In this document: piece after piece, positions 1 to 64,000 of the stretch
Layout of the letters: the number at the start of each line of letters is the position of its first letter
Numbering within the stretch: position 1 is the first letter of the stretch
Source of the DNA: Bowmanella denitrificans
GTDB lineage: Bacteria; Pseudomonadota; Gammaproteobacteria; Enterobacterales; Alteromonadaceae
Direction: 5' to 3'
Assembly (NCBI RefSeq): GCF_002887595.1
Contig: NZ_PEBU01000009.1
Coordinates: 126,589-190,588, forward strand
DNA: 64,000 bases
Notes under the pieces: generated by a model
What the model saw: only the letters and a program-made list of their open reading frames with translations
The model's database searches: none
What the model was told of the DNA's origin: nothing
Program-made: the position numbers and the translations under genes

Positions 1-1341
1 GGAAACATTAGGAAAATAGGCATCCAGCTTCTGTTTTTCCAGCTCATCGGTAATGTTATTGCCCGCCATCCAGGACATCAGAATGGAACGCAGTGACATG
101 GAGATCTTCTCGTTGCTGCCACAGGCACGCCAGTATTCGCTATCAGTGCGGGAGCTGATGCGATAGTGGCAAACAATATAGTCGCGTACCGCGTCAAATC
201 GATTACTGATGCGCTGATTAAAGGCCTCGCGATGCTGGTCGCTGCCATTCCCCTGGTTATAGGCCTCGATAAAACGCACCACAGTTTCCTGCACCATATC
301 CAGAGCAGTGGCCTCCAGTGGTTCAATAAAGCCTTGCGATAAGCCTACTGCCAGGCAGTTCTTGACCCAGTGGCGCGCCACCCGGCCGACTTTAAATTGC
401 AGACGGCGTGCTTCCGTGTCTTTATCCAGCAAGCCTAAGTGCGAGCGAAACTCGGTCTCGGCCTGATCATGATCCACAAAAGCCGAACTATACACGTAAC
501 CATTGCCTACTCGATTGGTCAGCGGTATACGCCAGGCCCAGCCATATTTAAGGGCGGTTGAGACGGTATGCGGGGCAATATCCTGATCCGCTTCGGTAGC
601 AAACACCACGGCCGAGTCATTAAACAGGCTGTCGGCACAGCTTAAAAATGGCTCTTTTAAGGCCTGCTGGATCAACTGGCCCTTAAAGCCGGTTGAATCA
701 ACATAGAAGTCGCCTTTGATCTTGTCGCCACTGTCAGTGACCAGACAATCGATATTACCGGCACTGTCCAGCAACACCTCGGTCACTGTCGCATATTGGT
801 GTTTCACTCCCTTGCCAGCCGCAAAACGTGCCAGGTACTGGCCCAGCAAGCCGGAATCGAAGTGGTAGCCATAGTTAATTTCAAAGGGAAAATTCGGCGG
901 TGCCAGAGGCGCCAGCTTTTGCCGGATCAGTTCAGTAGTCAGAAAGAAATGATCCGGATGGCCTTCCAGATCAACGCCTTTACGACGCAGAAAACTATTA
1001 TGAAAAAACGCCGGCGCGGTAAACTGGTCAGGCTGACACAAAAACGGGTGCACATACTGACTAAAGCCGGGTTTTACCGACCAGTCCTTAAAGGTTATAC
1101 CCACTTTGTAGGTGGCATTACAGGCTGGCATCCACTCGCTTTCCTTGGCACCAATCGTCTGCATAAAGCCTTTAAGTGGTGGAGTGGAACCTTCGCCCAC
1201 ACCGATAATGCCAATATCCGGTGACTCCACCAGGGTGATCTCCACTCCTTTGTCTGCCCAATGGGTCGCCATCAGGTTAGCGGCAATCCAGCCTGCGGTA
1301 CCACCGCCAAGGATAACGATTCTGTTAATGCTTTGCGTCAT
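1..1341 (-). CDS. Flavin-dependent tryptophan halogenase-like protein (3' end outside window)
   Basis: The reverse-strand frame is open from an ATG at 1341 to the window edge, 447 codons, so the C-terminus (probably 50-70 residues) is missing. An FAD-binding GGGTAGW motif lies near residue 12, GVGEGSTPP near 47 and the family signature W268-A-W-R-I-P273. The lysine of NATYKVGITF falls at residue 79, the position of the catalytic lysine of PrnA, and a GFIEPLEAT segment carries Glu340 near the known catalytic Glu. The fold and cofactor are therefore well supported; halogenation of tryptophan is not. Homologues next to TonB receptors and alpha-glucosidases are common in marine proteobacteria and have no proven substrate. 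The gene lies 113 bp downstream of the receptor gene on the same strand, behind a strong terminator, so it needs readthrough or its own promoter. AAGG upstream may be its ribosome site. Confidence 0.85.
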   Translation of the reverse strand, partial: MTQSINRIVILGGGTAGWIAANLMATHWADKGVEITLVESPDIGIIGVGEGSTPPLKGFMQTIGAKESEWMPACNATYKVGITFKDWSVKPGFSQYVHPFLCQPDQFTAPAFFHNSFLRRKGVDLEGHPDHFFLTTELIRQKLAPLAPPNFPFEINYGYHFDSGLLGQYLARFAAGKGVKHQYATVTEVLLDSAGNIDCLVTDSGDKIKGDFYVDSTGFKGQLIQQALKEPFLSCADSLFNDSAVVFATEADQDIAPHTVSTALKYGWAWRIPLTNRVGNGYVYSSAFVDHDQAETEFRSHLGLLDKDTEARRLQFKVGRVARHWVKNCLAVGLSQGFIEPLEATALDMVQETVVRFIEAYNQGNGSDQHREAFNQRISNRFDAVRDYIVCHYRISSRTDSEYWRACGSNEKISMSLRSILMSWMAGNNITDELEKQKLDAYFPNVS

Positions 1342-1390
1342 GGGGTTTACCTTCTACTTCTGTACCTGCTCAGCATAGCGGCTATCAGAT

Positions 1391-1417
1391 AAAAAATCGC
1401 CCGCCAGAGGCGGGCGA
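1391..1417 (-). terminator. Rho-independent terminator of the TonB receptor gene
   Basis: On the minus strand a perfect 9-bp stem (TCGCCCGCC / GGCGGGCGA, three-base loop) is followed directly by six T residues. It sits 37 bp beyond the receptor stop codon and only about 50 bp before the halogenase start. Confidence 0.85.
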
Positions 1418-1453
1418 CGGGGCATCTGCCCGGTTACCCGGGCAACATTCAAC

Positions 1454-4315
1454 TTAGTACTTGTAATTGAAACCTAAGTAATACTGGCGACCAAACTCTG
1501 TGTACTCTCCCAAGACACTGTCATTGCCATAAGCAATTAGATTTGGTTCATCTGTTAGATTACTCACGGAGAATACAACATCTAAACCATTTTCAAACGC
1601 ATACGAGGCTTGCAAATCAACTGTGGTATAAGCTTTCGCTCGAACTGGAGTAAAACTACCCGGAATAGGCATATTCAACACGAATTCGTCCCTGTAGCGA
1701 ATGTTCATGTGGGTGCTGAAGTTGCCGATATCCCAAAACGCTGTGGTACTCCAAACGTTTTTGGAAAGTCCCGGCAGCGGTAGATTCTGCCCATACAAGC
1801 TACCACCACTCACTTGTGTCTCACTCTCCGTATAGGAGTAGCTGGCAGTCAAACCCAATCCGGCAAAAACACCAGGTAACTGATCAAATGTCTTAGTGCC
1901 AGCAAGTTCGACACCGCGGATGTAGCCGCCTTTGTCATTATTTACGAATGTTTGGAAAGTTCCGCCAGCCAGTCCATTTGGTACCTCTATACCCAAATCA
2001 TTAAATTGCTGAACAGTTAAGGTTTCAGAGACCTGTTCAACCAGACTATCAATGTCCTTCCAGAAGATAGCCGCCGTGAAAGCGCCCCCCTCTTCAAAAT
2101 AATGTTCATAAGACAGATCCATTTGTGTCGCACGGAAAGGATCCAAATAAGGAGAGCCTTTGGTCCATACGTTATAGGTTGTCTCTCCCTGCTCATTGGT
2201 GCCATTCCATGATCCAGCACCTCCTTTCAATTGGCCTACAGGAGGACGTCCCATCACTTTAGCGGCAGCAAAGCGCACGACATCATTATCTGTCAACTGG
2301 AAGTTCAAGTTCAGTGAAGGCAAGGTGTCATTGTATTCAGGACCATAGGTTATGTAGTCGTAATTATCCTGGGTTACACCAACATCATCGGTAATAGGTT
2401 TGCCAAGCCCTGCACCGACATTCTGCACGCCACTTGATTTCACGTCAGTTTTTATATAACGCACACCAACATTACCTGTGACTGCTATGTCGCCCCATTG
2501 AGTATCCAGGTTGGCCATTAAGTAATACGCGTCTACTTTCTCGGTCAGCAGCCCTGATTCAACAAAAGTCCAGTCTTGGCTAAATACCTTTTTCCCGCGG
2601 TAGTTACCTGCCCCGAAAATACTTGTAGCCAAGCCGTCAAAGTCACTGATAACCAAGTGATTAGGCGCGCCTGCCACAGAATCTACCCCCACAAACCCAT
2701 CCAAACTTTGTGGCATACAGGCAATATTTGACAGGTTGTCAGCGCAGCTTGTGCCATCAAATTGGCCATCACGAGACCCATATAGGAAAGCGCCACGATC
2801 CGAATCAAACTTACGCTCAGAAATACGAGCACCGACCTCAATAGAATTAATCGGACCTAATTCAACATACTTTTTGTAATCAACCTTGTAGCTGTTTACT
2901 TCATCTTTATACAGGTGCGGATATTCCTCATATCGAGACAGACGCATGTTATCCAGATCAGTGAAATCGACCCCTGAGAAACTGGCGGTTGGGATCTCGT
3001 CACCATTACTGGTATAGGTGAACGTCTGGCCAGCGGCTTCTTGCCATGCAACTAGCGTATCACCTTGATAGGTCAGATCATAAGCATGCATTGAAACAAT
3101 GCGGTCTTTACGGGTTTTGGTGCCTTCGCTGCGCGCAATATCAACAGTAAGCTGTTGGGTATCGTCTATTTTCCACTCCAGATTAAGGCCATAACTATCG
3201 GTATCAGCGACCGTAGACTGATCTTCGCTTCTAGCCTCAAACCAAGGCACGGCCTTTCCACTTACTGTTGGGTCGGGAATTGAAACAGTCGCGCCGGTTA
3301 CGACACCATTGCTGACGGATACATTCGACAAATCAAATCTCGATTCATTATCGTTTTTCAGGCCACTTACCGTAATACCATGTCTGAAATCGTCGCGCTC
3401 AAATTTGGACTTAAAGTAATCTAGCGTCAGCGTCAGATTATCACTCGGCTCATACACTAAACTCGCCAGATAGCCATTACGCTTGTCAGTGCCGTTGCCG
3501 GCCTGCCATTGGAAAGCACGTGCACGTGTGTCGGCTTTACCGTCGCCATCATAATCAACGTTGGTGTCATAGCCGACATGGTCAGCATCATCAGCACCTG
3601 CTCTGGCTTTAGTGAAGCTATTTGGCTGACTTAAATGCGAAAAGCCCAGAGCTAAGCCCAATTTGTCGTCCATAAACTTGCCGGTATATGACAAGGTCAA
3701 ACGCTCACCAAATTCATCGGCTCCTACATCACTGGCCGCATCATTGTATGAGGCTCGGAAGCTGGCGTTGAAATTATGTTCTTTTTCTCCACGCAACGGA
3801 TTGACCGTCTTTAACTCAACGGCTCCGGCCACACCACCTTCAATATGCGAGGCTTTAGGCGATTTATACACGGCCGCTTCGGTAATTAACTCGGCTGGAT
3901 ATTGATCAAAGGCCATCCAGCGCGTGCTTTCGGTATAACCAGAGGTAGACGCCTGCTCACGGCCATTTAAGGTAGTCTGAATAAAGTCGCCGTTCATACC
4001 GCGAATATTCAACTGTGAAGACTGACCGTTGTCCCGCACTGTGGTCACACCAGGAATACGACCAAGGGCATCTGCAATGGAAGGATCCGGCAGCACGCCG
4101 AGATCACCACCACCGACGAAATCGCCGACCACGTCAGAATTACGCTTGGCATCCAGAGCACTTAGGATACTGACGCGTACGCCGGATACTGCAATGACTT
4201 CAACGTCTTCACTGCTTGGTTGCTGTTGTTGAGCTTCCTGCGCATAGGAGGCTGCACTCATAGTGAATGCAGTGGCCACCGCCGCGGAAAGTAAACTGGG
4301 TTTAAATGTTTTCAT
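1454..4315 (-). CDS. TonB-dependent outer-membrane receptor (Xanthomonas/Caulobacter-type), probable maltodextrin uptake
   Basis: A 953-residue protein. The start was set at the ATG at 4315, giving a signal peptide (MKTFKPSLLSAAVATAF... ending ASYA-QE) behind an AGGA ribosome site; an in-frame ATG 50 codons upstream gives no sensible leader. After a glutamine-rich linker come the TonB-box-like VEVIAVSG and a plug domain (about residues 45-190) with DALGRIPGVTT and LNIRGMNGDF. The rest is a 22-strand-type barrel ending in the aromatic YYLGFNYKY. Such receptors bind substrates on the cell surface and import them with TonB-ExbBD energy. The substrate is inferred: a halogenase-like gene follows, an alpha-glucosidase is nearby, and both upstream regions hold the same 16-bp operator. 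Confidence 0.9.
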   Translation of the reverse strand: MKTFKPSLLSAAVATAFTMSAASYAQEAQQQQPSSEDVEVIAVSGVRVSILSALDAKRNSDVVGDFVGGGDLGVLPDPSIADALGRIPGVTTVRDNGQSSQLNIRGMNGDFIQTTLNGREQASTSGYTESTRWMAFDQYPAELITEAAVYKSPKASHIEGGVAGAVELKTVNPLRGEKEHNFNASFRASYNDAASDVGADEFGERLTLSYTGKFMDDKLGLALGFSHLSQPNSFTKARAGADDADHVGYDTNVDYDGDGKADTRARAFQWQAGNGTDKRNGYLASLVYEPSDNLTLTLDYFKSKFERDDFRHGITVSGLKNDNESRFDLSNVSVSNGVVTGATVSIPDPTVSGKAVPWFEARSEDQSTVADTDSYGLNLEWKIDDTQQLTVDIARSEGTKTRKDRIVSMHAYDLTYQGDTLVAWQEAAGQTFTYTSNGDEIPTASFSGVDFTDLDNMRLSRYEEYPHLYKDEVNSYKVDYKKYVELGPINSIEVGARISERKFDSDRGAFLYGSRDGQFDGTSCADNLSNIACMPQSLDGFVGVDSVAGAPNHLVISDFDGLATSIFGAGNYRGKKVFSQDWTFVESGLLTEKVDAYYLMANLDTQWGDIAVTGNVGVRYIKTDVKSSGVQNVGAGLGKPITDDVGVTQDNYDYITYGPEYNDTLPSLNLNFQLTDNDVVRFAAAKVMGRPPVGQLKGGAGSWNGTNEQGETTYNVWTKGSPYLDPFRATQMDLSYEHYFEEGGAFTAAIFWKDIDSLVEQVSETLTVQQFNDLGIEVPNGLAGGTFQTFVNNDKGGYIRGVELAGTKTFDQLPGVFAGLGLTASYSYTESETQVSGGSLYGQNLPLPGLSKNVWSTTAFWDIGNFSTHMNIRYRDEFVLNMPIPGSFTPVRAKAYTTVDLQASYAFENGLDVVFSVSNLTDEPNLIAYGNDSVLGEYTEFGRQYYLGFNYKY

Positions 4316-4688
4316 GCCTGGTGTCCTGAGTTGCTTGAGTGTGTTTTCAACTTGCCCAATCGAAGGGCGTACTTTTACAAACCACTGCAAAAGTGTGTCA
4401 AAAATGTTGCAAAGGATAGTATCGCTGGCCATCAAACAGGCACAACTGCCTGCATACGTATTCATAAGTCACAAAAAAACATTTCATTAACAACAAACTC
4501 TGAAGACCAGCAAAAATGCGGCCTAAGAACTTATTGACGGCATTATTAAACATAGAGCAGCAAACAGAATGTTCACAATTAACAGAATGTAAAAATCCTG
4601 AAACAAGAGGTGAAAACTTTCATCTTTAATGGCTTGTTAATTAATGTGTCCCAGCGTATCGCGCCATCCAGCGACCAAAAATTCATCA
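4316..4688. other. Upstream region of the TonB receptor gene
   Basis: 373 bp without a supported gene. It carries the palindromic operator at 4449-4464. A TTGACA-like hexamer on the minus strand (4396-4401) is followed after about 18 bp by a poor -10 match, a possible receptor promoter downstream of the operator. The AT-rich part at 4480-4640 has no recognised feature. No terminator was identified for the TetR gene that ends at 4689. Confidence 0.5.
4449..4464 (-). promoter_or_regulatory. Putative LacI/MalR-type operator, receptor side
   Basis: The minus strand reads TGAATACGTATGCAGG. The core is a near-perfect palindrome centred on CG, as expected for a LacI-family dimer. The identical 16 bp occur upstream of the alpha-glucosidase gene at 7745-7760. 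The identity of the regulator is inferred; its gene is not in the window. Confidence 0.65.
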
Positions 4689-5252
4689 CTAACGCCAAAG
4701 GCCCAGCTTGTTGCCGAGCTTAAGTTGCCCATGCAGAAAATGGCGGCTGCGCCGCTGCCCGGCGGATTCATCCCACAGCCAGTTAACAAAAGTACTGACA
4801 AAGATCTTGCTGAGAAACAGCTCCTGAGCGGTGCGCCTGAGATCTTTGGCCTGCAGACCTGCCACATCCCGAATCCACTGTACCGTGCGGCTGATCCTGA
4901 GCAACCCGGCAAGTTGCAGATGAAGATGACCAGGCTCAAGTTTGTAGTACAACATTTGCCGGGTAAGGCGGCGATGTCGGGCAAGAGCAGACAACCAGGC
5001 CCAGATTGTTTGCTCCAGCCTGATACTGGCATCAGTATTGGCCCAATCTACTGCCTTACCGCTTTGCAACATGGCCAGGTCGGCACGTTCAAACCAGGCC
5101 TCTGCCAGCGCATCTTTGTCGCGAAAGTAACGATAGACTTCAGCGACCGAATGCGTCATTGCCGCCGCCACCTGAGCCAGATTCAGGCGTGACCACCCCA
5201 GCTGTTCTGCCAGTTGCAGGGCGTTATCTAAAATAGCGTCTCGCTGTGACAT
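4689..5252 (-). CDS. TetR/AcrR-family transcriptional regulator
   Basis: A 187-residue protein with an N-terminal helix-turn-helix (about residues 5-50: AILDNALQLAEQLGW, LAQVAAAM, VAEVYRYFRDKDAL) of TetR type, followed by an all-helical ligand-binding part with no recognisable ligand signature. The ATG at 5252 was chosen because the AGGTGA ribosome site lies 6-7 bases before it and overlaps the alternative GTG at 5261. It is on the same strand as the DUF898/M48 pair upstream (133-bp gap) and the receptor downstream (373-bp gap), so it is probably its own unit. The target genes cannot be told from the sequence. Confidence 0.85.
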   Translation of the reverse strand: MSQRDAILDNALQLAEQLGWSRLNLAQVAAAMTHSVAEVYRYFRDKDALAEAWFERADLAMLQSGKAVDWANTDASIRLEQTIWAWLSALARHRRLTRQMLYYKLEPGHLHLQLAGLLRISRTVQWIRDVAGLQAKDLRRTAQELFLSKIFVSTFVNWLWDESAGQRRSRHFLHGQLKLGNKLGLWR

Positions 5253-5384
5253 AAAGATCACCTATCTCAAGAGCATGTTGTGCTTTTTGAGTATAGAAGT
5301 TATGTCGAACTTACTCAGGGCCGGAAAGCAGCCTGAACAACGGCATGCTCAGACTGCCTCTTATCAGGAAGACTTTTGCACAGT

Positions 5385-6401
5385 TTAGTCTTGTGCGTCT
5401 TGACGGGCGTTTTGAATGCGGTCTTTAAGCATGGGGTGACTGGACAACCAACGCTCCATACTGGATGAAGGTGCCAGACTGGCCAGCTTCTCCATTGCCT
5501 GGGCAAAACTGTCACGTCCTTTGCCCAGTTTATCCAATTGCGTCAGGGCATAGTCATCGGCCTGCCATTCCAATTCCTGGGAAAACTGGTTTTGCACCAA
5601 AGTGGTAGATGCACCGGCAAACAGGTCAGCCATGCCGGATAGATCACCGAACATATAGCTGATCACCACAGAAGAGACCAGGGTCTGCGCGATCAGACGC
5701 ATGGAATGACGATGCTCCACATGACCTATTTCATGTAGCAGTACCGCCTGTAATACCTCTTTATCATTATCCAGCAAGGTTACCAGTTGGTCAGTTATGA
5801 CGATGGTGCCATCAGGCAAGGCAAAGGCATTGGGACCAAGGGTTTCGGTGTGACGAAACTGAATATGATAGCTGGCGGGTGAAAGCCCCAGCTGGGTCAC
5901 GGTATTTTGCCAGTAATCCAGGTAGTCCTTTTGCGTGGCAGCATCCAGCTCACTGGGGTCCAGCAGCGATTGGTCCAGCGCCAGCAAGGTATGTTCTGAG
6001 GCAATCTGTACATAACTTTGCGGCACATACTGGGCAAAGCCAATCGCCAGCGCCGGAATGGCATATTTAAATAACGCAAACAAACACAGTGGCGCCAGGA
6101 TCAGGCTGGCCAGTATTCCCCAGCGATTCGTCTCCATGGCCGCAAGACGGGCCGACAGGCCATCACCGTCGAGCCATTGATTCAGCGCTTTATCAGCCGC
6201 TACCTGCAGCAGCCCGCCATCCGGTAGCCGGATTTCCCTGGGCATACGGCCAAGGGCCGCAGGGCTGGATAAACCAGATTTTTCATAACTGTGCCAAACC
6301 CCATCCGCCTGCAGACACAGCTCCCCGGTTTCGAACCGAACCTGCACCTCGCAGCTTTGGCTGCTGCCAGGTGCATATAGCTTGCCTTGATACAACTGCA
6401 T
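5385..6401 (-). CDS. M48-family zinc metallopeptidase, membrane-anchored
   Basis: 338 residues. The zinc motif HEIGH is in LLHEIGHVEHRHSM (about residue 225), and the third ligand is probably the Glu of SQELEWQADDYAL (about 278). One or two hydrophobic segments at about 95-120 (ILASLILAPLCLFALF) anchor it; the N-terminal 90 residues are a small beta-rich domain. The family includes HtpX/BepA/LoiP-type proteases of envelope quality control. The start codon overlaps the stop of the DUF898 gene by one base (TGATG), so the two are translationally coupled and probably act together in the membrane. The natural substrate is unknown. Confidence 0.9.
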   Translation of the reverse strand: MQLYQGKLYAPGSSQSCEVQVRFETGELCLQADGVWHSYEKSGLSSPAALGRMPREIRLPDGGLLQVAADKALNQWLDGDGLSARLAAMETNRWGILASLILAPLCLFALFKYAIPALAIGFAQYVPQSYVQIASEHTLLALDQSLLDPSELDAATQKDYLDYWQNTVTQLGLSPASYHIQFRHTETLGPNAFALPDGTIVITDQLVTLLDNDKEVLQAVLLHEIGHVEHRHSMRLIAQTLVSSVVISYMFGDLSGMADLFAGASTTLVQNQFSQELEWQADDYALTQLDKLGKGRDSFAQAMEKLASLAPSSSMERWLSSHPMLKDRIQNARQDAQD

Positions 6402-7612
6402 CAGGTCAGGCCTATATCCATATCAAAAATATCCGATACTTCCTCAGCAATCGCGTTGGGGTCGGCACTGTGTACGGCCACAACCTGATCCGCTTCGGCC
6501 AGTACCTGCAGTTCGGTGGCAGTCGCAAACAGGTTAGCCACTCTGACCTTCACCCAGGGGTAAGCTAATCCCAGACTGAAAACCAGCATAAATAAGTTGG
6601 CCAGCCTTAGCTTGGCGAGTGCCCAGAAGCCGAGGTCGGAATGAAAGGCGGCCACTTTGTCGATGCGACTGTTATTAAACAGATGATTGCGGATCTGCGC
6701 CTGGTAGTAACTGCTCGCCAGGGTAATCATCAGGATATATACCAGCATGGCGGCAATAGTGATGATGGTGGCTGCAGCGCTGCCATCCTGCATATCGCCG
6801 CCGCCCGCCGCCAGGCCAACCAACAGGCCGACAGGAAACATAATGACCACGCTCAGTAGTGCCGCGATAATCGCCGCGCCGATGGCCGCCACATAATATT
6901 CCCCGGTACGCAGATTAGTCTGCACCTGGCGGTCACCAAAGCGCATATTACCGTATAGAAACTCATCGATTTTTTTCAACAGAATCGGCATGGTCAGATA
7001 CAAGGTTAACAAACTTAAAATCGGGTACAGCAGAAACAACAAATAGGCGCGGCCAATACTGCCCTTAAAGCCAAACCGCACATTACGATACGCCGTCATA
7101 CGCAAATTAAAGCGCAGACTCAGGCAAATCAGCACCGGCATCAAACCCACCAATACCAGCATAATAATGGCGGCCACAAAGGGGCTGAGATAACTGGCCA
7201 GAAAGTAACCACCGAACAGCAGCACGCCAATAATACGACCTTTCAGAATTTGCAGCGGTTCAGCCAGGTAGCTGAATCTGTGGCCATCCGCTTCCAGATT
7301 GCCATAGAAATATCTGTTGGTACGCACTTTGGCCCAGGCAGAATAAATGCCCAGAGTGACTATGCTCAGCAGCAGATTAACAATCCAGATGCCGAAAAAC
7401 TCCCGTCCTTCGCCGTGAAACACCAGCCGGCCTTTGCGCAGCGGGTCTGTCTCATTGCGTCGGGCCAGTTCGGCGTCATGCTGCTCGGCAATGCGTTTTT
7501 CCAGCCATTGCTCCAGCTCGGCGGCGCGTTCAGGATGCGCCTCGCCGTCCAGCGTTTTACGCGCTTCGTTTAACTCTTTAAGGCTATAGGTAGAATAATC
7601 GATAGGTTGCAT
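6401..7612 (-). CDS. DUF898 (YjgN-like) multi-pass inner-membrane protein
   Basis: 403 residues. A charged N-terminal helical part (1-65) precedes several transmembrane segments, with the DUF898-type repeat seen twice: GIWIVNLLLSIVTLGIYSAWAKVRTNRYFYGN near 75-105, and the related ALAKLRLANLFMLVFSLGLAYPWVKVRVANL near 335-365. The YSAWAKVR / YPWVKVR motif is typical of YjgN proteins, whose function is unknown. It is the first gene of a coupled pair with the M48 peptidase, an arrangement known in other proteobacteria. Confidence 0.88.
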   Translation of the reverse strand: MQPIDYSTYSLKELNEARKTLDGEAHPERAAELEQWLEKRIAEQHDAELARRNETDPLRKGRLVFHGEGREFFGIWIVNLLLSIVTLGIYSAWAKVRTNRYFYGNLEADGHRFSYLAEPLQILKGRIIGVLLFGGYFLASYLSPFVAAIIMLVLVGLMPVLICLSLRFNLRMTAYRNVRFGFKGSIGRAYLLFLLYPILSLLTLYLTMPILLKKIDEFLYGNMRFGDRQVQTNLRTGEYYVAAIGAAIIAALLSVVIMFPVGLLVGLAAGGGDMQDGSAAATIITIAAMLVYILMITLASSYYQAQIRNHLFNNSRIDKVAAFHSDLGFWALAKLRLANLFMLVFSLGLAYPWVKVRVANLFATATELQVLAEADQVVAVHSADPNAIAEEVSDIFDMDIGLT

Positions 7613-7744
7613 TTCACTCCCCTGAAGTACTATGTAATTCCCTGATGAACGCCTTTATGTCAGGCATACCCGACAAGAATATGTCATTGCCAGTCGCGAG
7701 AAAAGTGACGGGGCGCAAAATGTGTCTTAACTGGTTATTAACGC

Positions 7745-7760
7745 TGAATACGTATGCAGG
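7745..7760 (+). promoter_or_regulatory. Putative LacI/MalR-type operator, alpha-glucosidase side
   Basis: TGAATACGTATGCAGG lies 65 bp before the alpha-glucosidase ATG and is identical over 16 bp to the minus-strand site at 4449-4464. It is a CG-centred palindrome typical of LacI-family operators. It may also lie within reach of the divergent DUF898 promoter. Confidence 0.65.
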
Positions 7761-7824
7761 GTTTTTACAGTTAACCGGGGCCTGACGTATCCTTCGCCAA
7801 CATTCGCTTAACACCAGACTCGCT

Positions 7825-9453
7825 ATGACTGAACAGCCATGGTGGCGGGGCGCCGTCATCTATCAGATATATCCTCGCAGTTTTCTTGACACCAACCAGG
7901 ACGGTATAGGCGATTTGCCGGGTATCATCCAAAAACTGGACTATGTGGCCAGCCTGGGGGTAGACGCGATCTGGATTTCACCGTTTTTTAAATCCCCGAT
8001 GAAAGATTTTGGCTACGATATCAGTGATTATCGGGATATCGACCCAATGTTCGGCAACATGGCCGACTTCGATGCCCTGGTAGCCAAAGCCAATCAGTTG
8101 GGTATCAAACTGATGATCGATCAGGTTCTGAGTCATACCTCAGACCAACATGCCTGGTTTGAAGAAAGCCGTCAGAGCCGCGACAACCCCAAGGCCGACT
8201 GGTATGTGTGGGCCGATGCCAAACCCGATGGTTCAGCGCCCAACAACTGGTTGTCGATTTTTGGCGGCAGTGCCTGGCAATGGGAGCCCAGACGCTGTCA
8301 GTACTACCTGCATAACTTTCTGGTCAGCCAGCCGGATTTGAACTTCCACAACCCGCAGGTACGTCAGGCGGTGTTGGACAACGTTGAATTCTGGCTGCAA
8401 AAAGGCGTGCATGGCCTGCGGCTGGATGCCATTAATTTCTGCTATCACGATGCTCAGCTTCGCGACAATCCGGCTAAACCCGTGCATGAGCGCAAAGGCC
8501 GGGGCTTTCGTGAAGACAACCCCTATGCCTTCCAGTACCACTATTTCAACAATACCCAGCCGGAAAATCTGGGCTTTATTGAAGCACTGCGCGCCCTGCT
8601 GGACAGATACCCTGGTACTGTGTCATTAGGTGAGCTGTCGTCGGAAGATTCCCTGGCCAGCATGGCGGAATACACCGAAGGCAATAAACGCCTGCATATG
8701 GGCTACAGCTTTGAATTGCTGTGTGACGAATTCTCTGCTGCCTATATCAGGCACACAGTGGAAACACTTGAACACAAAATGTTGGACGGCTGGCCTTGCT
8801 GGGCTATCAGCAATCATGATGTCGTCAGAGCAGTCAGTCGTTGGGGCAACGGTGAGGCAAACCCAGCACTGGCCAAACTGCTGCTGGCGATGCTTAGTGC
8901 CCTGCGCGGCAGTCTTTGCCTGTATCAGGGTGAAGAATTGGGCTTACCGGAAGCCGAGCTGACCTTTGAGGATCTACAAGACCCCTACGGTATCACCTTC
9001 TGGCCTAACTTTAAGGGGCGCGACGGCTGTCGTACTCCACATCCCTGGCGCAACCAGCCTCAGGGTGGCTTCAGTTCGGCCAAACCTTGGCTACCGGTGC
9101 CAGAAGCACATTTACCTTTGTCGGTTGAGGAACAGGAAAAACAGCCTGACTCGGTACTAAATACTTACCGGCAGATCATGGCCTGGCGTAAGCAACAGCC
9201 CGCACTGCTCTATGGGGATATTCGCTTTATCGACACCGAAGAGCCGGTACTGGCATTTGTTCGCCAGTGGCAGGGCGAAGCCATACTGGCTTGCTTTAAT
9301 CTGTCGGAACAAAGCACCAGTCTGACGGTTCAGTTAGGAACCATGCAACCGCTGCGGGGACAGGCTGTAGCTAGTGGTGAAATTGACGGCAATGTGATTC
9401 AACTGCCGCCCCACGGCTGCTTATTTGCTGCGCTCGACCAGATTAGCGGATGA
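7825..9453 (+). CDS. GH13 alpha-glucosidase (oligo-1,6-glucosidase/maltase type)
   Basis: 542 residues with no signal peptide, so cytoplasmic. The GH13 regions are in order: YQIYPRSF and NQDGIGDL near 15-30; DQVLSHTSDQH (region I); GLRLDAINF with the nucleophile Asp (about 200); GELSSED with the acid/base Glu (about 270); and ISNHDVVR with the stabilising Asp (about 330). Lack of extra domains and the GIGDL motif fit alpha-glucosidases that act on small alpha-linked gluco-oligosaccharides such as maltose. It would release glucose from maltodextrins imported by the nearby TonB receptor. Subfamily GH13_23 is likely but not proven. No good ribosome site precedes the ATG. Its 3' end overlaps a small antisense ORF. 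Confidence 0.92.
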   Translation: MTEQPWWRGAVIYQIYPRSFLDTNQDGIGDLPGIIQKLDYVASLGVDAIWISPFFKSPMKDFGYDISDYRDIDPMFGNMADFDALVAKANQLGIKLMIDQVLSHTSDQHAWFEESRQSRDNPKADWYVWADAKPDGSAPNNWLSIFGGSAWQWEPRRCQYYLHNFLVSQPDLNFHNPQVRQAVLDNVEFWLQKGVHGLRLDAINFCYHDAQLRDNPAKPVHERKGRGFREDNPYAFQYHYFNNTQPENLGFIEALRALLDRYPGTVSLGELSSEDSLASMAEYTEGNKRLHMGYSFELLCDEFSAAYIRHTVETLEHKMLDGWPCWAISNHDVVRAVSRWGNGEANPALAKLLLAMLSALRGSLCLYQGEELGLPEAELTFEDLQDPYGITFWPNFKGRDGCRTPHPWRNQPQGGFSSAKPWLPVPEAHLPLSVEEQEKQPDSVLNTYRQIMAWRKQQPALLYGDIRFIDTEEPVLAFVRQWQGEAILACFNLSEQSTSLTVQLGTMQPLRGQAVASGEIDGNVIQLPPHGCLFAALDQISG

Positions 9454-9591
9454 TAATTCTTCCAGCAGGCTCTGCAGAGCCTGCTTCATCTGACGCACAT
9501 CTTCCAGGCTGTTGCCTGATGACGCCAGACAGGTATTAAAATCCCTGAGTTTTTCTTTCAACTGCACAATAGATTGCGATGTGACTGCCAT
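9421..9591 (-). CDS. Small hypothetical protein, 56 aa
   Basis: A short minus-strand frame from an ATG at 9591 to a TAA at 9421, overlapping the last 33 bases of the alpha-glucosidase gene tail to tail. The product (MAVTSQSIVQLKEKL... to ...LVERSK) is hydrophilic, and residues 6-46 look like one or two amphipathic helices, perhaps a coiled coil. The ribosome site is weak (GGA about 12 bases upstream). A terminator upstream separates it from prsT. No family is recognised; its reality rests on sensible composition and position only. Confidence 0.4.
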   Translation of the reverse strand: MAVTSQSIVQLKEKLRDFNTCLASSGNSLEDVRQMKQALQSLLEELSSANLVERSK

Positions 9592-9636
9592 GGGTCCATG
9601 TCCGGGCTATTTTTTGCGCATCTAGCTTAACAAAAT

Positions 9637-9663
9637 AAACAGGGGCTGAAAGCCCCTGTTTAA
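9637..9663 (-). terminator. Terminator of the PrsT-like gene
   Basis: A perfect 11-bp stem (AAACAGGGGCT / AGCCCCTGTTT) with a three-base loop; on the minus strand it is followed by ATTTTGTT. It lies about 45 bp after the prsT-like stop. Confidence 0.8.
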
Positions 9664-9707
9664 GATTTAATAGCCGATTCGTTGTGCCCGGCGTTTAACA
9701 CAGCAGA

Positions 9708-12458
9708 TCAAAGCTTGCCGCTCAATTGCTCGGCCCGCGCCTGAGCACCGTCGTCCTTGTACTGACGCTGCTGTAATTTGCGCCCGGCCAGCTCTTTCTT
9801 GCCCCGTTTGATCAGCAAGTCCACATAGTTCAGATAAACCTCATCGGTCACAGCCTCGCTATTTGATGCTCTGGACAAGTATTCTTCCGCCTTGCCCAAA
9901 TCTTTTCTGGCAATCAGAATTTGCGCCGCCGTATCCAGCACTGACGGTTCCTGAGGCTGCAGTTCCAAAGCACGGTTGGCATACTTCAGAGCATCGTCCA
10001 GTTTATTCTGTTCGTATAACAAATAAGCCAGGTTGTTCAGCACCAAAAAGTTAGCCTCATGGAGTTCAAGGGACTGCTGATACAGTTCTATCGCCTTGCT
10101 GTTATCCCTGCCAATTTCCCGTTCGGCCAATAACATAATGGCCGGCAGATCCTTGGGATGAGCCTGCACGTGGCGGCTCAGCAAATCATGGCTCAGATCT
10201 TTTTGCCCCAGTTTTTCCAGGCAAAACATCGCCAGGGTCAGATTGCGCTGATTAGGCTTGTTGTCGTAGGCCGCCTGAATACTGGCTTGAGCCGCCTGGC
10301 AATTGCCTTCACCGGCCAGCAAACGCCCCTGCATGCCCAAACCTGCCGGAGAATCTTTCACCGCCTGCGGTAGGGTATCAAAACGCCTACGTGCCTCTGC
10401 GAATTCCGCATTCATTAGCAGGAAATGGGTATAAATGGACAAAAAGCGCGGATCGTCCGGGTACTTGTCCAACACGGATTTCGCCAGTTCCTTGCCTTGT
10501 TTGAAGTTACTGCGCACATCTAACAGGAACAGCTTGCCTAACAACGCCTGGACATTGCCGGATTGCACCTTCAACCAATTGTCATAGTGCGCTTCCGCAT
10601 CGGCAACGCGGTCTTTTTGCAGATAGGCCTTACCCAGCATATCCCAGTAGCTGGCCGGCAGTGGCTGACCATTTGCTGGCTGCTTAACCTCGGCGAGCAA
10701 ACTGATGGTTTTATCTTGTTGGCCAAGCAGCATATGGGCATTAGCCAACAACAAGCGCAAAGACAGGTTGTTTTTCTGTTTGTCAAAAGCCTTCTGAATC
10801 AGGGCCAGACCTTCCTGCCCTTGTTCACGCAATCTGGTCAGGTCAAAATAACGTGACAGCGCGGCAATGTTATCGGGGTAATCATTCAGGTAGGCGCGCA
10901 GTTCAGCTTCGCCCTCTTGCAACTGATTTTCCACCAGTTTAATGTCAATTAAAGCCAGTCGTACCTTGGCATTGTCTGGTGCCAGCTCTTTTGCTTTAAG
11001 CAATTGCTCCAGCGCCTTGTCTTTTTCGCCTTTACGCTGATACGCCGTAGCAGCCAGCAGGTAAGGTTGCTCAGATTTCGGCTCTTGTGCTTTCCATTCA
11101 TCAGCCAATGCCAACGCCTTGTCCAGTTGCTTGGTGGCCAGATAGGCCGTTGCCAGTGTGGTCCTGGTAATGGCCTGGTCCGGTGCCTGCTCCAGCGCCT
11201 GTTCAAGATTCAATATGCCTTTAACATCGTTGACCGACAGTTGCAAAATCCCCAAGCGGGTCAGATCCATCGGACTTTGGCTGACTTGCTCGGATTTGTC
11301 GATCATGGCCTGGGCACCATGCAAATCCCCTTCCCGCAACAAACCAAAACCCGCTGCAGAAAACAGTGATGCATCGTCAGCAGAGCTTTGGTCCAGGCGA
11401 TTCAGGGTTTCTTCGGCTTGTTCATTTAACCCCAGCTTTAGCTGCGCAGCGGCCAATAACCGCAATGCCGGGTGGTTGGCTGGTAAATCACTGGCCACCA
11501 GTGACAAGTGGGTGCGGGCCGATTCATAGTCGCCACTCTGATAAGCAGCAAAACCTGCGGTCAGGCGCATGGCCGGATCGGTGGTTTCTTTGAGTAAGGC
11601 CTTTTCGGTAAATTCCTGGGCCGCTTCAAAATCTCCGGCATCCGCGCGACTTAAGCCTTTGAGCTGGTTCAGCAACGGATTGTCTTTGTTGAGTTTCAGC
11701 AAGCTGTCTACCAGAGGCTCAGCTTCGGCGGCCCGGCCATGATCGGTTAGCAAGCGCGCCAGCATAAAGGTGATTTCATGATCGTCCGGGTTGGCCTGCT
11801 GATAGGTTTGGTAGGTGGCAATGGCAGCGTCTACATCGCCTTGCTGAAGTTGCATACGGGCCAGCAATTTCAGCGCATCCGGTTGCTCTGGTTGATTGGC
11901 CAGAATTTCTTCCAGTTGAATGCGGGCGGCTTCAACATTTTCGTCCAGCAAATATCCATACACCAATGCCAATGACTTAAAGGCAGAACTGGTCTGGTAG
12001 TTACGAATATCTTCAATCAGGCTTTTGGCTTTTTCTTTCTGATCGAGGCGGACCAGGGATTCAAGACGATAAAAACCCACCTCAGCGGCTTGTGCCTCAG
12101 TCAGACCTGCGTACTTGTTGGCTAACTTGCTCAGCGCCACATCAGCACCGGTTTTCTGATACGAACGCGATAACAGCGGCACAACCTCGGCTGGATCGTA
12201 ACCGTATTCCATCGCCCGGTTCAGTTCTTTTTCTGCGTCCTGATACATTCTTTGTTCAAGATAGAGTTTACCCAGTTCGAATCGTACCCGCGCATCCTGC
12301 GGTGCCACCTGTACGGCATTTTTAAATTCGATCACGGCAGCCTGGGTATCGCCTTTGGCCAACGCATCTCTGGCCGCCGCCAGATAGCTGTCCGAATCTT
12401 TGGGGGTACAGGCCAACAGGCTGCCAAGCACCAATGAGGCGATGAGTGTTCTACGCAC
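9708..12458 (-). CDS. prsT: PEP-CTERM/exopolysaccharide-type TPR lipoprotein (PrsT-like)
   Basis: 916 residues. The N-terminus MRRTLIASLVLGSLLAC is a lipoprotein signal with lipobox LLAC at Cys17, followed by PKDS, so it is probably outer-membrane anchored and periplasmic. The rest is more than twenty tetratricopeptide repeats (for example DTQAAVIEFKNAVQVAPQDARVRFELGKLYLEQRMY near 37-72). Length, lipobox and repeat spacing match the PrsT family of exosortase/PEP-CTERM and polysaccharide clusters, thought to be a scaffold for export. No exosortase or polysaccharide genes are in the window, so either they lie elsewhere or this copy serves another role. It is monocistronic, divergent from deaD and followed by a good terminator. 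Confidence 0.8.
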   Translation of the reverse strand: MRRTLIASLVLGSLLACTPKDSDSYLAAARDALAKGDTQAAVIEFKNAVQVAPQDARVRFELGKLYLEQRMYQDAEKELNRAMEYGYDPAEVVPLLSRSYQKTGADVALSKLANKYAGLTEAQAAEVGFYRLESLVRLDQKEKAKSLIEDIRNYQTSSAFKSLALVYGYLLDENVEAARIQLEEILANQPEQPDALKLLARMQLQQGDVDAAIATYQTYQQANPDDHEITFMLARLLTDHGRAAEAEPLVDSLLKLNKDNPLLNQLKGLSRADAGDFEAAQEFTEKALLKETTDPAMRLTAGFAAYQSGDYESARTHLSLVASDLPANHPALRLLAAAQLKLGLNEQAEETLNRLDQSSADDASLFSAAGFGLLREGDLHGAQAMIDKSEQVSQSPMDLTRLGILQLSVNDVKGILNLEQALEQAPDQAITRTTLATAYLATKQLDKALALADEWKAQEPKSEQPYLLAATAYQRKGEKDKALEQLLKAKELAPDNAKVRLALIDIKLVENQLQEGEAELRAYLNDYPDNIAALSRYFDLTRLREQGQEGLALIQKAFDKQKNNLSLRLLLANAHMLLGQQDKTISLLAEVKQPANGQPLPASYWDMLGKAYLQKDRVADAEAHYDNWLKVQSGNVQALLGKLFLLDVRSNFKQGKELAKSVLDKYPDDPRFLSIYTHFLLMNAEFAEARRRFDTLPQAVKDSPAGLGMQGRLLAGEGNCQAAQASIQAAYDNKPNQRNLTLAMFCLEKLGQKDLSHDLLSRHVQAHPKDLPAIMLLAEREIGRDNSKAIELYQQSLELHEANFLVLNNLAYLLYEQNKLDDALKYANRALELQPQEPSVLDTAAQILIARKDLGKAEEYLSRASNSEAVTDEVYLNYVDLLIKRGKKELAGRKLQQRQYKDDGAQARAEQLSGKL

Positions 12459-12603
12459 TTGAATTCCTTACATCTGCGAATTGATATGGTAAAAAGCCTA
12501 GGCTATTGCGGTTGCACCTTTATTGCAACGACATTACAACACCCCACAACAGCTTAATTGCTATAAATTCACCATCAACGTGGTGTAAATTCCGCTGATC
12601 TAA

Positions 12604-12609
12604 TATAAT
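12604..12609 (+). promoter_or_regulatory. Candidate -10 element of deaD
   Basis: A perfect TATAAT lies 60 bp before the chosen deaD start. The -35 region about 17 bp upstream is poor. Transcription from here would give a leader of about 50 bases, much shorter than the cold-shock leader of Escherichia coli deaD. Confidence 0.4.
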
Positions 12610-12668
12610 TGCGCTTTTGCAGTCGGCCCAGCAGTAGTTTTTTGCCTCGCCACCTATCAGGATCCCAG

Positions 12669-14492
12669 ATGACCAGCACCACAGACATCAGCTTCAAAGA
12701 TTTAAACCTGCCTGAGCATTTGCTCCAGGCCCTGGAAAAAGTGGGGTATGAAAAACCGTCCCCCATCCAGGCTGAAAGTATTCCTTTATTGCTGGAAGGT
12801 CATGACCTGCTGGGACAAGCCCAGACTGGTACCGGTAAAACCGCCGCGTTTGCCCTGCCGATGCTGGCACGACTGGATCCTGAAGACAGCACCACACAGT
12901 TATTGGTATTGGCGCCCACCCGGGAACTGGCCATTCAGGTTGCTGAAGCCTTCCATACCTATGCCAGTTTCAACCGCCAAATCAAGGTATTGCCCATCTA
13001 TGGTGGTCAGTCTTACGACAACCAGATCCGCCCTCTCAAGCGTGGTGTGCAGGTGGTGGTGGGAACCCCGGGCCGGGTTATCGACCATATCAAGCGCGGC
13101 ACTTTGAAACTGGATAAGCTGAAGTTCCTGGTGCTGGACGAAGCTGACGAAATGCTACGCATGGGCTTTATTGACGATGTGGAATGGATCCTGAGCCATG
13201 CGCCGAAAGAGCGCCAAACCGCGCTGTTCTCAGCTACGATGCCGGATCGTATCCGTAATATCACCAACAACTATCTGAAGAATCCCAAGTTGGTGAAAAT
13301 TGCATCTAAAGTCAGCACCGCCAGTACCATTCGCCAGCGTTTTTGTCAGGTAGCAGGCCATCACAAACTGGAGGCCCTGACCCGTATTCTGGAAGTGGAA
13401 GAGTTTGACGGCGTGATTGTTTTCGTACGCACCAAAACCGCCACCCTGGAACTGGCAGAAAAACTGGCAGCACGCGGCTATGCGGTCGAGCCACTGAATG
13501 GTGATATTCCGCAGAATGCCCGTGAGCGCACGGTAGAAAGGCTGAAAGACGGCAAGATTGATATTCTGATCGCCACAGACGTGGTTGCTCGCGGTCTGGA
13601 CGTAGAACGGGTCAGCCATGTTATCAACTTTGATATCCCTTACGATACAGAGTCTTATGTACACCGTATCGGCCGTACCGGTCGTGCCGGCCGTCAAGGC
13701 GATGCCATTCTGTTTATTTCGCATCGTGAAAAGCGCTTGTTGTTCGCTATTGAGAAGGCCACTAACCAGCGCATTGAGTCCATGCCAATTCCATCTGTGT
13801 CAGAGCTTAACGAGCAGCGTCTGAAACGCTTTAAGCAAGCCGTGGTGGAAGCCATGGAAGACGACAGTATTGAATCACTGATCCCTATTATCGAAGCCAT
13901 TCAGGCCGAAACCGAAGCGACTCCGGAAGTGCTGATGGCGGCACTGGCCAAAATTGCCCAGGGTGAAGAGCCGTTGTTACTGAAAGAAACCGATCGCCCG
14001 GATCTGTCTGAACGCGCACCAAGGGGCGATCGTCCTGAGCGCGGCGCTAAATTCCGTGACCGTGACGATCGTGGTGAAGGCCGTGGCCGTGGTGACAGAG
14101 CAGAGCGTGGTGAACGTGCCCCACGTCGTCGCAGCACCCCGGATGAAGGGATGCAGCGCTTCAAGCTGGAAGTGGGTCATGCCCATGGTGTCAAACCAGG
14201 CAACATTGTCGGCGCTATCGCCAATGAAGCCGGGATTGAAAGCAAGCATATTGGCGCCATTGAAATTTACGACAACTACAGCACAGTTGATTTGCCCCAG
14301 GGAATGCCTGCCGAGATCCGTCAGATTCTGCAAAAGGCCAGAGTGGCAGGTCAGCGTATGAATCTGCGTGAATGGTCAGATGAGCCACCACGTCGTGATA
14401 AGCCCCGTTTTGACAAACCCAGATCGGATAAACCCAGATCGGATAAACCTCGCGGTGATCGCCCCAGACGCGATCGCGCACCAAAAGAGTAA
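12669..14492 (+). CDS. deaD: ATP-dependent DEAD-box RNA helicase DeaD/CsdA
   Basis: 607 residues from the ATG at 12669, preceded by AGGA; an upstream in-frame TTG lies inside the promoter. All helicase motifs are present: Q motif, AQTGTGKT, PTRELA, VGTPGRVIDH, DEAD, SAT, ARGLDVERVSHVINFDIP and HRIGRTGRAGR. Residues about 495-570 form the DbpA-type RNA-binding domain (QRFKLEVGHAHGVKPGNIVGAI). The arginine- and aspartate-rich linkers and the tail with short repeats of DKPR(F/S) are typical of DeaD. It unwinds RNA in ribosome assembly and mRNA turnover, notably in the cold. Confidence 0.96.
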   Translation: MTSTTDISFKDLNLPEHLLQALEKVGYEKPSPIQAESIPLLLEGHDLLGQAQTGTGKTAAFALPMLARLDPEDSTTQLLVLAPTRELAIQVAEAFHTYASFNRQIKVLPIYGGQSYDNQIRPLKRGVQVVVGTPGRVIDHIKRGTLKLDKLKFLVLDEADEMLRMGFIDDVEWILSHAPKERQTALFSATMPDRIRNITNNYLKNPKLVKIASKVSTASTIRQRFCQVAGHHKLEALTRILEVEEFDGVIVFVRTKTATLELAEKLAARGYAVEPLNGDIPQNARERTVERLKDGKIDILIATDVVARGLDVERVSHVINFDIPYDTESYVHRIGRTGRAGRQGDAILFISHREKRLLFAIEKATNQRIESMPIPSVSELNEQRLKRFKQAVVEAMEDDSIESLIPIIEAIQAETEATPEVLMAALAKIAQGEEPLLLKETDRPDLSERAPRGDRPERGAKFRDRDDRGEGRGRGDRAERGERAPRRRSTPDEGMQRFKLEVGHAHGVKPGNIVGAIANEAGIESKHIGAIEIYDNYSTVDLPQGMPAEIRQILQKARVAGQRMNLREWSDEPPRRDKPRFDKPRSDKPRSDKPRGDRPRRDRAPKE

Positions 14493-14495
14493 AAA

Positions 14496-14519
14496 AAGGG
14501 TTCCTACGGGAGCCCTTTT
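14496..14519 (+). terminator. Terminator of deaD
   Basis: A 9-bp stem AAGGGTTCC / GGAGCCCTT with a TACG loop, followed by TTTTA, immediately after the deaD stop codon. Confidence 0.85.
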
Positions 14520-14806
14520 ATATCCAGGGATGGATGGTATGCCGTGATCGCATGGATGCGAAAGAACGGCGATATCCAGGGATGGATGGGCAGAAAAACC
14601 GCTCCTGCGTTTTCTGCACTGATACCATCCTTGGCGGGCGTATGCCGATGTAGCATGGAGCACTCATCGGCGATATCCAGGGAAGGATGGACAGAAAAAC
14701 CGCTCCTGCGTTTTCTGCACTTCCACCGTCCATGGTGGTCGTATTCCGATGTAGCATGGAGCATTCATCGGCGATATCCAGGGATGGATGAGCAGAAAAA
14801 CCGCTC
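14519..14806. repeat. 101-bp extragenic tandem repeat, about 2.8 copies
   Basis: Units begin GATATCCAGGGATGGATG or a close variant at 14571, 14672 and 14773, exactly 101 bp apart. A shortened copy lies at 14519-14570, where the middle is missing. Each full unit contains a hairpin (GCAGAAAA ... TTTTCTGC) and ends ...GGAGCACTCATCGGC or similar. The last copy breaks off at 14806 inside the stop codon of ubiI. Short open frames across it on both strands are by-products of the repeat. It lies between two convergent genes, deaD and ubiI. Confidence 0.9.
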
Positions 14807-16016
14807 AGGTTATCGGCCTGGCCAGCGTCGGCAGTTCACCACGTAATCCGGCGGCCAGCGCCATGGCCTGGTGCTTTGCCAAAGGTAATTTATCCACCAG
14901 ATTCATGCCCAAGCCGCGCATCAGCTTTTTCATTGGATTGGCGCCATCAAATAATAGTTTAAAACCGGCCATAGCCGCCAGCATCTGTGCCGCTTCCGCC
15001 TTACGCCAGCGCTCATAGGGCCGTAAATTAACCCTAAGGCCGATATCCTGCTGCTGCTTGCATAACAGCAGCAGCCGTTCGGCCAGCGCCGCCGCATCCA
15101 TCAAGCCAAGGTTGGCACCCTGTCCGGCCAGCGGATGAATGGTATGGGCGGCATCGCCCACCAGTACCAGTCTGTCTTTCAGCCATTGGCGCGCGTAGCG
15201 CATGGTCAGGGGGAAGGCCTGTCGGTCGCTTTGCAACTCACAACAGCCAAGCCGGGCATCAAAAGCGGCGGTAAGTTCGCGGGCAAATGCATGCTTATCC
15301 AGTGCCATCAGTCTATCCGTCTCAAGGGTGTTGGCCGACCAGACAATGGAACACAAATCCGGTTCATAAAGGGGCAGAAATGCCAGCGGGCCGTGGGGAG
15401 TAAAAATCTGTCTGGCGGCCTGCTGATGAGGCCGCTCACAGCGCACTGTGGCGACCATAGCTTTATGCTGATAGTCGGCAAAGCTGAGCGGAAGCCCAGC
15501 TTGCTGACGTAGTTTTGAATGGGCACCGTCGGCCCCCACTAGTAAACGCGCGGTATAAGTGCTGCCATCATGCAATTGCACCTCCACGCCCTGTTCATTC
15601 TGTTGCCACTGGGTGATGCCCATAGGGGCGCTAAGCTCAATATTGTCGGCTTCCAGCAAGGATTCCCACAGGGCATTGACCATTACCTGATTTTCCACAA
15701 TATGGCCTAAGTGGGCCTGGTGTAACATCTGATGGTCAAAGTCGATACGGGCAAAACTGTCTTGTTCCCAGACCTGCATATGACTATATGGCTGCAGGCG
15801 CATGTCCTGCATTCGCGGCCAGACTTCCAGGCGGCGCAGCAGATTTTCACTGGCCTGATTAATGGCACTGACCCTCAGTTCAGGTTGACGTGACAAGGGT
15901 TTAAGGGGCAGATGTTCATCTATCACCAACACCGATAAGGCGCTGTTTTTCAAAGCCGCCGCCAGGGCCAGGCCGACCATACCGCCGCCAACAATAATCA
16001 GGTCCAGGTCACGCAT
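14805..16016 (-). CDS. ubiI: FAD-dependent ubiquinone-biosynthesis hydroxylase (UbiI/VisC-like)
   Basis: 403 residues from the ATG at 16016, placed 6-7 bases after GGAGA; an ATG five codons earlier overlaps that site. It is a UbiH/UbiF/VisC-type flavin monooxygenase: GGGMVGLALAAAL at the N-terminus, VGADGAHSKLRQ near 165, and GDAAHTIHPLAGQGANLGLMDA near 290, the FAD-binding and family signature. It would hydroxylate the ring of a ubiquinone precursor (C5 if UbiI). It is the last gene of the ygfB-pepP-ubiH-ubiI operon, overlaps ubiH by 8 bp, and the tandem repeat runs into its stop codon. Distinguishing UbiI from UbiF by sequence alone is uncertain; gene order favours UbiI. Confidence 0.88.
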   Translation of the reverse strand: MRDLDLIIVGGGMVGLALAAALKNSALSVLVIDEHLPLKPLSRQPELRVSAINQASENLLRRLEVWPRMQDMRLQPYSHMQVWEQDSFARIDFDHQMLHQAHLGHIVENQVMVNALWESLLEADNIELSAPMGITQWQQNEQGVEVQLHDGSTYTARLLVGADGAHSKLRQQAGLPLSFADYQHKAMVATVRCERPHQQAARQIFTPHGPLAFLPLYEPDLCSIVWSANTLETDRLMALDKHAFARELTAAFDARLGCCELQSDRQAFPLTMRYARQWLKDRLVLVGDAAHTIHPLAGQGANLGLMDAAALAERLLLLCKQQQDIGLRVNLRPYERWRKAEAAQMLAAMAGFKLLFDGANPMKKLMRGLGMNLVDKLPLAKHQAMALAAGLRGELPTLARPIT

Positions 16017-17202
16017 CTTGTTTCTCCGCATACCCCATGGCCTGCCAGGCCAGCAGATTTTTCACACTCTGGCAGCCCTGCAACAGGCCGAGGCCCATAT
16101 TGCGTCCCACCACCAGCGGTGCATATTGATTGGAAAAAAGCCGCACCAATGAATCGGTCAGGCCGATAACTTTACGCTGATCGCCCTGTCGCGCCTGGTG
16201 ATATTGGTTCAACAGGCTGAACATGCCAGGATCCTGGCCCGTATGACTGGCCAGCAAGGCGGCCAATTGCTCGACATCCCTAAGACCGAGATTAAAACCC
16301 TGGCCAGCAATAGGATGCAGGGTATGGGCGGCATTACCTAAAATCAGGCAACGATGCAGCAGGTTGGTTTCGCTGGTCACCAGGCGCAGCGGATACAAGG
16401 TTCGGCGGCTAATCCGGGTGAAACGCCCCAGATCATAACCAAAGGCCTGTTGCAGCTTGCTCAGCAGGGCCTCGTCAGTCAGCCCGGCAAAATCGTCCTG
16501 CATCGTCTTAGCCAGGCTCCAGACCAGCCCGGCCTGGCGCTCCCCAATAGGCAATAACGCCAGTGGACCATGCCCGGTGAATCGTTCAAATGCGCGCTGC
16601 TTGTGTAGCAATTCACATTCCACATTGGCCACTAGCGCCACCTGAGCATAATCCTCAATGTTGCTGTTTACCCCAAGTAACCTGGCGGTGGGTGAGTCAC
16701 CGCCATCGGCCACTACCAGCAAGCTGGAGCTCAGGACCTGGCCCGATGCCAGGGTAAGGGTTACTTTGTCCTGCGCTAAACCCAGCGCGTGAATCGTATC
16801 CGGGCAATGCCACTGCAGGTCTTGTGATTGCAGCGCGCTATACAGCATGGTCCCCAGTTGCTGCTGACTGATCACATAGCCCAGTGCCTCAATACCCTGG
16901 CTCTGACTGTCCAGATAGCACTGCCCCAGGTGCCCCTGGTCGGTGATTTTAATGCTCTGAATAGGCGTGCTAAATTGGCTGAGTTGCGGTTTAAACCCCA
17001 ACTGCCACAAGTAATGGGCCGAATGGCGGGCCAGAGCCAGAGTACGACTGTCAAAACCGGGGTGACCTTGTTGTGGCTGATAGGCCCGGGCTTCCACTAT
17101 GCCAATCTTCAGATCTGTGTGTTTGAGCGCACGGGCCAACAGACAGCCCACGACCCCGCCTCCAACAATGATGATGTCCAGTTCGCTGCGTTGTTCCGTC
17201 AC
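16009..17202 (-). CDS. ubiH: 2-octaprenyl-6-methoxyphenol hydroxylase UbiH
   Basis: 397 residues, an FAD monooxygenase: IIIVGGGVVGCLLARAL near residue 10, VVADGGDSPTARLLG near 165 and GNAAHTLHPIAGQGFNLGLRDVEQL near 290. It acts in the later ring hydroxylations of ubiquinone synthesis. Position between pepP and ubiI, with a 4-bp overlap with pepP and 8 bp with ubiI, is the classic gammaproteobacterial arrangement and supports UbiH over its paralogues. In the signature the usual GDAAH reads GNAAH. Confidence 0.92.
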   Translation of the reverse strand: MTEQRSELDIIIVGGGVVGCLLARALKHTDLKIGIVEARAYQPQQGHPGFDSRTLALARHSAHYLWQLGFKPQLSQFSTPIQSIKITDQGHLGQCYLDSQSQGIEALGYVISQQQLGTMLYSALQSQDLQWHCPDTIHALGLAQDKVTLTLASGQVLSSSLLVVADGGDSPTARLLGVNSNIEDYAQVALVANVECELLHKQRAFERFTGHGPLALLPIGERQAGLVWSLAKTMQDDFAGLTDEALLSKLQQAFGYDLGRFTRISRRTLYPLRLVTSETNLLHRCLILGNAAHTLHPIAGQGFNLGLRDVEQLAALLASHTGQDPGMFSLLNQYHQARQGDQRKVIGLTDSLVRLFSNQYAPLVVGRNMGLGLLQGCQSVKNLLAWQAMGYAEKQDA

Positions 17203-18509
17203 CTTGTCGCCATTAACCTTTCAATGTCTGCTATGTGTTTGGGGCAGGCGGCAGTCAGATTCTCATAGCCATCTGCGGTAACTAGCAGATTATCTTCAAT
17301 ACGAATGCCAATGCCCCGCCATTTTGCCTCAACCTCAGCCAAGTCGCTGATATACAGACCGGGCTCGATGGTCAGCACCATGCCTGGAACAAGCGGCTGG
17401 TCCTCGCCATCGCGCTTATAATCCCCCACATCATGTACATCCAATCCCAGCCAGTGGCCGATACCGTGCATAAAGTAATCACGGTAGTGCTGAGACTGTA
17501 TATTGTCCTGCAGTTCGCCCTGCAAAATACCGAGCTGGATCAAACCCTGGGTTAAAACCCGCGCTGCAGCATCCATAGCCTGGGGTAAGGTACCGCCTGG
17601 ATGAATATGCTGAAAGGCCGCCAGTTGTGCATCCAACACCAGTTGGTAAAGCTGCGCCTGTTCAGGGCTGAACTGCCCCGACACCGGAAAGGTACGGGTA
17701 ATATCGGCGGCGTATCCGCACAGTTCGGCACCAGCATCAATCAGCACCAGATCGCCCGCTTGCAGCTCATCCTGATTTTCGGTGTAGTGCAATATACAGG
17801 CGTTGATACCGCTGCCGACAATAGTGCCATAGGCCGGATAGCGGGCGCCTTGCATGGCAAATTCATGATGCAATTCAGCTTCAAGCTGGTATTCGTACCG
17901 GCCGGGGGCGCAGAACTGCATGGCGCGTATGTGCGCCTGACAGGAAATCTCTGCGGCGCGGCGCATTAACTGTATTTCCGCTGCAGACTTAATATGCCGC
18001 AGACTGTGCACCGCAGGGCGAATATCCTGCATCAGCTTTGGTGCGATATAGCCTTTTTTCGGCGCGCTGCGCAGCTGAGCCAGTGTGCTGAATAACATGT
18101 TGTCCAGCGCCTCATCGGCGCCCTGGGCGAAAACCAGTCGGGACTTGCCATTGGCACGGACCAGCACTTCCTCTTCCAACTGCGATAAGCTAAACGCTGC
18201 ATCTACCCCAAGCGCCGCTACAGCACGCTCTGGCCCCAAACGGCGACCATGCCAGATCTCGGCATGTGGGTCACGCTCACGGCAAAACAACAAACTGACG
18301 GATTTCCCCTGGCTTTTTTCCATCACCAGCACGGCATCAGGTTCGTTAAAACCGGTAAGATAATAAAAATCGCTGTCCTGACGAAAGGGAAATTCGGTGT
18401 CGCGGCTGCGTGTCACTTCCCTGGCCGCCGGCACAATGCACAGCACATTGTCTTCGAGTTGTGCCAGCAGTTGCTGGCGACGCACAGCATATTCTTGGAT
18501 GGCAATCAT
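17199..18509 (-). CDS. pepP: Xaa-Pro aminopeptidase (aminopeptidase P II)
   Basis: 436 residues, a pita-bread-fold metallopeptidase of family M24B. The N-terminal domain has DTEFPFRQDSDFYYLTGFNEPDAVLV. The catalytic domain carries the metal ligands in LVLIDAGAELCGYAADITRTFPVSG (two Asp), HGIGHWLGLDVHDVG (His) and TIEPGLYI (Glu), with the last Glu in GIRIEDNLLVT. It removes an N-terminal residue preceding proline. It overlaps ubiH by 4 bp and starts one base after the ygfB stop. Confidence 0.95.
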   Translation of the reverse strand: MIAIQEYAVRRQQLLAQLEDNVLCIVPAAREVTRSRDTEFPFRQDSDFYYLTGFNEPDAVLVMEKSQGKSVSLLFCRERDPHAEIWHGRRLGPERAVAALGVDAAFSLSQLEEEVLVRANGKSRLVFAQGADEALDNMLFSTLAQLRSAPKKGYIAPKLMQDIRPAVHSLRHIKSAAEIQLMRRAAEISCQAHIRAMQFCAPGRYEYQLEAELHHEFAMQGARYPAYGTIVGSGINACILHYTENQDELQAGDLVLIDAGAELCGYAADITRTFPVSGQFSPEQAQLYQLVLDAQLAAFQHIHPGGTLPQAMDAAARVLTQGLIQLGILQGELQDNIQSQHYRDYFMHGIGHWLGLDVHDVGDYKRDGEDQPLVPGMVLTIEPGLYISDLAEVEAKWRGIGIRIEDNLLVTADGYENLTAACPKHIADIERLMATR

Positions 18510-18510
18510 A

Positions 18511-19080
18511 TTAATGCAGTGTCTTATTCGACTTATTGGCCTGTACCGTCGCGTTGCCCATTTCGTTAAAACACAACATGGCAGACATACGCACGTACTC
18601 CATCACTTCGAACAGGGCCTGCTCAGAGTCTTCATTATCTGGCATTTCCTCGTCCATGCGGGCAATTTCGGCGAAATCTTCCAGCGCCTCTTTGGCATCA
18701 TCAGAGCAACGGCTCAGATCTGCCTGGTGCAGGCCAAATCCCAGCATAAAGCCCTGTACCCAGTTCACCAGCCCCTGCCCTCTGTCATTAATCGGCGCGG
18801 CATCGTCGGGCAAGCATAAATTCAGCAAGAAGTCTGCCGCCTGCAACTGCTGGCAGGTGGTATCATAAAGCGCCTGAATAGCGATTTTTACCTCGCCGGG
18901 TAACGGCTCACCCTGATTGGTAAAATCCGCCAGCGCTGCCATCCACTCCTTGCTGTCAGTGGCCATGCCACCAGCCAGCATCCCGGTCAGTATGCCCTGA
19001 ATTTCGGCTGCATCACTGGCCACACCATTTTGTTCCAGCAATGCTGTCAGTTCGTCAAAAACTTGATTAAGGTTATTCAA
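18511..19080 (-). CDS. ygfB: YgfB/YecA-family (UPF0149) protein
   Basis: 189 residues, acidic, all-helical, with family features GILTGMLAGG near 30 and LVNWVQGFMLGFGL near 105, and a conserved acidic tail (FAEIARMDEEMPDNEDSEQALFEVMEYVRMSAMLCF). It is the first gene of the ygfB-pepP-ubiH-ubiI operon, as in Escherichia coli and Pseudomonas. In Pseudomonas the homologue modulates resistance gene expression; the general role remains unclear. Confidence 0.93.
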   Translation of the reverse strand: MNNLNQVFDELTALLEQNGVASDAAEIQGILTGMLAGGMATDSKEWMAALADFTNQGEPLPGEVKIAIQALYDTTCQQLQAADFLLNLCLPDDAAPINDRGQGLVNWVQGFMLGFGLHQADLSRCSDDAKEALEDFAEIARMDEEMPDNEDSEQALFEVMEYVRMSAMLCFNEMGNATVQANKSNKTLH

Positions 19081-19398
19081 ACCCGGTCCACCTATTGTGA
19101 ATTGTTAGCCTTATCTTACTCCCATTCAGCCAGGCAAAACAGTGCAACGCCAGGCCATGCGCCAGCCACACTGCACAGACAGTGATCGATTCGTTGGTTA
19201 AACCGCCAGTCGAACAGTTTGGGCTGGTTTTCCTGTGCGGACCGGGCCTATAATGAGGCATTGAGATGCACTTGCTGGCATAACCACAATAATCCAGGCG
19301 CGATTCATGCGCCCAGCCGCACTCTTCTGTTAAGGGATATTCACAACAGGATGTTGAAGAATTCGGTAAATCCGCTCTGCGGGTTTGCCAACCGGTTT
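19081..19398. other. Region between ygfB and 6S RNA; zapA absent
   Basis: 318 bp where many gammaproteobacteria have divergent zapA; no ZapA-like frame is present. A perfect TATAAT at 19249-19254 on the plus strand could be the distal promoter of 6S RNA, about 145 bp upstream of its 5' end; the -35 is poor. A hairpin (AAATCCGC / GCGGGTTT) lies about 10 bp before the 6S 5' end. A 62-residue frame here has unusual composition and is not supported. Confidence 0.4.
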
Positions 19399-19578
19399 GT
19401 CTCCTGAGGTGTTCGCCAGTTCAGTAACGTCCCTGGCCGATGCTATCATCATAGGGAGTTGATTCGGCTGCTTTTGTGCAGGCTCGGCTGGTACCGAGAA
19501 GCCTACGGTAGTGATGATACTCCCGCCCTGAACTTTTCGGTTCTAGGGCTAATTCTGGGCAGCGGCATTTTGGGAGAC
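19399..19578 (+). ncRNA. ssrS: 6S RNA (SsrS)
   Basis: About 180 nt. Ends pair as GTCTCC (19399) with GGAGAC (ending 19578), closing the long stem. The 5' arm has CTGAGGTGTTCGCC, then GTCCCTG and CCGAT as in Escherichia coli 6S. The 3' arm has GGCTCGG...CCGAGAAGCCT, a CCCTGAAC...GGTTCTAGGG hairpin and GCGGCATTTTGGGAG, all in the same order and spacing as the known RNA. 6S RNA binds RNA polymerase with sigma-70 in the large central bubble and dampens transcription in stationary phase. The position downstream of ygfB and upstream of fau is the conserved one. Exact ends are set by base pairing and may be off by a few bases. Confidence 0.93.
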
Positions 19579-19689
19579 GCCCTCTTTCTTTGCAGTGGAC
19601 GCCCTGTTCCACAATTCCAGCATGGCCTCTTTGGCCAGCAGCAAACAAAGCGCCAATAAACCAAGACAACACCAATCGTTAGCTTTCAT
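19549..19689 (-). CDS. Possible 46-aa single-span membrane peptide
   Basis: A minus-strand frame from an ATG at 19689 gives MKANDWCCLGLLALCLLLAK and so on, one hydrophobic helix followed by a polar tail. Its last ten codons are antisense to the 3' end of 6S RNA. The ribosome site (AGG about 12 bases upstream) is poor. An AT-rich segment with an inverted repeat AATTCTA/TAGAATT lies upstream at 19755-19773. The helix-then-tail form is suggestive, but no family is recognised and it may be chance. Confidence 0.25.
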   Translation of the reverse strand: MKANDWCCLGLLALCLLLAKEAMLELWNRASTAKKEGVSQNAAAQN

Positions 19690-19855
19690 AAACAAGAGCC
19701 TGGCAAGCCGAATAATCAGCTTAACCGAAGCCAGGACAAGCTGCGGCAAAATATAATTCTATTTTTTAGAATTAAATGCTCGTTTTTAAGTAATTTAAAT
19801 TCTTTTTTTACGGACTAATATAATTCTCGTCAACACCACTTAACGAGACTTAAAT

Positions 19856-20272
19856 ATGAAAACTGAAATCCTGACTTTTAATCACGACGCGACCTTTAGT
19901 GCTGTTATTAACCTCACCGCCCGGGTCCTGCTTATCGCGCTGTTTTTCCTGGCTGGCACCAGTAAAATCAGTGCATATGAAGCCACAGCGGGTTGGATGA
20001 ACGCCATGGGCGTACCCGGAAGTTTGTTGCCATTGGTGATTGTCGCCGAAGTCGGTGGCGCGCTGGCCCTGCTGATTGGCTTTCAAACCCGCCTGGTGGC
20101 ATTGGCCCTGGCACTGTTCACCCTGGCATCGGCCTTTATCTTCCATCTGGATCTGGCTGATCAAACCCAGTTTCTGATGTTCTACAAAAACCTGTCCATC
20201 AGCGGTGGCTTTCTGGCCCTGATGTTATTGGGTGGCGGTAAGCTGAGCCTGGATGCCAGACTGAATCGCTAA
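19856..20272 (+). CDS. DoxX-family membrane protein
   Basis: 138 residues with four predicted transmembrane helices: LTARVLLIALFFLAGTSKI near 20-40, the DoxX start signature; LLPLVIVAEVGGALALLIGF near 58-77; LVALALALFTLASAFIFHL near 81-100; and NLSISGGFLALMLLGGG near 113-130. Members include quinone-linked and thiol-stress proteins, mostly of unknown role. GAG lies before the ATG. The AT-rich upstream region has an inverted repeat at 19755-19773 that could be an operator. It sits between 6S RNA and fau, not a usual place. Confidence 0.88.
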   Translation: MKTEILTFNHDATFSAVINLTARVLLIALFFLAGTSKISAYEATAGWMNAMGVPGSLLPLVIVAEVGGALALLIGFQTRLVALALALFTLASAFIFHLDLADQTQFLMFYKNLSISGGFLALMLLGGGKLSLDARLNR

Positions 20273-20281
20273 GGGCATCTG

Positions 20282-20316
20282 GCGGGTCTGGGTTGGCAAA
20301 TAAACCCAGATCCCGC
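20282..20316 (+). terminator. Hairpin after doxX, possible terminator
   Basis: A long stem GCGGGTCTGGGTT / AACCCAGATCCCGC (one mismatch) with an 8-base loop lies ten bases after the doxX stop. It has no T run, so termination is likely but not certain. Confidence 0.45.
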
Positions 20317-20391
20317 AGGTTAAACGCCCCGGTTGCATATCCGTTGTTAAAGCGTCTAGGATTAGTGCAACCGACCTGATTTGAGACATGG

Positions 20392-22011
20392 ATGCAAATA
20401 GCCCGGCTACCCGATACCGAACAGCAGCGCCTCGAGGCGCTGGCTGCTTATGAGATACTGGATACTGATGCTGAGCAGGCCTTTGACGACCTGGCGAAAC
20501 TGGCCGCCCAATTGTGCCAGACCCCCATCGCTCTGATAAGCCTGGTGGACCCGTCCCGGCAGTGGTTTAAGGCCAAAGTCGGTGTCGAGGCCTGTGAAAC
20601 CAGCCGGGACATCGCTTTTTGTGCCCATGCAATATTGCAAACAGAGCTGTTTGAAATAACGGATGCCCGGCAAGATCCACGCTTTGCCAATAACCCGCTG
20701 GTCACCGGCCCTCCGCATATCCGCTTTTATGCCGGTACCCAACTTGTTACCCCGCAGGGCCATGCCATCGGCACCCTTTGCACCATCAGCGATCAGCCCA
20801 AGTCCCTGACTCAAGAACAAAGGCAAGGCCTGGAAAGTCTGGGCCGGGCGGTTATTTCGCAAATGGAACTGCGCCGCAAACTTAAAGATATTCGTCGTAT
20901 CAATCAGTACAAGACCGACTTTCTGTCGAATATGAGCCACGAATTACGCACCCCGCTGAATGCCATTCTGGCCTTTAGCCAGCTAATGCAGGAGCAGCTT
21001 GCCGCCGGTCAGATGGGTGAACAGTTTGGTGAACATTTGCAACACATTCAGTTCAGTGGTCAGCGCCTGCTGGCACAAATTAACAATGTGCTGGATCTAA
21101 GCAAGGTGGAAGCCGGTAAGATGCCACTGCACCGGCAGGATTTTAACGCCAGATTGTTTTTCCAACAGGTACACGGCATGTTAAGCGGTCAGGCACATCA
21201 GAAAGGGTTGCAGTTTGACTTAAACCTGGACGAACAGCTCCCCCAGTGGCTGCATATGGACATGGAAAAGCTTGGGCAAATCCTGACCAATCTGCTGTCC
21301 AATGCGATTAAATTCACTCCCAGCGGCAAATCCATCACCACCCAAGTGCATGTTAACAAAGCGCACCTGTTGGTGGCGGTAAAAGATCAGGGCATAGGGA
21401 TTGCTGAGGCAGATCAGGCACGGCTGTTTGAACGCTTTGAGCAAGCCGACAGCCCGGCCCGCAAACAAGGCTCCGGGCTGGGTTTGTCCATTACCAAAGC
21501 CCTGGTGGAATTGATGGAAGGCCGTTTGCAGTTGCTGAGCGAACCAGGCAAAGGCACATTAATTAAAGTGCAGTTTCCGCTGCGACTGGCGATACGCAAG
21601 AACAGTGATTCGGTGCTGGAGCTGCCACAAGCATACAGGAATCAGCAGATTCTGGTGGTTGAAGACGACCCGATAAATCAGGAAGTGGCCAAAGCCATGC
21701 TCAGCAGTCTGGGGCTGCTCTGTTTACTGGCCGACAGCGCCGAACAGGCCTTTGAATTAATGGCACAGTTCGAACCTGACGCAGTGTTTATGGATATGAA
21801 TTTACCGGGCATGAACGGTTTGCAAGCCGCCAGTCTGGTGCGTAAGAAGCACCCCAAGCTGCCCGTAGTGATGTTATCTGCGGATCTGCATTTACGTGAT
21901 ATTGCCGGGCAGCAGCAGGCCGCCGAACTTGACTTTTTAAGCAAACCCATGGAAAAACAGGCCATTATTTCTCTACTGGTAGACAGGCTTGAAGCAAAGG
22001 AATACGCATAA
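20392..22011 (+). CDS. Hybrid sensor histidine kinase: GAF, HisKA, HATPase, receiver
   Basis: 539 residues, no membrane segment. GAF domain about 25-160 (IALISLVDPSRQWFKAKVG; FCAHAILQ). H-box FLSNMSHELRTPLN with phospho-acceptor His183. HATPase with N-box LSNAIKFTP, DQGIGI and GSGLGLSI (about 285-400). C-terminal receiver from about 415 (ILVVEDDPINQEVA; phospho-acceptor Asp in VFMDMNLPG; late Lys in DFLSKPM). GAF domains of this class often sense small ligands or redox, but no ligand residues are clear. No output regulator is beside it. The 3' end overlaps fau by 23 bp. Confidence 0.92.
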   Translation: MQIARLPDTEQQRLEALAAYEILDTDAEQAFDDLAKLAAQLCQTPIALISLVDPSRQWFKAKVGVEACETSRDIAFCAHAILQTELFEITDARQDPRFANNPLVTGPPHIRFYAGTQLVTPQGHAIGTLCTISDQPKSLTQEQRQGLESLGRAVISQMELRRKLKDIRRINQYKTDFLSNMSHELRTPLNAILAFSQLMQEQLAAGQMGEQFGEHLQHIQFSGQRLLAQINNVLDLSKVEAGKMPLHRQDFNARLFFQQVHGMLSGQAHQKGLQFDLNLDEQLPQWLHMDMEKLGQILTNLLSNAIKFTPSGKSITTQVHVNKAHLLVAVKDQGIGIAEADQARLFERFEQADSPARKQGSGLGLSITKALVELMEGRLQLLSEPGKGTLIKVQFPLRLAIRKNSDSVLELPQAYRNQQILVVEDDPINQEVAKAMLSSLGLLCLLADSAEQAFELMAQFEPDAVFMDMNLPGMNGLQAASLVRKKHPKLPVVMLSADLHLRDIAGQQQAAELDFLSKPMEKQAIISLLVDRLEAKEYA

Positions 22012-22594
22012 TCCACAGGCCCTGCGCCAGGCATTGCGTCGCAAGCGCCAGGCATTAAGCCCGCAACAACAACAGCAGGCCTCCGCCGCTCTGCTTGAAC
22101 AATGCCTGCAATTGGCATCCTTTCAACAGGCCAGCCATGTGGCCCTGTATCTGGCTAATGACGGCGAACTGGACCCTGCACAAGTCATTCAGCATTGCTG
22201 GAAAGCAGGCAAAGCTGTGTATTTACCGGTCTTGCATCCTTTTTGTGTCGGCAACCTGCTGTTTATGCGCTATCAGCCCGATAGCCTGATGATTGCCAAT
22301 CGCTATGGTATTGCCGAGCCTCGCCTGGAATGTCCGGGCCTTTGCCCGGTTGGTCAACTGGATATGCTGTTTACCCCACTGGTGGGCTTTGACCGGCAGG
22401 GCAATCGTATGGGCATGGGTGGCGGCTATTATGATCGCACCCTGGCCCCGCTTAAGCGCCAGCCAGCCAATGTAGAGGTGGTGGGCCTGGCACATAACTG
22501 CCAGCAATGCGATACCTTACCCGTGCAACCCTGGGATATCCCTATGCATAAAATTATAACGCCCGACAAAATCTTTCATTTCCAAAGCCAATAA
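21989..22594 (+). CDS. fau: 5-formyltetrahydrofolate cyclo-ligase
   Basis: About 201 residues. The family signature GFDRQGNRMGMGGGYYDRTLA near 135-155 binds folate and ATP, and N-terminal RRKRQALSPQQQQQAS is typical. It converts 5-formyl-THF to 5,10-methenyl-THF with ATP. The TTG at 21989 gives a protein of the usual length, but its ribosome site is not clear-cut and a start a few codons downstream is possible. Overlap with the kinase gene suggests coupling. It is the conserved partner downstream of 6S RNA, here with two genes inserted in between. Confidence 0.92.
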   Translation: MKQRNTHNPQALRQALRRKRQALSPQQQQQASAALLEQCLQLASFQQASHVALYLANDGELDPAQVIQHCWKAGKAVYLPVLHPFCVGNLLFMRYQPDSLMIANRYGIAEPRLECPGLCPVGQLDMLFTPLVGFDRQGNRMGMGGGYYDRTLAPLKRQPANVEVVGLAHNCQQCDTLPVQPWDIPMHKIITPDKIFHFQSQ

Positions 22595-22639
22595 CATTCA
22601 GGGATGATATAGCCATAGCTGAAAGAGCCGGACCGAACC

Positions 22640-23293
22640 ATGAACCAGAATGAACTTAAAAAAGCCGCGGCCATGGCCGCACTGGATTTTATCCAAGACG
22701 ATGCCATTGTAGGTGTCGGCACGGGCTCAACCGTGGCCTACTTTATTGAAGGGCTGGGTAATATAAAGCACAAAGTACAAGGTGCGGTATCCAGTTCGGA
22801 AGATTCCACCAACAAACTGAAAGCCCTGGGTATCGAAGTATTTGAGCTTAACAATGTTGATAGCCTGGATATCTATGTGGATGGCGCCGATGAAATCACC
22901 GCGCATAAACATATGATCAAAGGCGGCGGCGCTGCCCTGACCCGGGAAAAAATCGTGGCGGCGGTGGCAAAAACCTTTGTCTGCGTGGTTGATCAAAGTA
23001 AACAAGTGGATGTACTGGGGCAATTCCCGCTGCCGGTGGAAGTGATCCCCATGGCCCGTTCCTATGTGGCCCGTGAACTGGTCAAACTGGGCGGTGATCC
23101 GGTATGGCGCCAGGGTGTGGTAACCGACAATGGCAATGTGATTCTGGATGTACATAACCTGACCATCCTCAATCCGGTGGAACTGGAAAGCCAGATCAAC
23201 CAGATTGCCGGGGTAGTAACCAATGGCCTATTTGCCCGGCGCGGGGCCGATATTGTGCTGGTTGCAGGTGCAGGTGGCGTCAAGCAACTCTGA
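22640..23293 (+). CDS. rpiA: Ribose-5-phosphate isomerase A
   Basis: 217 residues, cytoplasmic. Motifs [13 protein letters not shown] near 24-36, DGADE near 81-85, [15 protein letters not shown] near 92-106 and VIPMARSYV near 135-143 hold the phosphate-binding and catalytic residues (Asp, Glu, Lys) of RpiA. It interconverts ribose 5-phosphate and ribulose 5-phosphate in the pentose phosphate pathway. Position between fau and serA is conserved in gammaproteobacteria. Confidence 0.97.
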
Positions 23294-23467
23294 GCCGGAT
23301 TATGCCGGCGCCCTGGGCGCTGGCCGAAAACGCAGCAAAATTCCCTTTTCCAAAGCATTCAGTTCTGTTATTTTAGCCGTCCAGACGCCTATTAAGCAGA
23401 ATGAACAGGCCGGTATCAAGCCTGCGCCATTCAATCCCAAAGCACGCAAACCAAGTTGGAAAGTTCG

Positions 23468-24697
23468 ATGAGCAAAGTGTCACTGCCAAAAGACAAGATC
23501 CGTATTCTGTTATTGGAAGGGTTGCACCAAAGCGCCCTGGAAACCCTCAAAGCCAACGGCTACACCAATATCGAATACCTGAAGACCTCCCTTCCCGAAG
23601 CCGAGCTTATTGAAAAAATCCAGGATGTGCATTTTATCGGTATCCGCTCCCGCACTCAGCTAACCGAGTCGGTGATTGATGCCGCGCAGAAATTGGTGGC
23701 CATTGGCTGCTTCTGTATCGGCACTAATCAGGTGGATTTAGATGCCGCCCAGCGCCGCGGCATTCCGGTGTTTAATGCGCCCTTCTCTAATACCCGTTCG
23801 GTAGCGGAGCTGGTGCTAGGTGAAATTCTGCTGCTGCTACGCGGTATTCCGCAGAAAAATGCCCAGTGTCATCGCGGCGGTTGGGACAAAAGTGCAGTGG
23901 GTTCGTTTGAAGCGCGCGGCAAAACCCTGGGCATTATCGGCTACGGCCATATCGGCACCCAGCTCAGCATTATGGCCGAGCATGTAGGTATGCGCGTGCA
24001 GTTTTACGATATCGAAGACAAACTGGTACTGGGCAATGCCCGCCAGATCAAAAGCCTGAATCAATTGCTGAAAACCTCAGATGTGATCAGCCTGCATGTG
24101 CCGGAAACCCCGCAAACCAAAAATATGATAGGCCCGGCCGAGTTGGATGCCATGAAGCAGGGGGCGATTTTAATTAACGCTTCACGCGGTACGGTGGTGG
24201 ATATCGACGCCCTGGCCGACAGCATAAAAGAGAAAAAGCTCTCCGGTGCTGCCATTGATGTGTTCCCGGTTGAGCCCAAGTCCAATGACGAAGAATTTAT
24301 GTCGCCACTGCGTGGCCTGGACAATGTATTGCTGACCCCGCATGTAGGTGGCTCTACCCAGGAAGCACAGGAAAATATCGGCATTGAAGTGGCCGGTAAA
24401 CTGGCTAAATATAGCGACAACGGCTCTACCCTGTCGGCGGTCAACTTCCCGGAAGTATCATTGCCGGAGCATCGCGGCCGCTCACGCCTGTTGCACGTAC
24501 ACCGCAATATTCCCGGGGTGCTGACCAAGATCAACCAGGCCTTTGCCGAAATGGATATCAATATCGCCGCCCAGTATCTGCAAACCAATCCTGAAATTGG
24601 TTATGTGGTGATTGATGTGGACTCTGATGACGCTGATCAGGCGTTTCAGCGTTTAATGACAATTGAAGGCACGATTAAGACCCGCATTTTGCATTGA
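23468..24697 (+). CDS. serA: D-3-phosphoglycerate dehydrogenase
   Basis: 409 residues from the ATG at 23468 (GGAAAG site), matching Escherichia coli SerA in length and start (MSKVSLPKDKI). Substrate and NAD domains carry GCFCIGTNQVDLDAA, FNAPFSNTRSVAELVLGE, the Rossmann motif GIIGYGHIGTQL near 160, LINASRGTVVD and catalytic His in LLTPHVGGST. The C-terminal ACT domain (about 335-409: VHRNIPGVLTKINQAFAEMDINIAAQ) binds serine for feedback inhibition. It starts the serine pathway. Confidence 0.97.
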   Translation: MSKVSLPKDKIRILLLEGLHQSALETLKANGYTNIEYLKTSLPEAELIEKIQDVHFIGIRSRTQLTESVIDAAQKLVAIGCFCIGTNQVDLDAAQRRGIPVFNAPFSNTRSVAELVLGEILLLLRGIPQKNAQCHRGGWDKSAVGSFEARGKTLGIIGYGHIGTQLSIMAEHVGMRVQFYDIEDKLVLGNARQIKSLNQLLKTSDVISLHVPETPQTKNMIGPAELDAMKQGAILINASRGTVVDIDALADSIKEKKLSGAAIDVFPVEPKSNDEEFMSPLRGLDNVLLTPHVGGSTQEAQENIGIEVAGKLAKYSDNGSTLSAVNFPEVSLPEHRGRSRLLHVHRNIPGVLTKINQAFAEMDINIAAQYLQTNPEIGYVVIDVDSDDADQAFQRLMTIEGTIKTRILH

Positions 24698-24730
24698 TTT
24701 TTGCTCCCTGCCGGGAGCCGGATTGTTTGC

Positions 24731-24762
24731 AATGCCGTTCATTGGGTGAACGGCATTTTTTT
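24731..24762 (+). terminator. Terminator of serA
   Basis: A perfect 11-bp stem AATGCCGTTCA / TGAACGGCATT with a TTGGG loop and a run of seven T, 34 bp after the serA stop. Confidence 0.95.
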
Positions 24763-24838
24763 GTCTTGGGTATGCGTTAGTTTAGAAAAACACCTGAATT
24801 AGCTCTGATTGTATGGCCGATAGCTTCAGAAGCCACTA

Positions 24839-25083
24839 TTCACCGCAGAGAGCGCTGAGTTTTCAATAGCTTATACGTTGGGCTTCTATGCCTCAACGGT
24901 GAAGATTTATCTGCGCAGAAGTATAAAAACCACAGAGGCACAGAGATCACGAAGTGGACTGGCTTATATTTGGGTTTTTTGCTTTTCTCTGTGACCTCTG
25001 CGTCTTCAATAGCTTGTTTGGTGTTTTGTTTTCTCTGTGACCTCTGCGTCTCTGCGGTAACAACGCATCTTTGCGGAGGATAG
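24839..25083 (-). repeat. Extragenic CTCTGTG/CAGAGG repeat, left copy (inverted)
   Basis: This stretch carries, in reverse orientation, the same elements as the tandem array at 30901-31428: TTCACCGCAGAGAGCGCTGAG, then CTGCGCAGAAGTATAAAAACC with ACAGAGGCACAGAG, then TTCTCTGTGACCTCTGCG twice and TGCGGTAACAACGCATCTTTG. It is less regular than the right copy. It ends 17 bp before the stop of higA. No coding frame is supported. Confidence 0.85.
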
Positions 25084-25099
25084 AGCAGCTCGGGCCTCG

Positions 25100-25387
25100 T
25101 CAGGCTGTAACAAGCTTCCTCACATTAAGCTCTTTGCGATGCTGTTCGGCATGCCAAAGTTGATATTGAGACTGCTGAATTAACCAGCTTTCTGCCGAGG
25201 TATCGAAAGCGATAGAAAGCCGTACCGCCATTTCTGGGCTGATGCCAGCCTTGCCATTCAATACAGCACTCAGCGTTTTGCGGCTAACACCCAATGCCTC
25301 TGCTGCTGCAGTAACAGAAAGGCCAAGAGGCTCAAGACAAAGCTCTCGCAATACTTCACCTGGGTGCGGCGGGTTGTGCATTAACAT
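25100..25387 (-). CDS. higA: HigA-family antitoxin
   Basis: 95 residues, an XRE-type helix-turn-helix ([37 protein letters not shown]) opened by the HigA/VapI signature [20 protein letters not shown]. Such antitoxins bind the RelE-like toxin and repress the operon promoter. The first ATG lies 7 bases after GAGGT, and the gene follows higB with a 10-bp gap, toxin first, as in other higBA modules. Confidence 0.93.
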
Positions 25388-25397
25388 TGGTGGTACC

Positions 25398-25676
25398 TCA
25401 GTGATAATCTTCGTAGTTCACGATCTCGGCATCTCCGTCTTCGAACCTAAAGGTCACCCGCCAGTTACCACTGACAGTTACTGACCAGATTCCGGCACGA
25501 TTACCAGAAAGTTCGTGCAAGCGAAGACCTGGTAAGTCCATATCTTTGGCGTTCAACGCTGCATTCAACCTACCGAGAATCAGTCGAAGTCTCCTCTCGT
25601 GAGCGGCCTGAATCCCTGCAGTGCTGCCGGACTTGAAGAATTTTGCCAAGCCCTTGTGTTTGAAACTTCGAATCAT
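25398..25676 (-). CDS. higB: HigB-family (RelE fold) toxin
   Basis: 92 residues. The sequence [49 protein letters not shown] and [31 protein letters not shown] is the HigB pattern, including the conserved W-R-V-F core and terminal DYH. It is a ribosome-dependent mRNA endonuclease in studied cases. The frame looks intact. Confidence 0.93.
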
Positions 25677-26186
25677 ACCTTGAATGTACCCTGTAACGTA
25701 TCAGGTGTCAAAGCGGCTCGGACCGCTTAGGGGAGAGCTTGCTGACTTATTCTGGTTATTTCTGCTGTACCAACAACAGACGTTTAATTTGGTCCTGACC
25801 CTGTTTATCGGTCTATTTAACAAGTAACTGGTCCACCAACGACAAACCAACTTTTGACTATCGCAAGTGCGAGAACTTTGGCACATATGGCACCTTGTGA
25901 TAACGACTTTAAGCTGTGTGTTGATAAAGTTCCAGATGTTGAGCCGCATAACAGCAATGGCGCGGAACACGTCCGCCTTTACCCGGCACCATCTTGGGGC
26001 AGCCTAAAAAACTCTTGCTAGGCAAAGGGTTATAAGCATGCTAAAAAATGACTGTGTAAAAATCACGTTTTACCGAATCGCAGAGGGCGGCAGTGATCGA
26101 CAACTCTGACCCTTTGATCAACCCTTTGATCAGTATAAAAATATGCTATTCAATAAGGTTTGACGCTAAACGTCAGGGAGATAGGT
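25677..26186. other. Region between higB and the TPR system
   Basis: 510 bp with no supported gene; an 89-codon minus frame has poor composition. A hairpin AAGCGG...CCGCTT at about 25710-25727 resembles one at 28108-28125. Close to the TPR system there is a direct repeat CCCTTTGATCA (twice, about 26111-26134), a TATAAAAATAT segment, and a palindrome TGACG-CTAAA-CGTCA at 26161-26175 just before the ribosome site. These make a plausible promoter and operator region. Confidence 0.4.
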
Positions 26187-26408
26187 ATGGCAGATATCAT
26201 GACATGGCTACAACAGCGTTCTTTTGCTGAATGGGTCGCAGTGGCCTCACTGGCGGCTGCCATCCTGGGTCTGCTATTCAAAAACAAATTCAAAGGCAAG
26301 ACATCCGTGACGGCCAGACACGGCAGTGTAGCGCTGGGGGACAACGCGCAGGGAAACAGCATTCAGGTCAATCAGTCAAGGAATACAAGCAATGAGTCTG
26401 AGCGATAA
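26187..26408 (+). CDS. Small membrane protein of a two-gene TPR system
   Basis: 73 residues from the ATG at 26187 (AGG/GGGAG upstream). One transmembrane helix (FAEWVAVASLAAAILGLLF, about 13-31), then a basic segment KNKFKGKTS and a polar tail carrying GSVALGDNAQGNSIQVN. The same pattern opens the next protein (GSVAFGRNAQHNNVTIN): ten of 17 positions identical. The gene overlaps the next by 17 bp. Short glycine/asparagine motifs of this kind are known before NACHT, CHAT and TPR parts of bacterial conflict proteins. I infer the motifs form matching beta elements that pair the two proteins at the membrane. No family name is recognised. Confidence 0.75.
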   Translation: MADIMTWLQQRSFAEWVAVASLAAAILGLLFKNKFKGKTSVTARHGSVALGDNAQGNSIQVNQSRNTSNESER

Positions 26409-28068
26409 GGTCTCTGCCGACAAGGGCAGTGTTGCTTTCGGCAGAAATGCCCAACACAACAATGTCACTATTAATGACCTAGACACTATTATCAAAGCGG
26501 TCCATGGTGCAAATGCGGAATTTGAAGTCATCAAGGAGCGTCTGAACGTCACCACCAACGCCTTACGCACCTTCTTCGGTATTCTCCAGCAACAGTCCCT
26601 GCCCGAGCATGAATGGCCTCAGGCGCTGGAGCAGATTGCCGCCAAACACCAGGAAGCATTGAAGGTAATGAATACCCTTCAGTGCAGCACCCCGGAGCAT
26701 CAGGACACACTGGAAAAAGCCAAAGAGGCATTAACTGAAGGCCGGTACCACGAACAGCGGGAATTATTGCTGATAGTGGCCAAAGCCGAAGAAGCGGCTG
26801 CCAACGATGCCGAAGCGCTTATGCAACAAGCACAACAGGCCCAGCTAACACGACTGCTCAACAGTGCTGCCAACCACCAGGAAATCGCCAAGAGCTATGA
26901 GATAGAGCTCAAATACCAACAGGCGCTGGGCGCCTACGAGCAGGCCATCAGGCTGCTTAGCCCAGTGCAACAGCAGACCCAGGAGATAGCGCAATATCTG
27001 GCGCGGTATCATAACGAAGCAGGACTTTTGTGCATTACACTCGGCGCCTATGACAACGCCATTGACTATTTTGAGCAGGCGCTGAACAGTGACCTTTACA
27101 CCTTCGGTGAAGACCATCCCAATGTGGCGATTCGTCGCAATAACTTAGGCTCAGCCTGGCATGACAAAGGCGACTACGACAAAGCCATTGCTTATTATGA
27201 GCTGTCGCTGAACAGTGACCTTAACACCTTCGGCGAAAACCATCCCAAGGTGGCGATTCGTCGCAATAACTTAGGCTCAGCCTGGCATGACAAAGGCGAC
27301 TATGACAAAGCCATTGGCTATTATGAGCTGTCGCTGAACAGTGACCTTAACACCTTCGGTGAAGACCATCCCAAGGTGGCGATTCGTCGCAATAACTTAG
27401 GCTCAGCCTGGCATGACAAAGGCGACTACGACAAAGCCATTGGCTATTATGAGCTGGCCCTGAACAGTGACCTTAACACCTTCGGCGAAAACCATCCCGA
27501 TGTGGCTATTCGTCGCAATAACTTAGGCTCAGCCTGGCGGCACAAAGGCTACTACGACAAAGCCATTGGCTATTTTAAGCTGGCGCTGAACAGTGACCTT
27601 AACACCTTCGGCGAAAACCATCCCAATGTGGCGAGAGACCGCAATAACTTAGGCTCAGCCTGGCAGTACAAAAGCGACTACGACAAAGCCATTGCCTATT
27701 ATGAGCTGGCGCTGAACAGTCACCTTAACACCTTCGGTGAAGACCACCCCAATGTGGCGATTAGTCGCAATAACTTAGGCTTAGCCTGGCAGCACAAAGG
27801 CAACTACGACAAAGCCATTGACTATTATGAGCTGGCGCTGAACAGTGACCTTAACACCTTCGGTGAAGACCATCCCAATGTGGCGAGAGAGCGCAATAAC
27901 TTAGGCTTAGCCTGGCATGACAAAGGCGACTACGACAAAGCCATTGGCTATTTAGAGTTGGCACTAGTCAGTCTTCAAAAATCACTGGGTGAGCGTCATC
28001 CTAACACCCAGAATGTGGCGCGGCATTTATACGAAGCTAAAGCGCAACTACTAGCCAATACGACTTGA
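26392..28068 (+). CDS. Kinesin-light-chain-type TPR protein with N-terminal GSVAxGxNAQ motif
   Basis: 558 residues, soluble. The first 22 residues hold the motif shared with the upstream membrane protein. Residues about 25-215 are helical, alanine/glutamate-rich and partly coiled-coil-like, with one TPR-like segment (YQQALGAYEQAIRLL). From residue 220 there are seven 42-residue TPRs of KLC type (YDKAIGYYELALNSDLNTFGENHPxVAIRRNNLGSAWHDKGD) and a degenerate eighth, ending in a helical tail. Repeats 2-7 are close to identical at the DNA level too, which suggests recent duplication or ongoing change in copy number. Such TPRs bind peptides or partner proteins. No enzyme domain is present, so it may be a sensor or adaptor. 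Confidence 0.85.
   Translation: MSLSDKVSADKGSVAFGRNAQHNNVTINDLDTIIKAVHGANAEFEVIKERLNVTTNALRTFFGILQQQSLPEHEWPQALEQIAAKHQEALKVMNTLQCSTPEHQDTLEKAKEALTEGRYHEQRELLLIVAKAEEAAANDAEALMQQAQQAQLTRLLNSAANHQEIAKSYEIELKYQQALGAYEQAIRLLSPVQQQTQEIAQYLARYHNEAGLLCITLGAYDNAIDYFEQALNSDLYTFGEDHPNVAIRRNNLGSAWHDKGDYDKAIAYYELSLNSDLNTFGENHPKVAIRRNNLGSAWHDKGDYDKAIGYYELSLNSDLNTFGEDHPKVAIRRNNLGSAWHDKGDYDKAIGYYELALNSDLNTFGENHPDVAIRRNNLGSAWRHKGYYDKAIGYFKLALNSDLNTFGENHPNVARDRNNLGSAWQYKSDYDKAIAYYELALNSHLNTFGEDHPNVAISRNNLGLAWQHKGNYDKAIDYYELALNSDLNTFGEDHPNVARERNNLGLAWHDKGDYDKAIGYLELALVSLQKSLGERHPNTQNVARHLYEAKAQLLANTT
27049..27930 (+). repeat. 126-bp coding tandem repeats, seven copies
   Basis: Seven in-frame units of exactly 126 bp (start at 27049; the diverged eighth starts at 27931) encode the 42-residue TPRs. 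Middle units differ by only a few bases (TGAACAGTGACCTTAACACC and CGCAATAACTTAGGCTCAGC recur almost unchanged). Confidence 0.95.
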
Positions 28069-28298
28069 CCTCTAGATCCAATAATCAAACAGATCGATGA
28101 TGCCCTTAAGCGGCCCGAGCCGCTTTATCCCCCGCTTAAAATTCCCGGTCGGTTCAGGGCGCTGCTAAAAGGCGGGCAATTTACTGGGCGCAAATTGAGT
28201 GGAAGACATGCCTGGGATGGCATCGAGCATAATCAGAAGTTCATTGTTGCGTGCCTGATACCAAAACCCGTCCTGGTTTTTTTAATTAATTCTCTTTC
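28069..28298. other. Spacer after the TPR gene
   Basis: A hairpin AAGCGGC-CCGA-GCCGCTT at 28108-28125, about 40 bp after the stop, may end the TPR transcript although it has only a short T run. Nothing else is recognised here. Confidence 0.4.
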
Positions 28299-28413
28299 CA
28301 CCACGAAGATCACGAAGAACACGAAGAACACGAAGAACACGAAGAACACGAAGAACACGAAGTGTGGACAATCGGTTTTACCCTTCGTGCACTTCGTGAT
28401 CTTCGTGGTGAAG
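28299..28413. repeat. CACGAAGAA repeat within an imperfect inverted repeat
   Basis: The left arm is CCACGAAGATCACGAAG followed by five copies of the 9-mer AACACGAAG; after a 20-base spacer the right arm CTTCGTGATCTTCGTGG (within about 28393-28410) is its exact complement. It can fold into a long hairpin. Similar CACGAAG arrays occur in unrelated bacterial genomes. An 84-codon frame through it (TKNTKNTK) is an artefact. Confidence 0.9.
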
Positions 28414-28554
28414 AAAATTTTGGGAAAAATCTGGTCTGGAACCAGATGAAACAGCTCTCGCTGGTCCAAAGGCAAAGCCAAACGCACCAAAGTCCGCCCG
28501 GCTTACCCGCCAAGTGATATCTCTATCACGCAGCACTAGTTAAACAAACAACAC
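28414..28554. other. Spacer before the VOC gene
   Basis: About 140 bp with no recognised gene or signal. Confidence 0.4.
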
Positions 28555-28938
28555 TCACTTAAGCCGACGCGGCACCCCATCAGACTGATACATAGATATC
28601 TGATGATTATCCGGGTCGGCAATTTCAGCAGACCAGCCACCAGGTGCATGGCTCACCGGCGTGACGATAGTGACACCTTTTTCCGACAGCGCAGCGACCA
28701 TATCGTCTATACCACCATCGGGCAGGTCAAACACAATAATAGGGCTGTTGCCTGGTCGCGACTCCTGTTTAAAAAACAGCAGTTCCACCTCATTGGCGGT
28801 TTTAGCTAATAGCCAATCACCGTCTTCCCCTTCCATTCTCTGAATGTCCAGCCCCAACGCGTCGCGGTAAAACGCTTCGGTCTTTTCAATATCGTTTACG
28901 TAATAACAAATGGCGCCAATCTTACTTTGACTAAACAT
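28555..28938 (-). CDS. VOC-superfamily (glyoxalase/bleomycin-resistance-like) protein
   Basis: 127 residues. The two beta-alpha-beta-beta-beta modules are seen as IGAICYYVNDIEKTEAFYRDALGLDIQ (1-33) and the second half ending GGWSAEIADPDNHQISMYQSD, with the typical DPDNHxI signature and a metal-ligand-like Glu/His. Members act as isomerases, dioxygenases or binding proteins; the substrate is unknown. Its start overlaps the sigma-factor stop by 8 bp, so the two are coupled. Confidence 0.9.
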   Translation of the reverse strand: MFSQSKIGAICYYVNDIEKTEAFYRDALGLDIQRMEGEDGDWLLAKTANEVELLFFKQESRPGNSPIIVFDLPDGGIDDMVAALSEKGVTIVTPVSHAPGGWSAEIADPDNHQISMYQSDGVPRRLK

Positions 28939-29578
28939 TGTCTTTTTCCTCTTTTTGGGTTGATATCACCCTATGTTGCCGCGCAGGGCCATTTTGTGAG
29001 CCAAGCATAAAAAGATGTCCGTCCGGATCATGACTGGCTAGTGTGACATGTTGCCGACCAGGCAGTTTGAGTAATGCCTGGCGTATCCGGCCAAACGCCA
29101 GCCCGCTTTTTAAACCTTTAAGTTCCAATACATGGCTGCCGTCGAACAGACGCCAGCGCCTTTTAATCTGCACAATACGTTGGCGTAGTGCCGCATCGGA
29201 CAATCGCAGAAGCCAGGCAATTTCAGCCTTGGTGTGCCCGGTCAAGGCCAACAGAGCGGTCGTTTTAAGGCTTGCAGGTAAGGTGTTAACAAAGCACGTG
29301 GTGGATACCTCGCTCTGTGTTTGGACATCCCCCAAATAGGCAAACGAGGCTTCCCGCTTTCGTCGTCTTATTGCCGTTCTGGCACAAAAGGCAGACTGAT
29401 TGCGAATAGCGCCCATTAACCAACGGCGGTTATCCACACAAGACATGTCCGTTCGGCCTGTCTCGACCGCCGCAAGCAGCGCGGTCTGAAGCAGATCCTC
29501 GGCTTCATCGGCATGCCATGCCAGCTTATGGGCATAGCCCAGAAGTTCGCGGTAGTATTTATTTTTTGTTATCACCAA
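28931..29578 (-). CDS. ECF-type RNA polymerase sigma factor with C-terminal extension
   Basis: 215 residues. Region 2 covers YRELLGYAHKLAWHADEAEDLLQTALLAAVE (about 8-39), RWLMGAIRNQSAFCARTAIRRRKREAS is region 2.3-2.4-like, and region 4 is LPASLKTTALLALTGHTKAEIAWLLRLSDAALRQRIVQIKRR (about 100-141). About 70 residues follow (LFDGSHVLELKGLKSGL... LASHDPDGHLFMLGSQN), a tail not found in simple ECF factors. The TTG start at 29578 is chosen; GTG at 29575 is an alternative. No anti-sigma gene is adjacent; the coupled VOC gene may be part of its regulation. Confidence 0.82.
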   Translation of the reverse strand: MVITKNKYYRELLGYAHKLAWHADEAEDLLQTALLAAVETGRTDMSCVDNRRWLMGAIRNQSAFCARTAIRRRKREASFAYLGDVQTQSEVSTTCFVNTLPASLKTTALLALTGHTKAEIAWLLRLSDAALRQRIVQIKRRWRLFDGSHVLELKGLKSGLAFGRIRQALLKLPGRQHVTLASHDPDGHLFMLGSQNGPARQHRVISTQKEEKDNV

Positions 29579-29663
29579 TGATATGCCCCAATCTCAGGGT
29601 ACTGCCAAGCATAGCCAGTATTGAGAAGCACTGTCCTTGTCTGTTGTAGTATTAGAAACCGGT

Positions 29664-30052
29664 TTATCCCAGTGACGCAAGCCAGTTCTCAGTTCGCAAC
29701 CCCGGCACCCGCTCAAATTCACTGAGGTTATTGGTTACAACAACCAGGCCTTCGCTTCTGGCATGCGCGGCAACATGCAGGTCATTGACACCAATTGGCT
29801 GGCCTTGTTTCTCAAGGGTTGCGCGTATATCTCCATAATGCGCAGCAGCCTTTTGGCCGTAGTCCAGAATCTCCAGGCGGCTGACAAAGTCTTCAACATG
29901 ATGGCGATTGTGTTCCGGCCGACTGCTTTTCTCTACACCATGTTGCAATTCTGCATAGCTAATGGCGCTGATGCACAGCAGGCATTGAAGGTATCTAGCA
30001 CCGCCAGTGGGCGGCGCTTAATAACATAAATCGCAATATTGGTGTCGAGCAT
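29664..30052 (-). pseudogene. vapC: vapC toxin, frameshifted
   Basis: The first frame starts MLDTNIAIYVIKRRPLAVLDTFN, the PIN-domain N-terminus with the first catalytic Asp. It then runs out of register at about 29972-29985. The second frame continues CISAISYAELQHGVEKS and includes the later acidic residues in QPIGVNDLHVAAHA and VTNNLSEFERVPGL. The whole span is 389 bp, two modulo three; adding one base restores about 129 residues, the normal VapC length. The toxin RNase is probably inactive unless frameshifting or a sequencing error explains it. Confidence 0.82.
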
Positions 30053-30063
30053 ATAGCGCAGCA

Positions 30064-30297
30064 CTAAAAGGATTCCCGTTCAGATTGCGTTTGCGAGGCC
30101 CGTTCTGGCATAAAATCGTCGCTAACCCATTCATTCGAAAGAAAAAATGAGTCCCAGGTATTATCTACAGGGGTCAGAATTCTATCCTGCCCGACAATAC
30201 GAACATTGACCTTGCGTACCCCCTCGGGAAATCTTGCGTCAACGGGTAGACGCACAGCTTGGGTGCTGTTGTTTTTAAATACGGTTCCACTTCCCAT
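30064..30297 (-). CDS. vapB: VapB-family antitoxin
   Basis: 77 residues. The N-terminal AbrB/MazE-like segment MGSGTVFKNNSTQAVRLPVDARFPEGVRKVNVRIVGQDRIL is characteristic, followed by the C-terminal toxin-binding part with DSFF and the acidic-aromatic tail. GAGGG precedes the ATG. It lies 11 bp before vapC. It looks intact while its toxin is broken. Confidence 0.9.
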   Translation of the reverse strand: MGSGTVFKNNSTQAVRLPVDARFPEGVRKVNVRIVGQDRILTPVDNTWDSFFLSNEWVSDDFMPERASQTQSERESF

Positions 30298-30468
30298 CTC
30301 GCCCTCTGAGACACGTCAAACATAGATACAAAAACTATATACCTAAGATGTAGATAATCAACCTATCTATATAATGAATCTATTGCTTCGGCCTTGTGGG
30401 TACGAGGTACAAGGGGAAAGTTAAATTCTGCAACTCATAGCCAATACACTAGGCTTGCAAAGTATTCC

Positions 30469-30879
30469 ATGCTTAAAATGGCGCAGTCATGGAATATGGA
30501 TATCAACACAGTGACGAAAGTGATTTTGGCAATCTGGTGCCTCTGCCTGATGTTGGGTGGGGCAACGCATATCTTCGACAATCTCTATTTTGGCTTATTG
30601 CCTTATAAGTTTGTCCCTAGCTGGTTAAACGCTTATTGGTCTGCTTTAGGTGTGTTAGACCTTGTGGCGGTGTTGTTGCTTTTAAAATGGCGAAAGCCAG
30701 GTATTTTATTAACCCTTGGCATTATGCTCAGTGATGTGACTATCAACTCTATTGCATTTTACTCGTTGGGCGTCCTGCCCGAGAGTTGGCCATTACAGCT
30801 TCAGACTTTGTTTTTGGGTTTCTGTTTAGGCTCTGCCTGGTTGCTATGGAAACCGGCCAGCATGCCTGAAAGACAATAG
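30469..30879 (+). CDS. Hypothetical membrane protein with four helices
   Basis: About 136 residues from the ATG at 30469; no start here has a good ribosome site and 30496 is possible. Four hydrophobic segments: VTKVILAIWCLCLMLGGATHIF, WSALGVLDLVAVLLLL, ILLTLGIMLSDVTINSIAFYSLG, and LQTLFLGFCLGSAWLLW. No family recognised. It is flanked by vapB and the repeat array. Confidence 0.65.
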   Translation: MLKMAQSWNMDINTVTKVILAIWCLCLMLGGATHIFDNLYFGLLPYKFVPSWLNAYWSALGVLDLVAVLLLLKWRKPGILLTLGIMLSDVTINSIAFYSLGVLPESWPLQLQTLFLGFCLGSAWLLWKPASMPERQ

Positions 30880-30900
30880 TCCACGTCTCTCAGGCTTATT

Positions 30901-31428
30901 AGCTTTGCGGGGATACACTTTTCACCATAGAGACACAAAAGCTAAGATCATAAACTATTAAACTCTCAGCGCTCTCTGCGCCTCTGCGGTGAATAATGGC
31001 TTCGGCAAAGATGCGTTGTCACCGCCGAGACGCAGAGGTCACAGAGAAACAAAGAATGTATGCTAGTAAAAACTCTGTGCTCTCTGTGCCTCTGTGGTTT
31101 TTATACTTCTGCGCAAACATATGGCCACCACTAAGGCACGCAGAGACACAAAAGCTCAGATCATAAACTATTGAAAACTCAGCGCTCTCTGCGCCTCTGC
31201 GGTGAATAATGGCTTCGGCAAAGATGCGTTGTCACTGCCGAGACGCAGAGGTCACAGAGAAGACAAAAATATAAGCTACTAAAAACTCCGTGCTCTCTGT
31301 GCCTCTGTGGTTTTTAATCTTTCTGCGCAAATAAATAGTCACCACTGAGGCACAAAGAGACACAAAAGCCATGGTTTAAGCTATTGAAATCTCAGCGCTC
31401 TCTGCGTCTCAGCGGTGAATAACTGTAT
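30901..31428 (+). repeat. Extragenic CTCTGTG/CAGAGG tandem array, right copy
   Basis: About 2.5 units of 213-214 bp (equivalent points at 30941, 31154 and 31368). Each holds TCAGCGCTCTCTGCGCCTCTG, a CGGTGAATAATGGCTTCGGC element, the inverted GAGACGCAGAGGTCACAGAG and GTGCCTCTGTGGTTTTTA. The units can fold on themselves. The same family, inverted, lies at 24839-25083. The array ends just at the stop of the esterase gene (31431). It fills the whole intergenic space; no gene is in it. Confidence 0.92.
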
Positions 31429-31430
31429 CG

Positions 31431-33245
31431 TTACTGCCCCTGCGCCACCAGCCAGTCGATGGCTTGTTGAATCACCTCGGGGTGCTGAAACATCACCATA
31501 TGGTCGGCCTGTTCCAGGCTGATATACTGCCCACCGGAAAACGCTGCCAGTTCCTGACTCCAGGCAGTACCTTCCTGTTGCCACAAACGCAATGCTTCGG
31601 CGTTATCCGGATTATTCTGAATATCCTGTTCTTCAAAGTCCGAATCAATCACGCTGACAGGCACAGAAGCAGGCAGAGGCAAAGCGGCATAGGCATCCAA
31701 ATCGGCGCTATAACCAGCAATCTCTCTGGCCCGGGTTTGCTGATGACCCACCAGCAAGCGCTGCTGGCTAAGTACGTCAAAGAAGTTCCAATCCATCAGC
31801 GCAGCACTTTGCTCAGGCAGTAAGGCGGCCACTTCTTCTCTTTCCACCACCAGTTTCTGCCAGGTGCGTTCGGTCCAGTTGCCTGCGGCAAGATGCGGTA
31901 ACAGGGCATCCAGATTGGCCAGGTACCAGTCAGCGGGGTAGCCTTTGTATAGCGCCAGAGAATTGGGCAACGGAATATCCGGGTCAATCCATAACATGCC
32001 GCGCAGATTAATATCGGCATGATGATGCTGGTAAAACTGACTGGCACTGATACTGGCATTGGAAAAAGCCACCACAATCAGCTCTTTTTCATTCAATGCG
32101 TTTAGAATGCCGTTTAAATCCTCAGCAACACGGCCGAAGCTCACCTCTTCACTGGCGTCACTAAAGCCATTGCCCAGACGATCGATGCTATACACCCGGT
32201 AATGCCTCGCCAGATAAGGCTGCAGCAGTGCAAACCAGGCTGAATCTGCAGAGTAGTTATAGTTAAACCCTGGTAACAGCACGATAGCCGGGCCGTCATT
32301 CGACAATCCTAAAGCCCGCACATGAAACTTTTGCCCCTCTACCTCAATAAGCTGCGAATGCTCGGGTAACTCAGGCTGCTCCAGCGCACCGAAAAAGGCC
32401 AGGATCCTGGTGGTGGTATCAAACCCGGCAAACTGCCAGGTATGGGCGCCACCTTTAATACTAACTAACTGGGCTTTTTGCTTACCATTGCTGTAGTGAA
32501 TCAGGTCGACATCTGGCCCCAGGTTTTTCAGCATAGGATTCGGCAGACTAAAGTTGAGTTCCGCTAATCTGGCGATGGCATCCGGGCTGGATAGCAGACC
32601 GAAGTTAGCATGCATACTGCCCTGATAAGGCAATACGCCGTCGGCTTTACCATGCACCATCATAATGGAAACCGGTTCCTGCATGGCACAACTCAGGGCC
32701 AGTTGCCTGGACATCGGCGCAGCAACACCCGCGACGGCTTTTACCTTATGGCCTAAGTTGCAAGCCACATTCTGGGCAAACAACGCGCCCTGGGAAAAGC
32801 CTGCAGCATAGACTTCGCCTTCCTGGATAGTATAACGCTGGCCGATATCTGCAATAATCTGCTCAATAAAGCCTAAGTCATCCGCGCCTTTGCGATGGGC
32901 AATATTGCAATCGCAACCTTCGTTCCACTCCACTTCTTTGGATTTGGGGTAGGCCACTATATAGTCTGAACTATGCCGTTCAAAGCGCGAGAGGCTGCGC
33001 ATCCCGGCACTGTCGCCGCCAGAGCCATGAAAGGCCAATAGCAGTTTATAAGCCTTGCTCTGGCTGAAGTTGTCCGGCAGCGCCAATAAGTATGTGCGGT
33101 CGCCCAGCTGAATGGTTTGGGCATCGGGACTCTCCGGTGCGACGGGTGAAGGTGAGGTTCCGCTTTTGTCAGACGAACTACAGGCTGACAGAGTAAATAA
33201 GGTGATTGTCAGGGCCAGCAGCCCCCCCAGTGATCGCAGTTTCAT
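31431..33245 (-). CDS. Lipoprotein with two alpha/beta-hydrolase domains
   Basis: 604 residues. Lipobox LSAC at about 19-22 (MKLRSLGGLLALTITLFTLSAC). Residues about 45-290 are a PHB-depolymerase/feruloyl-esterase-like (LpqC) domain with nucleophile GFSQGA, an Asp in HGKADGVLPY and His in KGGAHTW. Residues about 300-604 are a second alpha/beta hydrolase: ALGLSNDGPAIVLLPGF, RLGNGFSDAS and a His in EQADHMVMFQHPE. The second nucleophile site reads VAFSNAS instead of GxSxG, so it may be altered or inactive. A fusion of these two hydrolases is unusual. Role inferred: exported ester hydrolysis. The divergent upstream gene is a CadC-like regulator. Confidence 0.78.
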   Translation of the reverse strand: MKLRSLGGLLALTITLFTLSACSSSDKSGTSPSPVAPESPDAQTIQLGDRTYLLALPDNFSQSKAYKLLLAFHGSGGDSAGMRSLSRFERHSSDYIVAYPKSKEVEWNEGCDCNIAHRKGADDLGFIEQIIADIGQRYTIQEGEVYAAGFSQGALFAQNVACNLGHKVKAVAGVAAPMSRQLALSCAMQEPVSIMMVHGKADGVLPYQGSMHANFGLLSSPDAIARLAELNFSLPNPMLKNLGPDVDLIHYSNGKQKAQLVSIKGGAHTWQFAGFDTTTRILAFFGALEQPELPEHSQLIEVEGQKFHVRALGLSNDGPAIVLLPGFNYNYSADSAWFALLQPYLARHYRVYSIDRLGNGFSDASEEVSFGRVAEDLNGILNALNEKELIVVAFSNASISASQFYQHHHADINLRGMLWIDPDIPLPNSLALYKGYPADWYLANLDALLPHLAAGNWTERTWQKLVVEREEVAALLPEQSAALMDWNFFDVLSQQRLLVGHQQTRAREIAGYSADLDAYAALPLPASVPVSVIDSDFEEQDIQNNPDNAEALRLWQQEGTAWSQELAAFSGGQYISLEQADHMVMFQHPEVIQQAIDWLVAQGQ

Positions 33246-33708
33246 AGCATGCTCCTTGTTAAGTCAGCAAAAGCTATCGAAGCGCAGAACATGACGACAT
33301 CACTGGCACTGATATTTATGTGATGAAAACCTGATGATGGCTAAAATACGGCCAATCACACGGATAGAAGGCCGCTACCTACTGTTTGCACTGGGCCGCC
33401 TTCGCCAATCACTTTTACCTTATCCATCAACAGGTTGGCCACCAGAAAGTGCCCTGCCAGGCAACAGTTACGAAGTTCTCAATTACTTCCGGCAACAGTG
33501 TCGCGCAACTGAACCTAACTATTGTCGAATCAACAACAGGCTGTTAGTTTGAATGGCACCTTGGCCACAACCACCTGCCCTTAACAGGCTTCAGCATTAG
33601 CATCTTTGTTAAGCCCGCCAAAACCTAAATCAGTGTGACTTTGGCAATATCATTGGCCGTGAACAGAGCTTATGAAAAATAAAAGATACAAATCATGGAG
33701 ATAAGCGC
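33246..33708. other. Divergent intergenic region
   Basis: 463 bp between the esterase gene and the CadC-like gene. No convincing gene, RNA or hairpin is seen; a 72-codon plus-strand frame has atypical composition. It must hold both divergent promoters, which I cannot place. Confidence 0.4.
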
Positions 33709-35703
33709 TTGGAATTGACCGCCACTGAAATTCAGTTGGGACCTTTAACCCTTTATCGCCACAGCCGCGAGCTGTGCCGTGATAAGCGCAAGCTGATTTT
33801 GGAACCCAGGATATATGCACTGCTGGAACAATTACTCAGCAGCCCTGATCACCTGGTAAGCCGCGACCACCTGATTGCCACGGTCTGGCAGGGGCGGGTT
33901 GTCAGTGAAAGTGCGATTAACAGGGCCATATCCCAGTTACGTAAAGCCCTGGCCGAACTGGACCCTGAGAATGACTATATTGAAACCCTGCCGAAACTGG
34001 GTTACCGGCTAAAAGTGATGCCCAGGCTGACCAGGCCAACTCCGCAACTCACCAAGCACAAGTGGCAAATAATGTCTGGCGCTTTAGCGTTACTGGCTGC
34101 GCTGTTATGGTTCATCATCCCGGCTGATGCCCCACCCCGTCCGCCCAGCCCTTTGCTTATCGCGGATAAAAGCGTTCACCCACTCACCGGCGATGACGGG
34201 CTGGAATTTGATGTGAGCCTGTCCGGCGATGGTCAGTCTGTGCTTTTTCATAAGGCAGATAACAAGGGGCGGGTACAGCTTTGGTTACAGCACAATCAAC
34301 AAAGCAGCCAACTGAGCCAAACCCCGGCCGAGCACCTCTCAGCCAAGCTCAGCCCGGATGGCAAGCAAGCGGTATTTGTAGAACTGCATGAACAAGATTG
34401 CCGGGTGATGCTGGCCGATCTGGCGCCTTTTAGCAGCCGTCCGTTATTTGACTGCACCCCGGACAATGGCATTCGCTTCGCCTGGATGCCTGACAATAAA
34501 GGCTTCTATTATCGCTACCGGCTGGACAAGACCCAGCCCTATGCCATGTATCTGTATCGTTTGGATACCGGCATGAGCCGTCAACTCACCCTGCCCGCCA
34601 ATGCCGGTAATGGCTTGGGCGATATTGCCATGGCGGTGGGAAATGAAGGAGACAGCCTGTTAGTTGCCACTTACCAAAGTCCGCAGCAAAGCATTCTGAC
34701 CTGGTACAACAGCCAGGATATGCAGGTGGTCAGCCGCCACGAACTGGCCATGGGAGTAAAAGATATGCAGTGGCACGCCGCCAGCGGCAGCGTTATTTTC
34801 AGTCACGGGGCGTATTTGTATCAATGGACTGGCGAACAGGTTGCGCCTTTATTTTATGCCGGGCAGACGGTGCAATCTTTTGCCCTGGCGGGGCAGCAGC
34901 TTATTTACAGCGACCTGTTGCAGCGCACCGGCATCTGGCAGAAGTCGCTGCCCGATGGCGCATTAGCCGCACAGATCAACAGCTCCAAACTGGATTTGCT
35001 GCCCAGGGTGAGTTATGACGGACAGCACCTGGCTTTTATCAGCACCCGTCAGGGCAAACATCAAATCTGGCTGCAATCCGGTCAGAATGCCGCCAGGCTG
35101 CTGGCGGATTTACCGGCGGGTTTTACCCGCTTAAGCTGGCAACTGGATGATTCAGCCCTGTTGTACAGCCATCAGGGCGCGGTTTATCAGGTTGAAATTC
35201 ACAGCGGCCAGGTAACCCAACTGCTACCCGAACAGACCCAGGCGTATGTGGTTAACCCGGCAGCGGATAATGCCTTGCTGTACAGCAGCACAAAAAGCGG
35301 CGACTGGCAGCTTTGGCGATGGCATCCTGCAACCGGCCACCAGCAGTTAACCGAACAAGGGGGATATAGTGGCTGGCTGCTCAACGACCAGCTCTATTTC
35401 AGCAAGTTTCATCAACCGGGACTCTGGCAAAAACGTCTGGGGGCTGAGCAGGAAACACAGGTTATTGAGGATTTTTCCATCATTAACTGGCTTAACTGGC
35501 AAGTTCTGGACGGAAAAATCGCCTTCTATCGTCAGGACCAGGGGGTATTCTTATTTGACCCACAAACCCAGATATCAACATTATTGATGGCCCCGCAGGC
35601 CGACTTTATTCACCAATACAGTCTGACCACCGACAGGCTGTTTTTTGTGCGGGCCGACACAGCGCAAGGGGATTTGTATGGTGTACGGCTAAGCACACCA
35701 TAA
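33709..35703 (+). CDS. CadC/ToxR-type membrane-bound regulator with WD40/TolB-like sensor
   Basis: 664 residues, start TTG at 33709 behind GGAG nine bases upstream; the nearby ATG runs quickly into a stop. N-terminal winged helix about 10-105 (EPRIYALLEQLLSSPDHLVSRDHLIATVW, SESAINRAISQLRKAL, YIETLPKLGYRL) binds DNA. One transmembrane helix at about 125-142 is followed by a large periplasmic part with TolB/WD40-like repeats (KLSPDGKQAVFVE, LLPRVSYDGQHLAFISTRQGKHQIWL). Proteins of this type sense the periplasm directly without phosphorylation. Likely targets are the divergent esterase or the downstream operon, 62 bp away. Confidence 0.9.
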   Translation: MELTATEIQLGPLTLYRHSRELCRDKRKLILEPRIYALLEQLLSSPDHLVSRDHLIATVWQGRVVSESAINRAISQLRKALAELDPENDYIETLPKLGYRLKVMPRLTRPTPQLTKHKWQIMSGALALLAALLWFIIPADAPPRPPSPLLIADKSVHPLTGDDGLEFDVSLSGDGQSVLFHKADNKGRVQLWLQHNQQSSQLSQTPAEHLSAKLSPDGKQAVFVELHEQDCRVMLADLAPFSSRPLFDCTPDNGIRFAWMPDNKGFYYRYRLDKTQPYAMYLYRLDTGMSRQLTLPANAGNGLGDIAMAVGNEGDSLLVATYQSPQQSILTWYNSQDMQVVSRHELAMGVKDMQWHAASGSVIFSHGAYLYQWTGEQVAPLFYAGQTVQSFALAGQQLIYSDLLQRTGIWQKSLPDGALAAQINSSKLDLLPRVSYDGQHLAFISTRQGKHQIWLQSGQNAARLLADLPAGFTRLSWQLDDSALLYSHQGAVYQVEIHSGQVTQLLPEQTQAYVVNPAADNALLYSSTKSGDWQLWRWHPATGHQQLTEQGGYSGWLLNDQLYFSKFHQPGLWQKRLGAEQETQVIEDFSIINWLNWQVLDGKIAFYRQDQGVFLFDPQTQISTLLMAPQADFIHQYSLTTDRLFFVRADTAQGDLYGVRLSTP

Positions 35704-35765
35704 TAGGTTTACCCTTTGGACAATACAGGTATAGTAGGAAGCACCTATCGAACGAGCCGTACGCC

Positions 35766-36407
35766 ATGATACTTCGATACGCTATATTGATATCTGCGCT
35801 ATTCAGTCTGTCGCTACAGGCCGCCAGGCTGGATGTCAGCTTAAAAACCAGTGACGATTCCGTGCTGCCTGGCACCGTGGTTTATCTGACCTCTGCGCAA
35901 CCCCTTCCCCCGGTTGCAGAAGGGGCTACAGCGGAGATGGATCAGGTCAACAAGCAATTTAAGCCGCATATTCTGGTGGTACAGAAAGGCACGCAGATTC
36001 GCTTTCCCAATTCCGATTCCATTCAGCATCATGTTTATTCCTTTTCGCCAGCTAAAACCTTTGAACTAAAGCTATATAAAGATCATCACCCCGCCCCTCT
36101 GCCCTTTGACAAAGCGGGGCAGGTGGAACTAGGCTGCAATGTACATGACTGGATGCTTGGCTACATTATGGTGGTGGATACCCCCTACTTTACCCAGCTA
36201 AACAAGCAGGGCCAGGCCAGTCTGGACGTACCAGCAGGTGATTACACGCTGCATATTCGACACCCGCGCATTCAGGATGACGCCGCCAGCCTGGACCAGG
36301 CTGTCACCATCAAGGGCAACCAACAGGTGCAACTGCGCCTTAAACAGCCGCTTTTACCCGGTGCCGATGACTTTGAAGATCAGGACGAGTTTTCCGGCTA
36401 TGAATAA
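35766..36407 (+). CDS. Periplasmic cupredoxin-like (methylamine-utilization-type) protein
   Basis: 213 residues with a signal peptide (MILRYAILISALFSLSLQA). The cupredoxin core holds RFPNSDSIQHHVYSFS (His88 or 89), and ELGCNVHDWMLGYI with Cys124, His127 and Met130, the pattern of type-1 copper ligands. Residues about 150-200 look like a carboxypeptidase-regulatory-type beta domain. It probably binds copper and carries electrons or senses redox. It overlaps the GGDEF/EAL gene by 8 bp, so the c-di-GMP enzyme and this protein are made together. Confidence 0.85.
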   Translation: MILRYAILISALFSLSLQAARLDVSLKTSDDSVLPGTVVYLTSAQPLPPVAEGATAEMDQVNKQFKPHILVVQKGTQIRFPNSDSIQHHVYSFSPAKTFELKLYKDHHPAPLPFDKAGQVELGCNVHDWMLGYIMVVDTPYFTQLNKQGQASLDVPAGDYTLHIRHPRIQDDAASLDQAVTIKGNQQVQLRLKQPLLPGADDFEDQDEFSGYE

Positions 36408-38763
36408 CCTCAGCAAATGGCTTCCCGACAGCTCATTGCGCACCCGCATGCTGCTGGTGTTTTTGCTGATCCTGGCGGTGATTGTGGTGGTCACAATAGT
36501 GACAGTGCAGCAAGCCACCTATCGCCATTCCACCGGCCAAGTGTTGGCCCATGCCAAAACCTCGGCCATGGTGGTACAAGACAAAATTCTGAATCAAAGC
36601 CGTCAGCTACAGGCAGCTCTAGACACCCTGGGCAAAGATTTCAGTACTAAACAACTGATTGCCAGTGGCAGCGAGGACCCGGCTTCGTTGGTCTCCGCTT
36701 TGGGTAATCATCAACGACGTATCAATGCCGATTTAAGCTGGGTACAGAATAACCAACAGCAGATTCTGGCAACAACGGCATCCTTTATCACATCCCCCCT
36801 GCCACCCGAATTAGCCAGTAGCAGCAATATCAGTTGGTTTCGATTAGGCAGCGATTACTACCTGGTTCAGGCAGTGCCAGTTCGCTATGTGGAAAGTAGC
36901 CCGACCATCAACGCCTGGTGGTTTGCGGCAATTAATGCCAGACGTTTTATCAGTGAGGAACTGGTCACTTTGACCGATATGCAGATCAGCTTGTTTTCGC
37001 CCGATGGACAACTGCTGGACAGCACTCTGGATGAAGAACTGAAAAACGGCCTCAGCACTGGGCAACTGCAATGGGACAGCGGTCTCAACCTGGTCAATCT
37101 GGGCCAGGGCAAACACCTTGATGAGTATATTTACGCATCATTCAATATCGGTGAGCAGCCGCTTAGTCTCAGGCTGTTACTGGCCAGCCCGGCTGACAAT
37201 GCTTATCTTTCGTACAACAGTCTGTTGGTACAGCTTATTTTGTTATTGGCCATTGCCGGTCTGCTGGCACTGCTCGCTGCAGTGATCATCTCCAACGGCA
37301 TTACCCGCCCGCTGACCAGGCTGGTGCAGGTCACGAATAAAATCAGTCGCGGCCAATATGTGGAAACCGTGCCAGAGTCCTCAACCTCAGAGATTGCGTC
37401 TTTGTCTGTGGCCATTCAGGACATGCAACAAGGTATTAAACAACGTGAACTGGAAATTCAGCAACTGGCTTATTTCGATGCCCTGACCGGGTTACCTAAC
37501 CGTAACCAGTTTATTGACCATTTACAGCAACTTATTCATAACGGCCAGACCAATGCCGCGGTGCTGATGATGGATCTGGACAGGTTTAAAGACATTAACG
37601 ATACCCTTGGCCATGTGACCGGTGACCAACTTCTGCAACTTATCGCAGAGCGGCTGGCAAACCTGCAATTAAGTAACCTGTTTCCAGCCAGGCTGGGTGG
37701 CGATGAGTTTGGTCTTATCTGGCTGTGTCAGGACTCATCGGCGCTTACGCCGTTACTGGAGGCGGTGGAACAGCTTTTTGAACAGCCTTTTATGCTGAAA
37801 ACTCTGCGTATGGAACTGGATGCCAGCATTGGTGTGGCACGTTTTCCTGAAGATGGCCAGGACCCGGCCAGCCTGCTGCAATGTGCGGATATTGCCATGT
37901 ACAGTTGTAAAGGTAAGCACCAGGGTCATGCCGTATACAAAGCGGAGTTGAACAAATATTCGGTGCAGCGCTTGAGCCTGATGTCGGAATTACGTGGCGC
38001 TCTGGGTGAAGGGCAGTTACAGCTCTATTATCAACCTAAGCTGGATCTGGCACACAACAAAGTGGTGGGTGCAGAGTGCCTGGTCAGATGGATTCATCCC
38101 ATCCATGGCTTTATTCCACCGGACCAGTTTATTCCCCTGGCCGAGCAAACCGGTGCTATCCGCGAACTCACCCATTGGGCGTTGCGCAGTGCCTTAGTAC
38201 AGCAGCAGCAATGGCAGGAACAAGGCTATACATTGAATCTGGCGGTGAATATCTCGCCGTTGGATTTAGTTGATATGAAGCTACCTGATGTCTTAAGTGA
38301 GCTCGCTGACATATTGCAGCAACCGCAATTGAATCTGACCCTGGAGGTGACAGAAAGCGCCGTAATGAGTGATCCAAGCACTGCTATTGATGTGCTGGAA
38401 AAGTTGCGGTCGATGGATTTAGTTCTGTCTATTGACGATTTCGGTACGGGTTATTCTTCCATGGCACAACTGAAGAAAATGCCGGTGCAGGAACTGAAGA
38501 TAGACAAGGCCTTTGTGCTGGATCTAGCCAGTAATGCAGACGATCAGGTAATGGTCAGAACCTTTATCAGCCTGGCCAGACACCTGGGACTGGATACCGT
38601 GGCCGAAGGTGTGGAAGATGCGAAAACGCTGAGCCTGCTCAGGCAAATGGGCTGCACTAAAGCACAAGGTTATTATTTAAGTAAACCACTGCCAGCCAAT
38701 GCGTTTTTCCAATGGTTGCAGGAATACCAGCACAAGGAGACACGGGTTTGCGAGGATGGTTAG
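36400..38763 (+). CDS. Membrane GGDEF/EAL c-di-GMP protein with HAMP domain
   Basis: 787 residues from the ATG at 36400, inside the cupredoxin stop. Transmembrane helix about 17-38, periplasmic sensor part to about 265, a second helix about 275-298, HAMP (about 298-350), GGDEF about 365-525 with intact RLGGDEF, EAL about 540-780. The EAL signature reads ECL, keeping the catalytic Glu, with DDFGTGYSS and the other metal residues present. Both cyclase and phosphodiesterase could work; one may regulate the other. The periplasmic domain may read the cupredoxin made by the same operon. Confidence 0.92.
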   Translation: MNNLSKWLPDSSLRTRMLLVFLLILAVIVVVTIVTVQQATYRHSTGQVLAHAKTSAMVVQDKILNQSRQLQAALDTLGKDFSTKQLIASGSEDPASLVSALGNHQRRINADLSWVQNNQQQILATTASFITSPLPPELASSSNISWFRLGSDYYLVQAVPVRYVESSPTINAWWFAAINARRFISEELVTLTDMQISLFSPDGQLLDSTLDEELKNGLSTGQLQWDSGLNLVNLGQGKHLDEYIYASFNIGEQPLSLRLLLASPADNAYLSYNSLLVQLILLLAIAGLLALLAAVIISNGITRPLTRLVQVTNKISRGQYVETVPESSTSEIASLSVAIQDMQQGIKQRELEIQQLAYFDALTGLPNRNQFIDHLQQLIHNGQTNAAVLMMDLDRFKDINDTLGHVTGDQLLQLIAERLANLQLSNLFPARLGGDEFGLIWLCQDSSALTPLLEAVEQLFEQPFMLKTLRMELDASIGVARFPEDGQDPASLLQCADIAMYSCKGKHQGHAVYKAELNKYSVQRLSLMSELRGALGEGQLQLYYQPKLDLAHNKVVGAECLVRWIHPIHGFIPPDQFIPLAEQTGAIRELTHWALRSALVQQQQWQEQGYTLNLAVNISPLDLVDMKLPDVLSELADILQQPQLNLTLEVTESAVMSDPSTAIDVLEKLRSMDLVLSIDDFGTGYSSMAQLKKMPVQELKIDKAFVLDLASNADDQVMVRTFISLARHLGLDTVAEGVEDAKTLSLLRQMGCTKAQGYYLSKPLPANAFFQWLQEYQHKETRVCEDG

Positions 38764-39950
38764 CCCTGCTGACAGTTGCGTCCGGCCTGAGCCAAGGTGC
38801 TGAAATATCCGGCCTGCTGCAGGTTAACCTGCTGGCCGCTGACAACCTGGATAGTTACCAGCAATATGGTACCAGCATATTACGCGAAGACCACAGCGGT
38901 ATTCACCTTCAGCAGGCGTTAGTGCGGGTTGAGCAGGATCTGGTCAGCGGCTTTTCTGTGGATCTGGTGGCAAATCTGCATGGCGACGGCGAGCAGCATG
39001 TCGGTCTTAGTCAGATGCAGCTTATCTATAAACCTCTGATGCCTTCGCAAACTAAGTTTAAGGGCCGGGCTGGCTTCTTTTATCCGGATATGTCACTGGA
39101 AAACCCCGAGCTGGGCTGGCTATCGCCGTATCAGTATACCCAAAGCGCGATTAATTCCTGGCTAGGTGAGGAACTGCGCATCCCAGGTGTAGAGTTTTCC
39201 CTCTATTCTCCCGGTCGCCAGCGTCATAGTCCCTGGTCATGGGAAGTCAATATGGGCGCATTTCGCGGTAATGACCCTTTAGGCACCCTGCTTAGCTGGC
39301 GGGGCTTTGCTTTGCATGACAGGCAGACTTTGCACCAGGACCGCATCGCCTTTGCCCCATATCCATCAGTGGTGGATCCTGGTCGCACCAATCACCCCGA
39401 TTGGGTGGAACCTTTTCATGAAATTGACGGGCGCACCGGTTACTACGCCGGTGTGCATCTGGATTATTATCAGCACAGTAACCTGCGCTATTACTATTAT
39501 GACAATAATGCCGATCCACTGGCCGCCAATGATCAGCGCCTGTATGCCTGGCACACCCGTTTTCACTCACTGGCGCTGTCTCATCGCTTTGGCAATGACA
39601 CGCGCATTATCGGCCAGTGGCTGAAGGGCGACACAGAAATGGGCACCCGTTGGGTGTTTGTCAATTTCGACGCCTGGTATCTGCTGCTGAGCCATAAATG
39701 GACCGAACATCGATTCAGCTTAAGGCTGGACAGTTTCAAAGCCAGAGAAGACGATAAGTGGGCCTGGGACCCAAATAACAGCGACGGGCGCGCCCTGACC
39801 CTAACCTGGCGTTACGACCTCAGTCCTCACTGGCAGGTGGGACTGGAACATCATGTCAACCGCAATACCGCAGCCAATCGCCCTACTCTGGGCCAGACCG
39901 CTAAACAGAATCAACAGCAGAGTCTGGCCGTGGTGCAATATCGCTGGTAA
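38748..39950 (+). CDS. Outer-membrane beta-barrel (porin-like) protein
   Basis: 400 residues from a TTG at 38748, seven bases after AGGAG, giving a signal peptide (MRGWLALLTVASGLSQG). The start overlaps the GGDEF/EAL gene by 16 bp. The mature part has alternating aromatic and polar strands (GKAGFFYPDMS-like, YYAGVHLDYYQHSNLRYYYYDN, HRFSLRLDSFKARED) and ends in QYRW, the terminal aromatic of a barrel. No substrate family is recognised. It is the third member of the copper protein-c-di-GMP-barrel operon. Confidence 0.75.
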   Translation: MRGWLALLTVASGLSQGAEISGLLQVNLLAADNLDSYQQYGTSILREDHSGIHLQQALVRVEQDLVSGFSVDLVANLHGDGEQHVGLSQMQLIYKPLMPSQTKFKGRAGFFYPDMSLENPELGWLSPYQYTQSAINSWLGEELRIPGVEFSLYSPGRQRHSPWSWEVNMGAFRGNDPLGTLLSWRGFALHDRQTLHQDRIAFAPYPSVVDPGRTNHPDWVEPFHEIDGRTGYYAGVHLDYYQHSNLRYYYYDNNADPLAANDQRLYAWHTRFHSLALSHRFGNDTRIIGQWLKGDTEMGTRWVFVNFDAWYLLLSHKWTEHRFSLRLDSFKAREDDKWAWDPNNSDGRALTLTWRYDLSPHWQVGLEHHVNRNTAANRPTLGQTAKQNQQQSLAVVQYRW

Positions 39951-40130
39951 ACCAGTTCAGCACCGCACCAGGCAACATCACATTAACAAAACTGCTGACA
40001 TTTGCAGCGAACGCGCCGACATCTATCGCTTAGTTACAGGAAAACTAAGACAAATACCTTATTATCCCCCGCCCTGATTCCGTATGATCAGGCTGTAATC
40101 CTTTCCTCTGGCTGTAACTAAAGAGACAAG

Positions 40131-41387
40131 ATGACTTTTAATAAAACTTTACTAGCAAGCAGTGTTGCCCTTCTTTCTTTTAATTCTTTCGGCGCCGCCT
40201 TCCAATTGGCCGAACAAAGCGCATCCGGCTTAGGACGCGCCTTTGCCGGTGAAGCCGCTATCGCCGAAGATGCCTCAGTAGTGGCGCGTAACCCGGCCCT
40301 GATGTCGGTGTTTACCAACAACCAAATGAGCCTGATGGCCACTTATGTTAACCCGGATGTCAGCCTTAAGGGCACCGGCGCGCCGCCTTATGCCGATGCC
40401 AGCCAACTAAATAACGACAGCATTGCGCCTACCGCCATTGTACCGGCAGGCTATCTGGTGATGCCGATCAATGAGCAGTTTGCCTTCGGTTTTGGCGCAT
40501 TTTCCAACTTTGGTTTGTCTACCGAGTTTGCCGATGACTACGCCGCCGGACAACTGGCAGGTAAAACCGAAATCGTCACGGTCAATATGAATACCAGCCT
40601 GTCGTACAAACTCAACGAACAATTCGCCATTGGCGCTGGGATTAACTATGTGTATGCCGATGCCAAAATTATCCGCCATTTGGGCACTACGCCATTACCG
40701 GTGCCGGCACAAACCGAAGCGGTACACCTGGAAGGCGACGACTACGGATTTGGCTGGAACCTGGGGGTAAGTTATCAAAGCGCACCAGGGCACAGATTCG
40801 GCCTGCATTATCGCAGTGAAACCGATATTAAATTCGCGGGTGAATACAGCAACCAGTTACCTGCCCAGCTTGGTGGCCTGGCCGGGCAAAGCCTGCCTGG
40901 TTCGGTGGACATCAGCCTGCCGGCCATGGCTGAGTTTTCCGGCACCCATCAACTGGATAAGCAGGTAGCCCTGCACTACAGCGTGATGTGGACCCAGTGG
41001 AGCAGTTTCGACAAACTGGAAGCCTTTGTACCTGGCCGCGACACGCCGGTTTTCCATAAGCAAGAGAATTTCTCAAACTCCTGGCGCTACGCCATCGGCG
41101 CTGACTACCAGTTGAATGCCGACACCAAATTGCGGCTGGGCATCGCTTACGACGAAACCCCGGCGGATGAAAACCATATGTCCATCTCCATTCCTGACAC
41201 CAATCGTCTGTGGCTGAGCGCTGGCGCCAAACATCAATTCAGCGCGACCTCGTCACTGGATGTAGGAGCAAGCATTCTACGCGGCGTGAACCGTCGTTTC
41301 AGCGAAGCCGACAGCCTGGGCGAATGGCAGTTTGAATCTGAAGGCAACGCTTATCTGTTTGCCGTACAGTACAACCTAGTATTCTGA
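40131..41387 (+). CDS. FadL-family outer-membrane transport protein
   Basis: 418 residues with a signal peptide ending FNSFGA-A. The start of the mature chain, AFQLAEQSASGLGRAFAGEAAIAEDASVVARNPALMS, is the FadL hatch with the NPA motif, and a 14-strand barrel ends in AVQYNLVF. FadL proteins pass long-chain fatty acids and other hydrophobic compounds across the outer membrane. It stands alone, 180 bp after the barrel gene, with its own terminator. Confidence 0.93.
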   Translation: MTFNKTLLASSVALLSFNSFGAAFQLAEQSASGLGRAFAGEAAIAEDASVVARNPALMSVFTNNQMSLMATYVNPDVSLKGTGAPPYADASQLNNDSIAPTAIVPAGYLVMPINEQFAFGFGAFSNFGLSTEFADDYAAGQLAGKTEIVTVNMNTSLSYKLNEQFAIGAGINYVYADAKIIRHLGTTPLPVPAQTEAVHLEGDDYGFGWNLGVSYQSAPGHRFGLHYRSETDIKFAGEYSNQLPAQLGGLAGQSLPGSVDISLPAMAEFSGTHQLDKQVALHYSVMWTQWSSFDKLEAFVPGRDTPVFHKQENFSNSWRYAIGADYQLNADTKLRLGIAYDETPADENHMSISIPDTNRLWLSAGAKHQFSATSSLDVGASILRGVNRRFSEADSLGEWQFESEGNAYLFAVQYNLVF

Positions 41388-41406
41388 TAAGCCTCTTAGA
41401 GAAATT

Positions 41407-41434
41407 AAAAACCGACCTGTGATGGTCGGTTTTT
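41407..41434. terminator. Bidirectional terminator between fadL-type gene and CheW-like gene
   Basis: Stem AAAAACCGACC / GGTCGGTTTTT with a six-base loop and flanking A and T runs, so it can serve both convergent genes. Confidence 0.9.
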
Positions 41435-41436
41435 TG

Positions 41437-41814
41437 TTAACAAAACGCCCGTACTATATGAGGTACGGCGCGGTGCTGTTTGGACAGGCGGATATGGTCG
41501 CGTACCCGATCAGCGGGATAGCCGAACAGGCCGAAGCGATTACCTTTGTTGTGACTGATCACCACCACGTGGTCCGGCACTTTCTGGATGCAACCGGAAA
41601 ACGGGTCAAGAACAGGGATTTGATAAGGTTCCAATTGGATAATGCCCATGCGCTTTCCGTCAATATAGGAATAACGGTCAAACACCGGCTTATCCAATAT
41701 GGCATAAACGGCAAATTTGGGGATCTGGACGCAGCGGCCTTGCCACTCCAATTCCACTAGCTGCAAAGTATCAAACAGAGACAGGATACTTTCGGGTAAC
41801 TTGTTGGCGTACAT
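41437..41814 (-). CDS. CheW-like small protein
   Basis: 125 residues. The sequence LVELEWQGRCVQIPKFAVYAILDK, QLEPYQIPVLDPFSG and VVVISHNKGNRFGLFGYPADRVRDHIRL follows the CheW order: first strand set, PVxDP, then the GNxxGLxxDxV segment. It is shorter than classical CheW (about 160) and lacks several core positions, so the assignment is moderate. It is an orphan with no chemotaxis kinase nearby; a chemoreceptor ends at the right edge of the window. Confidence 0.55.
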   Translation of the reverse strand: MYANKLPESILSLFDTLQLVELEWQGRCVQIPKFAVYAILDKPVFDRYSYIDGKRMGIIQLEPYQIPVLDPFSGCIQKVPDHVVVISHNKGNRFGLFGYPADRVRDHIRLSKQHRAVPHIVRAFC

Positions 41815-41922
41815 AGCTTCCCCCCAATAATGTTGTAGTCAGTTCGTCGTCGCTTTTCTCTCTCAGGTAAATAAAAATAAGGAATAAACAATTCTGACTA
41901 TAGTCGGTTATGGCAATTTAAT

Positions 41923-42636
41923 CTAAAAGTTAAGATAAAAATCCCGGCACAGCTGTCGGTATGCCTGACTATAAGCACCATCTGCCTGATGTATACAAAG
42001 GTTTTCGATCATTGGCTGCGACTCTTTAGCCGCCAGTTCCACCAGCATGCGCACCGGTGCTTTATCAGGCTGGCTTTGCAACAGCAGGCAGCGCTGCAAC
42101 AATAGTCCTGCTGTTTTGCCAAGTTCAATCAGCGTTTCAGCTGGCTCAACCGGCAAAACATAGGCGAAACGCCCCTGCCAGGTCAGCAATCCGGCCACCG
42201 CCGCTATTAGCACCGAATGTTCAAGCTCACTTGTATGTCTGGCCTGTTGTCTTTGCCGGGCAAACTGTTGACCGTGGGGGAAGTAAGGGGGATTGCTGAT
42301 AATCAAATCATAGTGTTTGTGCTGTTGCAATTGCTGCAATGGCCGCTGTTCAAACACCAACTTATGCGGCCAGGGGCTGAGCCTGGCATTGTCCCGGGCT
42401 TGCGTGATTGCGTTGTGGTCTATATCTATGCCCAGAATCTGTACTTCGTTGTGGGATTTTTGCGCCATCATCAGCGCCAGCAAGCCACTGCCGGTGCCGA
42501 TATCCAGAATAGTTTGGGCTTTGTCAGGGTTCACCCAACTGCCCAGCACAATACTGTCGGTACCCACTTTCATAGCACACTGGTCATGGGCGACAAAAAA
42601 CTGCTTAAAGGCAAAGCCGGGGCGACGCTCAGGCAA
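41923..42636 (-). CDS. trmN6: tRNA1(Val) (adenine37-N6)-methyltransferase
   Basis: 237 residues. Class I SAM methyltransferase with ILDIGTGSGLLALMMAQ (motif I, about 42-58), GIDIDHNAITQARDNA, and the N6-adenine catalytic ISNPPYFP near 110. N-terminal FKQFFVAHDQCAMKVGTDSIVLGSWV is the TrmN6/YfiC signature. The start is the TTG at 42636; nearby ATGs are out of frame. It overlaps by 8 bp a 33-codon ORF upstream, which may couple its translation. Confidence 0.9.
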   Translation of the reverse strand: MPERRPGFAFKQFFVAHDQCAMKVGTDSIVLGSWVNPDKAQTILDIGTGSGLLALMMAQKSHNEVQILGIDIDHNAITQARDNARLSPWPHKLVFEQRPLQQLQQHKHYDLIISNPPYFPHGQQFARQRQQARHTSELEHSVLIAAVAGLLTWQGRFAYVLPVEPAETLIELGKTAGLLLQRCLLLQSQPDKAPVRMLVELAAKESQPMIENLCIHQADGAYSQAYRQLCRDFYLNF

Positions 42637-42730
42637 AATACTGTAACTCCATCATCTGGCTAATCAACGCTTGTCCAACCAGTCCACTGGCCCCGAGAAC
42701 CAGCGCAGTAAACGCTTTTGTTTGTGTCAC
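42629..42730 (-). CDS. 33-aa Rossmann-like fragment overlapping trmN6
   Basis: From a GTG at 42730 with AGGT 5 bases before it to a TGA inside trmN6. The product contains TALVLGASGLVGQALISQM, the NAD(P)-binding start (GASGLVG) of HTATIP2/NAD-epimerase-like oxidoreductases, then stops. It is either the remnant of such a gene fused to the front of trmN6 or a leader peptide that couples translation. The rest of the oxidoreductase is not found here. Confidence 0.5.
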   Translation of the reverse strand: MTQTKAFTALVLGASGLVGQALISQMMELQYFA

Positions 42731-42822
42731 AATGTACCTGCCGAACAAGAATCAATAGAATAGCCTGCGCAATGACCGCCCAGGGCATCAGGCGGCTCTA
42801 TTAAATCAGGATACAGATAAAA

Positions 42823-45039
42823 ATGAAAAGATTAGCCACCCTACTCGGACTGGCGCTAAGCGTCAGCAGTGTTGGGCTGTCAGCGGAACAGCTCAGTATA
42901 GAACGTATATTCTCTTCCCCATCTTTGGATGGCGGTGCGCCGGTTAAACTGAAGATTTCGCCCGATGGCAGCCGGGTGACCTTCCTTAAAGGCAAAGAAT
43001 CTGACTATGAACGCTACGATTTGTGGGAATACCATATTGAAAGTGGCACTACCCGCCTATTGTTTGATTCCGACCAACTGCACAGTGGCCCAGAAGAATT
43101 GTCAGATGAAGAAAAAGCCCGACGCGAGCGTTTGCGTCTGCATGGCAGTGGCATCGTAGACTATCAATGGTCAGATGATGGCAAAGCCTTGCTGTTTCCG
43201 CTGGCCGGTGATGTGTTTTATTACCGGCTGGGCGACAAGCAGGCCAAGCGCTTGCTGGAAACGCCGGAGTTTGAAACCGATATCCGCTTTTCACCGAAAG
43301 CCAATTACATCAGCTTTGTGCGTGAACAAAACCTGTATGTGCTGAATATCAAAAGCGGTGAGGAACATGCCCTGACCACCGACGGTAAAGGCCCCATCAA
43401 GTATGGGATGGCCGAGTTTGTAGCCCAGGAAGAAATGGGCCGTATGACCGGCTACTGGTGGTCACCGGATGAAAGCCAGATTGCTTACACCCGAATTGAT
43501 GAATCGCCGGTTGAGGAAATCACCCGCAGCGAAATTTACGCCGACTCCATCAAAATGATTACCCAACGTTATCCAAGTACCGGCACAGCCAATGCCAAAG
43601 TCGCGCTGGCGGTGGCCAGTCTCAACGACAAACAGCCGCATTGGCTGGATTTGGGGGATAACCAGGATATTTATCTGGCCCGAGTGCGGTGGATGCGGGA
43701 TAGCCGCAATCTGACCTATCAATGGCAGAGCCGTAACCAGCAAAGTCTGCAGCTTCGCCAGGTCAATACCGACAATTGGGCACAAAAAACCTTATTGGAA
43801 GAAACCGCCGACACCTGGGTCAATCTGCAGGATGATCTGACCTTCCTGAAGCACAGCCCCAGATTTATCTGGCCTTCTGAACGGGACGGCTTTAAACATC
43901 TGTACTTGTATAACAATGACGGCAAGCTGGTGCGTCAGCTCACCAAAGGCAATTGGGTGGTGGATGACATTGCGGCGGTAGATGAAACCAATAAGCTGGT
44001 GTACTTCACCGGACGCAAAGACACGCCATTAGAAAAACACTTATACAAGGTCAGTCTGGAGGGCGGCGAAGTCAGCCGGGTGAGTCAACGCGGTGGTTTC
44101 CATGGCGTCAGCTTTGACAAAAAGGCCCAGGTCTATGTAGACCGATTCTCCACCATTAACACCCCGCCACAAGTCAGTCTGCATAAAGCTGACGGCAGCC
44201 GTCTGGCCTGGTTGGAAGAAAATGCCATAGATGAAAACCATCCCCTTGCCGCCTACCAGACGCAGTGGATAAAGCCCAGTTTTGGCAGTTTTACCACCGA
44301 CGAAGGCGTGGAACTGTACTACCGTCTTTATACCCCCAAAAAGCTGCAGGATAAGCATCCGGCTATTGTTTATTTATATGGCGGCCCGCACGCTCAGGTG
44401 GTCACCAATAGTTGGGCAGGTAGCCGGGGGCTGATGTTCCAATATTGGGTGAATAAAGGCTACGTGGTATTCAGTCTGGATAATCGAGGCTCCAATTACC
44501 GGGGTAAGGCATTTGAAGACGCCATTTACCGTAATATGGGTGATGTGGAAGTGCGTGATCAGGTAGAGGGGGTGAAATTCTTACGCCAATTGCCGTTCGT
44601 CGATGCCAGCCGTATTGGCGTACACGGCCACAGCTATGGTGGTTATATGACCCTGATGAGCATGTTCAAGGCCGGCGACTATTTCCAGGCTGGCGTGTCT
44701 GGCGCACCGGTCACCGACTGGCTGTTGTACGATACGCACTATACCGAGCGTTATATGGACCACCCCGACCATAACAGTGATGGCTATAAAAAATCCTCAG
44801 TGTTTCCTTACGCTAAGGACCTAAAAGGGGATTTACTGATTTACCACGGTATGGCCGACGACAATGTACTGTTTACCCATAGCACCAGGTTGTACAAAAC
44901 CTTGCAGGATCTGGCCATTCCTTTTGAAGTGATGGACTATCCGGGCAAAAAGCACGGTATTCGTGGCAAGCAGACCCAAATTCACTTAAACCGCACTATT
45001 ACTGGCTTCTTTGACCACCATTTGGGCAAAAACCTTTAA
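42823..45039 (+). CDS. S9-family dipeptidyl peptidase IV
   Basis: 738 residues with a signal peptide (MKRLATLLGLALSVSSVGLSA), so periplasmic or exported. Propeller about 50-480 with DPP IV repeats, including the EE motif in FVAQEEMGRMTGYWWSPD that fixes the substrate N-terminus. Catalytic domain: GHSYGGYM (Ser near 605), YHGMADDNVLF (Asp) and KKHGIRG (His). It releases X-Pro/Ala dipeptides from peptides. No signs of truncation. Confidence 0.95.
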   Translation: MKRLATLLGLALSVSSVGLSAEQLSIERIFSSPSLDGGAPVKLKISPDGSRVTFLKGKESDYERYDLWEYHIESGTTRLLFDSDQLHSGPEELSDEEKARRERLRLHGSGIVDYQWSDDGKALLFPLAGDVFYYRLGDKQAKRLLETPEFETDIRFSPKANYISFVREQNLYVLNIKSGEEHALTTDGKGPIKYGMAEFVAQEEMGRMTGYWWSPDESQIAYTRIDESPVEEITRSEIYADSIKMITQRYPSTGTANAKVALAVASLNDKQPHWLDLGDNQDIYLARVRWMRDSRNLTYQWQSRNQQSLQLRQVNTDNWAQKTLLEETADTWVNLQDDLTFLKHSPRFIWPSERDGFKHLYLYNNDGKLVRQLTKGNWVVDDIAAVDETNKLVYFTGRKDTPLEKHLYKVSLEGGEVSRVSQRGGFHGVSFDKKAQVYVDRFSTINTPPQVSLHKADGSRLAWLEENAIDENHPLAAYQTQWIKPSFGSFTTDEGVELYYRLYTPKKLQDKHPAIVYLYGGPHAQVVTNSWAGSRGLMFQYWVNKGYVVFSLDNRGSNYRGKAFEDAIYRNMGDVEVRDQVEGVKFLRQLPFVDASRIGVHGHSYGGYMTLMSMFKAGDYFQAGVSGAPVTDWLLYDTHYTERYMDHPDHNSDGYKKSSVFPYAKDLKGDLLIYHGMADDNVLFTHSTRLYKTLQDLAIPFEVMDYPGKKHGIRGKQTQIHLNRTITGFFDHHLGKNL

Positions 45040-45046
45040 TCTAAGG

Positions 45047-45075
45047 GCGGGGAAAGGCGGTATGCCTTTTCCCGC
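45047..45075. terminator. Convergent hairpin between the DPP IV and EAL genes
   Basis: A 12-bp stem GCGGGGAAAGGC / GCCTTTTCCCGC (one wobble) with a GGTAT loop seven bases after the peptidase stop. There is no T run, so it may be only a structural end for both converging genes. Confidence 0.6.
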
Positions 45076-45102
45076 TGCTCTCAACTGCATGGCCAGTGGC
45101 GC

Positions 45103-46644
45103 TCAGCCCGATGCGCTCATTCCGACTGTTACGCTTTGCTGTTTTTGCATAAAGCTAACCAGCTCTTCTATCCCCATTGGCATTGCCAGTAAGTAGCCCT
45201 GCGCCTCCTGACAGCCGCAAGCTGTCAGACATTGCAATTGTTCCTGGGTTTCCACACCTTCGGCCACCACACTGATACCAAAGCCCTTGGCCATGGCTGC
45301 CACGGCCTCGACAATGGCAATAGTGCGTGGCTGCTGCATCAGGTCGCGGATAAAAGCGCGGTCGATTTTAACCTCATCTATAGGCAATTCTTTTAGCATC
45401 ATCAGCGACGAATAGCCTGTGCCAAAATCATCAATGGAAAAGCGTAACCCCTGTTGCTTCAGGCGTGCCAGTTGCATCACGCTGGCTTTTAAGTCTGTCA
45501 GGGCTGCTGTTTCAGTAATTTCCAGTTGCAAGTAAGGTAGTAACGGTGAGGCCTTGTCCAGTTCCAGCTGCAATGCATCCATCAGCGCAGGATTATTAAA
45601 CTCTAACGCTGAGATATTCACCGACACCCTGGGTAGCCCCTGCCCCAGCAAGTTATAAGATGTCAGATCCAGACAAGCTTGCCGCACAACAAAAGCGGTC
45701 AGTGCGGAAATCAGGTTATGCCGCTCTGCCAATTGGATAAAGTGTTGCGGTGAAATCCAGCCCTGCTGCGGATGGCGCCATCTTAACAGGACCTCACAGC
45801 CACTGATTTTACCACCTGGTACATGGAACTGTGGTTGATAAACCAACGAAAGACTTTTATTTTCAATGGCCTGACGTAAATCAGCAAGCAGGTTCTGGCG
45901 TGCCTGTTCGGCTTCTGACAAGGCACGGTTGAATAAACGAATACTGTCTGGCCCCTCTTCTCTGGCGCAAGCCAAAGAGGCAGAGGACGCCAGCAGCAGT
46001 GCGCGGGCATTGTCACCGTCATCCGGCCCCAGAGCCACACCAATGCAACAACTAACATCAAGATTCAGCCCTGCTGCCACATCCGCAAAATAGCCGTTTA
46101 AGCTGAGCGCATACTGTTCCCAGTTTTGATTCTGCGCCCTGACCTTGCGTGCCACCACAAACTGGTCTGCCCCCAGTCTGGCCAGTAACGTATCGGCCTG
46201 GTAGCAAGCCCTTAATCTGTCCGCCAATGCGCGTAACAAAGCATCGGCTCCGCGATACCCCAGCGCCTGATTGAGGGCTTTGAAATTATCGATATCCAGA
46301 TGTAGCAATAATACCTTTTCGCCGCCGCTACGGGCTGATTTGAGCATATCTTTCAGGTAGGTGATAAATTGGTGATGCCGGTAAAGGTTTGTTAATGGGT
46401 CGCGCTGATCGAGCCGCTCAAAGCGTTTTAACGCCAGTCGAATCAGCCAGTACAGCAGCAGGGCATTGACCGCCACATAAAACCAGCCTTTGTAAGTTTG
46501 CAGTTGGGTGAGCAACTGGGTATCTGGCACCGCGCGCTGCAAAGCCAAGTCAGAAAATAATATCCAACTGGCGCCCAGAATCAGGTACGCAAGAGCAATA
46601 AACGCCGCCACACGCGACGCCTTTTTGATGGTAACAAATGACAA
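45103..46644 (-). CDS. EAL phosphodiesterase with degenerate GGDEF
   Basis: 513 residues. Two transmembrane helices (about 10-32 and 52-72) flank a short loop, then GGDEF about 80-245 where the site reads RLGADQFVVAR, so cyclase activity is unlikely. EAL domain about 255-505 has EVL in place of EAL with the Glu kept, DDFGTGYSSLMML and KIDRAFIRDL, consistent with active c-di-GMP phosphodiesterase. The degenerate domain may bind GTP as a regulator. It is convergent with the DPP IV gene. Confidence 0.9.
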   Translation of the reverse strand: MSFVTIKKASRVAAFIALAYLILGASWILFSDLALQRAVPDTQLLTQLQTYKGWFYVAVNALLLYWLIRLALKRFERLDQRDPLTNLYRHHQFITYLKDMLKSARSGGEKVLLLHLDIDNFKALNQALGYRGADALLRALADRLRACYQADTLLARLGADQFVVARKVRAQNQNWEQYALSLNGYFADVAAGLNLDVSCCIGVALGPDDGDNARALLLASSASLACAREEGPDSIRLFNRALSEAEQARQNLLADLRQAIENKSLSLVYQPQFHVPGGKISGCEVLLRWRHPQQGWISPQHFIQLAERHNLISALTAFVVRQACLDLTSYNLLGQGLPRVSVNISALEFNNPALMDALQLELDKASPLLPYLQLEITETAALTDLKASVMQLARLKQQGLRFSIDDFGTGYSSLMMLKELPIDEVKIDRAFIRDLMQQPRTIAIVEAVAAMAKGFGISVVAEGVETQEQLQCLTACGCQEAQGYLLAMPMGIEELVSFMQKQQSVTVGMSASG

Positions 46645-46663
46645 GGAGCGGATCGCCTTGGCC

Positions 46664-47038
46664 CTAGTTAAACATCCAGTTGGCCAGACTACGCTGTATG
46701 CCCACTGCGGTATTCTTTTTCAGTTCCTTTTTGATCGGCTCTGCGCTACCGGAGATCCAGATCTGCAGTTCTGCATCCATATCAAAATGGCCGGCGGTTT
46801 CTACCTTAAACTGGGTAATAGCGCGGTAAGGAATAGAGTGGTACTCCACTTTTCTGCCTGTCATACCCTGCTTATCAATCAGCAGCAATCGCTTATTAGT
46901 AAATACATACATATCCCGGATCAACTTATAAACCCGGTCAATCTGTTCAGTATCGGCCAGAATGGGTGCCAGCTCTTCGGCGACCTCACTCTTATCCACT
47001 TCCGCAGCATTGCCCAGCAGGGCATCCAGAAATCCCAT
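46664..47038 (-). CDS. Bacterial PH-domain protein (DUF1696 type)
   Basis: 124 residues. After about 30 helical residues (AEVDKSEVAEELAPILADTEQIDRVYKL), a beta-rich core IRDMYVFTNKRLLLIDKQGMTGRKVEYHSIPYRAITQFKVETAGHFDMDAELQIWISG and a final helix form the bPH fold. Function unknown; some act in stress or membrane sensing. It lies between two c-di-GMP genes on the same strand, 19 bp before the EAL gene, perhaps in one transcript. Confidence 0.85.
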   Translation of the reverse strand: MGFLDALLGNAAEVDKSEVAEELAPILADTEQIDRVYKLIRDMYVFTNKRLLLIDKQGMTGRKVEYHSIPYRAITQFKVETAGHFDMDAELQIWISGSAEPIKKELKKNTAVGIQRSLANWMFN

Positions 47039-47138
47039 CCAGTATCCCTTTTAACGTTATGTTCCCTAAGTAATATCAGAGATACGTGGCAATGACCAGA
47101 TTCAGACTGTGAGGAGCTGTTTATCTTTTATGCCGGAT

Positions 47139-50015
47139 CTAAGATGCCAAAGCAGAAAACTCCCTCAGTAAGCTGTGTAGCGGTGCAGGCTTACCCAAGG
47201 CAAATCCCTGACCATAACCAATGCCTAATCCGGCCAGTGCCTGGCGGGTTTCCTGGTCTGAGACGAACTCGGCAACGGTCAGCTTACCCATACTGGTGGC
47301 AATTTCGTGAATGGCTTTGACCGTGGCGTAGTCACTGCGATCCCGGCACATATTACGTACAAAGGAACCGTCAATTTTTACATAGTCAACAGCCATGTTT
47401 TTCAGGTAAGTAAAGGAACTCATCCCTGCGCCAAAATCATCCAGTGCGAAGCGGCACCCCAGATCACGCAGTACATCGATAAAACGGCTGGCGGCGGCCA
47501 GGTTAGTCACCGCTGCTGTCTCAGTGATTTCAAAACAGATTTTTTCCGGCGGTACCGACGAATGTTTAAGGCGCAGCACAATCTTATCCAGAAACTCGTC
47601 ATTGCCCAGGGTCATGCCGGATAGGTTAATCGCGCACTTATCCAGCACATCAAGGTGGGCCGGATGTTGCTCCAGCGCGTTGATAGTCTGGTTAAAAACC
47701 CATTCATCCAGTTTATTCATTAAGCCGTAGCGCTCGGCCACCGGAATAAAGATACCCGGATTAAGGTATTCGCCCTGCTCGCTGAGCATGCGCACCAGAA
47801 TTTCATAGTGACGGCCACAGGCGGGTTGGTTAAGCGGTTCAATGACTTGATAAAATAGTTCAAAGCGATCCCCCAGCAGGGCCTTTTGAATTTCGTTCAC
47901 CCACTCCAGCTCGCTTTGCTGATAGTTCAGTTGCTGATCGCTTTCGTCAAATACGTGGTAGCGGTTGCGGCCCAGATTTTTGGCACTGTAACAGGCGTGA
48001 TCAGCGGCCTTAATCAGTTCTGTGCTGCTGATGGTGCCAGCCGTTATTTCGGCCACGCCAATACTGGCACCAATATGAAAGACCTTATCTTCCCAGACAA
48101 AACGAAAACCGCGAATGGCATTCAGCATCTTACCAAGCTTATCCAACACTTCATTTACGGCGCAATCAGCGTATACCAGACAGAATTCATCGCCTCCAAC
48201 TCTGGCCAGAATATCGGCAGATTTCAAAGAAGTAGCGAGCAGATTCGCCACCTGCCGGAGCAATTCATCCCCCGCCTGATGACCACAAGAATCGTTTACC
48301 AGTTTAAACTGGTCCATATCGATGTAGCACAGCGTCGATACCGACTTTTGTTCACGCACCAAGGCCAGACGCTCTTTTAGCAACCGATCAAAGGCGTAAC
48401 GATTGTACAGGCCGGTAAGCTGATCGTGATTCGCCTGATAATACACCTGCTGCTGCAAGGCTAAATCTGCGGTGACATCCCTGCCAATACCTTCAATGGC
48501 AATAAGCTTGTGTTCATGGTCGAACACCGGCGAATCACGATACTCAATATGCCGAATTTCACCATTTTTATTGAAGTACTCCACAACATAGGGATCAGGA
48601 CGCTGGCCGCTGTGCAGTTGCTCACGAATCTGCTCGATGTTCCCGGGGTTGCGTTTGACGCAGTGTCGGTAGTTCAGTTTAAAATATTCCGGACTATAGC
48701 CAAGAATGTCCTGCACGCTGCTACTGACATAATTAATCCGCCCAGCCAGGTCGTGGGAATAAACAAAGTGGCCATTCAAACCATCCACCAGTCGGCGGAA
48801 CTTCTCTTCGGACTCTTTTAAGGCCTGCTGATTCAAACGTCGGGCGGTGATATCACGAATGGTGACGGCGATACCATTACCGGCTTTGACAATTTGAATC
48901 TTGATCCACTGGGCCAGAATCAAATCACTGGAGGTTTCCAGATATTGTTCGTGGGCTTTACCGGTTAGGCACACCTGAATACAAAGTGGCAACAGCTCAG
49001 CATGCCCCAGGGCTTGAAGCTGCTGCGACAAGGTAGATTGCACCAGATACGGAGAATCGGTGACAAAGATCTTTCGCGCGACCTGATTAGATTCGACCAG
49101 TTCAAAATCAATAATGTCTTTGTGAGCGTCCTGCACAGCCTGCAGCACTAAAATAGCATCAAGGGACGATTCACTGGCCGCTTTGTAACGCTCCTGCGAC
49201 TGATTGAGCTTAAACGCACTGCGCAGCTGACGGCGTAGAAAAATACTGATGACCAGCGACATCAATACGCCGATGGCCATAACAATACGACCGATTTCAA
49301 AACCGCCACGATTACCCTGCAGTTTCAGCAGCCACTGGCGACCGGCAAATTGCAGTTGCTGCTCTATGATAGGTTCACTCTGGTGCAGTACACCATTGGC
49401 CATCAGGCGATGTTCGCCATCCTGTAACGTCAGACTGAAGTCAGAGCCGATCAGCTCGCCCACCATAACAGCCAGAGTGGCCTCAAGATCAAAGCTGGCG
49501 GCCACAAAGCCATAACTGGGGTCATAAGGATTAATCGCGCGCCCGACCACAGCGACATAACGCCCCTTATCGTTGCGTATCAGCGCATTGACAAAATCCA
49601 CGACGGGTGTTTTACCCAACTCTAATCCCAGGTCGGACAAAGGACGGTACAGCAGGCGGGAGCGATCTGCGCCTTTGATATTCCATTGCACCAGTTGCTG
49701 TTCATCGGCCCAGACAATATCGTCAAAGCCCGGCAGGACATGTTGCATGGTCACTGCATGGGCATTAAACCAATCGGTTGGATTAGGGTGATTTTCCGGC
49801 CAGGTGATCATCAGATCTTTCAGGGCCCGCTGGCGGTCTGCAGAGAAGACTTCAATACTGTTTGCCACTTGCTGGGCAACCACTTTGGCTTTGGCTGCCA
49901 GACGTCTCTGCTCCTGGTTTTCCAGGTACAGGCTAAACAGGCTGAAAATCAGGCACAGAATCAGAAACAGGGCAAAAGGTAACCCGTTAACCCTGTCCAA
50001 AGGCTTAAACCGCAT
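47139..50015 (-). CDS. Multidomain sensor GGDEF/EAL protein with CHASE-like and PAS domains
   Basis: 958 residues. Transmembrane helix about 10-28; periplasmic CHASE-like part to about 240; second helix about 242-262; PAS about 275-395 (ending AVTIRDITARR) and a second PAS with PAC about 400-520 (FRRLVDGLNGHFVYSHDLAGRINYVSSS); GGDEF about 530-690 with intact RVGGDEF; EAL about 705-950 with EIL in place of EAL, DDFGAGMSS and KIDGSFVRNM. Probably a bifunctional c-di-GMP enzyme that reads a periplasmic signal. The ligand is unknown. Confidence 0.92.
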   Translation of the reverse strand: MRFKPLDRVNGLPFALFLILCLIFSLFSLYLENQEQRRLAAKAKVVAQQVANSIEVFSADRQRALKDLMITWPENHPNPTDWFNAHAVTMQHVLPGFDDIVWADEQQLVQWNIKGADRSRLLYRPLSDLGLELGKTPVVDFVNALIRNDKGRYVAVVGRAINPYDPSYGFVAASFDLEATLAVMVGELIGSDFSLTLQDGEHRLMANGVLHQSEPIIEQQLQFAGRQWLLKLQGNRGGFEIGRIVMAIGVLMSLVISIFLRRQLRSAFKLNQSQERYKAASESSLDAILVLQAVQDAHKDIIDFELVESNQVARKIFVTDSPYLVQSTLSQQLQALGHAELLPLCIQVCLTGKAHEQYLETSSDLILAQWIKIQIVKAGNGIAVTIRDITARRLNQQALKESEEKFRRLVDGLNGHFVYSHDLAGRINYVSSSVQDILGYSPEYFKLNYRHCVKRNPGNIEQIREQLHSGQRPDPYVVEYFNKNGEIRHIEYRDSPVFDHEHKLIAIEGIGRDVTADLALQQQVYYQANHDQLTGLYNRYAFDRLLKERLALVREQKSVSTLCYIDMDQFKLVNDSCGHQAGDELLRQVANLLATSLKSADILARVGGDEFCLVYADCAVNEVLDKLGKMLNAIRGFRFVWEDKVFHIGASIGVAEITAGTISSTELIKAADHACYSAKNLGRNRYHVFDESDQQLNYQQSELEWVNEIQKALLGDRFELFYQVIEPLNQPACGRHYEILVRMLSEQGEYLNPGIFIPVAERYGLMNKLDEWVFNQTINALEQHPAHLDVLDKCAINLSGMTLGNDEFLDKIVLRLKHSSVPPEKICFEITETAAVTNLAAASRFIDVLRDLGCRFALDDFGAGMSSFTYLKNMAVDYVKIDGSFVRNMCRDRSDYATVKAIHEIATSMGKLTVAEFVSDQETRQALAGLGIGYGQGFALGKPAPLHSLLREFSALAS

Positions 50016-50080
50016 AACCTCTGAATCTACGAAGGCGTTAAAGGCGCAGTCTAGCCCGCTTTGATGACAGTATTATGACC

Positions 50081-50977
50081 TCAGGGCACTTTGTAACCGC
50101 GCGCGGCTTCCAGCAAACTAAACCATTGCTGACGGGTCAGACTGATAGACAAGGAGGCCGCTTGGGTACGCACTCTGTCAATATTGCCACTGCCAATGAT
50201 TGGCATAATCTGACCGGGTATGCTCAGCACAAACACCATTAATATCTGATCGAGACTGGCGCCGGACTCCTCAGCTATCGCCCCAGCACAATCCCTTAGC
50301 GCCTTATACTGAAAATCGTGAAATACCCCGCCGCCGCCCAGGCAGGACCAGGCCATAGGTTTAACACTGTGCTGCTGAAGGAAATCCAGGTTGCCGTCGA
50401 ACAAATAGTCCGTGTGTACCGCGCTGATTTCCAGTTGATTGGTCACTAGGGGGAAATCCAGTCTGGATTGCAGCAATGCGAATTTACTGGCACTGAAGTT
50501 AGACACGCCGAAGTGTTTGACCTTACCGGCCGCTCTTAATCTGACAAAGGCTTCTGCCACCGCATCGGCATCCATCAGCGGATCGGGACGATGGATCAGC
50601 AATACATCCAGATACTCTACCGCCAGCTCCTTTAGCGAGCGTTCTGCCGCCGCCACGATGTAGTCGGTGTCATTGTTGTAATGCACCACCCTGACATCGG
50701 GCTGTTTGTCACAGGGGAACAAAATACCGCATTTGGACACCACCTCAATTTTATCTCTTAGTCCCGGTGCCAGCTTAAGGGCCTGGCCAAATAAGGCCTC
50801 CTGGGTAAAAGCACCATATACATCCGCATGATCGGTTGTGGTGATGCCCAGTTCCAGGCCCTGCTCTACAAAGCGGACAATGTCCTGTGCATGCATATTC
50901 CAGTCGGTCAGTCGCCAGTAGCCTTGCACCATGCGGGAGAAACTCAGTTCATTCTTAACCAGTTCTACACGTTGCAT
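50081..50977 (-). CDS. Aldo/keto reductase (YdhF-like)
   Basis: 298 residues from the ATG at 50977, six bases after GGGGA. NADPH-dependent reductase barrel: GITTTDHADVYGA with the catalytic Asp and Tyr (about 46-57), VVSKCGI with the Lys, LLIHRPDPL with the His, GKVKHFGVSNFS, and a C-terminal IPIIGSG-like nucleotide site. It reduces aldehydes or ketones; the substrate is not set by sequence. Confidence 0.93.
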   Translation of the reverse strand: MQRVELVKNELSFSRMVQGYWRLTDWNMHAQDIVRFVEQGLELGITTTDHADVYGAFTQEALFGQALKLAPGLRDKIEVVSKCGILFPCDKQPDVRVVHYNNDTDYIVAAAERSLKELAVEYLDVLLIHRPDPLMDADAVAEAFVRLRAAGKVKHFGVSNFSASKFALLQSRLDFPLVTNQLEISAVHTDYLFDGNLDFLQQHSVKPMAWSCLGGGGVFHDFQYKALRDCAGAIAEESGASLDQILMVFVLSIPGQIMPIIGSGNIDRVRTQAASLSISLTRQQWFSLLEAARGYKVP

Positions 50978-51172
50978 ATTTGTTCCCCTGCAGCCTGATG
51001 GCTTCAATCTTTAGTCCAACCATTGCGGCATGGTAGCAGAATGCCAATGTGCTGGGCTATATGCATCAACCCTGGATTGATAAACCAGTTGCACCACTCC
51101 CGTAGCCATTATTCCCCACCACTTTCACCAGCAAAGATGCTAAAGTCCGGCTTCGCCATACGAGGAGCTAAC

Positions 51173-52168
51173 ATGCCACTGCCAACCTTCGACGATGTGC
51201 TTGCCGCGTCACAGCGTATTAAGCCTCATGTGCACCGCACCCCCATACTGAATTCCAGCCTGCTCGACAGTTGGCTGGGCCACAGGGTGTATTTCAAAGT
51301 AGAAGCCCTGCAGCGAATTGGAGCCTTTAAACTGCGCGGTGCCATTAATGTGCTGAGCTGGCTAAAAGAGCAGAACCAACTTCCGCAACAGATTGTCGCC
51401 AACAGCTCCGGTAACCATGCCCAGGCGGTGGCCTATGCCGCGGCACAGTTTGATATTCCTGCCACGATTTACAGCACCAAAACGGTTTCCAGGGTCAAAG
51501 CTGCAGCAACCCGTTTCTATGGTGCAGAACTGGCCTTATTTGATACCCGGGTTGAAGCAGATGCTGCGGTGCAGGAGGCAGCTAAACAACCTGGAACCTT
51601 GTGGATCCCACCCTTCAACCATGCGCAAATTATTGCCGGCCAAGGTACAGCCGCCCTGGAAGCCCTGCAGGATCTAAAGCAGGTAGATGGTGTGTTTGCC
51701 CCGGTGGGCGGTGGTGGTTTGATGTCTGGTACATTATTAGCCTGCCGTGCACTGTGCCCCGACGCTCAGGTTATAGGGGCAGAGCCGCTGGCAGCCAATG
51801 ATGCCGCCAATTCGTTGCGGGCCGGGAAAATTGTCGCCCTGCCTGGACCGGCCAATACCCTTGCCGATGGTGCGGCCACGCCTTCTGTCGGCGATCTCAC
51901 CTTCCCTTTCTTACAACAGCTGGATGACTTCTACGAGGTAGACGAAGCCCAGATAGCGTATTGGACACAATGGCTGCAACATCTGTTGAAAATTCATGTG
52001 GAACCCACCAGCGCCATGAGCATGGCTGCGGTGGCCAGTTGGCTGCAGGAACAAGACAAACCCAGTACGGCACTGGTGATTCTATCCGGTGGCAACATTG
52101 ACCAAAGCCGAATGCAGGAGATTTGGCAGACCGATTATCTCAGTCAGCCACCGATCCTAAGCGAATAA
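51173..52168 (+). CDS. PLP-dependent serine/threonine dehydratase
   Basis: 331 residues from the ATG at 51173, behind CGAGGAG. A fold-type II PLP enzyme: Schiff-base Lys in AFKLRGAIN (about 55), SSGNHAQAVAYAA (about 80), and the phosphate loop PVGGGGLMSGT (about 175), ending LVILSGGNID. It lacks the ACT regulatory domains of IlvA, so it is the catabolic or racemase-like type. It deaminates serine or threonine, or a related hydroxyamino acid such as 3-hydroxyaspartate; the sequence does not decide. Confidence 0.88.
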   Translation: MPLPTFDDVLAASQRIKPHVHRTPILNSSLLDSWLGHRVYFKVEALQRIGAFKLRGAINVLSWLKEQNQLPQQIVANSSGNHAQAVAYAAAQFDIPATIYSTKTVSRVKAAATRFYGAELALFDTRVEADAAVQEAAKQPGTLWIPPFNHAQIIAGQGTAALEALQDLKQVDGVFAPVGGGGLMSGTLLACRALCPDAQVIGAEPLAANDAANSLRAGKIVALPGPANTLADGAATPSVGDLTFPFLQQLDDFYEVDEAQIAYWTQWLQHLLKIHVEPTSAMSMAAVASWLQEQDKPSTALVILSGGNIDQSRMQEIWQTDYLSQPPILSE

Positions 52169-52226
52169 CAAGGGTTGGTTGTTATAAGGCTTCATGTTAA
52201 AAATAAGTAAAAACGGAATTAGCCCT

Positions 52227-53882
52227 ATGACAATCCGCCCCATCTGGTTTGCGACAGTACTCACTTTCAGCTTGTCACTGCAAGCCACCCCCACCGCTAT
52301 TACGCAAGTAAACGGCTACCACATCACGCCAATGCAGGGCCTAGAACGCTTCGACACCCTGGTATTTGACGAGGGCAAAGTGCTGGCAACAGGCGATGCC
52401 GACCTGTTACTTCGCTACCCACAGGCAAACGTTGTTAATGCTAAGGGTAAAACGCTGCTACCGGGTCTTATTGACGCCCACGGTCACCTGTTAGGCCTGG
52501 GCGAAAACTTACTGCAGGTTGATTTGCGCGGAATTGGCAGCGCCAGGGACTCGGTGGCCAAAGTCAGTCAGTACTTTGCCCAAAACGCCAAACTTGACTG
52601 GGTGATAGGCCGGGGCTGGAATCAGGTGCTGTGGCCAGATAAGCAGTTCCCTACTGCCGCGATGCTGGACGAGTTTATCCCCGACACCCCGGTGTGGCTG
52701 GAGCGAATTGATGGTCATGCCGCCTGGGTTAACAGTAAAGCGTTGGCTCTTGCCGGCATCAATAAAGATACCCTGGACCCACCTGGTGGGCAGATTATCC
52801 GGGATAGCCTGGGCCAGCCAACCGGCCTTTTGATAGATAACGCCATGTCTTTAGTGGCCGAGCGTTTGCCCAAAGCCAATCACAATAAAATGCAATCCGC
52901 CCTGACAGCGGCCTCTGCGCACTTATTGTCACTGGGTATCACCAGTATCCATGATGCAGGTATCGACAAAGCCACCTATGACTTTTATAAAGCCCAGGCA
53001 CAGCATGGTAAATTAGCCATTCGCATCTACGCCATGCTCTCTGCCAGTGATACCGAACTGGCCACAATGCTAAAGCAGGGCCGTTACCATGACGCACAAG
53101 ATAAGCTTTGGGTACAAAGCGTTAAAGCCTACGCTGACGGTGCGCTGGGTAGCCGGGGTGCGGCGATGCTGGCTCCCTATAGTGACGACAAACACAATAA
53201 CGGCCTATTGCTGACCCCGGAAGATAGACTGCCAGAGCTATTTGACCTGGTATTAAACGCCGGATTTCAGCTCAATGTGCACGCCATAGGCGATCGAGGC
53301 AACCGCCTGGTACTGGATAATTTCGCCAGTGCCTATACCAGGGTTGGAGGCCGGAATTTGCGCAATCGAATAGAGCACGCGCAGGTTGTCAGCCTCGAGG
53401 ATATTCCTCGCTTTAAGACCCTGAATATTATCGCCTCGATGCAACCGGTACATGCCACCAGCGACATGAATATGGCCGAAGACCGTATAGGTAAAGAAAG
53501 ACTGCAAGGTGCCTATGCCTGGCAAACCTTCTTAAAACAGGGCACGGTATTGGCTGCGGGGTCGGATTTCCCGGTGGAGCTGGCCAATCCCTTCCATGGC
53601 TTGCATGCCGCCGTGACCCGCCAGGATCATCAGGGCAGGCCCCCACAAGGCTGGCACGCCGAAGAAGCGCTAAGCATAGAGCAAGCCCTGCGCGCTTTCA
53701 CTCTGGATGGCGCTTTTGCTGCGCATCAGGAAGACATTCTGGGTAACCTGCAGCCGGGTAAATGGGCGGATTTCATTCTGATTGACAGGGATATTTTTCA
53801 GGCGCCAGCTACTGAGTTATGGCAAACAAAGGTATTACAAACCTGGGTGGCCGGTGAGATGCGTTATAAATCTGCACCTTAA
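52227..53882 (+). CDS. Exported amidohydrolase (YtcJ-like, amidohydrolase 3)
   Basis: 551 residues from ATG 52227, giving a signal peptide (MTIRPIWFATVLTFSLSLQA); an ATG 11 codons earlier (52194) with AAGG before it is an alternative start. Metal-binding LLPGLIDAHGHLLGLG (about 75-90), VKAYADGALGSRGAAML, LNVHAIGDRGN, RIEHAQVV and AAGSDFPVE carry the His, Lys-region and Asp residues of the family. It hydrolyses an amide or ester of unknown identity in the periplasm. A 25-bp gap follows the dehydratase stop, so the two may share an mRNA. Confidence 0.9.
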   Translation: MTIRPIWFATVLTFSLSLQATPTAITQVNGYHITPMQGLERFDTLVFDEGKVLATGDADLLLRYPQANVVNAKGKTLLPGLIDAHGHLLGLGENLLQVDLRGIGSARDSVAKVSQYFAQNAKLDWVIGRGWNQVLWPDKQFPTAAMLDEFIPDTPVWLERIDGHAAWVNSKALALAGINKDTLDPPGGQIIRDSLGQPTGLLIDNAMSLVAERLPKANHNKMQSALTAASAHLLSLGITSIHDAGIDKATYDFYKAQAQHGKLAIRIYAMLSASDTELATMLKQGRYHDAQDKLWVQSVKAYADGALGSRGAAMLAPYSDDKHNNGLLLTPEDRLPELFDLVLNAGFQLNVHAIGDRGNRLVLDNFASAYTRVGGRNLRNRIEHAQVVSLEDIPRFKTLNIIASMQPVHATSDMNMAEDRIGKERLQGAYAWQTFLKQGTVLAAGSDFPVELANPFHGLHAAVTRQDHQGRPPQGWHAEEALSIEQALRAFTLDGAFAAHQEDILGNLQPGKWADFILIDRDIFQAPATELWQTKVLQTWVAGEMRYKSAP

Positions 53883-53898
53883 GTGTGACTAGCAGGCG

Positions 53899-54657
53899 TC
53901 ACTTCGCCAATAATTCAGAAATGTTAGCCTGAGTCATGCCGGGTAGACTGAAAGCCTGACCACTTGTCAAAGTGACGCTGCATTGCCCGTTATCGTCTGA
54001 GCTTAAGGCACTGATTCTATCCTTGCGCACCAGCCAGGTCTTATCAAGGCGGATAAACATATGATGTTGCAACTGAGATGTGACATCGGATAACGAATCC
54101 AGATGCAACATTGAGCTACCATCACATAAATACAGTTTTGCATAGTCCGCCGTCATTTCAATGGCGTCCAGCCGCTCTGTTTCCAGGATACTGAGCCGTC
54201 GCTTCTCCCTGATCACCACCTTGCTGTTTAAGCCATTCGTCTTATGCTCGGCAATATGCGCTACCACCCGGCCAATCTCCTGGCAATCTACATACTGCGC
54301 ATCTTGCAAACGCTGCCAGGCGCGCCTCAAGGCTCGGTAAAAGCGTTCATCATCATAGGGCTTGAGCAGATAATCCACCGCACTCAGTTCAAATGCGTTG
54401 ATAGCATATCGATCATAGGCGGTAACAAATACAATGACACAATTGTCGCCGAACCTTTCGGCCAATCGAATACCATCCAAACCTGGCATCTGAATGTCCA
54501 GAAACACCAGTTGGCACTGATGTTCTTCAAACAATGCCAGCGCCTGATGGCCGTCGGCCGCTTCGAAAACCGCCTCAATTCCAGCCTGATTCTGCAACAA
54601 CAAGCGGATGGACTGACGGGCCAGACTTTCATCATCGGCAATTAATACCTTGATCAC
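53899..54657 (-). CDS. LytTR-family response regulator
   Basis: 252 residues. Receiver 1-120: ADDESLARQ, phospho-acceptor Asp in VFLDIQMPGLDG, Thr in VFVTAYDRYAI and Lys in YLLKPYDDERFYRALRR. LytTR DNA-binding domain about 145-250 (SILETERLDAIEMTADYAKLYLCDGSSMLHLDSL, FIRLDKTWLVRKDRI). It overlaps the kinase gene by 4 bp, so this is the kinase's coupled partner. Confidence 0.93.
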   Translation of the reverse strand: MIKVLIADDESLARQSIRLLLQNQAGIEAVFEAADGHQALALFEEHQCQLVFLDIQMPGLDGIRLAERFGDNCVIVFVTAYDRYAINAFELSAVDYLLKPYDDERFYRALRRAWQRLQDAQYVDCQEIGRVVAHIAEHKTNGLNSKVVIREKRRLSILETERLDAIEMTADYAKLYLCDGSSMLHLDSLSDVTSQLQHHMFIRLDKTWLVRKDRISALSSDDNGQCSVTLTSGQAFSLPGMTQANISELLAK

Positions 54658-55754
54658 GATGTCGTCTCCGCAGGTAGCTCCAGTACAGTTTGAAAATAAC
54701 CATTTTCCAATGGTTTAAGTTCCAGCCGAAACCGCTGGCCGAACATTTTGCTGAGCCTGTCCCGGCAGTTTTTTATGCCTATCCCAAAACCGTTGTGCTC
54801 ATCCTGTCGCGGCACTTTGTTGATCAGTTGAATACATAGAGTTGTGTTGTCTTTGTGAATACTCAGTGATAACAAATTTTTGTCAGATTCTAACTGTGAA
54901 CCATGTTGTACTGCGTTTTCAACCAGCGGTTGCAAAATCATAAAAGGCACATTTAACGCCAAGCAATCCTCTGCTACCTGAATTGACGTTTCCAGTTTGT
55001 GTTCAAAGCGCATCTTCTGAATAGTTAGATAACTTTGTATAAACTCCATCTCCTGCGTCAGACTAATCATTTGATTTTGTTGATTTTCCAGGACTTTTCT
55101 AAGCATTAAACCCAATTCACTCAGGGCCAGTATGGCTTTGTTTTTTTCATTCAAACGAATCAGACTGGCAACGGTATTGAGTGTATTAAACAGAAAATGC
55201 GGATTTAACTGTGACTTGAGCGCTTGCAATTCCAGTTGATACAACTGTCTCAACAGGCTTTCATTCCTGGCTTCTTCACTTTTAACCCGTTGATAGTACT
55301 GCATAACGAATCCTAAGCTGACAATGGCCGAAAAGATAATGAAATCCAGATGCCAGGCCCCCCGTCGAAGCAATATAGCAAAGGCCTGTTCAATCTCTTC
55401 AAGCCCAAAACCGCCAATTTCCACAAAAGCCAGCATCGGTGTGGCCAGAAACACAAATAAGCAAAGTGTCACCAACCATAGCGCGCTTAACCAGGCAGCT
55501 CTGAGCACCCAAGTTCTTACATTTTGTGTTGAGATTAATTTGGTCGCGGCAATGATCAGTGGAGACAAAAAAGCCCAGGGGATCCACCACGGCAGGTAGT
55601 ACAGCCAGACTTGCCCCCATTCGGAATGTTTTCCCGAATCCACCATACTGCGAAAGCTGAGATCAGCAGAGTAGGTGTTCATTAACAGCCAGAAAACCAG
55701 TCCGGACAACCAAAAGCGCCAACCGGGCACTTGCCGTAAAAAAAGTGCGAGCAT
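54654..55754 (-). CDS. LytS/YehU-type sensor histidine kinase
   Basis: 366 residues. Four predicted transmembrane segments in the first 160 residues (WLSGLVFWLLMNT, WWIPWAFLSPLIIAAT, WLSALWLVTLCLFVFLA, FIIFSAIVSLGFVMQYY). The His-kinase core of the LytS class carries the phospho-acceptor in LKSQLNPHFLFNTLNTVASLIR (about 180) and ATP-binding QPLVENAVQHG and GFGIGIKNCRDRL. It sits between two LytTR regulators and could phosphorylate either. No periplasmic ligand domain is seen, so it may sense within the membrane. Confidence 0.92.
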   Translation of the reverse strand: MLALFLRQVPGWRFWLSGLVFWLLMNTYSADLSFRSMVDSGKHSEWGQVWLYYLPWWIPWAFLSPLIIAATKLISTQNVRTWVLRAAWLSALWLVTLCLFVFLATPMLAFVEIGGFGLEEIEQAFAILLRRGAWHLDFIIFSAIVSLGFVMQYYQRVKSEEARNESLLRQLYQLELQALKSQLNPHFLFNTLNTVASLIRLNEKNKAILALSELGLMLRKVLENQQNQMISLTQEMEFIQSYLTIQKMRFEHKLETSIQVAEDCLALNVPFMILQPLVENAVQHGSQLESDKNLLSLSIHKDNTTLCIQLINKVPRQDEHNGFGIGIKNCRDRLSKMFGQRFRLELKPLENGYFQTVLELPAETTS

Positions 55755-55825
55755 TCAATGATACAAAAAGAGGACATCAGAGGGGATTATTCACCGGGCA
55801 AGGGGTGAAAAGCAAATCTGCCCGG

Positions 55826-56572
55826 TCAATCCAACAGCTCGGCGAGCTTATGCTTATTTCGTCTGGAAAGGGTCAGTTCCTGTCCCCCACTTAAAATGAC
55901 GGTATAGTCACCTTTCTCATTAGGTCGAAGCTCTACAATTCTGTCCTGACGAACAATACAGGAACGGTGAATACGGATAAAAAGCTCCGGGTCCAACTGC
56001 TTTTCCAGGCTGGTCAGGGTTTCCCGGTGCAGCAATTGCTTGCCGTCTTTAAGATGAACTTCAGCATAATTTCCAGCCCCCAGAAAATAGTCTACAGACT
56101 CAACATCGACCAGACGAATTCTGCCCGGATCACGAATCACCAAACGCGATTTATAGCTTGATATCTTTGGAACATTAGGCATGTTCATCAATCTATGAAA
56201 ATAGCTCAGTTGTCTGTTAGCCAGCTTCTCTCTGGCTTTATCCAACGCCAGATAGAAACGTTCATCATCATAAGGCTTAAGCAGATAATCCGTGGCATTG
56301 GCTTCAAATGCTTGCACAGCAAACTCGTCATAAGCCGTAACAAACACAATAACACAGCGCCCACCCAACCGCTCTGCCAGCTCCAGTCCATTGATTCCTG
56401 GGATCTTGATATCAAGAAACAGGATGTCCGGAGATTCCTGTTCAAAAAGCTCCAGTGCATGAATGCCGTCTGCGGATTCCAAAATCCGGCTAAAATCACC
56501 TTGCTGCTGAAGTAAGAAAATAATGGCTTGCCGGGCCAATGGCTCATCATCAACCACCATTACTTTTGTCAT
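55826..56572 (-). CDS. Second LytTR-family response regulator
   Basis: 248 residues from the ATG at 56572 behind GGAGG. Receiver: VVDDEPLARQ, Asp in LFLDIKIPGING, Thr in VFVTAYDEFAV, Lys in YLLKPYDDERFYLAL. LytTR domain about 140-245 (IRDPGRIRLVDVESVDYFLGAGNYAEVHLKDGKQLLHRETL, FIRIHRSCIVRQDRIVELRP). It is a close paralogue of the regulator at 53899, including the identical LLKPYDDERFY segment, so the pair probably arose by duplication. It is first in the operon, 71 bp before the kinase gene. Confidence 0.93.
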   Translation of the reverse strand: MTKVMVVDDEPLARQAIIFLLQQQGDFSRILESADGIHALELFEQESPDILFLDIKIPGINGLELAERLGGRCVIVFVTAYDEFAVQAFEANATDYLLKPYDDERFYLALDKAREKLANRQLSYFHRLMNMPNVPKISSYKSRLVIRDPGRIRLVDVESVDYFLGAGNYAEVHLKDGKQLLHRETLTSLEKQLDPELFIRIHRSCIVRQDRIVELRPNEKGDYTVILSGGQELTLSRRNKHKLAELLD

Positions 56573-57101
56573 GACAGCCTCCTTTCCATACAACCGTCCT
56601 TATGGATATCGCCTCAACCTGTCGCCCCTCAATACCGATTCATCTTCCTACCAGCAACTATCCGGCACTGGCAGATATTCTCATTGCCGGTTATCAGCGC
56701 CCTAAAGGAGCGGCGACAACCAAGCGACAAGCACACTCCTTCAGATAAACAAACGAAGATAATTGAAAGGCATCGATAAATTCGTCGCGATTATTTCTCA
56801 TTCCTACTTAGCATTGCAACTACTGACATAGTAACTAAATGCGTCAAAAGAGACGCCAACCGAACAATTCTTACGAAACTTTCACAATCGCCTAGCGCAC
56901 AGGATTTTGCGACCAAATACAGATACGTTTAATTCATCCCTGATAACCCACCTTTCATCACCGGAAACCCGACAACAACGTATCACTGCTATCCGATTTA
57001 TCGCCCTCCACCTAGCTTATGGTCAGATACCGGGGCACTACCCGTGCTCCTTGCTATCTGAAAAATAAAAAAAGTAACAATATGTTAATAGGGAGAAACA
57101 C
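56573..57101. other. Divergent region between LytTR regulator and TonB receptor
   Basis: 529 bp with no supported gene. TACGTTTAA at 56924-56932 is a single near-match to the LytTR half-site, too weak to call alone. The receptor is preceded by AGGGAG seven bases before its ATG. The size of the region and the neighbouring regulators suggest regulated promoters here, but none can be placed by eye. Confidence 0.4.
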
Positions 57102-60100
57102 ATGCAAAAGAGGCTATTAGCCAGGTCTGTAAGCCTGGCGCTAACCTTAGGCGCTACCTCGGGAATGTTGTCAACTCAGGCATTGGCTCAGGAAGGCAAT
57201 ACGGCAGAACAAGCAGTAGAAAAGATTTCAGTCACCGGCTCCCGTATCCGCAACCCGGATATGATTGCCAATAGTCCAATGCTAACAGTCGACAGCGACG
57301 AAATCGGCAGCCGAGCAGACATCACACTCGACACATTCTTAAACACCTTACCGCAGGTTAACCCCGCAGGCGGCACAACCTCCAATAACCCAGGCAATAA
57401 TGGTCAGTCCAATATTGACCTGCGTGGTCTGGGCTCCAACCGAAACCTGGTATTGGTAGACGGACGCCGGGTCATGGTATCTGCATCAGATATGACAGTG
57501 GACTTAAACACGATTCCAGCGGCCATGATCGACAGTATTGAGATTATTACCGGTGGTGCTGGTGCGGCCTATGGTGCAGATGCCGTTTCCGGCGCGGTCA
57601 ACCTGAAGCTGAAAGATGACTTTGAAGGCTTCCAGTTTGATATCAATCACTCCAATCATATGGAAGAGAAAGATGCTGAAGAGTATGGCTTTTCAACTCT
57701 GTTAGGAGCCAATTTTGAGGATGGTCGTGGTAATGCCATTATCGCATTTGACTATTCAAAACGTGAGGGCATGATTAAGTCACAACGTCCCTTCTCAGCC
57801 AATGCGACTTCCACCACCACCTTCTTCCCAGAAGGTATCTACAGCGTTGGCGGCAATGCCCCGAGTCAAGCTGCTATAGATTCAGTTTTTGCTCAATACG
57901 GCGTAGCCGCTGGAGCGGTACCCGCGGGCCAAAATATCATTGGTTTTAATACCGACGGTTCACTATTCTCAGCCGGTATATTTAACCAGCCCTATAATGT
58001 GGAGAACTGGCGCTATCCGGTAGATTTAGGTGTAAACAGTCGTTTGTTCCCAGACCGTTACAGCTATAACTTTGATGCGGTGAACATTCTGGTACTGCCG
58101 CTGGAGCGAAAAACCTTCTCCACCAAGTTTGATTATCAGGTGACAGATTCAACTGAAATTTTTGCGACTGCAGGTTGGACGAACTATAACTCTAAAGCTG
58201 CGCTGGCACCTACCCCATTCCCTACCGTAGAGATTCAAGGGGTGAATGGCACAGATCCTGCTGCAGCCATATCTAAATATGTCGAACCTAACAGTGTGAT
58301 TGGCTTCCAGTTAATCGTCCCTACCACCAACCCTTTTATTCCCGATGACTTTAGGACATTGTTGAATTCAAGGACGGGGGATAATCCAGATTTGGTTGGT
58401 TCGGGTGCTAATGAAGCCTTCCAAATGCGCCAGCGTTCTTTATGGGGCGGCCTGAGAACCTCTGAATATGACAACACCGTAATTCAGTATACCTTAGGTG
58501 CCCGTGGCAGTTTCAATGACTTCTGGAGTTGGGAAGTCTATGGTATGCAAGGTAAAACTACCGTTAAGGAAAGCCAGACCGGTAACCTGGATACCCAGAA
58601 AGTGCAGAACCTGATTGAAGCCGCTGATGGCGGAGCCAGTATCTGTGATGGTGGCTACAATCCATTTGGTCGTAACGAAGTATCCCAGGCTTGTAAAGAC
58701 TACATGACCATTGGTGCTTCGGTTGCCACCGAATATGATCAGCAAATTTTGCAGGGTTTTGTATCTGGTGATCTGTTTGAGACCCATGCAGGCATGGCCA
58801 GCCTGGTTGTAGGTTACGAAGTACGTAAATTTGAATATGACTTCGATCCAGGCTCTCTGAGTGGTCCGGTATCCGGTTTTAACACCCAGGATGCTGCAGG
58901 TGGTAAGAACCAGTTTAACGATATCTTCCTGGAAGCCTTCTTCCCATTAATTGACGGCATGCCATTCGCTGAATCTGTTGACCTGACATTGGGCTATCGT
59001 ACCTCTAAGTCCAAATTTACCGATACGGTGAAGAAAATTGAGGGTGACTCTGACACCAATTCAGCTTATAAAGCCGAACTTAGCTGGGATATGGGCGATA
59101 ATCTTCCCAGGTTGAGAGCGTCTTATCAGCGTGCGGTGCGGGCTCCTAACTTTGGTGAGTTGTTTGACGGCTCGGCGTCCAACCCGCAATTTTTTGATCC
59201 TTGCTCTGTTACCTCCGAGTTCAGAAAAGCAAACGGTGATGCTGGCACGGCGCTTTGTAAAGCCACAGGTGTAGCAGATCCCAGTATCTTTGTACAAACA
59301 CCTGGCAGCCAGGTCTCTATCGGCATTACAGGTAACGCCGAACTTGCACCGGAGAAAGCTGATACCTTTACCTTGGGTGCGGTACATACCTTTGAAAATG
59401 GTCTGAGTATGTCTTTGGACTACTACAAGATCGATATCGACGATGCCATAATCGATGCCAACGTTAACCTGATTATTGCCGATTGCTATAACTTTTATGG
59501 CAATAACTCTGACCTGAGCGGCGACTATAAGTCCTGCCAGTTTATCCAGCGTTTTGGTGGTGGTGACATCTTAGGTATGGCCAACCCAGAGCCAGGCAGT
59601 GGCGGTGACTTACCTGGCATAAACTCCGGCTTTATCAAGACCTCAGGTTTTGACTTCCAGGCCGGTTATAACTTTGAGGCCAGTTGGCTGGGTGGTGCCA
59701 GTGTTAACATGAACCTGTATGTTAACCACATCATGGAATACAAGACCCAGGAGCTACCCTTCCTGCCGGCCATTGATTATGCCGATACCATCGCCTACTT
59801 TGGTGTAAATCTGGGACAATCCTTCCCAGCATGGAAAGCTAACTTCAATACTATGGTCAGCTTTGACGATTTCGATTTCGCTCTGCGTGGACGTTACATC
59901 GACGGTATGGACAACCGTCTGAATGCAGAAATGCCACTGGAAATTGAACCTACCGGTACAGATGCAGTGATGTACTGGGATACGTCATTAACCTACCATA
60001 TGACAGAGAATCACAGTTTACGCTTGGGTATCAACAACCTGTTTGATCAAGAGCCCGAAACTTATGCGCCTAACGTTCAGTCAGGCACAGATCCGTCTCT

Positions 60101-60152
60101 GTATGACGTAGTGGGCAGACGTATCACTGTGTCTGCCAGCCTGAGGTTCTAA
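57102..60152 (+). CDS. TonB-dependent outer-membrane receptor, large
   Basis: 1016 residues with a signal peptide (MQKRLLARSVSLALTLGATS... ALAQ). TonB box-like EKISVTGSRIRNPDM; plug about 45-170 with NPGNNGQSNIDLRGLGSNRNLVLVDGRR and IEIITGGAGAAYGADAVSGAVNL; barrel to the end (TVSASLRF). The GSRI and RRVM form is common in receptors for oligopeptides, glycans or unidentified polymers in Alteromonadales; the substrate here is not set. The adjacent LytTR system, divergent and 529 bp away, is a likely regulator. Confidence 0.92.
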   Translation: MQKRLLARSVSLALTLGATSGMLSTQALAQEGNTAEQAVEKISVTGSRIRNPDMIANSPMLTVDSDEIGSRADITLDTFLNTLPQVNPAGGTTSNNPGNNGQSNIDLRGLGSNRNLVLVDGRRVMVSASDMTVDLNTIPAAMIDSIEIITGGAGAAYGADAVSGAVNLKLKDDFEGFQFDINHSNHMEEKDAEEYGFSTLLGANFEDGRGNAIIAFDYSKREGMIKSQRPFSANATSTTTFFPEGIYSVGGNAPSQAAIDSVFAQYGVAAGAVPAGQNIIGFNTDGSLFSAGIFNQPYNVENWRYPVDLGVNSRLFPDRYSYNFDAVNILVLPLERKTFSTKFDYQVTDSTEIFATAGWTNYNSKAALAPTPFPTVEIQGVNGTDPAAAISKYVEPNSVIGFQLIVPTTNPFIPDDFRTLLNSRTGDNPDLVGSGANEAFQMRQRSLWGGLRTSEYDNTVIQYTLGARGSFNDFWSWEVYGMQGKTTVKESQTGNLDTQKVQNLIEAADGGASICDGGYNPFGRNEVSQACKDYMTIGASVATEYDQQILQGFVSGDLFETHAGMASLVVGYEVRKFEYDFDPGSLSGPVSGFNTQDAAGGKNQFNDIFLEAFFPLIDGMPFAESVDLTLGYRTSKSKFTDTVKKIEGDSDTNSAYKAELSWDMGDNLPRLRASYQRAVRAPNFGELFDGSASNPQFFDPCSVTSEFRKANGDAGTALCKATGVADPSIFVQTPGSQVSIGITGNAELAPEKADTFTLGAVHTFENGLSMSLDYYKIDIDDAIIDANVNLIIADCYNFYGNNSDLSGDYKSCQFIQRFGGGDILGMANPEPGSGGDLPGINSGFIKTSGFDFQAGYNFEASWLGGASVNMNLYVNHIMEYKTQELPFLPAIDYADTIAYFGVNLGQSFPAWKANFNTMVSFDDFDFALRGRYIDGMDNRLNAEMPLEIEPTGTDAVMYWDTSLTYHMTENHSLRLGINNLFDQEPETYAPNVQSGTDPSLYDVVGRRITVSASLRF

Positions 60153-60176
60153 GGCTTAGACCTGCTATAAATAAAC

Positions 60177-60208
60177 AAAAAGGGTCCCAGATTTGGGACC
60201 CTTTTTTT
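60177..60208. terminator. Terminator of the TonB receptor gene
   Basis: A 13-bp stem AAAAAGGGTCCCA / TGGGACCCTTTTT with GATT loop and a T run after it. It touches the stop codon of the DUF1653 gene and can serve as a convergent terminator. Confidence 0.93.
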
Positions 60209-60419
60209 ATTCTTCTAACATGGCAAAACGTGGAACGCTTTGTCCGCCAACATTTACCGTCTCGATAAACATGGCCAGTGGTCGAACCCATAGCCCTTTT
60301 TCGCCATACAAAGGCCTGTATACCACCAGCTCAGATTCATCCTCACTGTGGCGAGCCACACCAATGACTTCGTAGTCCTTACCTTTATAATGCCGATAGC
60401 GGCCGGGTTTCACTGACAT
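60207..60419 (-). CDS. DUF1653 protein
   Basis: 70 residues, a single small beta domain: KPGRYRHYKGKDYEVIGVARHSEDESELVVYRPLYGEKGLWVRPLAMFIETV, the full DUF1653 pattern. Function unknown. It lies 3 bp after the DUF3703 stop, so they are cotranscribed. Confidence 0.93.
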   Translation of the reverse strand: MSVKPGRYRHYKGKDYEVIGVARHSEDESELVVYRPLYGEKGLWVRPLAMFIETVNVGGQSVPRFAMLEE

Positions 60420-60422
60420 CTA

Positions 60423-60758
60423 TTACTCCAGATATTGATTAAGTTCGGACCTGATTGGCATAGGTTTAACGGCTGAAACATTAGCGCCGCCAGTATTCCC
60501 CACCGGCACCCATAACCGGGAAAACAACAAGGAGGCCAGAATGCGCATAGTCTGGCCCAGCAGCTCCCTTAGATCATGACGTTTTATCGCCACCTTTAGC
60601 ATCCACCAATGACTCAGGGTATGGCGTCTGGTACTGGGCTGGCCCAGTACATGGGCGTTCTCCAGATAATAAAATGCGGTTTGCCAGTCAGCCTTGAAAT
60701 AGGCAGCTCTGGCCTGCTGCATTTGATACTCAAAGCCTGCTGAACGCTTTGGTGACAT
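60423..60758 (-). CDS. DUF3703 protein
   Basis: 111 residues. The family pattern is clear: ARAAYFKADWQTAFYYLENAHVLGQ (about 16-40), TLSHWWMLKVAIKRHDLRELLGQTMRI and VPVGNTGGANVSAVKPMPI. Function unknown; helical repeats suggest a binding protein. It has no signal peptide or membrane segment. Neighbouring DUF1653 is 3 bp downstream. Confidence 0.9.
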   Translation of the reverse strand: MSPKRSAGFEYQMQQARAAYFKADWQTAFYYLENAHVLGQPSTRRHTLSHWWMLKVAIKRHDLRELLGQTMRILASLLFSRLWVPVGNTGGANVSAVKPMPIRSELNQYLE

Positions 60759-60808
60759 AACTGACTCCGCTGTTTTAACGAAATGGCAGCGCCTTCTGAC
60801 TTACCAGA

Positions 60809-62365
60809 TTAAGCCTTGGGCATATAGCGTGCAGCCAGAGCTGTTACCGGGGCAGCGGACGGTTTACCGTGCTGCCAGTCCCCGCCTTCCACACCACTGC
60901 CAGCAATATCAACATGGGTGTAAGCCAAAGGTTTGCTGCTACTGCATTCGTGTTTATCCAGCCCGGCGGCAATACTTAAAAACGCAGCGGGAAACTGATG
61001 ACCTCTGGCCGTCACTGCGGAAGGGCCATTATTGGATGACAAAATATCATCGGCTTTGCTGCGAGGCCTGACAAAATCAAAGTCTTCCCGGCGTAGCCGT
61101 GAGGTTTCACCCGGGTCGCCCCACTTATCACCGATTTCACACAAGGCTTCACCACATCGATGGCTGCGTGCTGTGCCATTTTCAACATAGGCCGTGTAAG
61201 GTCCATATGCTCTGGCGGCATGCCCCGTCAAAGTAGCAACCGAGAACAAGCTTGGGGCCACTGCGTCCTTGGCATCGCCGCGCAGGTGGGACAGCAAATC
61301 AGCCAGCACCAGGCGGCCTTCGGCATCGGTATTACCGATGCGCACCCTGACACCTGCATGACTGCGGATAATTTCGTCAGCCACAAACGCATCAGAGCCA
61401 ATGCTGTTGCGCACAGCGCCTATTTCAGCAATGGCCTTCACCCCTTTGGGCTGATAGCGGGCCAGACTCAGCATAAAGCCAGCCACAGCCGCCGCCCCGC
61501 CTTTGTCTCGGCTCATACCGGCCATATGTCCATCGGTTTTAAGGTCTGCGCCACCGGTATCATAGGTTATGCCCTTACCGGCCAGTAGCAGGGTATTTTC
61601 AATCTGCCCCTGGCCACAATATTCCAGACGTATGACCCTGGGTTGATGGCGTGTAACATGGGTGGATGCCCTTGCAACGGCATGCAGCAGCGGATAATCC
61701 TGTCGCAGTGTTGCATCATCAGTGATAACAGACACTTTAACAGATGTGCCTGCAAAAGCTTGCTGGCAATACTCGGCAAAGCGCGGTGGTGCCATACGCT
61801 CAGGTTCAGTACCGCATAGATCCCGGGCCAACCGACGTCCGGCTTCCACGGCTTCCAGCCAGGCACAATCAACAGAGTTGGCACTACACAGGCCGATACT
61901 CTGCACCGGCTCTATGTCAGTTTCATCCAGCGCTTCACGCGCTTCCAGAGGTTGCCACAAGGCCTGACAGGCGGCCAGATAAGCCACTTCCATTGCATTG
62001 GCAAAGGCAGGATTATCAGGTAATTCACCCAAAATCAGCAGCGGATTTCGCGCACCAGCGTCTCTGGCCATTAATACAGCCTGCTTGGCCGCATCAGCAA
62101 TACGTCGCACATCGTCGGTATCACGCTCCAGTTTGCCCACAGGGGCGAAAATCAGTCGGCTTCCAGCCAATCCGGCGGCGGCCATCAATACCACTTCTTT
62201 ACCGGTTCTGTTATCGACCTGGCTATGCTGACGAATAACCTCTGTTAATGGTGGATGGTTGATTGTACTGATGTCAGTTGCCAGTACTATCACTGCATCC
62301 CAGTTGCTGTTGGTAGATATTGCGAAAGACGGGTTAGATTCAGCCAGAGCTTTAGGAAACGCCAT
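60809..62365 (-). CDS. M17-family leucyl aminopeptidase
   Basis: 518 residues from the ATG at 62365, six bases after GAGG; an earlier ATG at 62398 is less well placed. C-terminal peptidase domain with LAGKGITYDTGGADLKTDG (metal ligands Lys and Asp, about 265), RDKGGAAAVAG, and the signature NTDAEGRLVLADLL (about 345). It removes N-terminal residues using two metal ions, normally as a hexamer in the cytoplasm. The metal site reads GITYDTGG instead of GITFDSGG, and it is a divergent member rather than PepA. Downstream genes start 50 bp beyond its stop. Confidence 0.9.
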   Translation of the reverse strand: MAFPKALAESNPSFAISTNSNWDAVIVLATDISTINHPPLTEVIRQHSQVDNRTGKEVVLMAAAGLAGSRLIFAPVGKLERDTDDVRRIADAAKQAVLMARDAGARNPLLILGELPDNPAFANAMEVAYLAACQALWQPLEAREALDETDIEPVQSIGLCSANSVDCAWLEAVEAGRRLARDLCGTEPERMAPPRFAEYCQQAFAGTSVKVSVITDDATLRQDYPLLHAVARASTHVTRHQPRVIRLEYCGQGQIENTLLLAGKGITYDTGGADLKTDGHMAGMSRDKGGAAAVAGFMLSLARYQPKGVKAIAEIGAVRNSIGSDAFVADEIIRSHAGVRVRIGNTDAEGRLVLADLLSHLRGDAKDAVAPSLFSVATLTGHAARAYGPYTAYVENGTARSHRCGEALCEIGDKWGDPGETSRLRREDFDFVRPRSKADDILSSNNGPSAVTARGHQFPAAFLSIAAGLDKHECSSSKPLAYTHVDIAGSGVEGGDWQHGKPSAAPVTALAARYMPKA

Positions 62366-62433
62366 TGATAACCTCATTAACGGATTTGCCAGCGGCAAAC
62401 GAAAGGAATAGTCAGCCTATTTTGCCTGTGCCG

Positions 62434-63504
62434 TTAATGACACTCAACAGCAGGCAGGGGAAGTTCCAGTTGCAGGTTGTCAGTTTCTGTTGGCAGCAAT
62501 ACATGTAGTCCAACCAGACGTATTCCACGTCCGGCCTGACGATGCAGCGCTTCACTGAGCAGATCACGAAAAAAATGCTGATCCAGTTTACCCAGACGAT
62601 GCTCAACGGTGGTTTGCTGAAAATCTGCAAATTTCAGCTTAATACCCTGATTCTGAATGGCCAGATTGGACTGGCACTGACCCAGCCTTTTGCGCAGCCG
62701 GGGAAACAACGACTCCACAACCTGCCAGCACTGCTCAAAACTGCGAATATCCTCAGGCAACGTCACTTCCACCCCCACAGATTTTCGTTGTCGGTCATGA
62801 CTGACGTTGCGTTCATCCAAGCCATGCGCACGTTGCCACAATACCGGACCAAACTTGCCAAATTGCTTAAGCAGCTTATCGAAGGGGTAAGCGCGTACAT
62901 CTTCACAGGTTCTGAGGCCAAGGTTTTGTAACCTTTCCCAGGTCACCTTGCCAACGCCAGGGATTTTCTTTAGTTCCAACTGGCGAACGAAAGCATCCAG
63001 TCGGGCGGGCGGGATCACACAAAGACCGTCGGGTTTGTTGATATCGCTGGCAATTTTCGCCACAAATTTACAGGGTGCCACCCCCGCTGAGGCGGTCAAT
63101 CCGGTTTCGGTCAGAATGGTCCGGCGGATATCTTCGGCAATGCGGGTGGCACTGCCATCGAACAGACCAACATCACTGACATCCAGATAGGCTTCGTCCA
63201 GTGACAAGGGTTCAATATGCGGGGTATAACGGTTGAAAATTTCGCGAATTTGCCGCGACACTTCGACATACACATCCATACGGCCACGCCGTAGCACCAG
63301 ATCAGGGCAAAGCTTCAATGCATGCGCTGTGGCCATGGCCGAGCGTACACCATATTTACGCGCCACATAGTTGCATGTTGAGATCACACCACGCCGGTCT
63401 GCACTGCCACCAATCGCCAGAGGTACATGCTTTAAGGCAGGATCGTCACGCATTTCCACCGCAGCGAAAAAACAGTCCATATCGATGTGGATAATCTTAC
63501 GCAC
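62434..63504 (-). CDS. dinB: DNA polymerase IV
   Basis: 356 residues of the Y family. Catalytic [13 protein letters not shown] (Asp8) and [12 protein letters not shown] (Asp, Glu about 104-105), fingers [20 protein letters not shown], the helix-hairpin-helix [13 protein letters not shown] (about 177-190), and the little finger to the end. The start is a GTG (63504) with a weak ribosome site. A LexA box 15 bp upstream places it in the SOS regulon. It carries out error-prone lesion bypass. Confidence 0.95.
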
Positions 63505-63510
63505 CAGCTG

Positions 63511-63544
63511 ACAGAATAACTGTATATGAATACAGTTATTCTGT
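63511..63544 (-). promoter_or_regulatory. SOS (LexA) box in a perfect 34-bp palindrome, dinB promoter
   Basis: CTGTATATGAATACAG (63520-63535) fits the gammaproteobacterial LexA consensus CTGT-N8-ACAG. It lies inside a larger perfect inverted repeat with 15-bp arms (63511-63525 and 63530-63544). On the minus strand TTGACA (63558-63563) and CAGAAT 16 bp later form a plausible promoter, so LexA would cover the start of transcription. Confidence 0.9.
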
Positions 63545-63577
63545 CTTAGCTGGAGAAAATGTCAACACCAATGGCAG

Positions 63578-64000
63578 TTATACTTTGAATTGCTTGAGGA
63601 CCTTGTCCAAACCAAGCGACAAGGATTTAAGTTGCTGGATACTTTGCTCCACATCTTCCGATTCATGCACCGATTCATCAGCCAGCTCACGCACATGACT
63701 GACATTTTTAGCCACCTCTTCGGCTATCTGCGCTTGCTGGCTGTTGGCGGCGGCAATGCTGTGCATTTGCTGCTGAATGCTGCCAATATCGGTGAGCGCC
63801 TGTTCCAACACCTGGCGGATCCTGCCAACCTGTTCAACGCCGCTGTCTGCCTGTTGATTACAACTCTGCATGGCTTGGTTTGCCTGACGGGCACTGGCTT
63901 GCAGGCGTTCGATAATCTGTTGAATAGAGCGGGTAGACTCATGGGTGCGGCTTGCCAGCGTTCTTACTTCGTCAGCCACCACGGCAAAACCACGTCCTTG
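63578..64000 (-). CDS. Methyl-accepting chemotaxis protein, C-terminal end (5' part outside window)
   Basis: 141 codons open to the window edge. [34 protein letters not shown] is the conserved signalling tip (hairpin) of chemoreceptors, followed by the return coiled coil ([43 protein letters not shown]) and a short tail KVLKQFKV. The sensor, membrane and HAMP parts lie outside. No pentapeptide for CheR binding is seen at the end. Confidence 0.92.

What the first reader, a model, noticed from the sequence alone, without database searches (positions are those of the whole stretch)
26187..28068. Two-gene system: small membrane protein and KLC-type TPR protein sharing a GSVAxGxNAQxN motif
Two overlapping genes encode a 73-residue single-span membrane protein and a 558-residue TPR protein. 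Both carry a near-identical 17-residue Gly/Asn motif, at the C-terminal side of one and the N-terminus of the other (ten identities). Known conflict and NACHT/TPR proteins have similar short motifs, so I infer they pair the two subunits, with the TPR part as sensor. The locus sits beside higBA and a broken vapBC inside a repeat-bounded island. Seen: overlap, motif, helix, repeats. Inferred: pairing, defence or stress role.
Basis: partly seen in the sequence, partly recalled or inferred. Interest (0 to 1): 0.75.

Follow-up and report, generated by a model that had tools for sequence, protein, structure and literature searches.

The report
Paired-motif membrane protein and TPR sensor
Two overlapping bacterial genes make a tiny membrane protein and a repeat-built sensor that carry matching short tails, in the manner of known receptor-effector pairs that signal by locking like tails together, but without the usual ATP-driven receptor.

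Summary
26187-26408 encodes a 73-aa single-span protein; 26392-28068 (17-nt overlap) a 558-aa protein with a probably disordered N-terminal tail, a helical domain and a KLC-type TPR superhelix. A 22-residue stretch (12 identities, 7 of them in different codons) is shared by the C-end of one and the N-end of the other. The pairing recurs: in other loci, mostly gammaproteobacterial, the same scaffold follows a membrane protein, and each pair shares its own locus-specific motif. The true partner ranks first in 7 of 8 representative loci; the true pairing is the best of 40,320 permutations. One partner is TIR-TM-motif. In Magnetococcales a TM segment is fused to the scaffold, in three of eight cases with a clear Gly/Asn-rich stretch between; elsewhere caspase or trypsin domains take the N-terminal slot. 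The pair lies in a 6.7-kb island missing at this site in all four congeners held. Best reading: a receptor-effector pair that works like bacterial amyloid-signalling (BASS) pairs, but with an NTPase-free TPR receptor and a one-helix membrane effector. Amyloid formation, trigger and defence role are inferred; neighbourhoods of five relatives gave no defence system beyond the TIR partner.

The parts
26187..26408 (+). 73-aa single-span membrane protein (P0001), proposed effector; modelled helix residues 3-34, C-terminus predicted cytoplasmic (KNKFKGK after the helix)
26307..26372 (+). effector-side copy of the shared motif (VTARHGSVALGDNAQGNSIQVN)
26392..28068 (+). 558-aa TPR protein (P0002), proposed receptor; 17-nt overlap with the upstream gene
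26410..26475 (+). receptor-side copy of the shared motif (VSADKGSVAFGRNAQHNNVTIN), in a tail of very low model confidence (pLDDT 29-38 over residues 1-40), probably disordered
26512..26880 (+). helical domain between motif and TPRs (about residues 41-163), the region conserved in the wider family; no PDB sequence match below E=0.33
27043..28059 (+). array of near-identical 42-aa (126-nt) KLC/NPHP3-type TPR units
24770..31430 (.). accessory island holding the pair, higBA, a glyoxalase-fold gene, a sigma-like gene and a broken PIN gene; missing at this site in all four congeners, two of which keep both flanks

Best explanation
A two-component receptor-effector pair. P0002 is a cytosolic receptor: its TPR superhelix senses an unknown ligand or partner and, when engaged, clusters its flexible N-terminal motif tails. 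P0001 sits in the inner membrane with its C-terminal motif in the cytosol. Clustered receptor motifs recruit or template the like effector motif by homotypic cross-beta (amyloid-like) stacking, oligomerising the one-helix membrane protein, which then damages or depolarises the membrane. Shown: gene overlap, matched motif, TPR scaffold, recurrence with locus-specific motifs, TM-TPR fusions, TIR and caspase versions, island location. Predicted: disordered tail, topology. Inferred: cross-beta stacking, direction of signalling, membrane damage, trigger, defence use.
For: Matched motifs: 8 representative loci (one per similarity group, chosen after seeing them); the true partner scores best in 7 of 8 (mean 58 matched, 25 mismatched); of 40,320 permutations only the true one reaches the observed sum. 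Rule-based version: of 63 loci, 13 have an upstream TM ORF, and 9 of 13 beat all 12 mismatched partners; one of the nine (L038) is probably a TM-to-TM match. L026 has the same layout as the window: 73-aa TM ORF, then TPR gene, with a different shared motif. Its TM segment matches the N-terminal TM of fused Magnetococcales TM-TPR proteins, E=2.8e-7 in a nine-sequence set. L055: TIR_2 (6.8e-27)-TM-motif next to a TPR protein with the same motif. Same scaffold fused to Peptidase_C14 (9.9e-43 to 1.6e-37; 3 of the 6 proteins scanned) and to Trypsin_2 (4.2e-13). Topology: window and L026 inside with cytosolic TPR; 7 others outside with exported TPR. Motif tail of very low confidence, TPRs well modelled. 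The layout equals that described for BASS pairs: adjacent or overlapping genes, effector C-end and receptor N-end (PMC7889193 passages).
Against: No nucleotide-binding domain was found in P0002, so the switch known for NLRs is missing. P0001 has no credible relative, only a sub-threshold DUF6790 match (17.7 bits against a cut-off of 27.1), and its TM segment does not match the fused ones clearly above controls (0.029 against 0.047 for the best control). No amyloid prediction or assay was run; Pfam has no match to either motif segment. L024, a two-gene locus with another partner type, shows no shared motif (25 against shuffled 20.5, 149 of 1000 shuffles). Of the 63 loci, 50 have no separate upstream TM ORF by the rule. 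Neighbourhoods of relatives gave no clear defence system. Topology calls: L023 discordant by rule, L048 undecided, L050 and L052 decided by one charge, L055's signal peptide just under my cut-off.
Confidence: 0.5

Rival explanations
1. Homotypic docking without amyloid: the motifs form a small defined beta-solenoid or strand-exchange contact that tethers the TPR adaptor to the membrane, with signalling by recruitment rather than templating.
For: Recurrent matched motifs need only specific pairing. Some Magnetococcales proteins join TM and TPR in one chain with no clear motif between (L015, L016). [quoted passage not shown]
Against: Three fused TM-TPR proteins keep a Gly/Asn-rich stretch (L013, L018, L020), which a mere tether would not need. 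TIR and caspase versions point to an effector.
Confidence: 0.25
2. Toxin-antitoxin logic: P0001 is a small membrane toxin and P0002 a neutraliser that holds it through the motif; release kills or arrests the cell.
For: Small gene then large gene, 17-nt overlap, toxin-antitoxin type genes at two places in the same 6.7-kb island, higBA and a PIN/MazE-like pair, sporadic occurrence (0 of 4 congeners).
Against: Homologous scaffolds are fused to effector domains or to a TM. Exported TPR versions pair with membrane proteins, an unusual place for an antitoxin.
Confidence: 0.15
3. Transmembrane relay: the membrane protein is a linker, not the killer, that passes motif-encoded state between TPR sensors and other effectors.
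For: L048: a 99-aa TM protein whose C-terminal motif matches the exported TPR next door (72) and whose N-terminal motif matches four TPR proteins elsewhere in the same genome (57-76; 0 of 1000 shuffles each).
Against: P0001 has only about 12 residues on its far side and no second motif. The same L048 N-terminal motif also scores 41 with the window's TPR tail (4 of 1000 shuffles), so motif likeness is not fully specific.
Confidence: 0.08
4. Chance low-complexity similarity of two Gly/Asn tails.
For: Such tails share composition.
Against: 0 of 1000 composition shuffles reach the observed score in 7 of 8 loci; best of 40,320 pairings; 2 matches against 0 in 100 shuffles for the motif pattern.
Confidence: 0.02

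Closest known systems
BASS / NLR-BELL bacterial amyloid signalosomes (Dyrka et al. 2020 J Mol Biol; that paper not held, seen only in a reference list; described in PMC7889193, PMC8086366 and PMC9815663 passages)
   Same: Adjacent or overlapping genes; short motif at the effector C-terminus and receptor N-terminus; many sequence-unrelated motif families; TIR partners also reported there
   Different: No NACHT/NB-ARC found, TPR only. Effector is a single TM helix. Found here in a gammaproteobacterium and with exported TPR receptors; BASS described mainly in filamentous actinobacteria and cyanobacteria
Fungal HELLP/PNT1 and HET-S/NWD2 (PMC7889193 passages)
   Same: Two-gene cluster, shared amyloid motif, membrane-acting effector; PNT1 carries TPRs
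   Different: Eukaryotic, NLR receptors, HeLo/HELL effectors
EAD principle of Aravind and co-workers (PMC8195603, PMC7159879 passages)
   Same: Like-with-like modules that couple effectors and receptors encoded together
   Different: EADs are small domains, mostly helical; here a short, probably disordered motif
Kinesin light chain / NPHP3-type TPR and bacterial Bklc (PMC5372463 passages)
   Same: Among the nearest solved TPR sequences and folds
   Different: No motor or tubulin context seen; motif tail and membrane partner

Membership tests
BASS amyloid-signalling pair | two adjacent or overlapping genes with motif at effector C-end and receptor N-end | tested here: met
BASS amyloid-signalling pair | receptor is an NLR (NACHT or NB-ARC) | tested here: not met
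   no such Pfam or NCBIfam domain in P0002
BASS amyloid-signalling pair | effector carries a BELL domain | tested here: inconclusive
   73 aa, one helix, no Pfam family above its cut-off; no BELL profile was on hand
BASS amyloid-signalling pair | motif belongs to one of BASS1-10 | not testable with these tools
   BASS profiles not held; Pfam scan of the motif segments found nothing
BASS amyloid-signalling pair | motif forms prion-like amyloid | not testable with these tools
   needs peptides or a prion assay
KLC/NPHP3-type TPR proteins | 42-residue TPR units of this class | tested here: met
   TPR_12 6.5e-76; TPR_NPHP3 99.7 bits, just under its cut-off of 100; KLC1/KLC2 chains among the top sequence and fold matches
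type II toxin-antitoxin | known toxin or antitoxin family | tested here: not met
   no toxin or antitoxin family for P0001 or P0002 in Pfam, PADLOC or NCBIfam
type II toxin-antitoxin | toxicity relieved by the partner | not testable with these tools
   bench assay needed

The most novel reading that the evidence does not exclude
Proteobacteria carry a large, undescribed class of NLR-free amyloid-type signalling systems in which NTPase-free TPR receptors, cytosolic or exported, pair with membrane proteins through locus-specific cross-beta motifs; two-faced membrane linkers and TIR-TM partners carry the signal across the inner membrane. The window holds its minimal form.
Probability: 0.3. Interest if true: 0.85.

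Novelty: new variant of a known kind. Interest (0 to 1): 0.66.

Why it matters
The Prion review (PMC7889193, passages) asks whether signalling amyloids exist in bacterial pathways that do not depend on NLRs, and places the known ones in multicellular bacteria. This pair and its relatives give a small, testable case: no NTPase found, in a gammaproteobacterial host (rpiA-serA syntenic with E. coli) whose growth form is not known here. The recurrence of locus-specific matched motifs gives a way to find such systems without knowing the motif, and the TIR-TM and two-faced TM versions suggest motif signalling across a membrane.

Tried and rejected
Searches with P0001 found no relative in plasmids, phages or IMG/VR; in 196 family genomes the only other hit (G190) has three in-frame stops and was dropped. 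The motif pattern had no hit in IMG/VR. Plasmid searches with P0002's N-terminus and with two relatives found nothing. The genome-contig scan gave 92 pattern matches, 6 confirmed, all Magnetococcales contigs already seen under genome handles. PADLOC has only a generic TPR match for P0002. Promoter and terminator scans found no more than shuffles. A BELL domain in the L024 partner was a recalled idea, not shown: Pfam gave nothing above its cut-off, and its motif does not match. The label HNH-like for the N-terminus of L012 is by eye; Pfam gave no support. Of the six proteins scanned, L082 and L080 had no Pfam family and L069 only a sub-cut-off HTH_3. A weak SesA hit in P0002 (E=0.24) was dropped. 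pN/pS of 0.77 among six TPR units hints at diversification but was not tested further. Searches of two small families (2 and 3 genomes) found only the known loci.

The rule also loses true-looking pairs: L053 (upstream start called too late) and L064 (set aside for a long N-terminal region; one search scored its upstream TM ORF at 59).

Paper searches behind the novelty statement: an open-access library only; none of the listed papers describes a TPR-plus-membrane-protein pair without an NLR, judged by titles and the starts of abstracts.

Full report
Observation. P0001 is 73 aa with one hydrophobic helix (AlphaFold2 single-sequence model: helix 3-34, the rest without structure, mean pLDDT 68). 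P0002 is 558 aa; in a model made with only six sequences its first 39 residues are below pLDDT 50, residues 41-140 form helices at moderate confidence (10-residue means 65-78), 141-200 are poor (40-56), and the TPR superhelix is modelled at about 78-96 from residue 221 to 530. Nearest solved folds and sequences include designed TPRs and kinesin light chains. The shared stretch is 22 residues with 12 identities, of which 7 use different codons, so the likeness is kept at the protein level. The degenerate motif pattern matches twice in the window and in none of 100 shuffles.

Host and island. rpiA-serA next to the locus is syntenic with E. coli at 69% DNA identity, so I take the host to be a gammaproteobacterium; it is otherwise unnamed. 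In two of four congeners (G096, G062) the end of serA is followed within about 200 bases by the hydrolase gene that in the window ends the island near 31430, so about 6.7 kb is extra in the window; in the other two (G125, G014) serA is followed instead by the gene that lies near 35.9 kb in the window. Searches with P0001 and with the scaffold profile found neither in these four genomes. Repeats of a 46-nt family lie at both borders.

Family. Searches with the helical region found the scaffold in 2 of 295 genomes of the order and 7 of 398 of the phylum with a single sequence; with alignments in 5 of 321 of the class, 9 of 42 and 12 of 63 in two families chosen because they held a member, 2 of 196 in the window's family and 18 of 398 in the phylum. 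Each count includes the centre's own genome. It is sporadic.

Pairing. For 8 representative loci, one per similarity group and picked after inspection, I aligned the last 60 residues of the upstream protein with the N-terminus of the TPR protein. Matched scores are 59, 62, 25, 72, 64, 74, 58, 53 (window, L026, L024, L048, L050, L055, L058, L063); the mean mismatched score is 25. The true partner is top in 7 of 8 (L024 fails), and no other of 40,320 permutations reaches the sum. A rule applied to 63 loci (duplicates removed by hand; a few overlapping array loci remain, all among those set aside) leaves 13 with an upstream TM ORF; 9 of these beat all 12 mismatched partners. The other four are L013 (apparently an unrelated ORF; its TPR protein has its own TM) and L023, L050, L059, which have close relatives among the mismatched set. 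One of the nine, L038, is probably a TM-to-TM match. As negative controls, upstream ORFs that are not partners score 17-36 (for example 21 for a PIN-like protein by eye before L044). The motifs differ between loci, for example KPIINTGNxNxxDNST in L048 and GxDIxIGxxNIINxGxGxVN in L055, so what is conserved is the matching, not the sequence.

Architecture. L026 repeats the window's layout with a 73-aa TM protein. Its TM segment matches a profile of the N-terminal TM of eight Magnetococcales loci (E=2.8e-7 in a nine-sequence set; P0001 itself 0.029, not clearly above the best control at 0.047). In those eight the TM precedes the scaffold in one chain, except L014, where a stop lies between; a clear Gly/Asn-rich stretch between TM and scaffold is seen in L013, L018 and L020, a short one in L021. 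L055's partner is TIR_2-TM-motif. The same scaffold is fused to caspase domains in three of six proteins scanned and to a trypsin-like domain in L037. L048's small TM protein carries a second motif at its N-terminus that matches four TPR proteins elsewhere in that genome (57-76 against shuffled means of 23-27, 0 of 1000 shuffles each); against other tails it scores 23-41, the highest being the window's (41, 4 of 1000).

Topology. By a simple positive-inside rule, the window and L026 partners have their motif inside and cytosolic TPR proteins; L050, L052, L058, L059, L062, L063 and L064 have it outside and TPR proteins with signal peptide or lipobox (L050 and L052 by a margin of one charge). 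L055 is outside, with a signal peptide just under my cut-off. L048 is undecided. L023 is discordant, probably because one of three helices seen in its homologues falls under the threshold. These loci fall into about six similarity groups, so the agreement is modest evidence.

Mechanism. The layout, the matched tails and the effector-type domains favour a receptor-effector pair with homotypic motif signalling, as described for NLR-BELL pairs (PMC7889193 passages). P0002 shows no NTPase, so filing it as BASS fails on a defining feature, while 'works like' remains open. Cross-beta stacking and membrane damage are inferred.

Against. No assay or amyloid prediction was run. Around five relatives the genes are mostly housekeeping-like by eye. 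Of ten proteins there scanned with PADLOC, seven had no match or only a weak one; the UvrA-like and TnpB-like proteins gave family-level matches, and the TIR partner matched TIR and SEFIR models of defence systems. Pfam showed a PIN toxin-type gene near L050, IS605-type TnpB genes near L050 and L062, and an LRR protein near L048. So neither a defence island nor its absence is established. 50 of 63 loci have no separate TM partner by the rule.

Print. Six searches of the open library listed no paper that by title or start of abstract describes an NLR-free TPR and membrane-protein pair with matched motifs. For PMC12261475 I saw the abstract, outline and part of the results; for PMC8086366, PMC8195603, PMC7889193, PMC7159879, PMC9815663, PMC12881547 and PMC5372463, passages only.

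Noticed in passing
L048 (G1115), TM protein at 2193-2498 minus: 99-aa membrane protein with two different motifs: the C-terminal one matches the exported TPR next door, the N-terminal one matches four TPR proteins elsewhere in the same genome.
   Followed up: partly
L055, TIR-bearing ORF 408-1310 plus (L108:11370-12011 from its first ATG): TIR_2-TM-motif protein overlapping a TPR gene with a probable signal peptide and the same motif; the TIR part matches TIR and SEFIR models of defence systems in PADLOC.
   Followed up: partly
G1210:C3 about 38-47 kb (L056, L067, L066, L063): Run of scaffold hits close together, some in ORFs with lipoprotein signals and SPxV-type motifs.
   Followed up: no
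window 29667-29948 minus: PIN-domain toxin ORF that keeps only the C-terminal part of the family; an N-terminal part seems to lie in another frame.
   Followed up: no
window 24829-25077 and 30921-31422: 46-nt repeat family at both borders of the island, largely in inverted orientation between the two sides.
   Followed up: partly
window 27043-28059: TPR units nearly identical (five of seven other copies 88-93% DNA identity to the reference copy), pN/pS 0.77 among six units, as if recently amplified.
   Followed up: partly
L083, L086, L093: Same helical-TPR scaffold fused to caspase (Peptidase_C14) domains.
   Followed up: no
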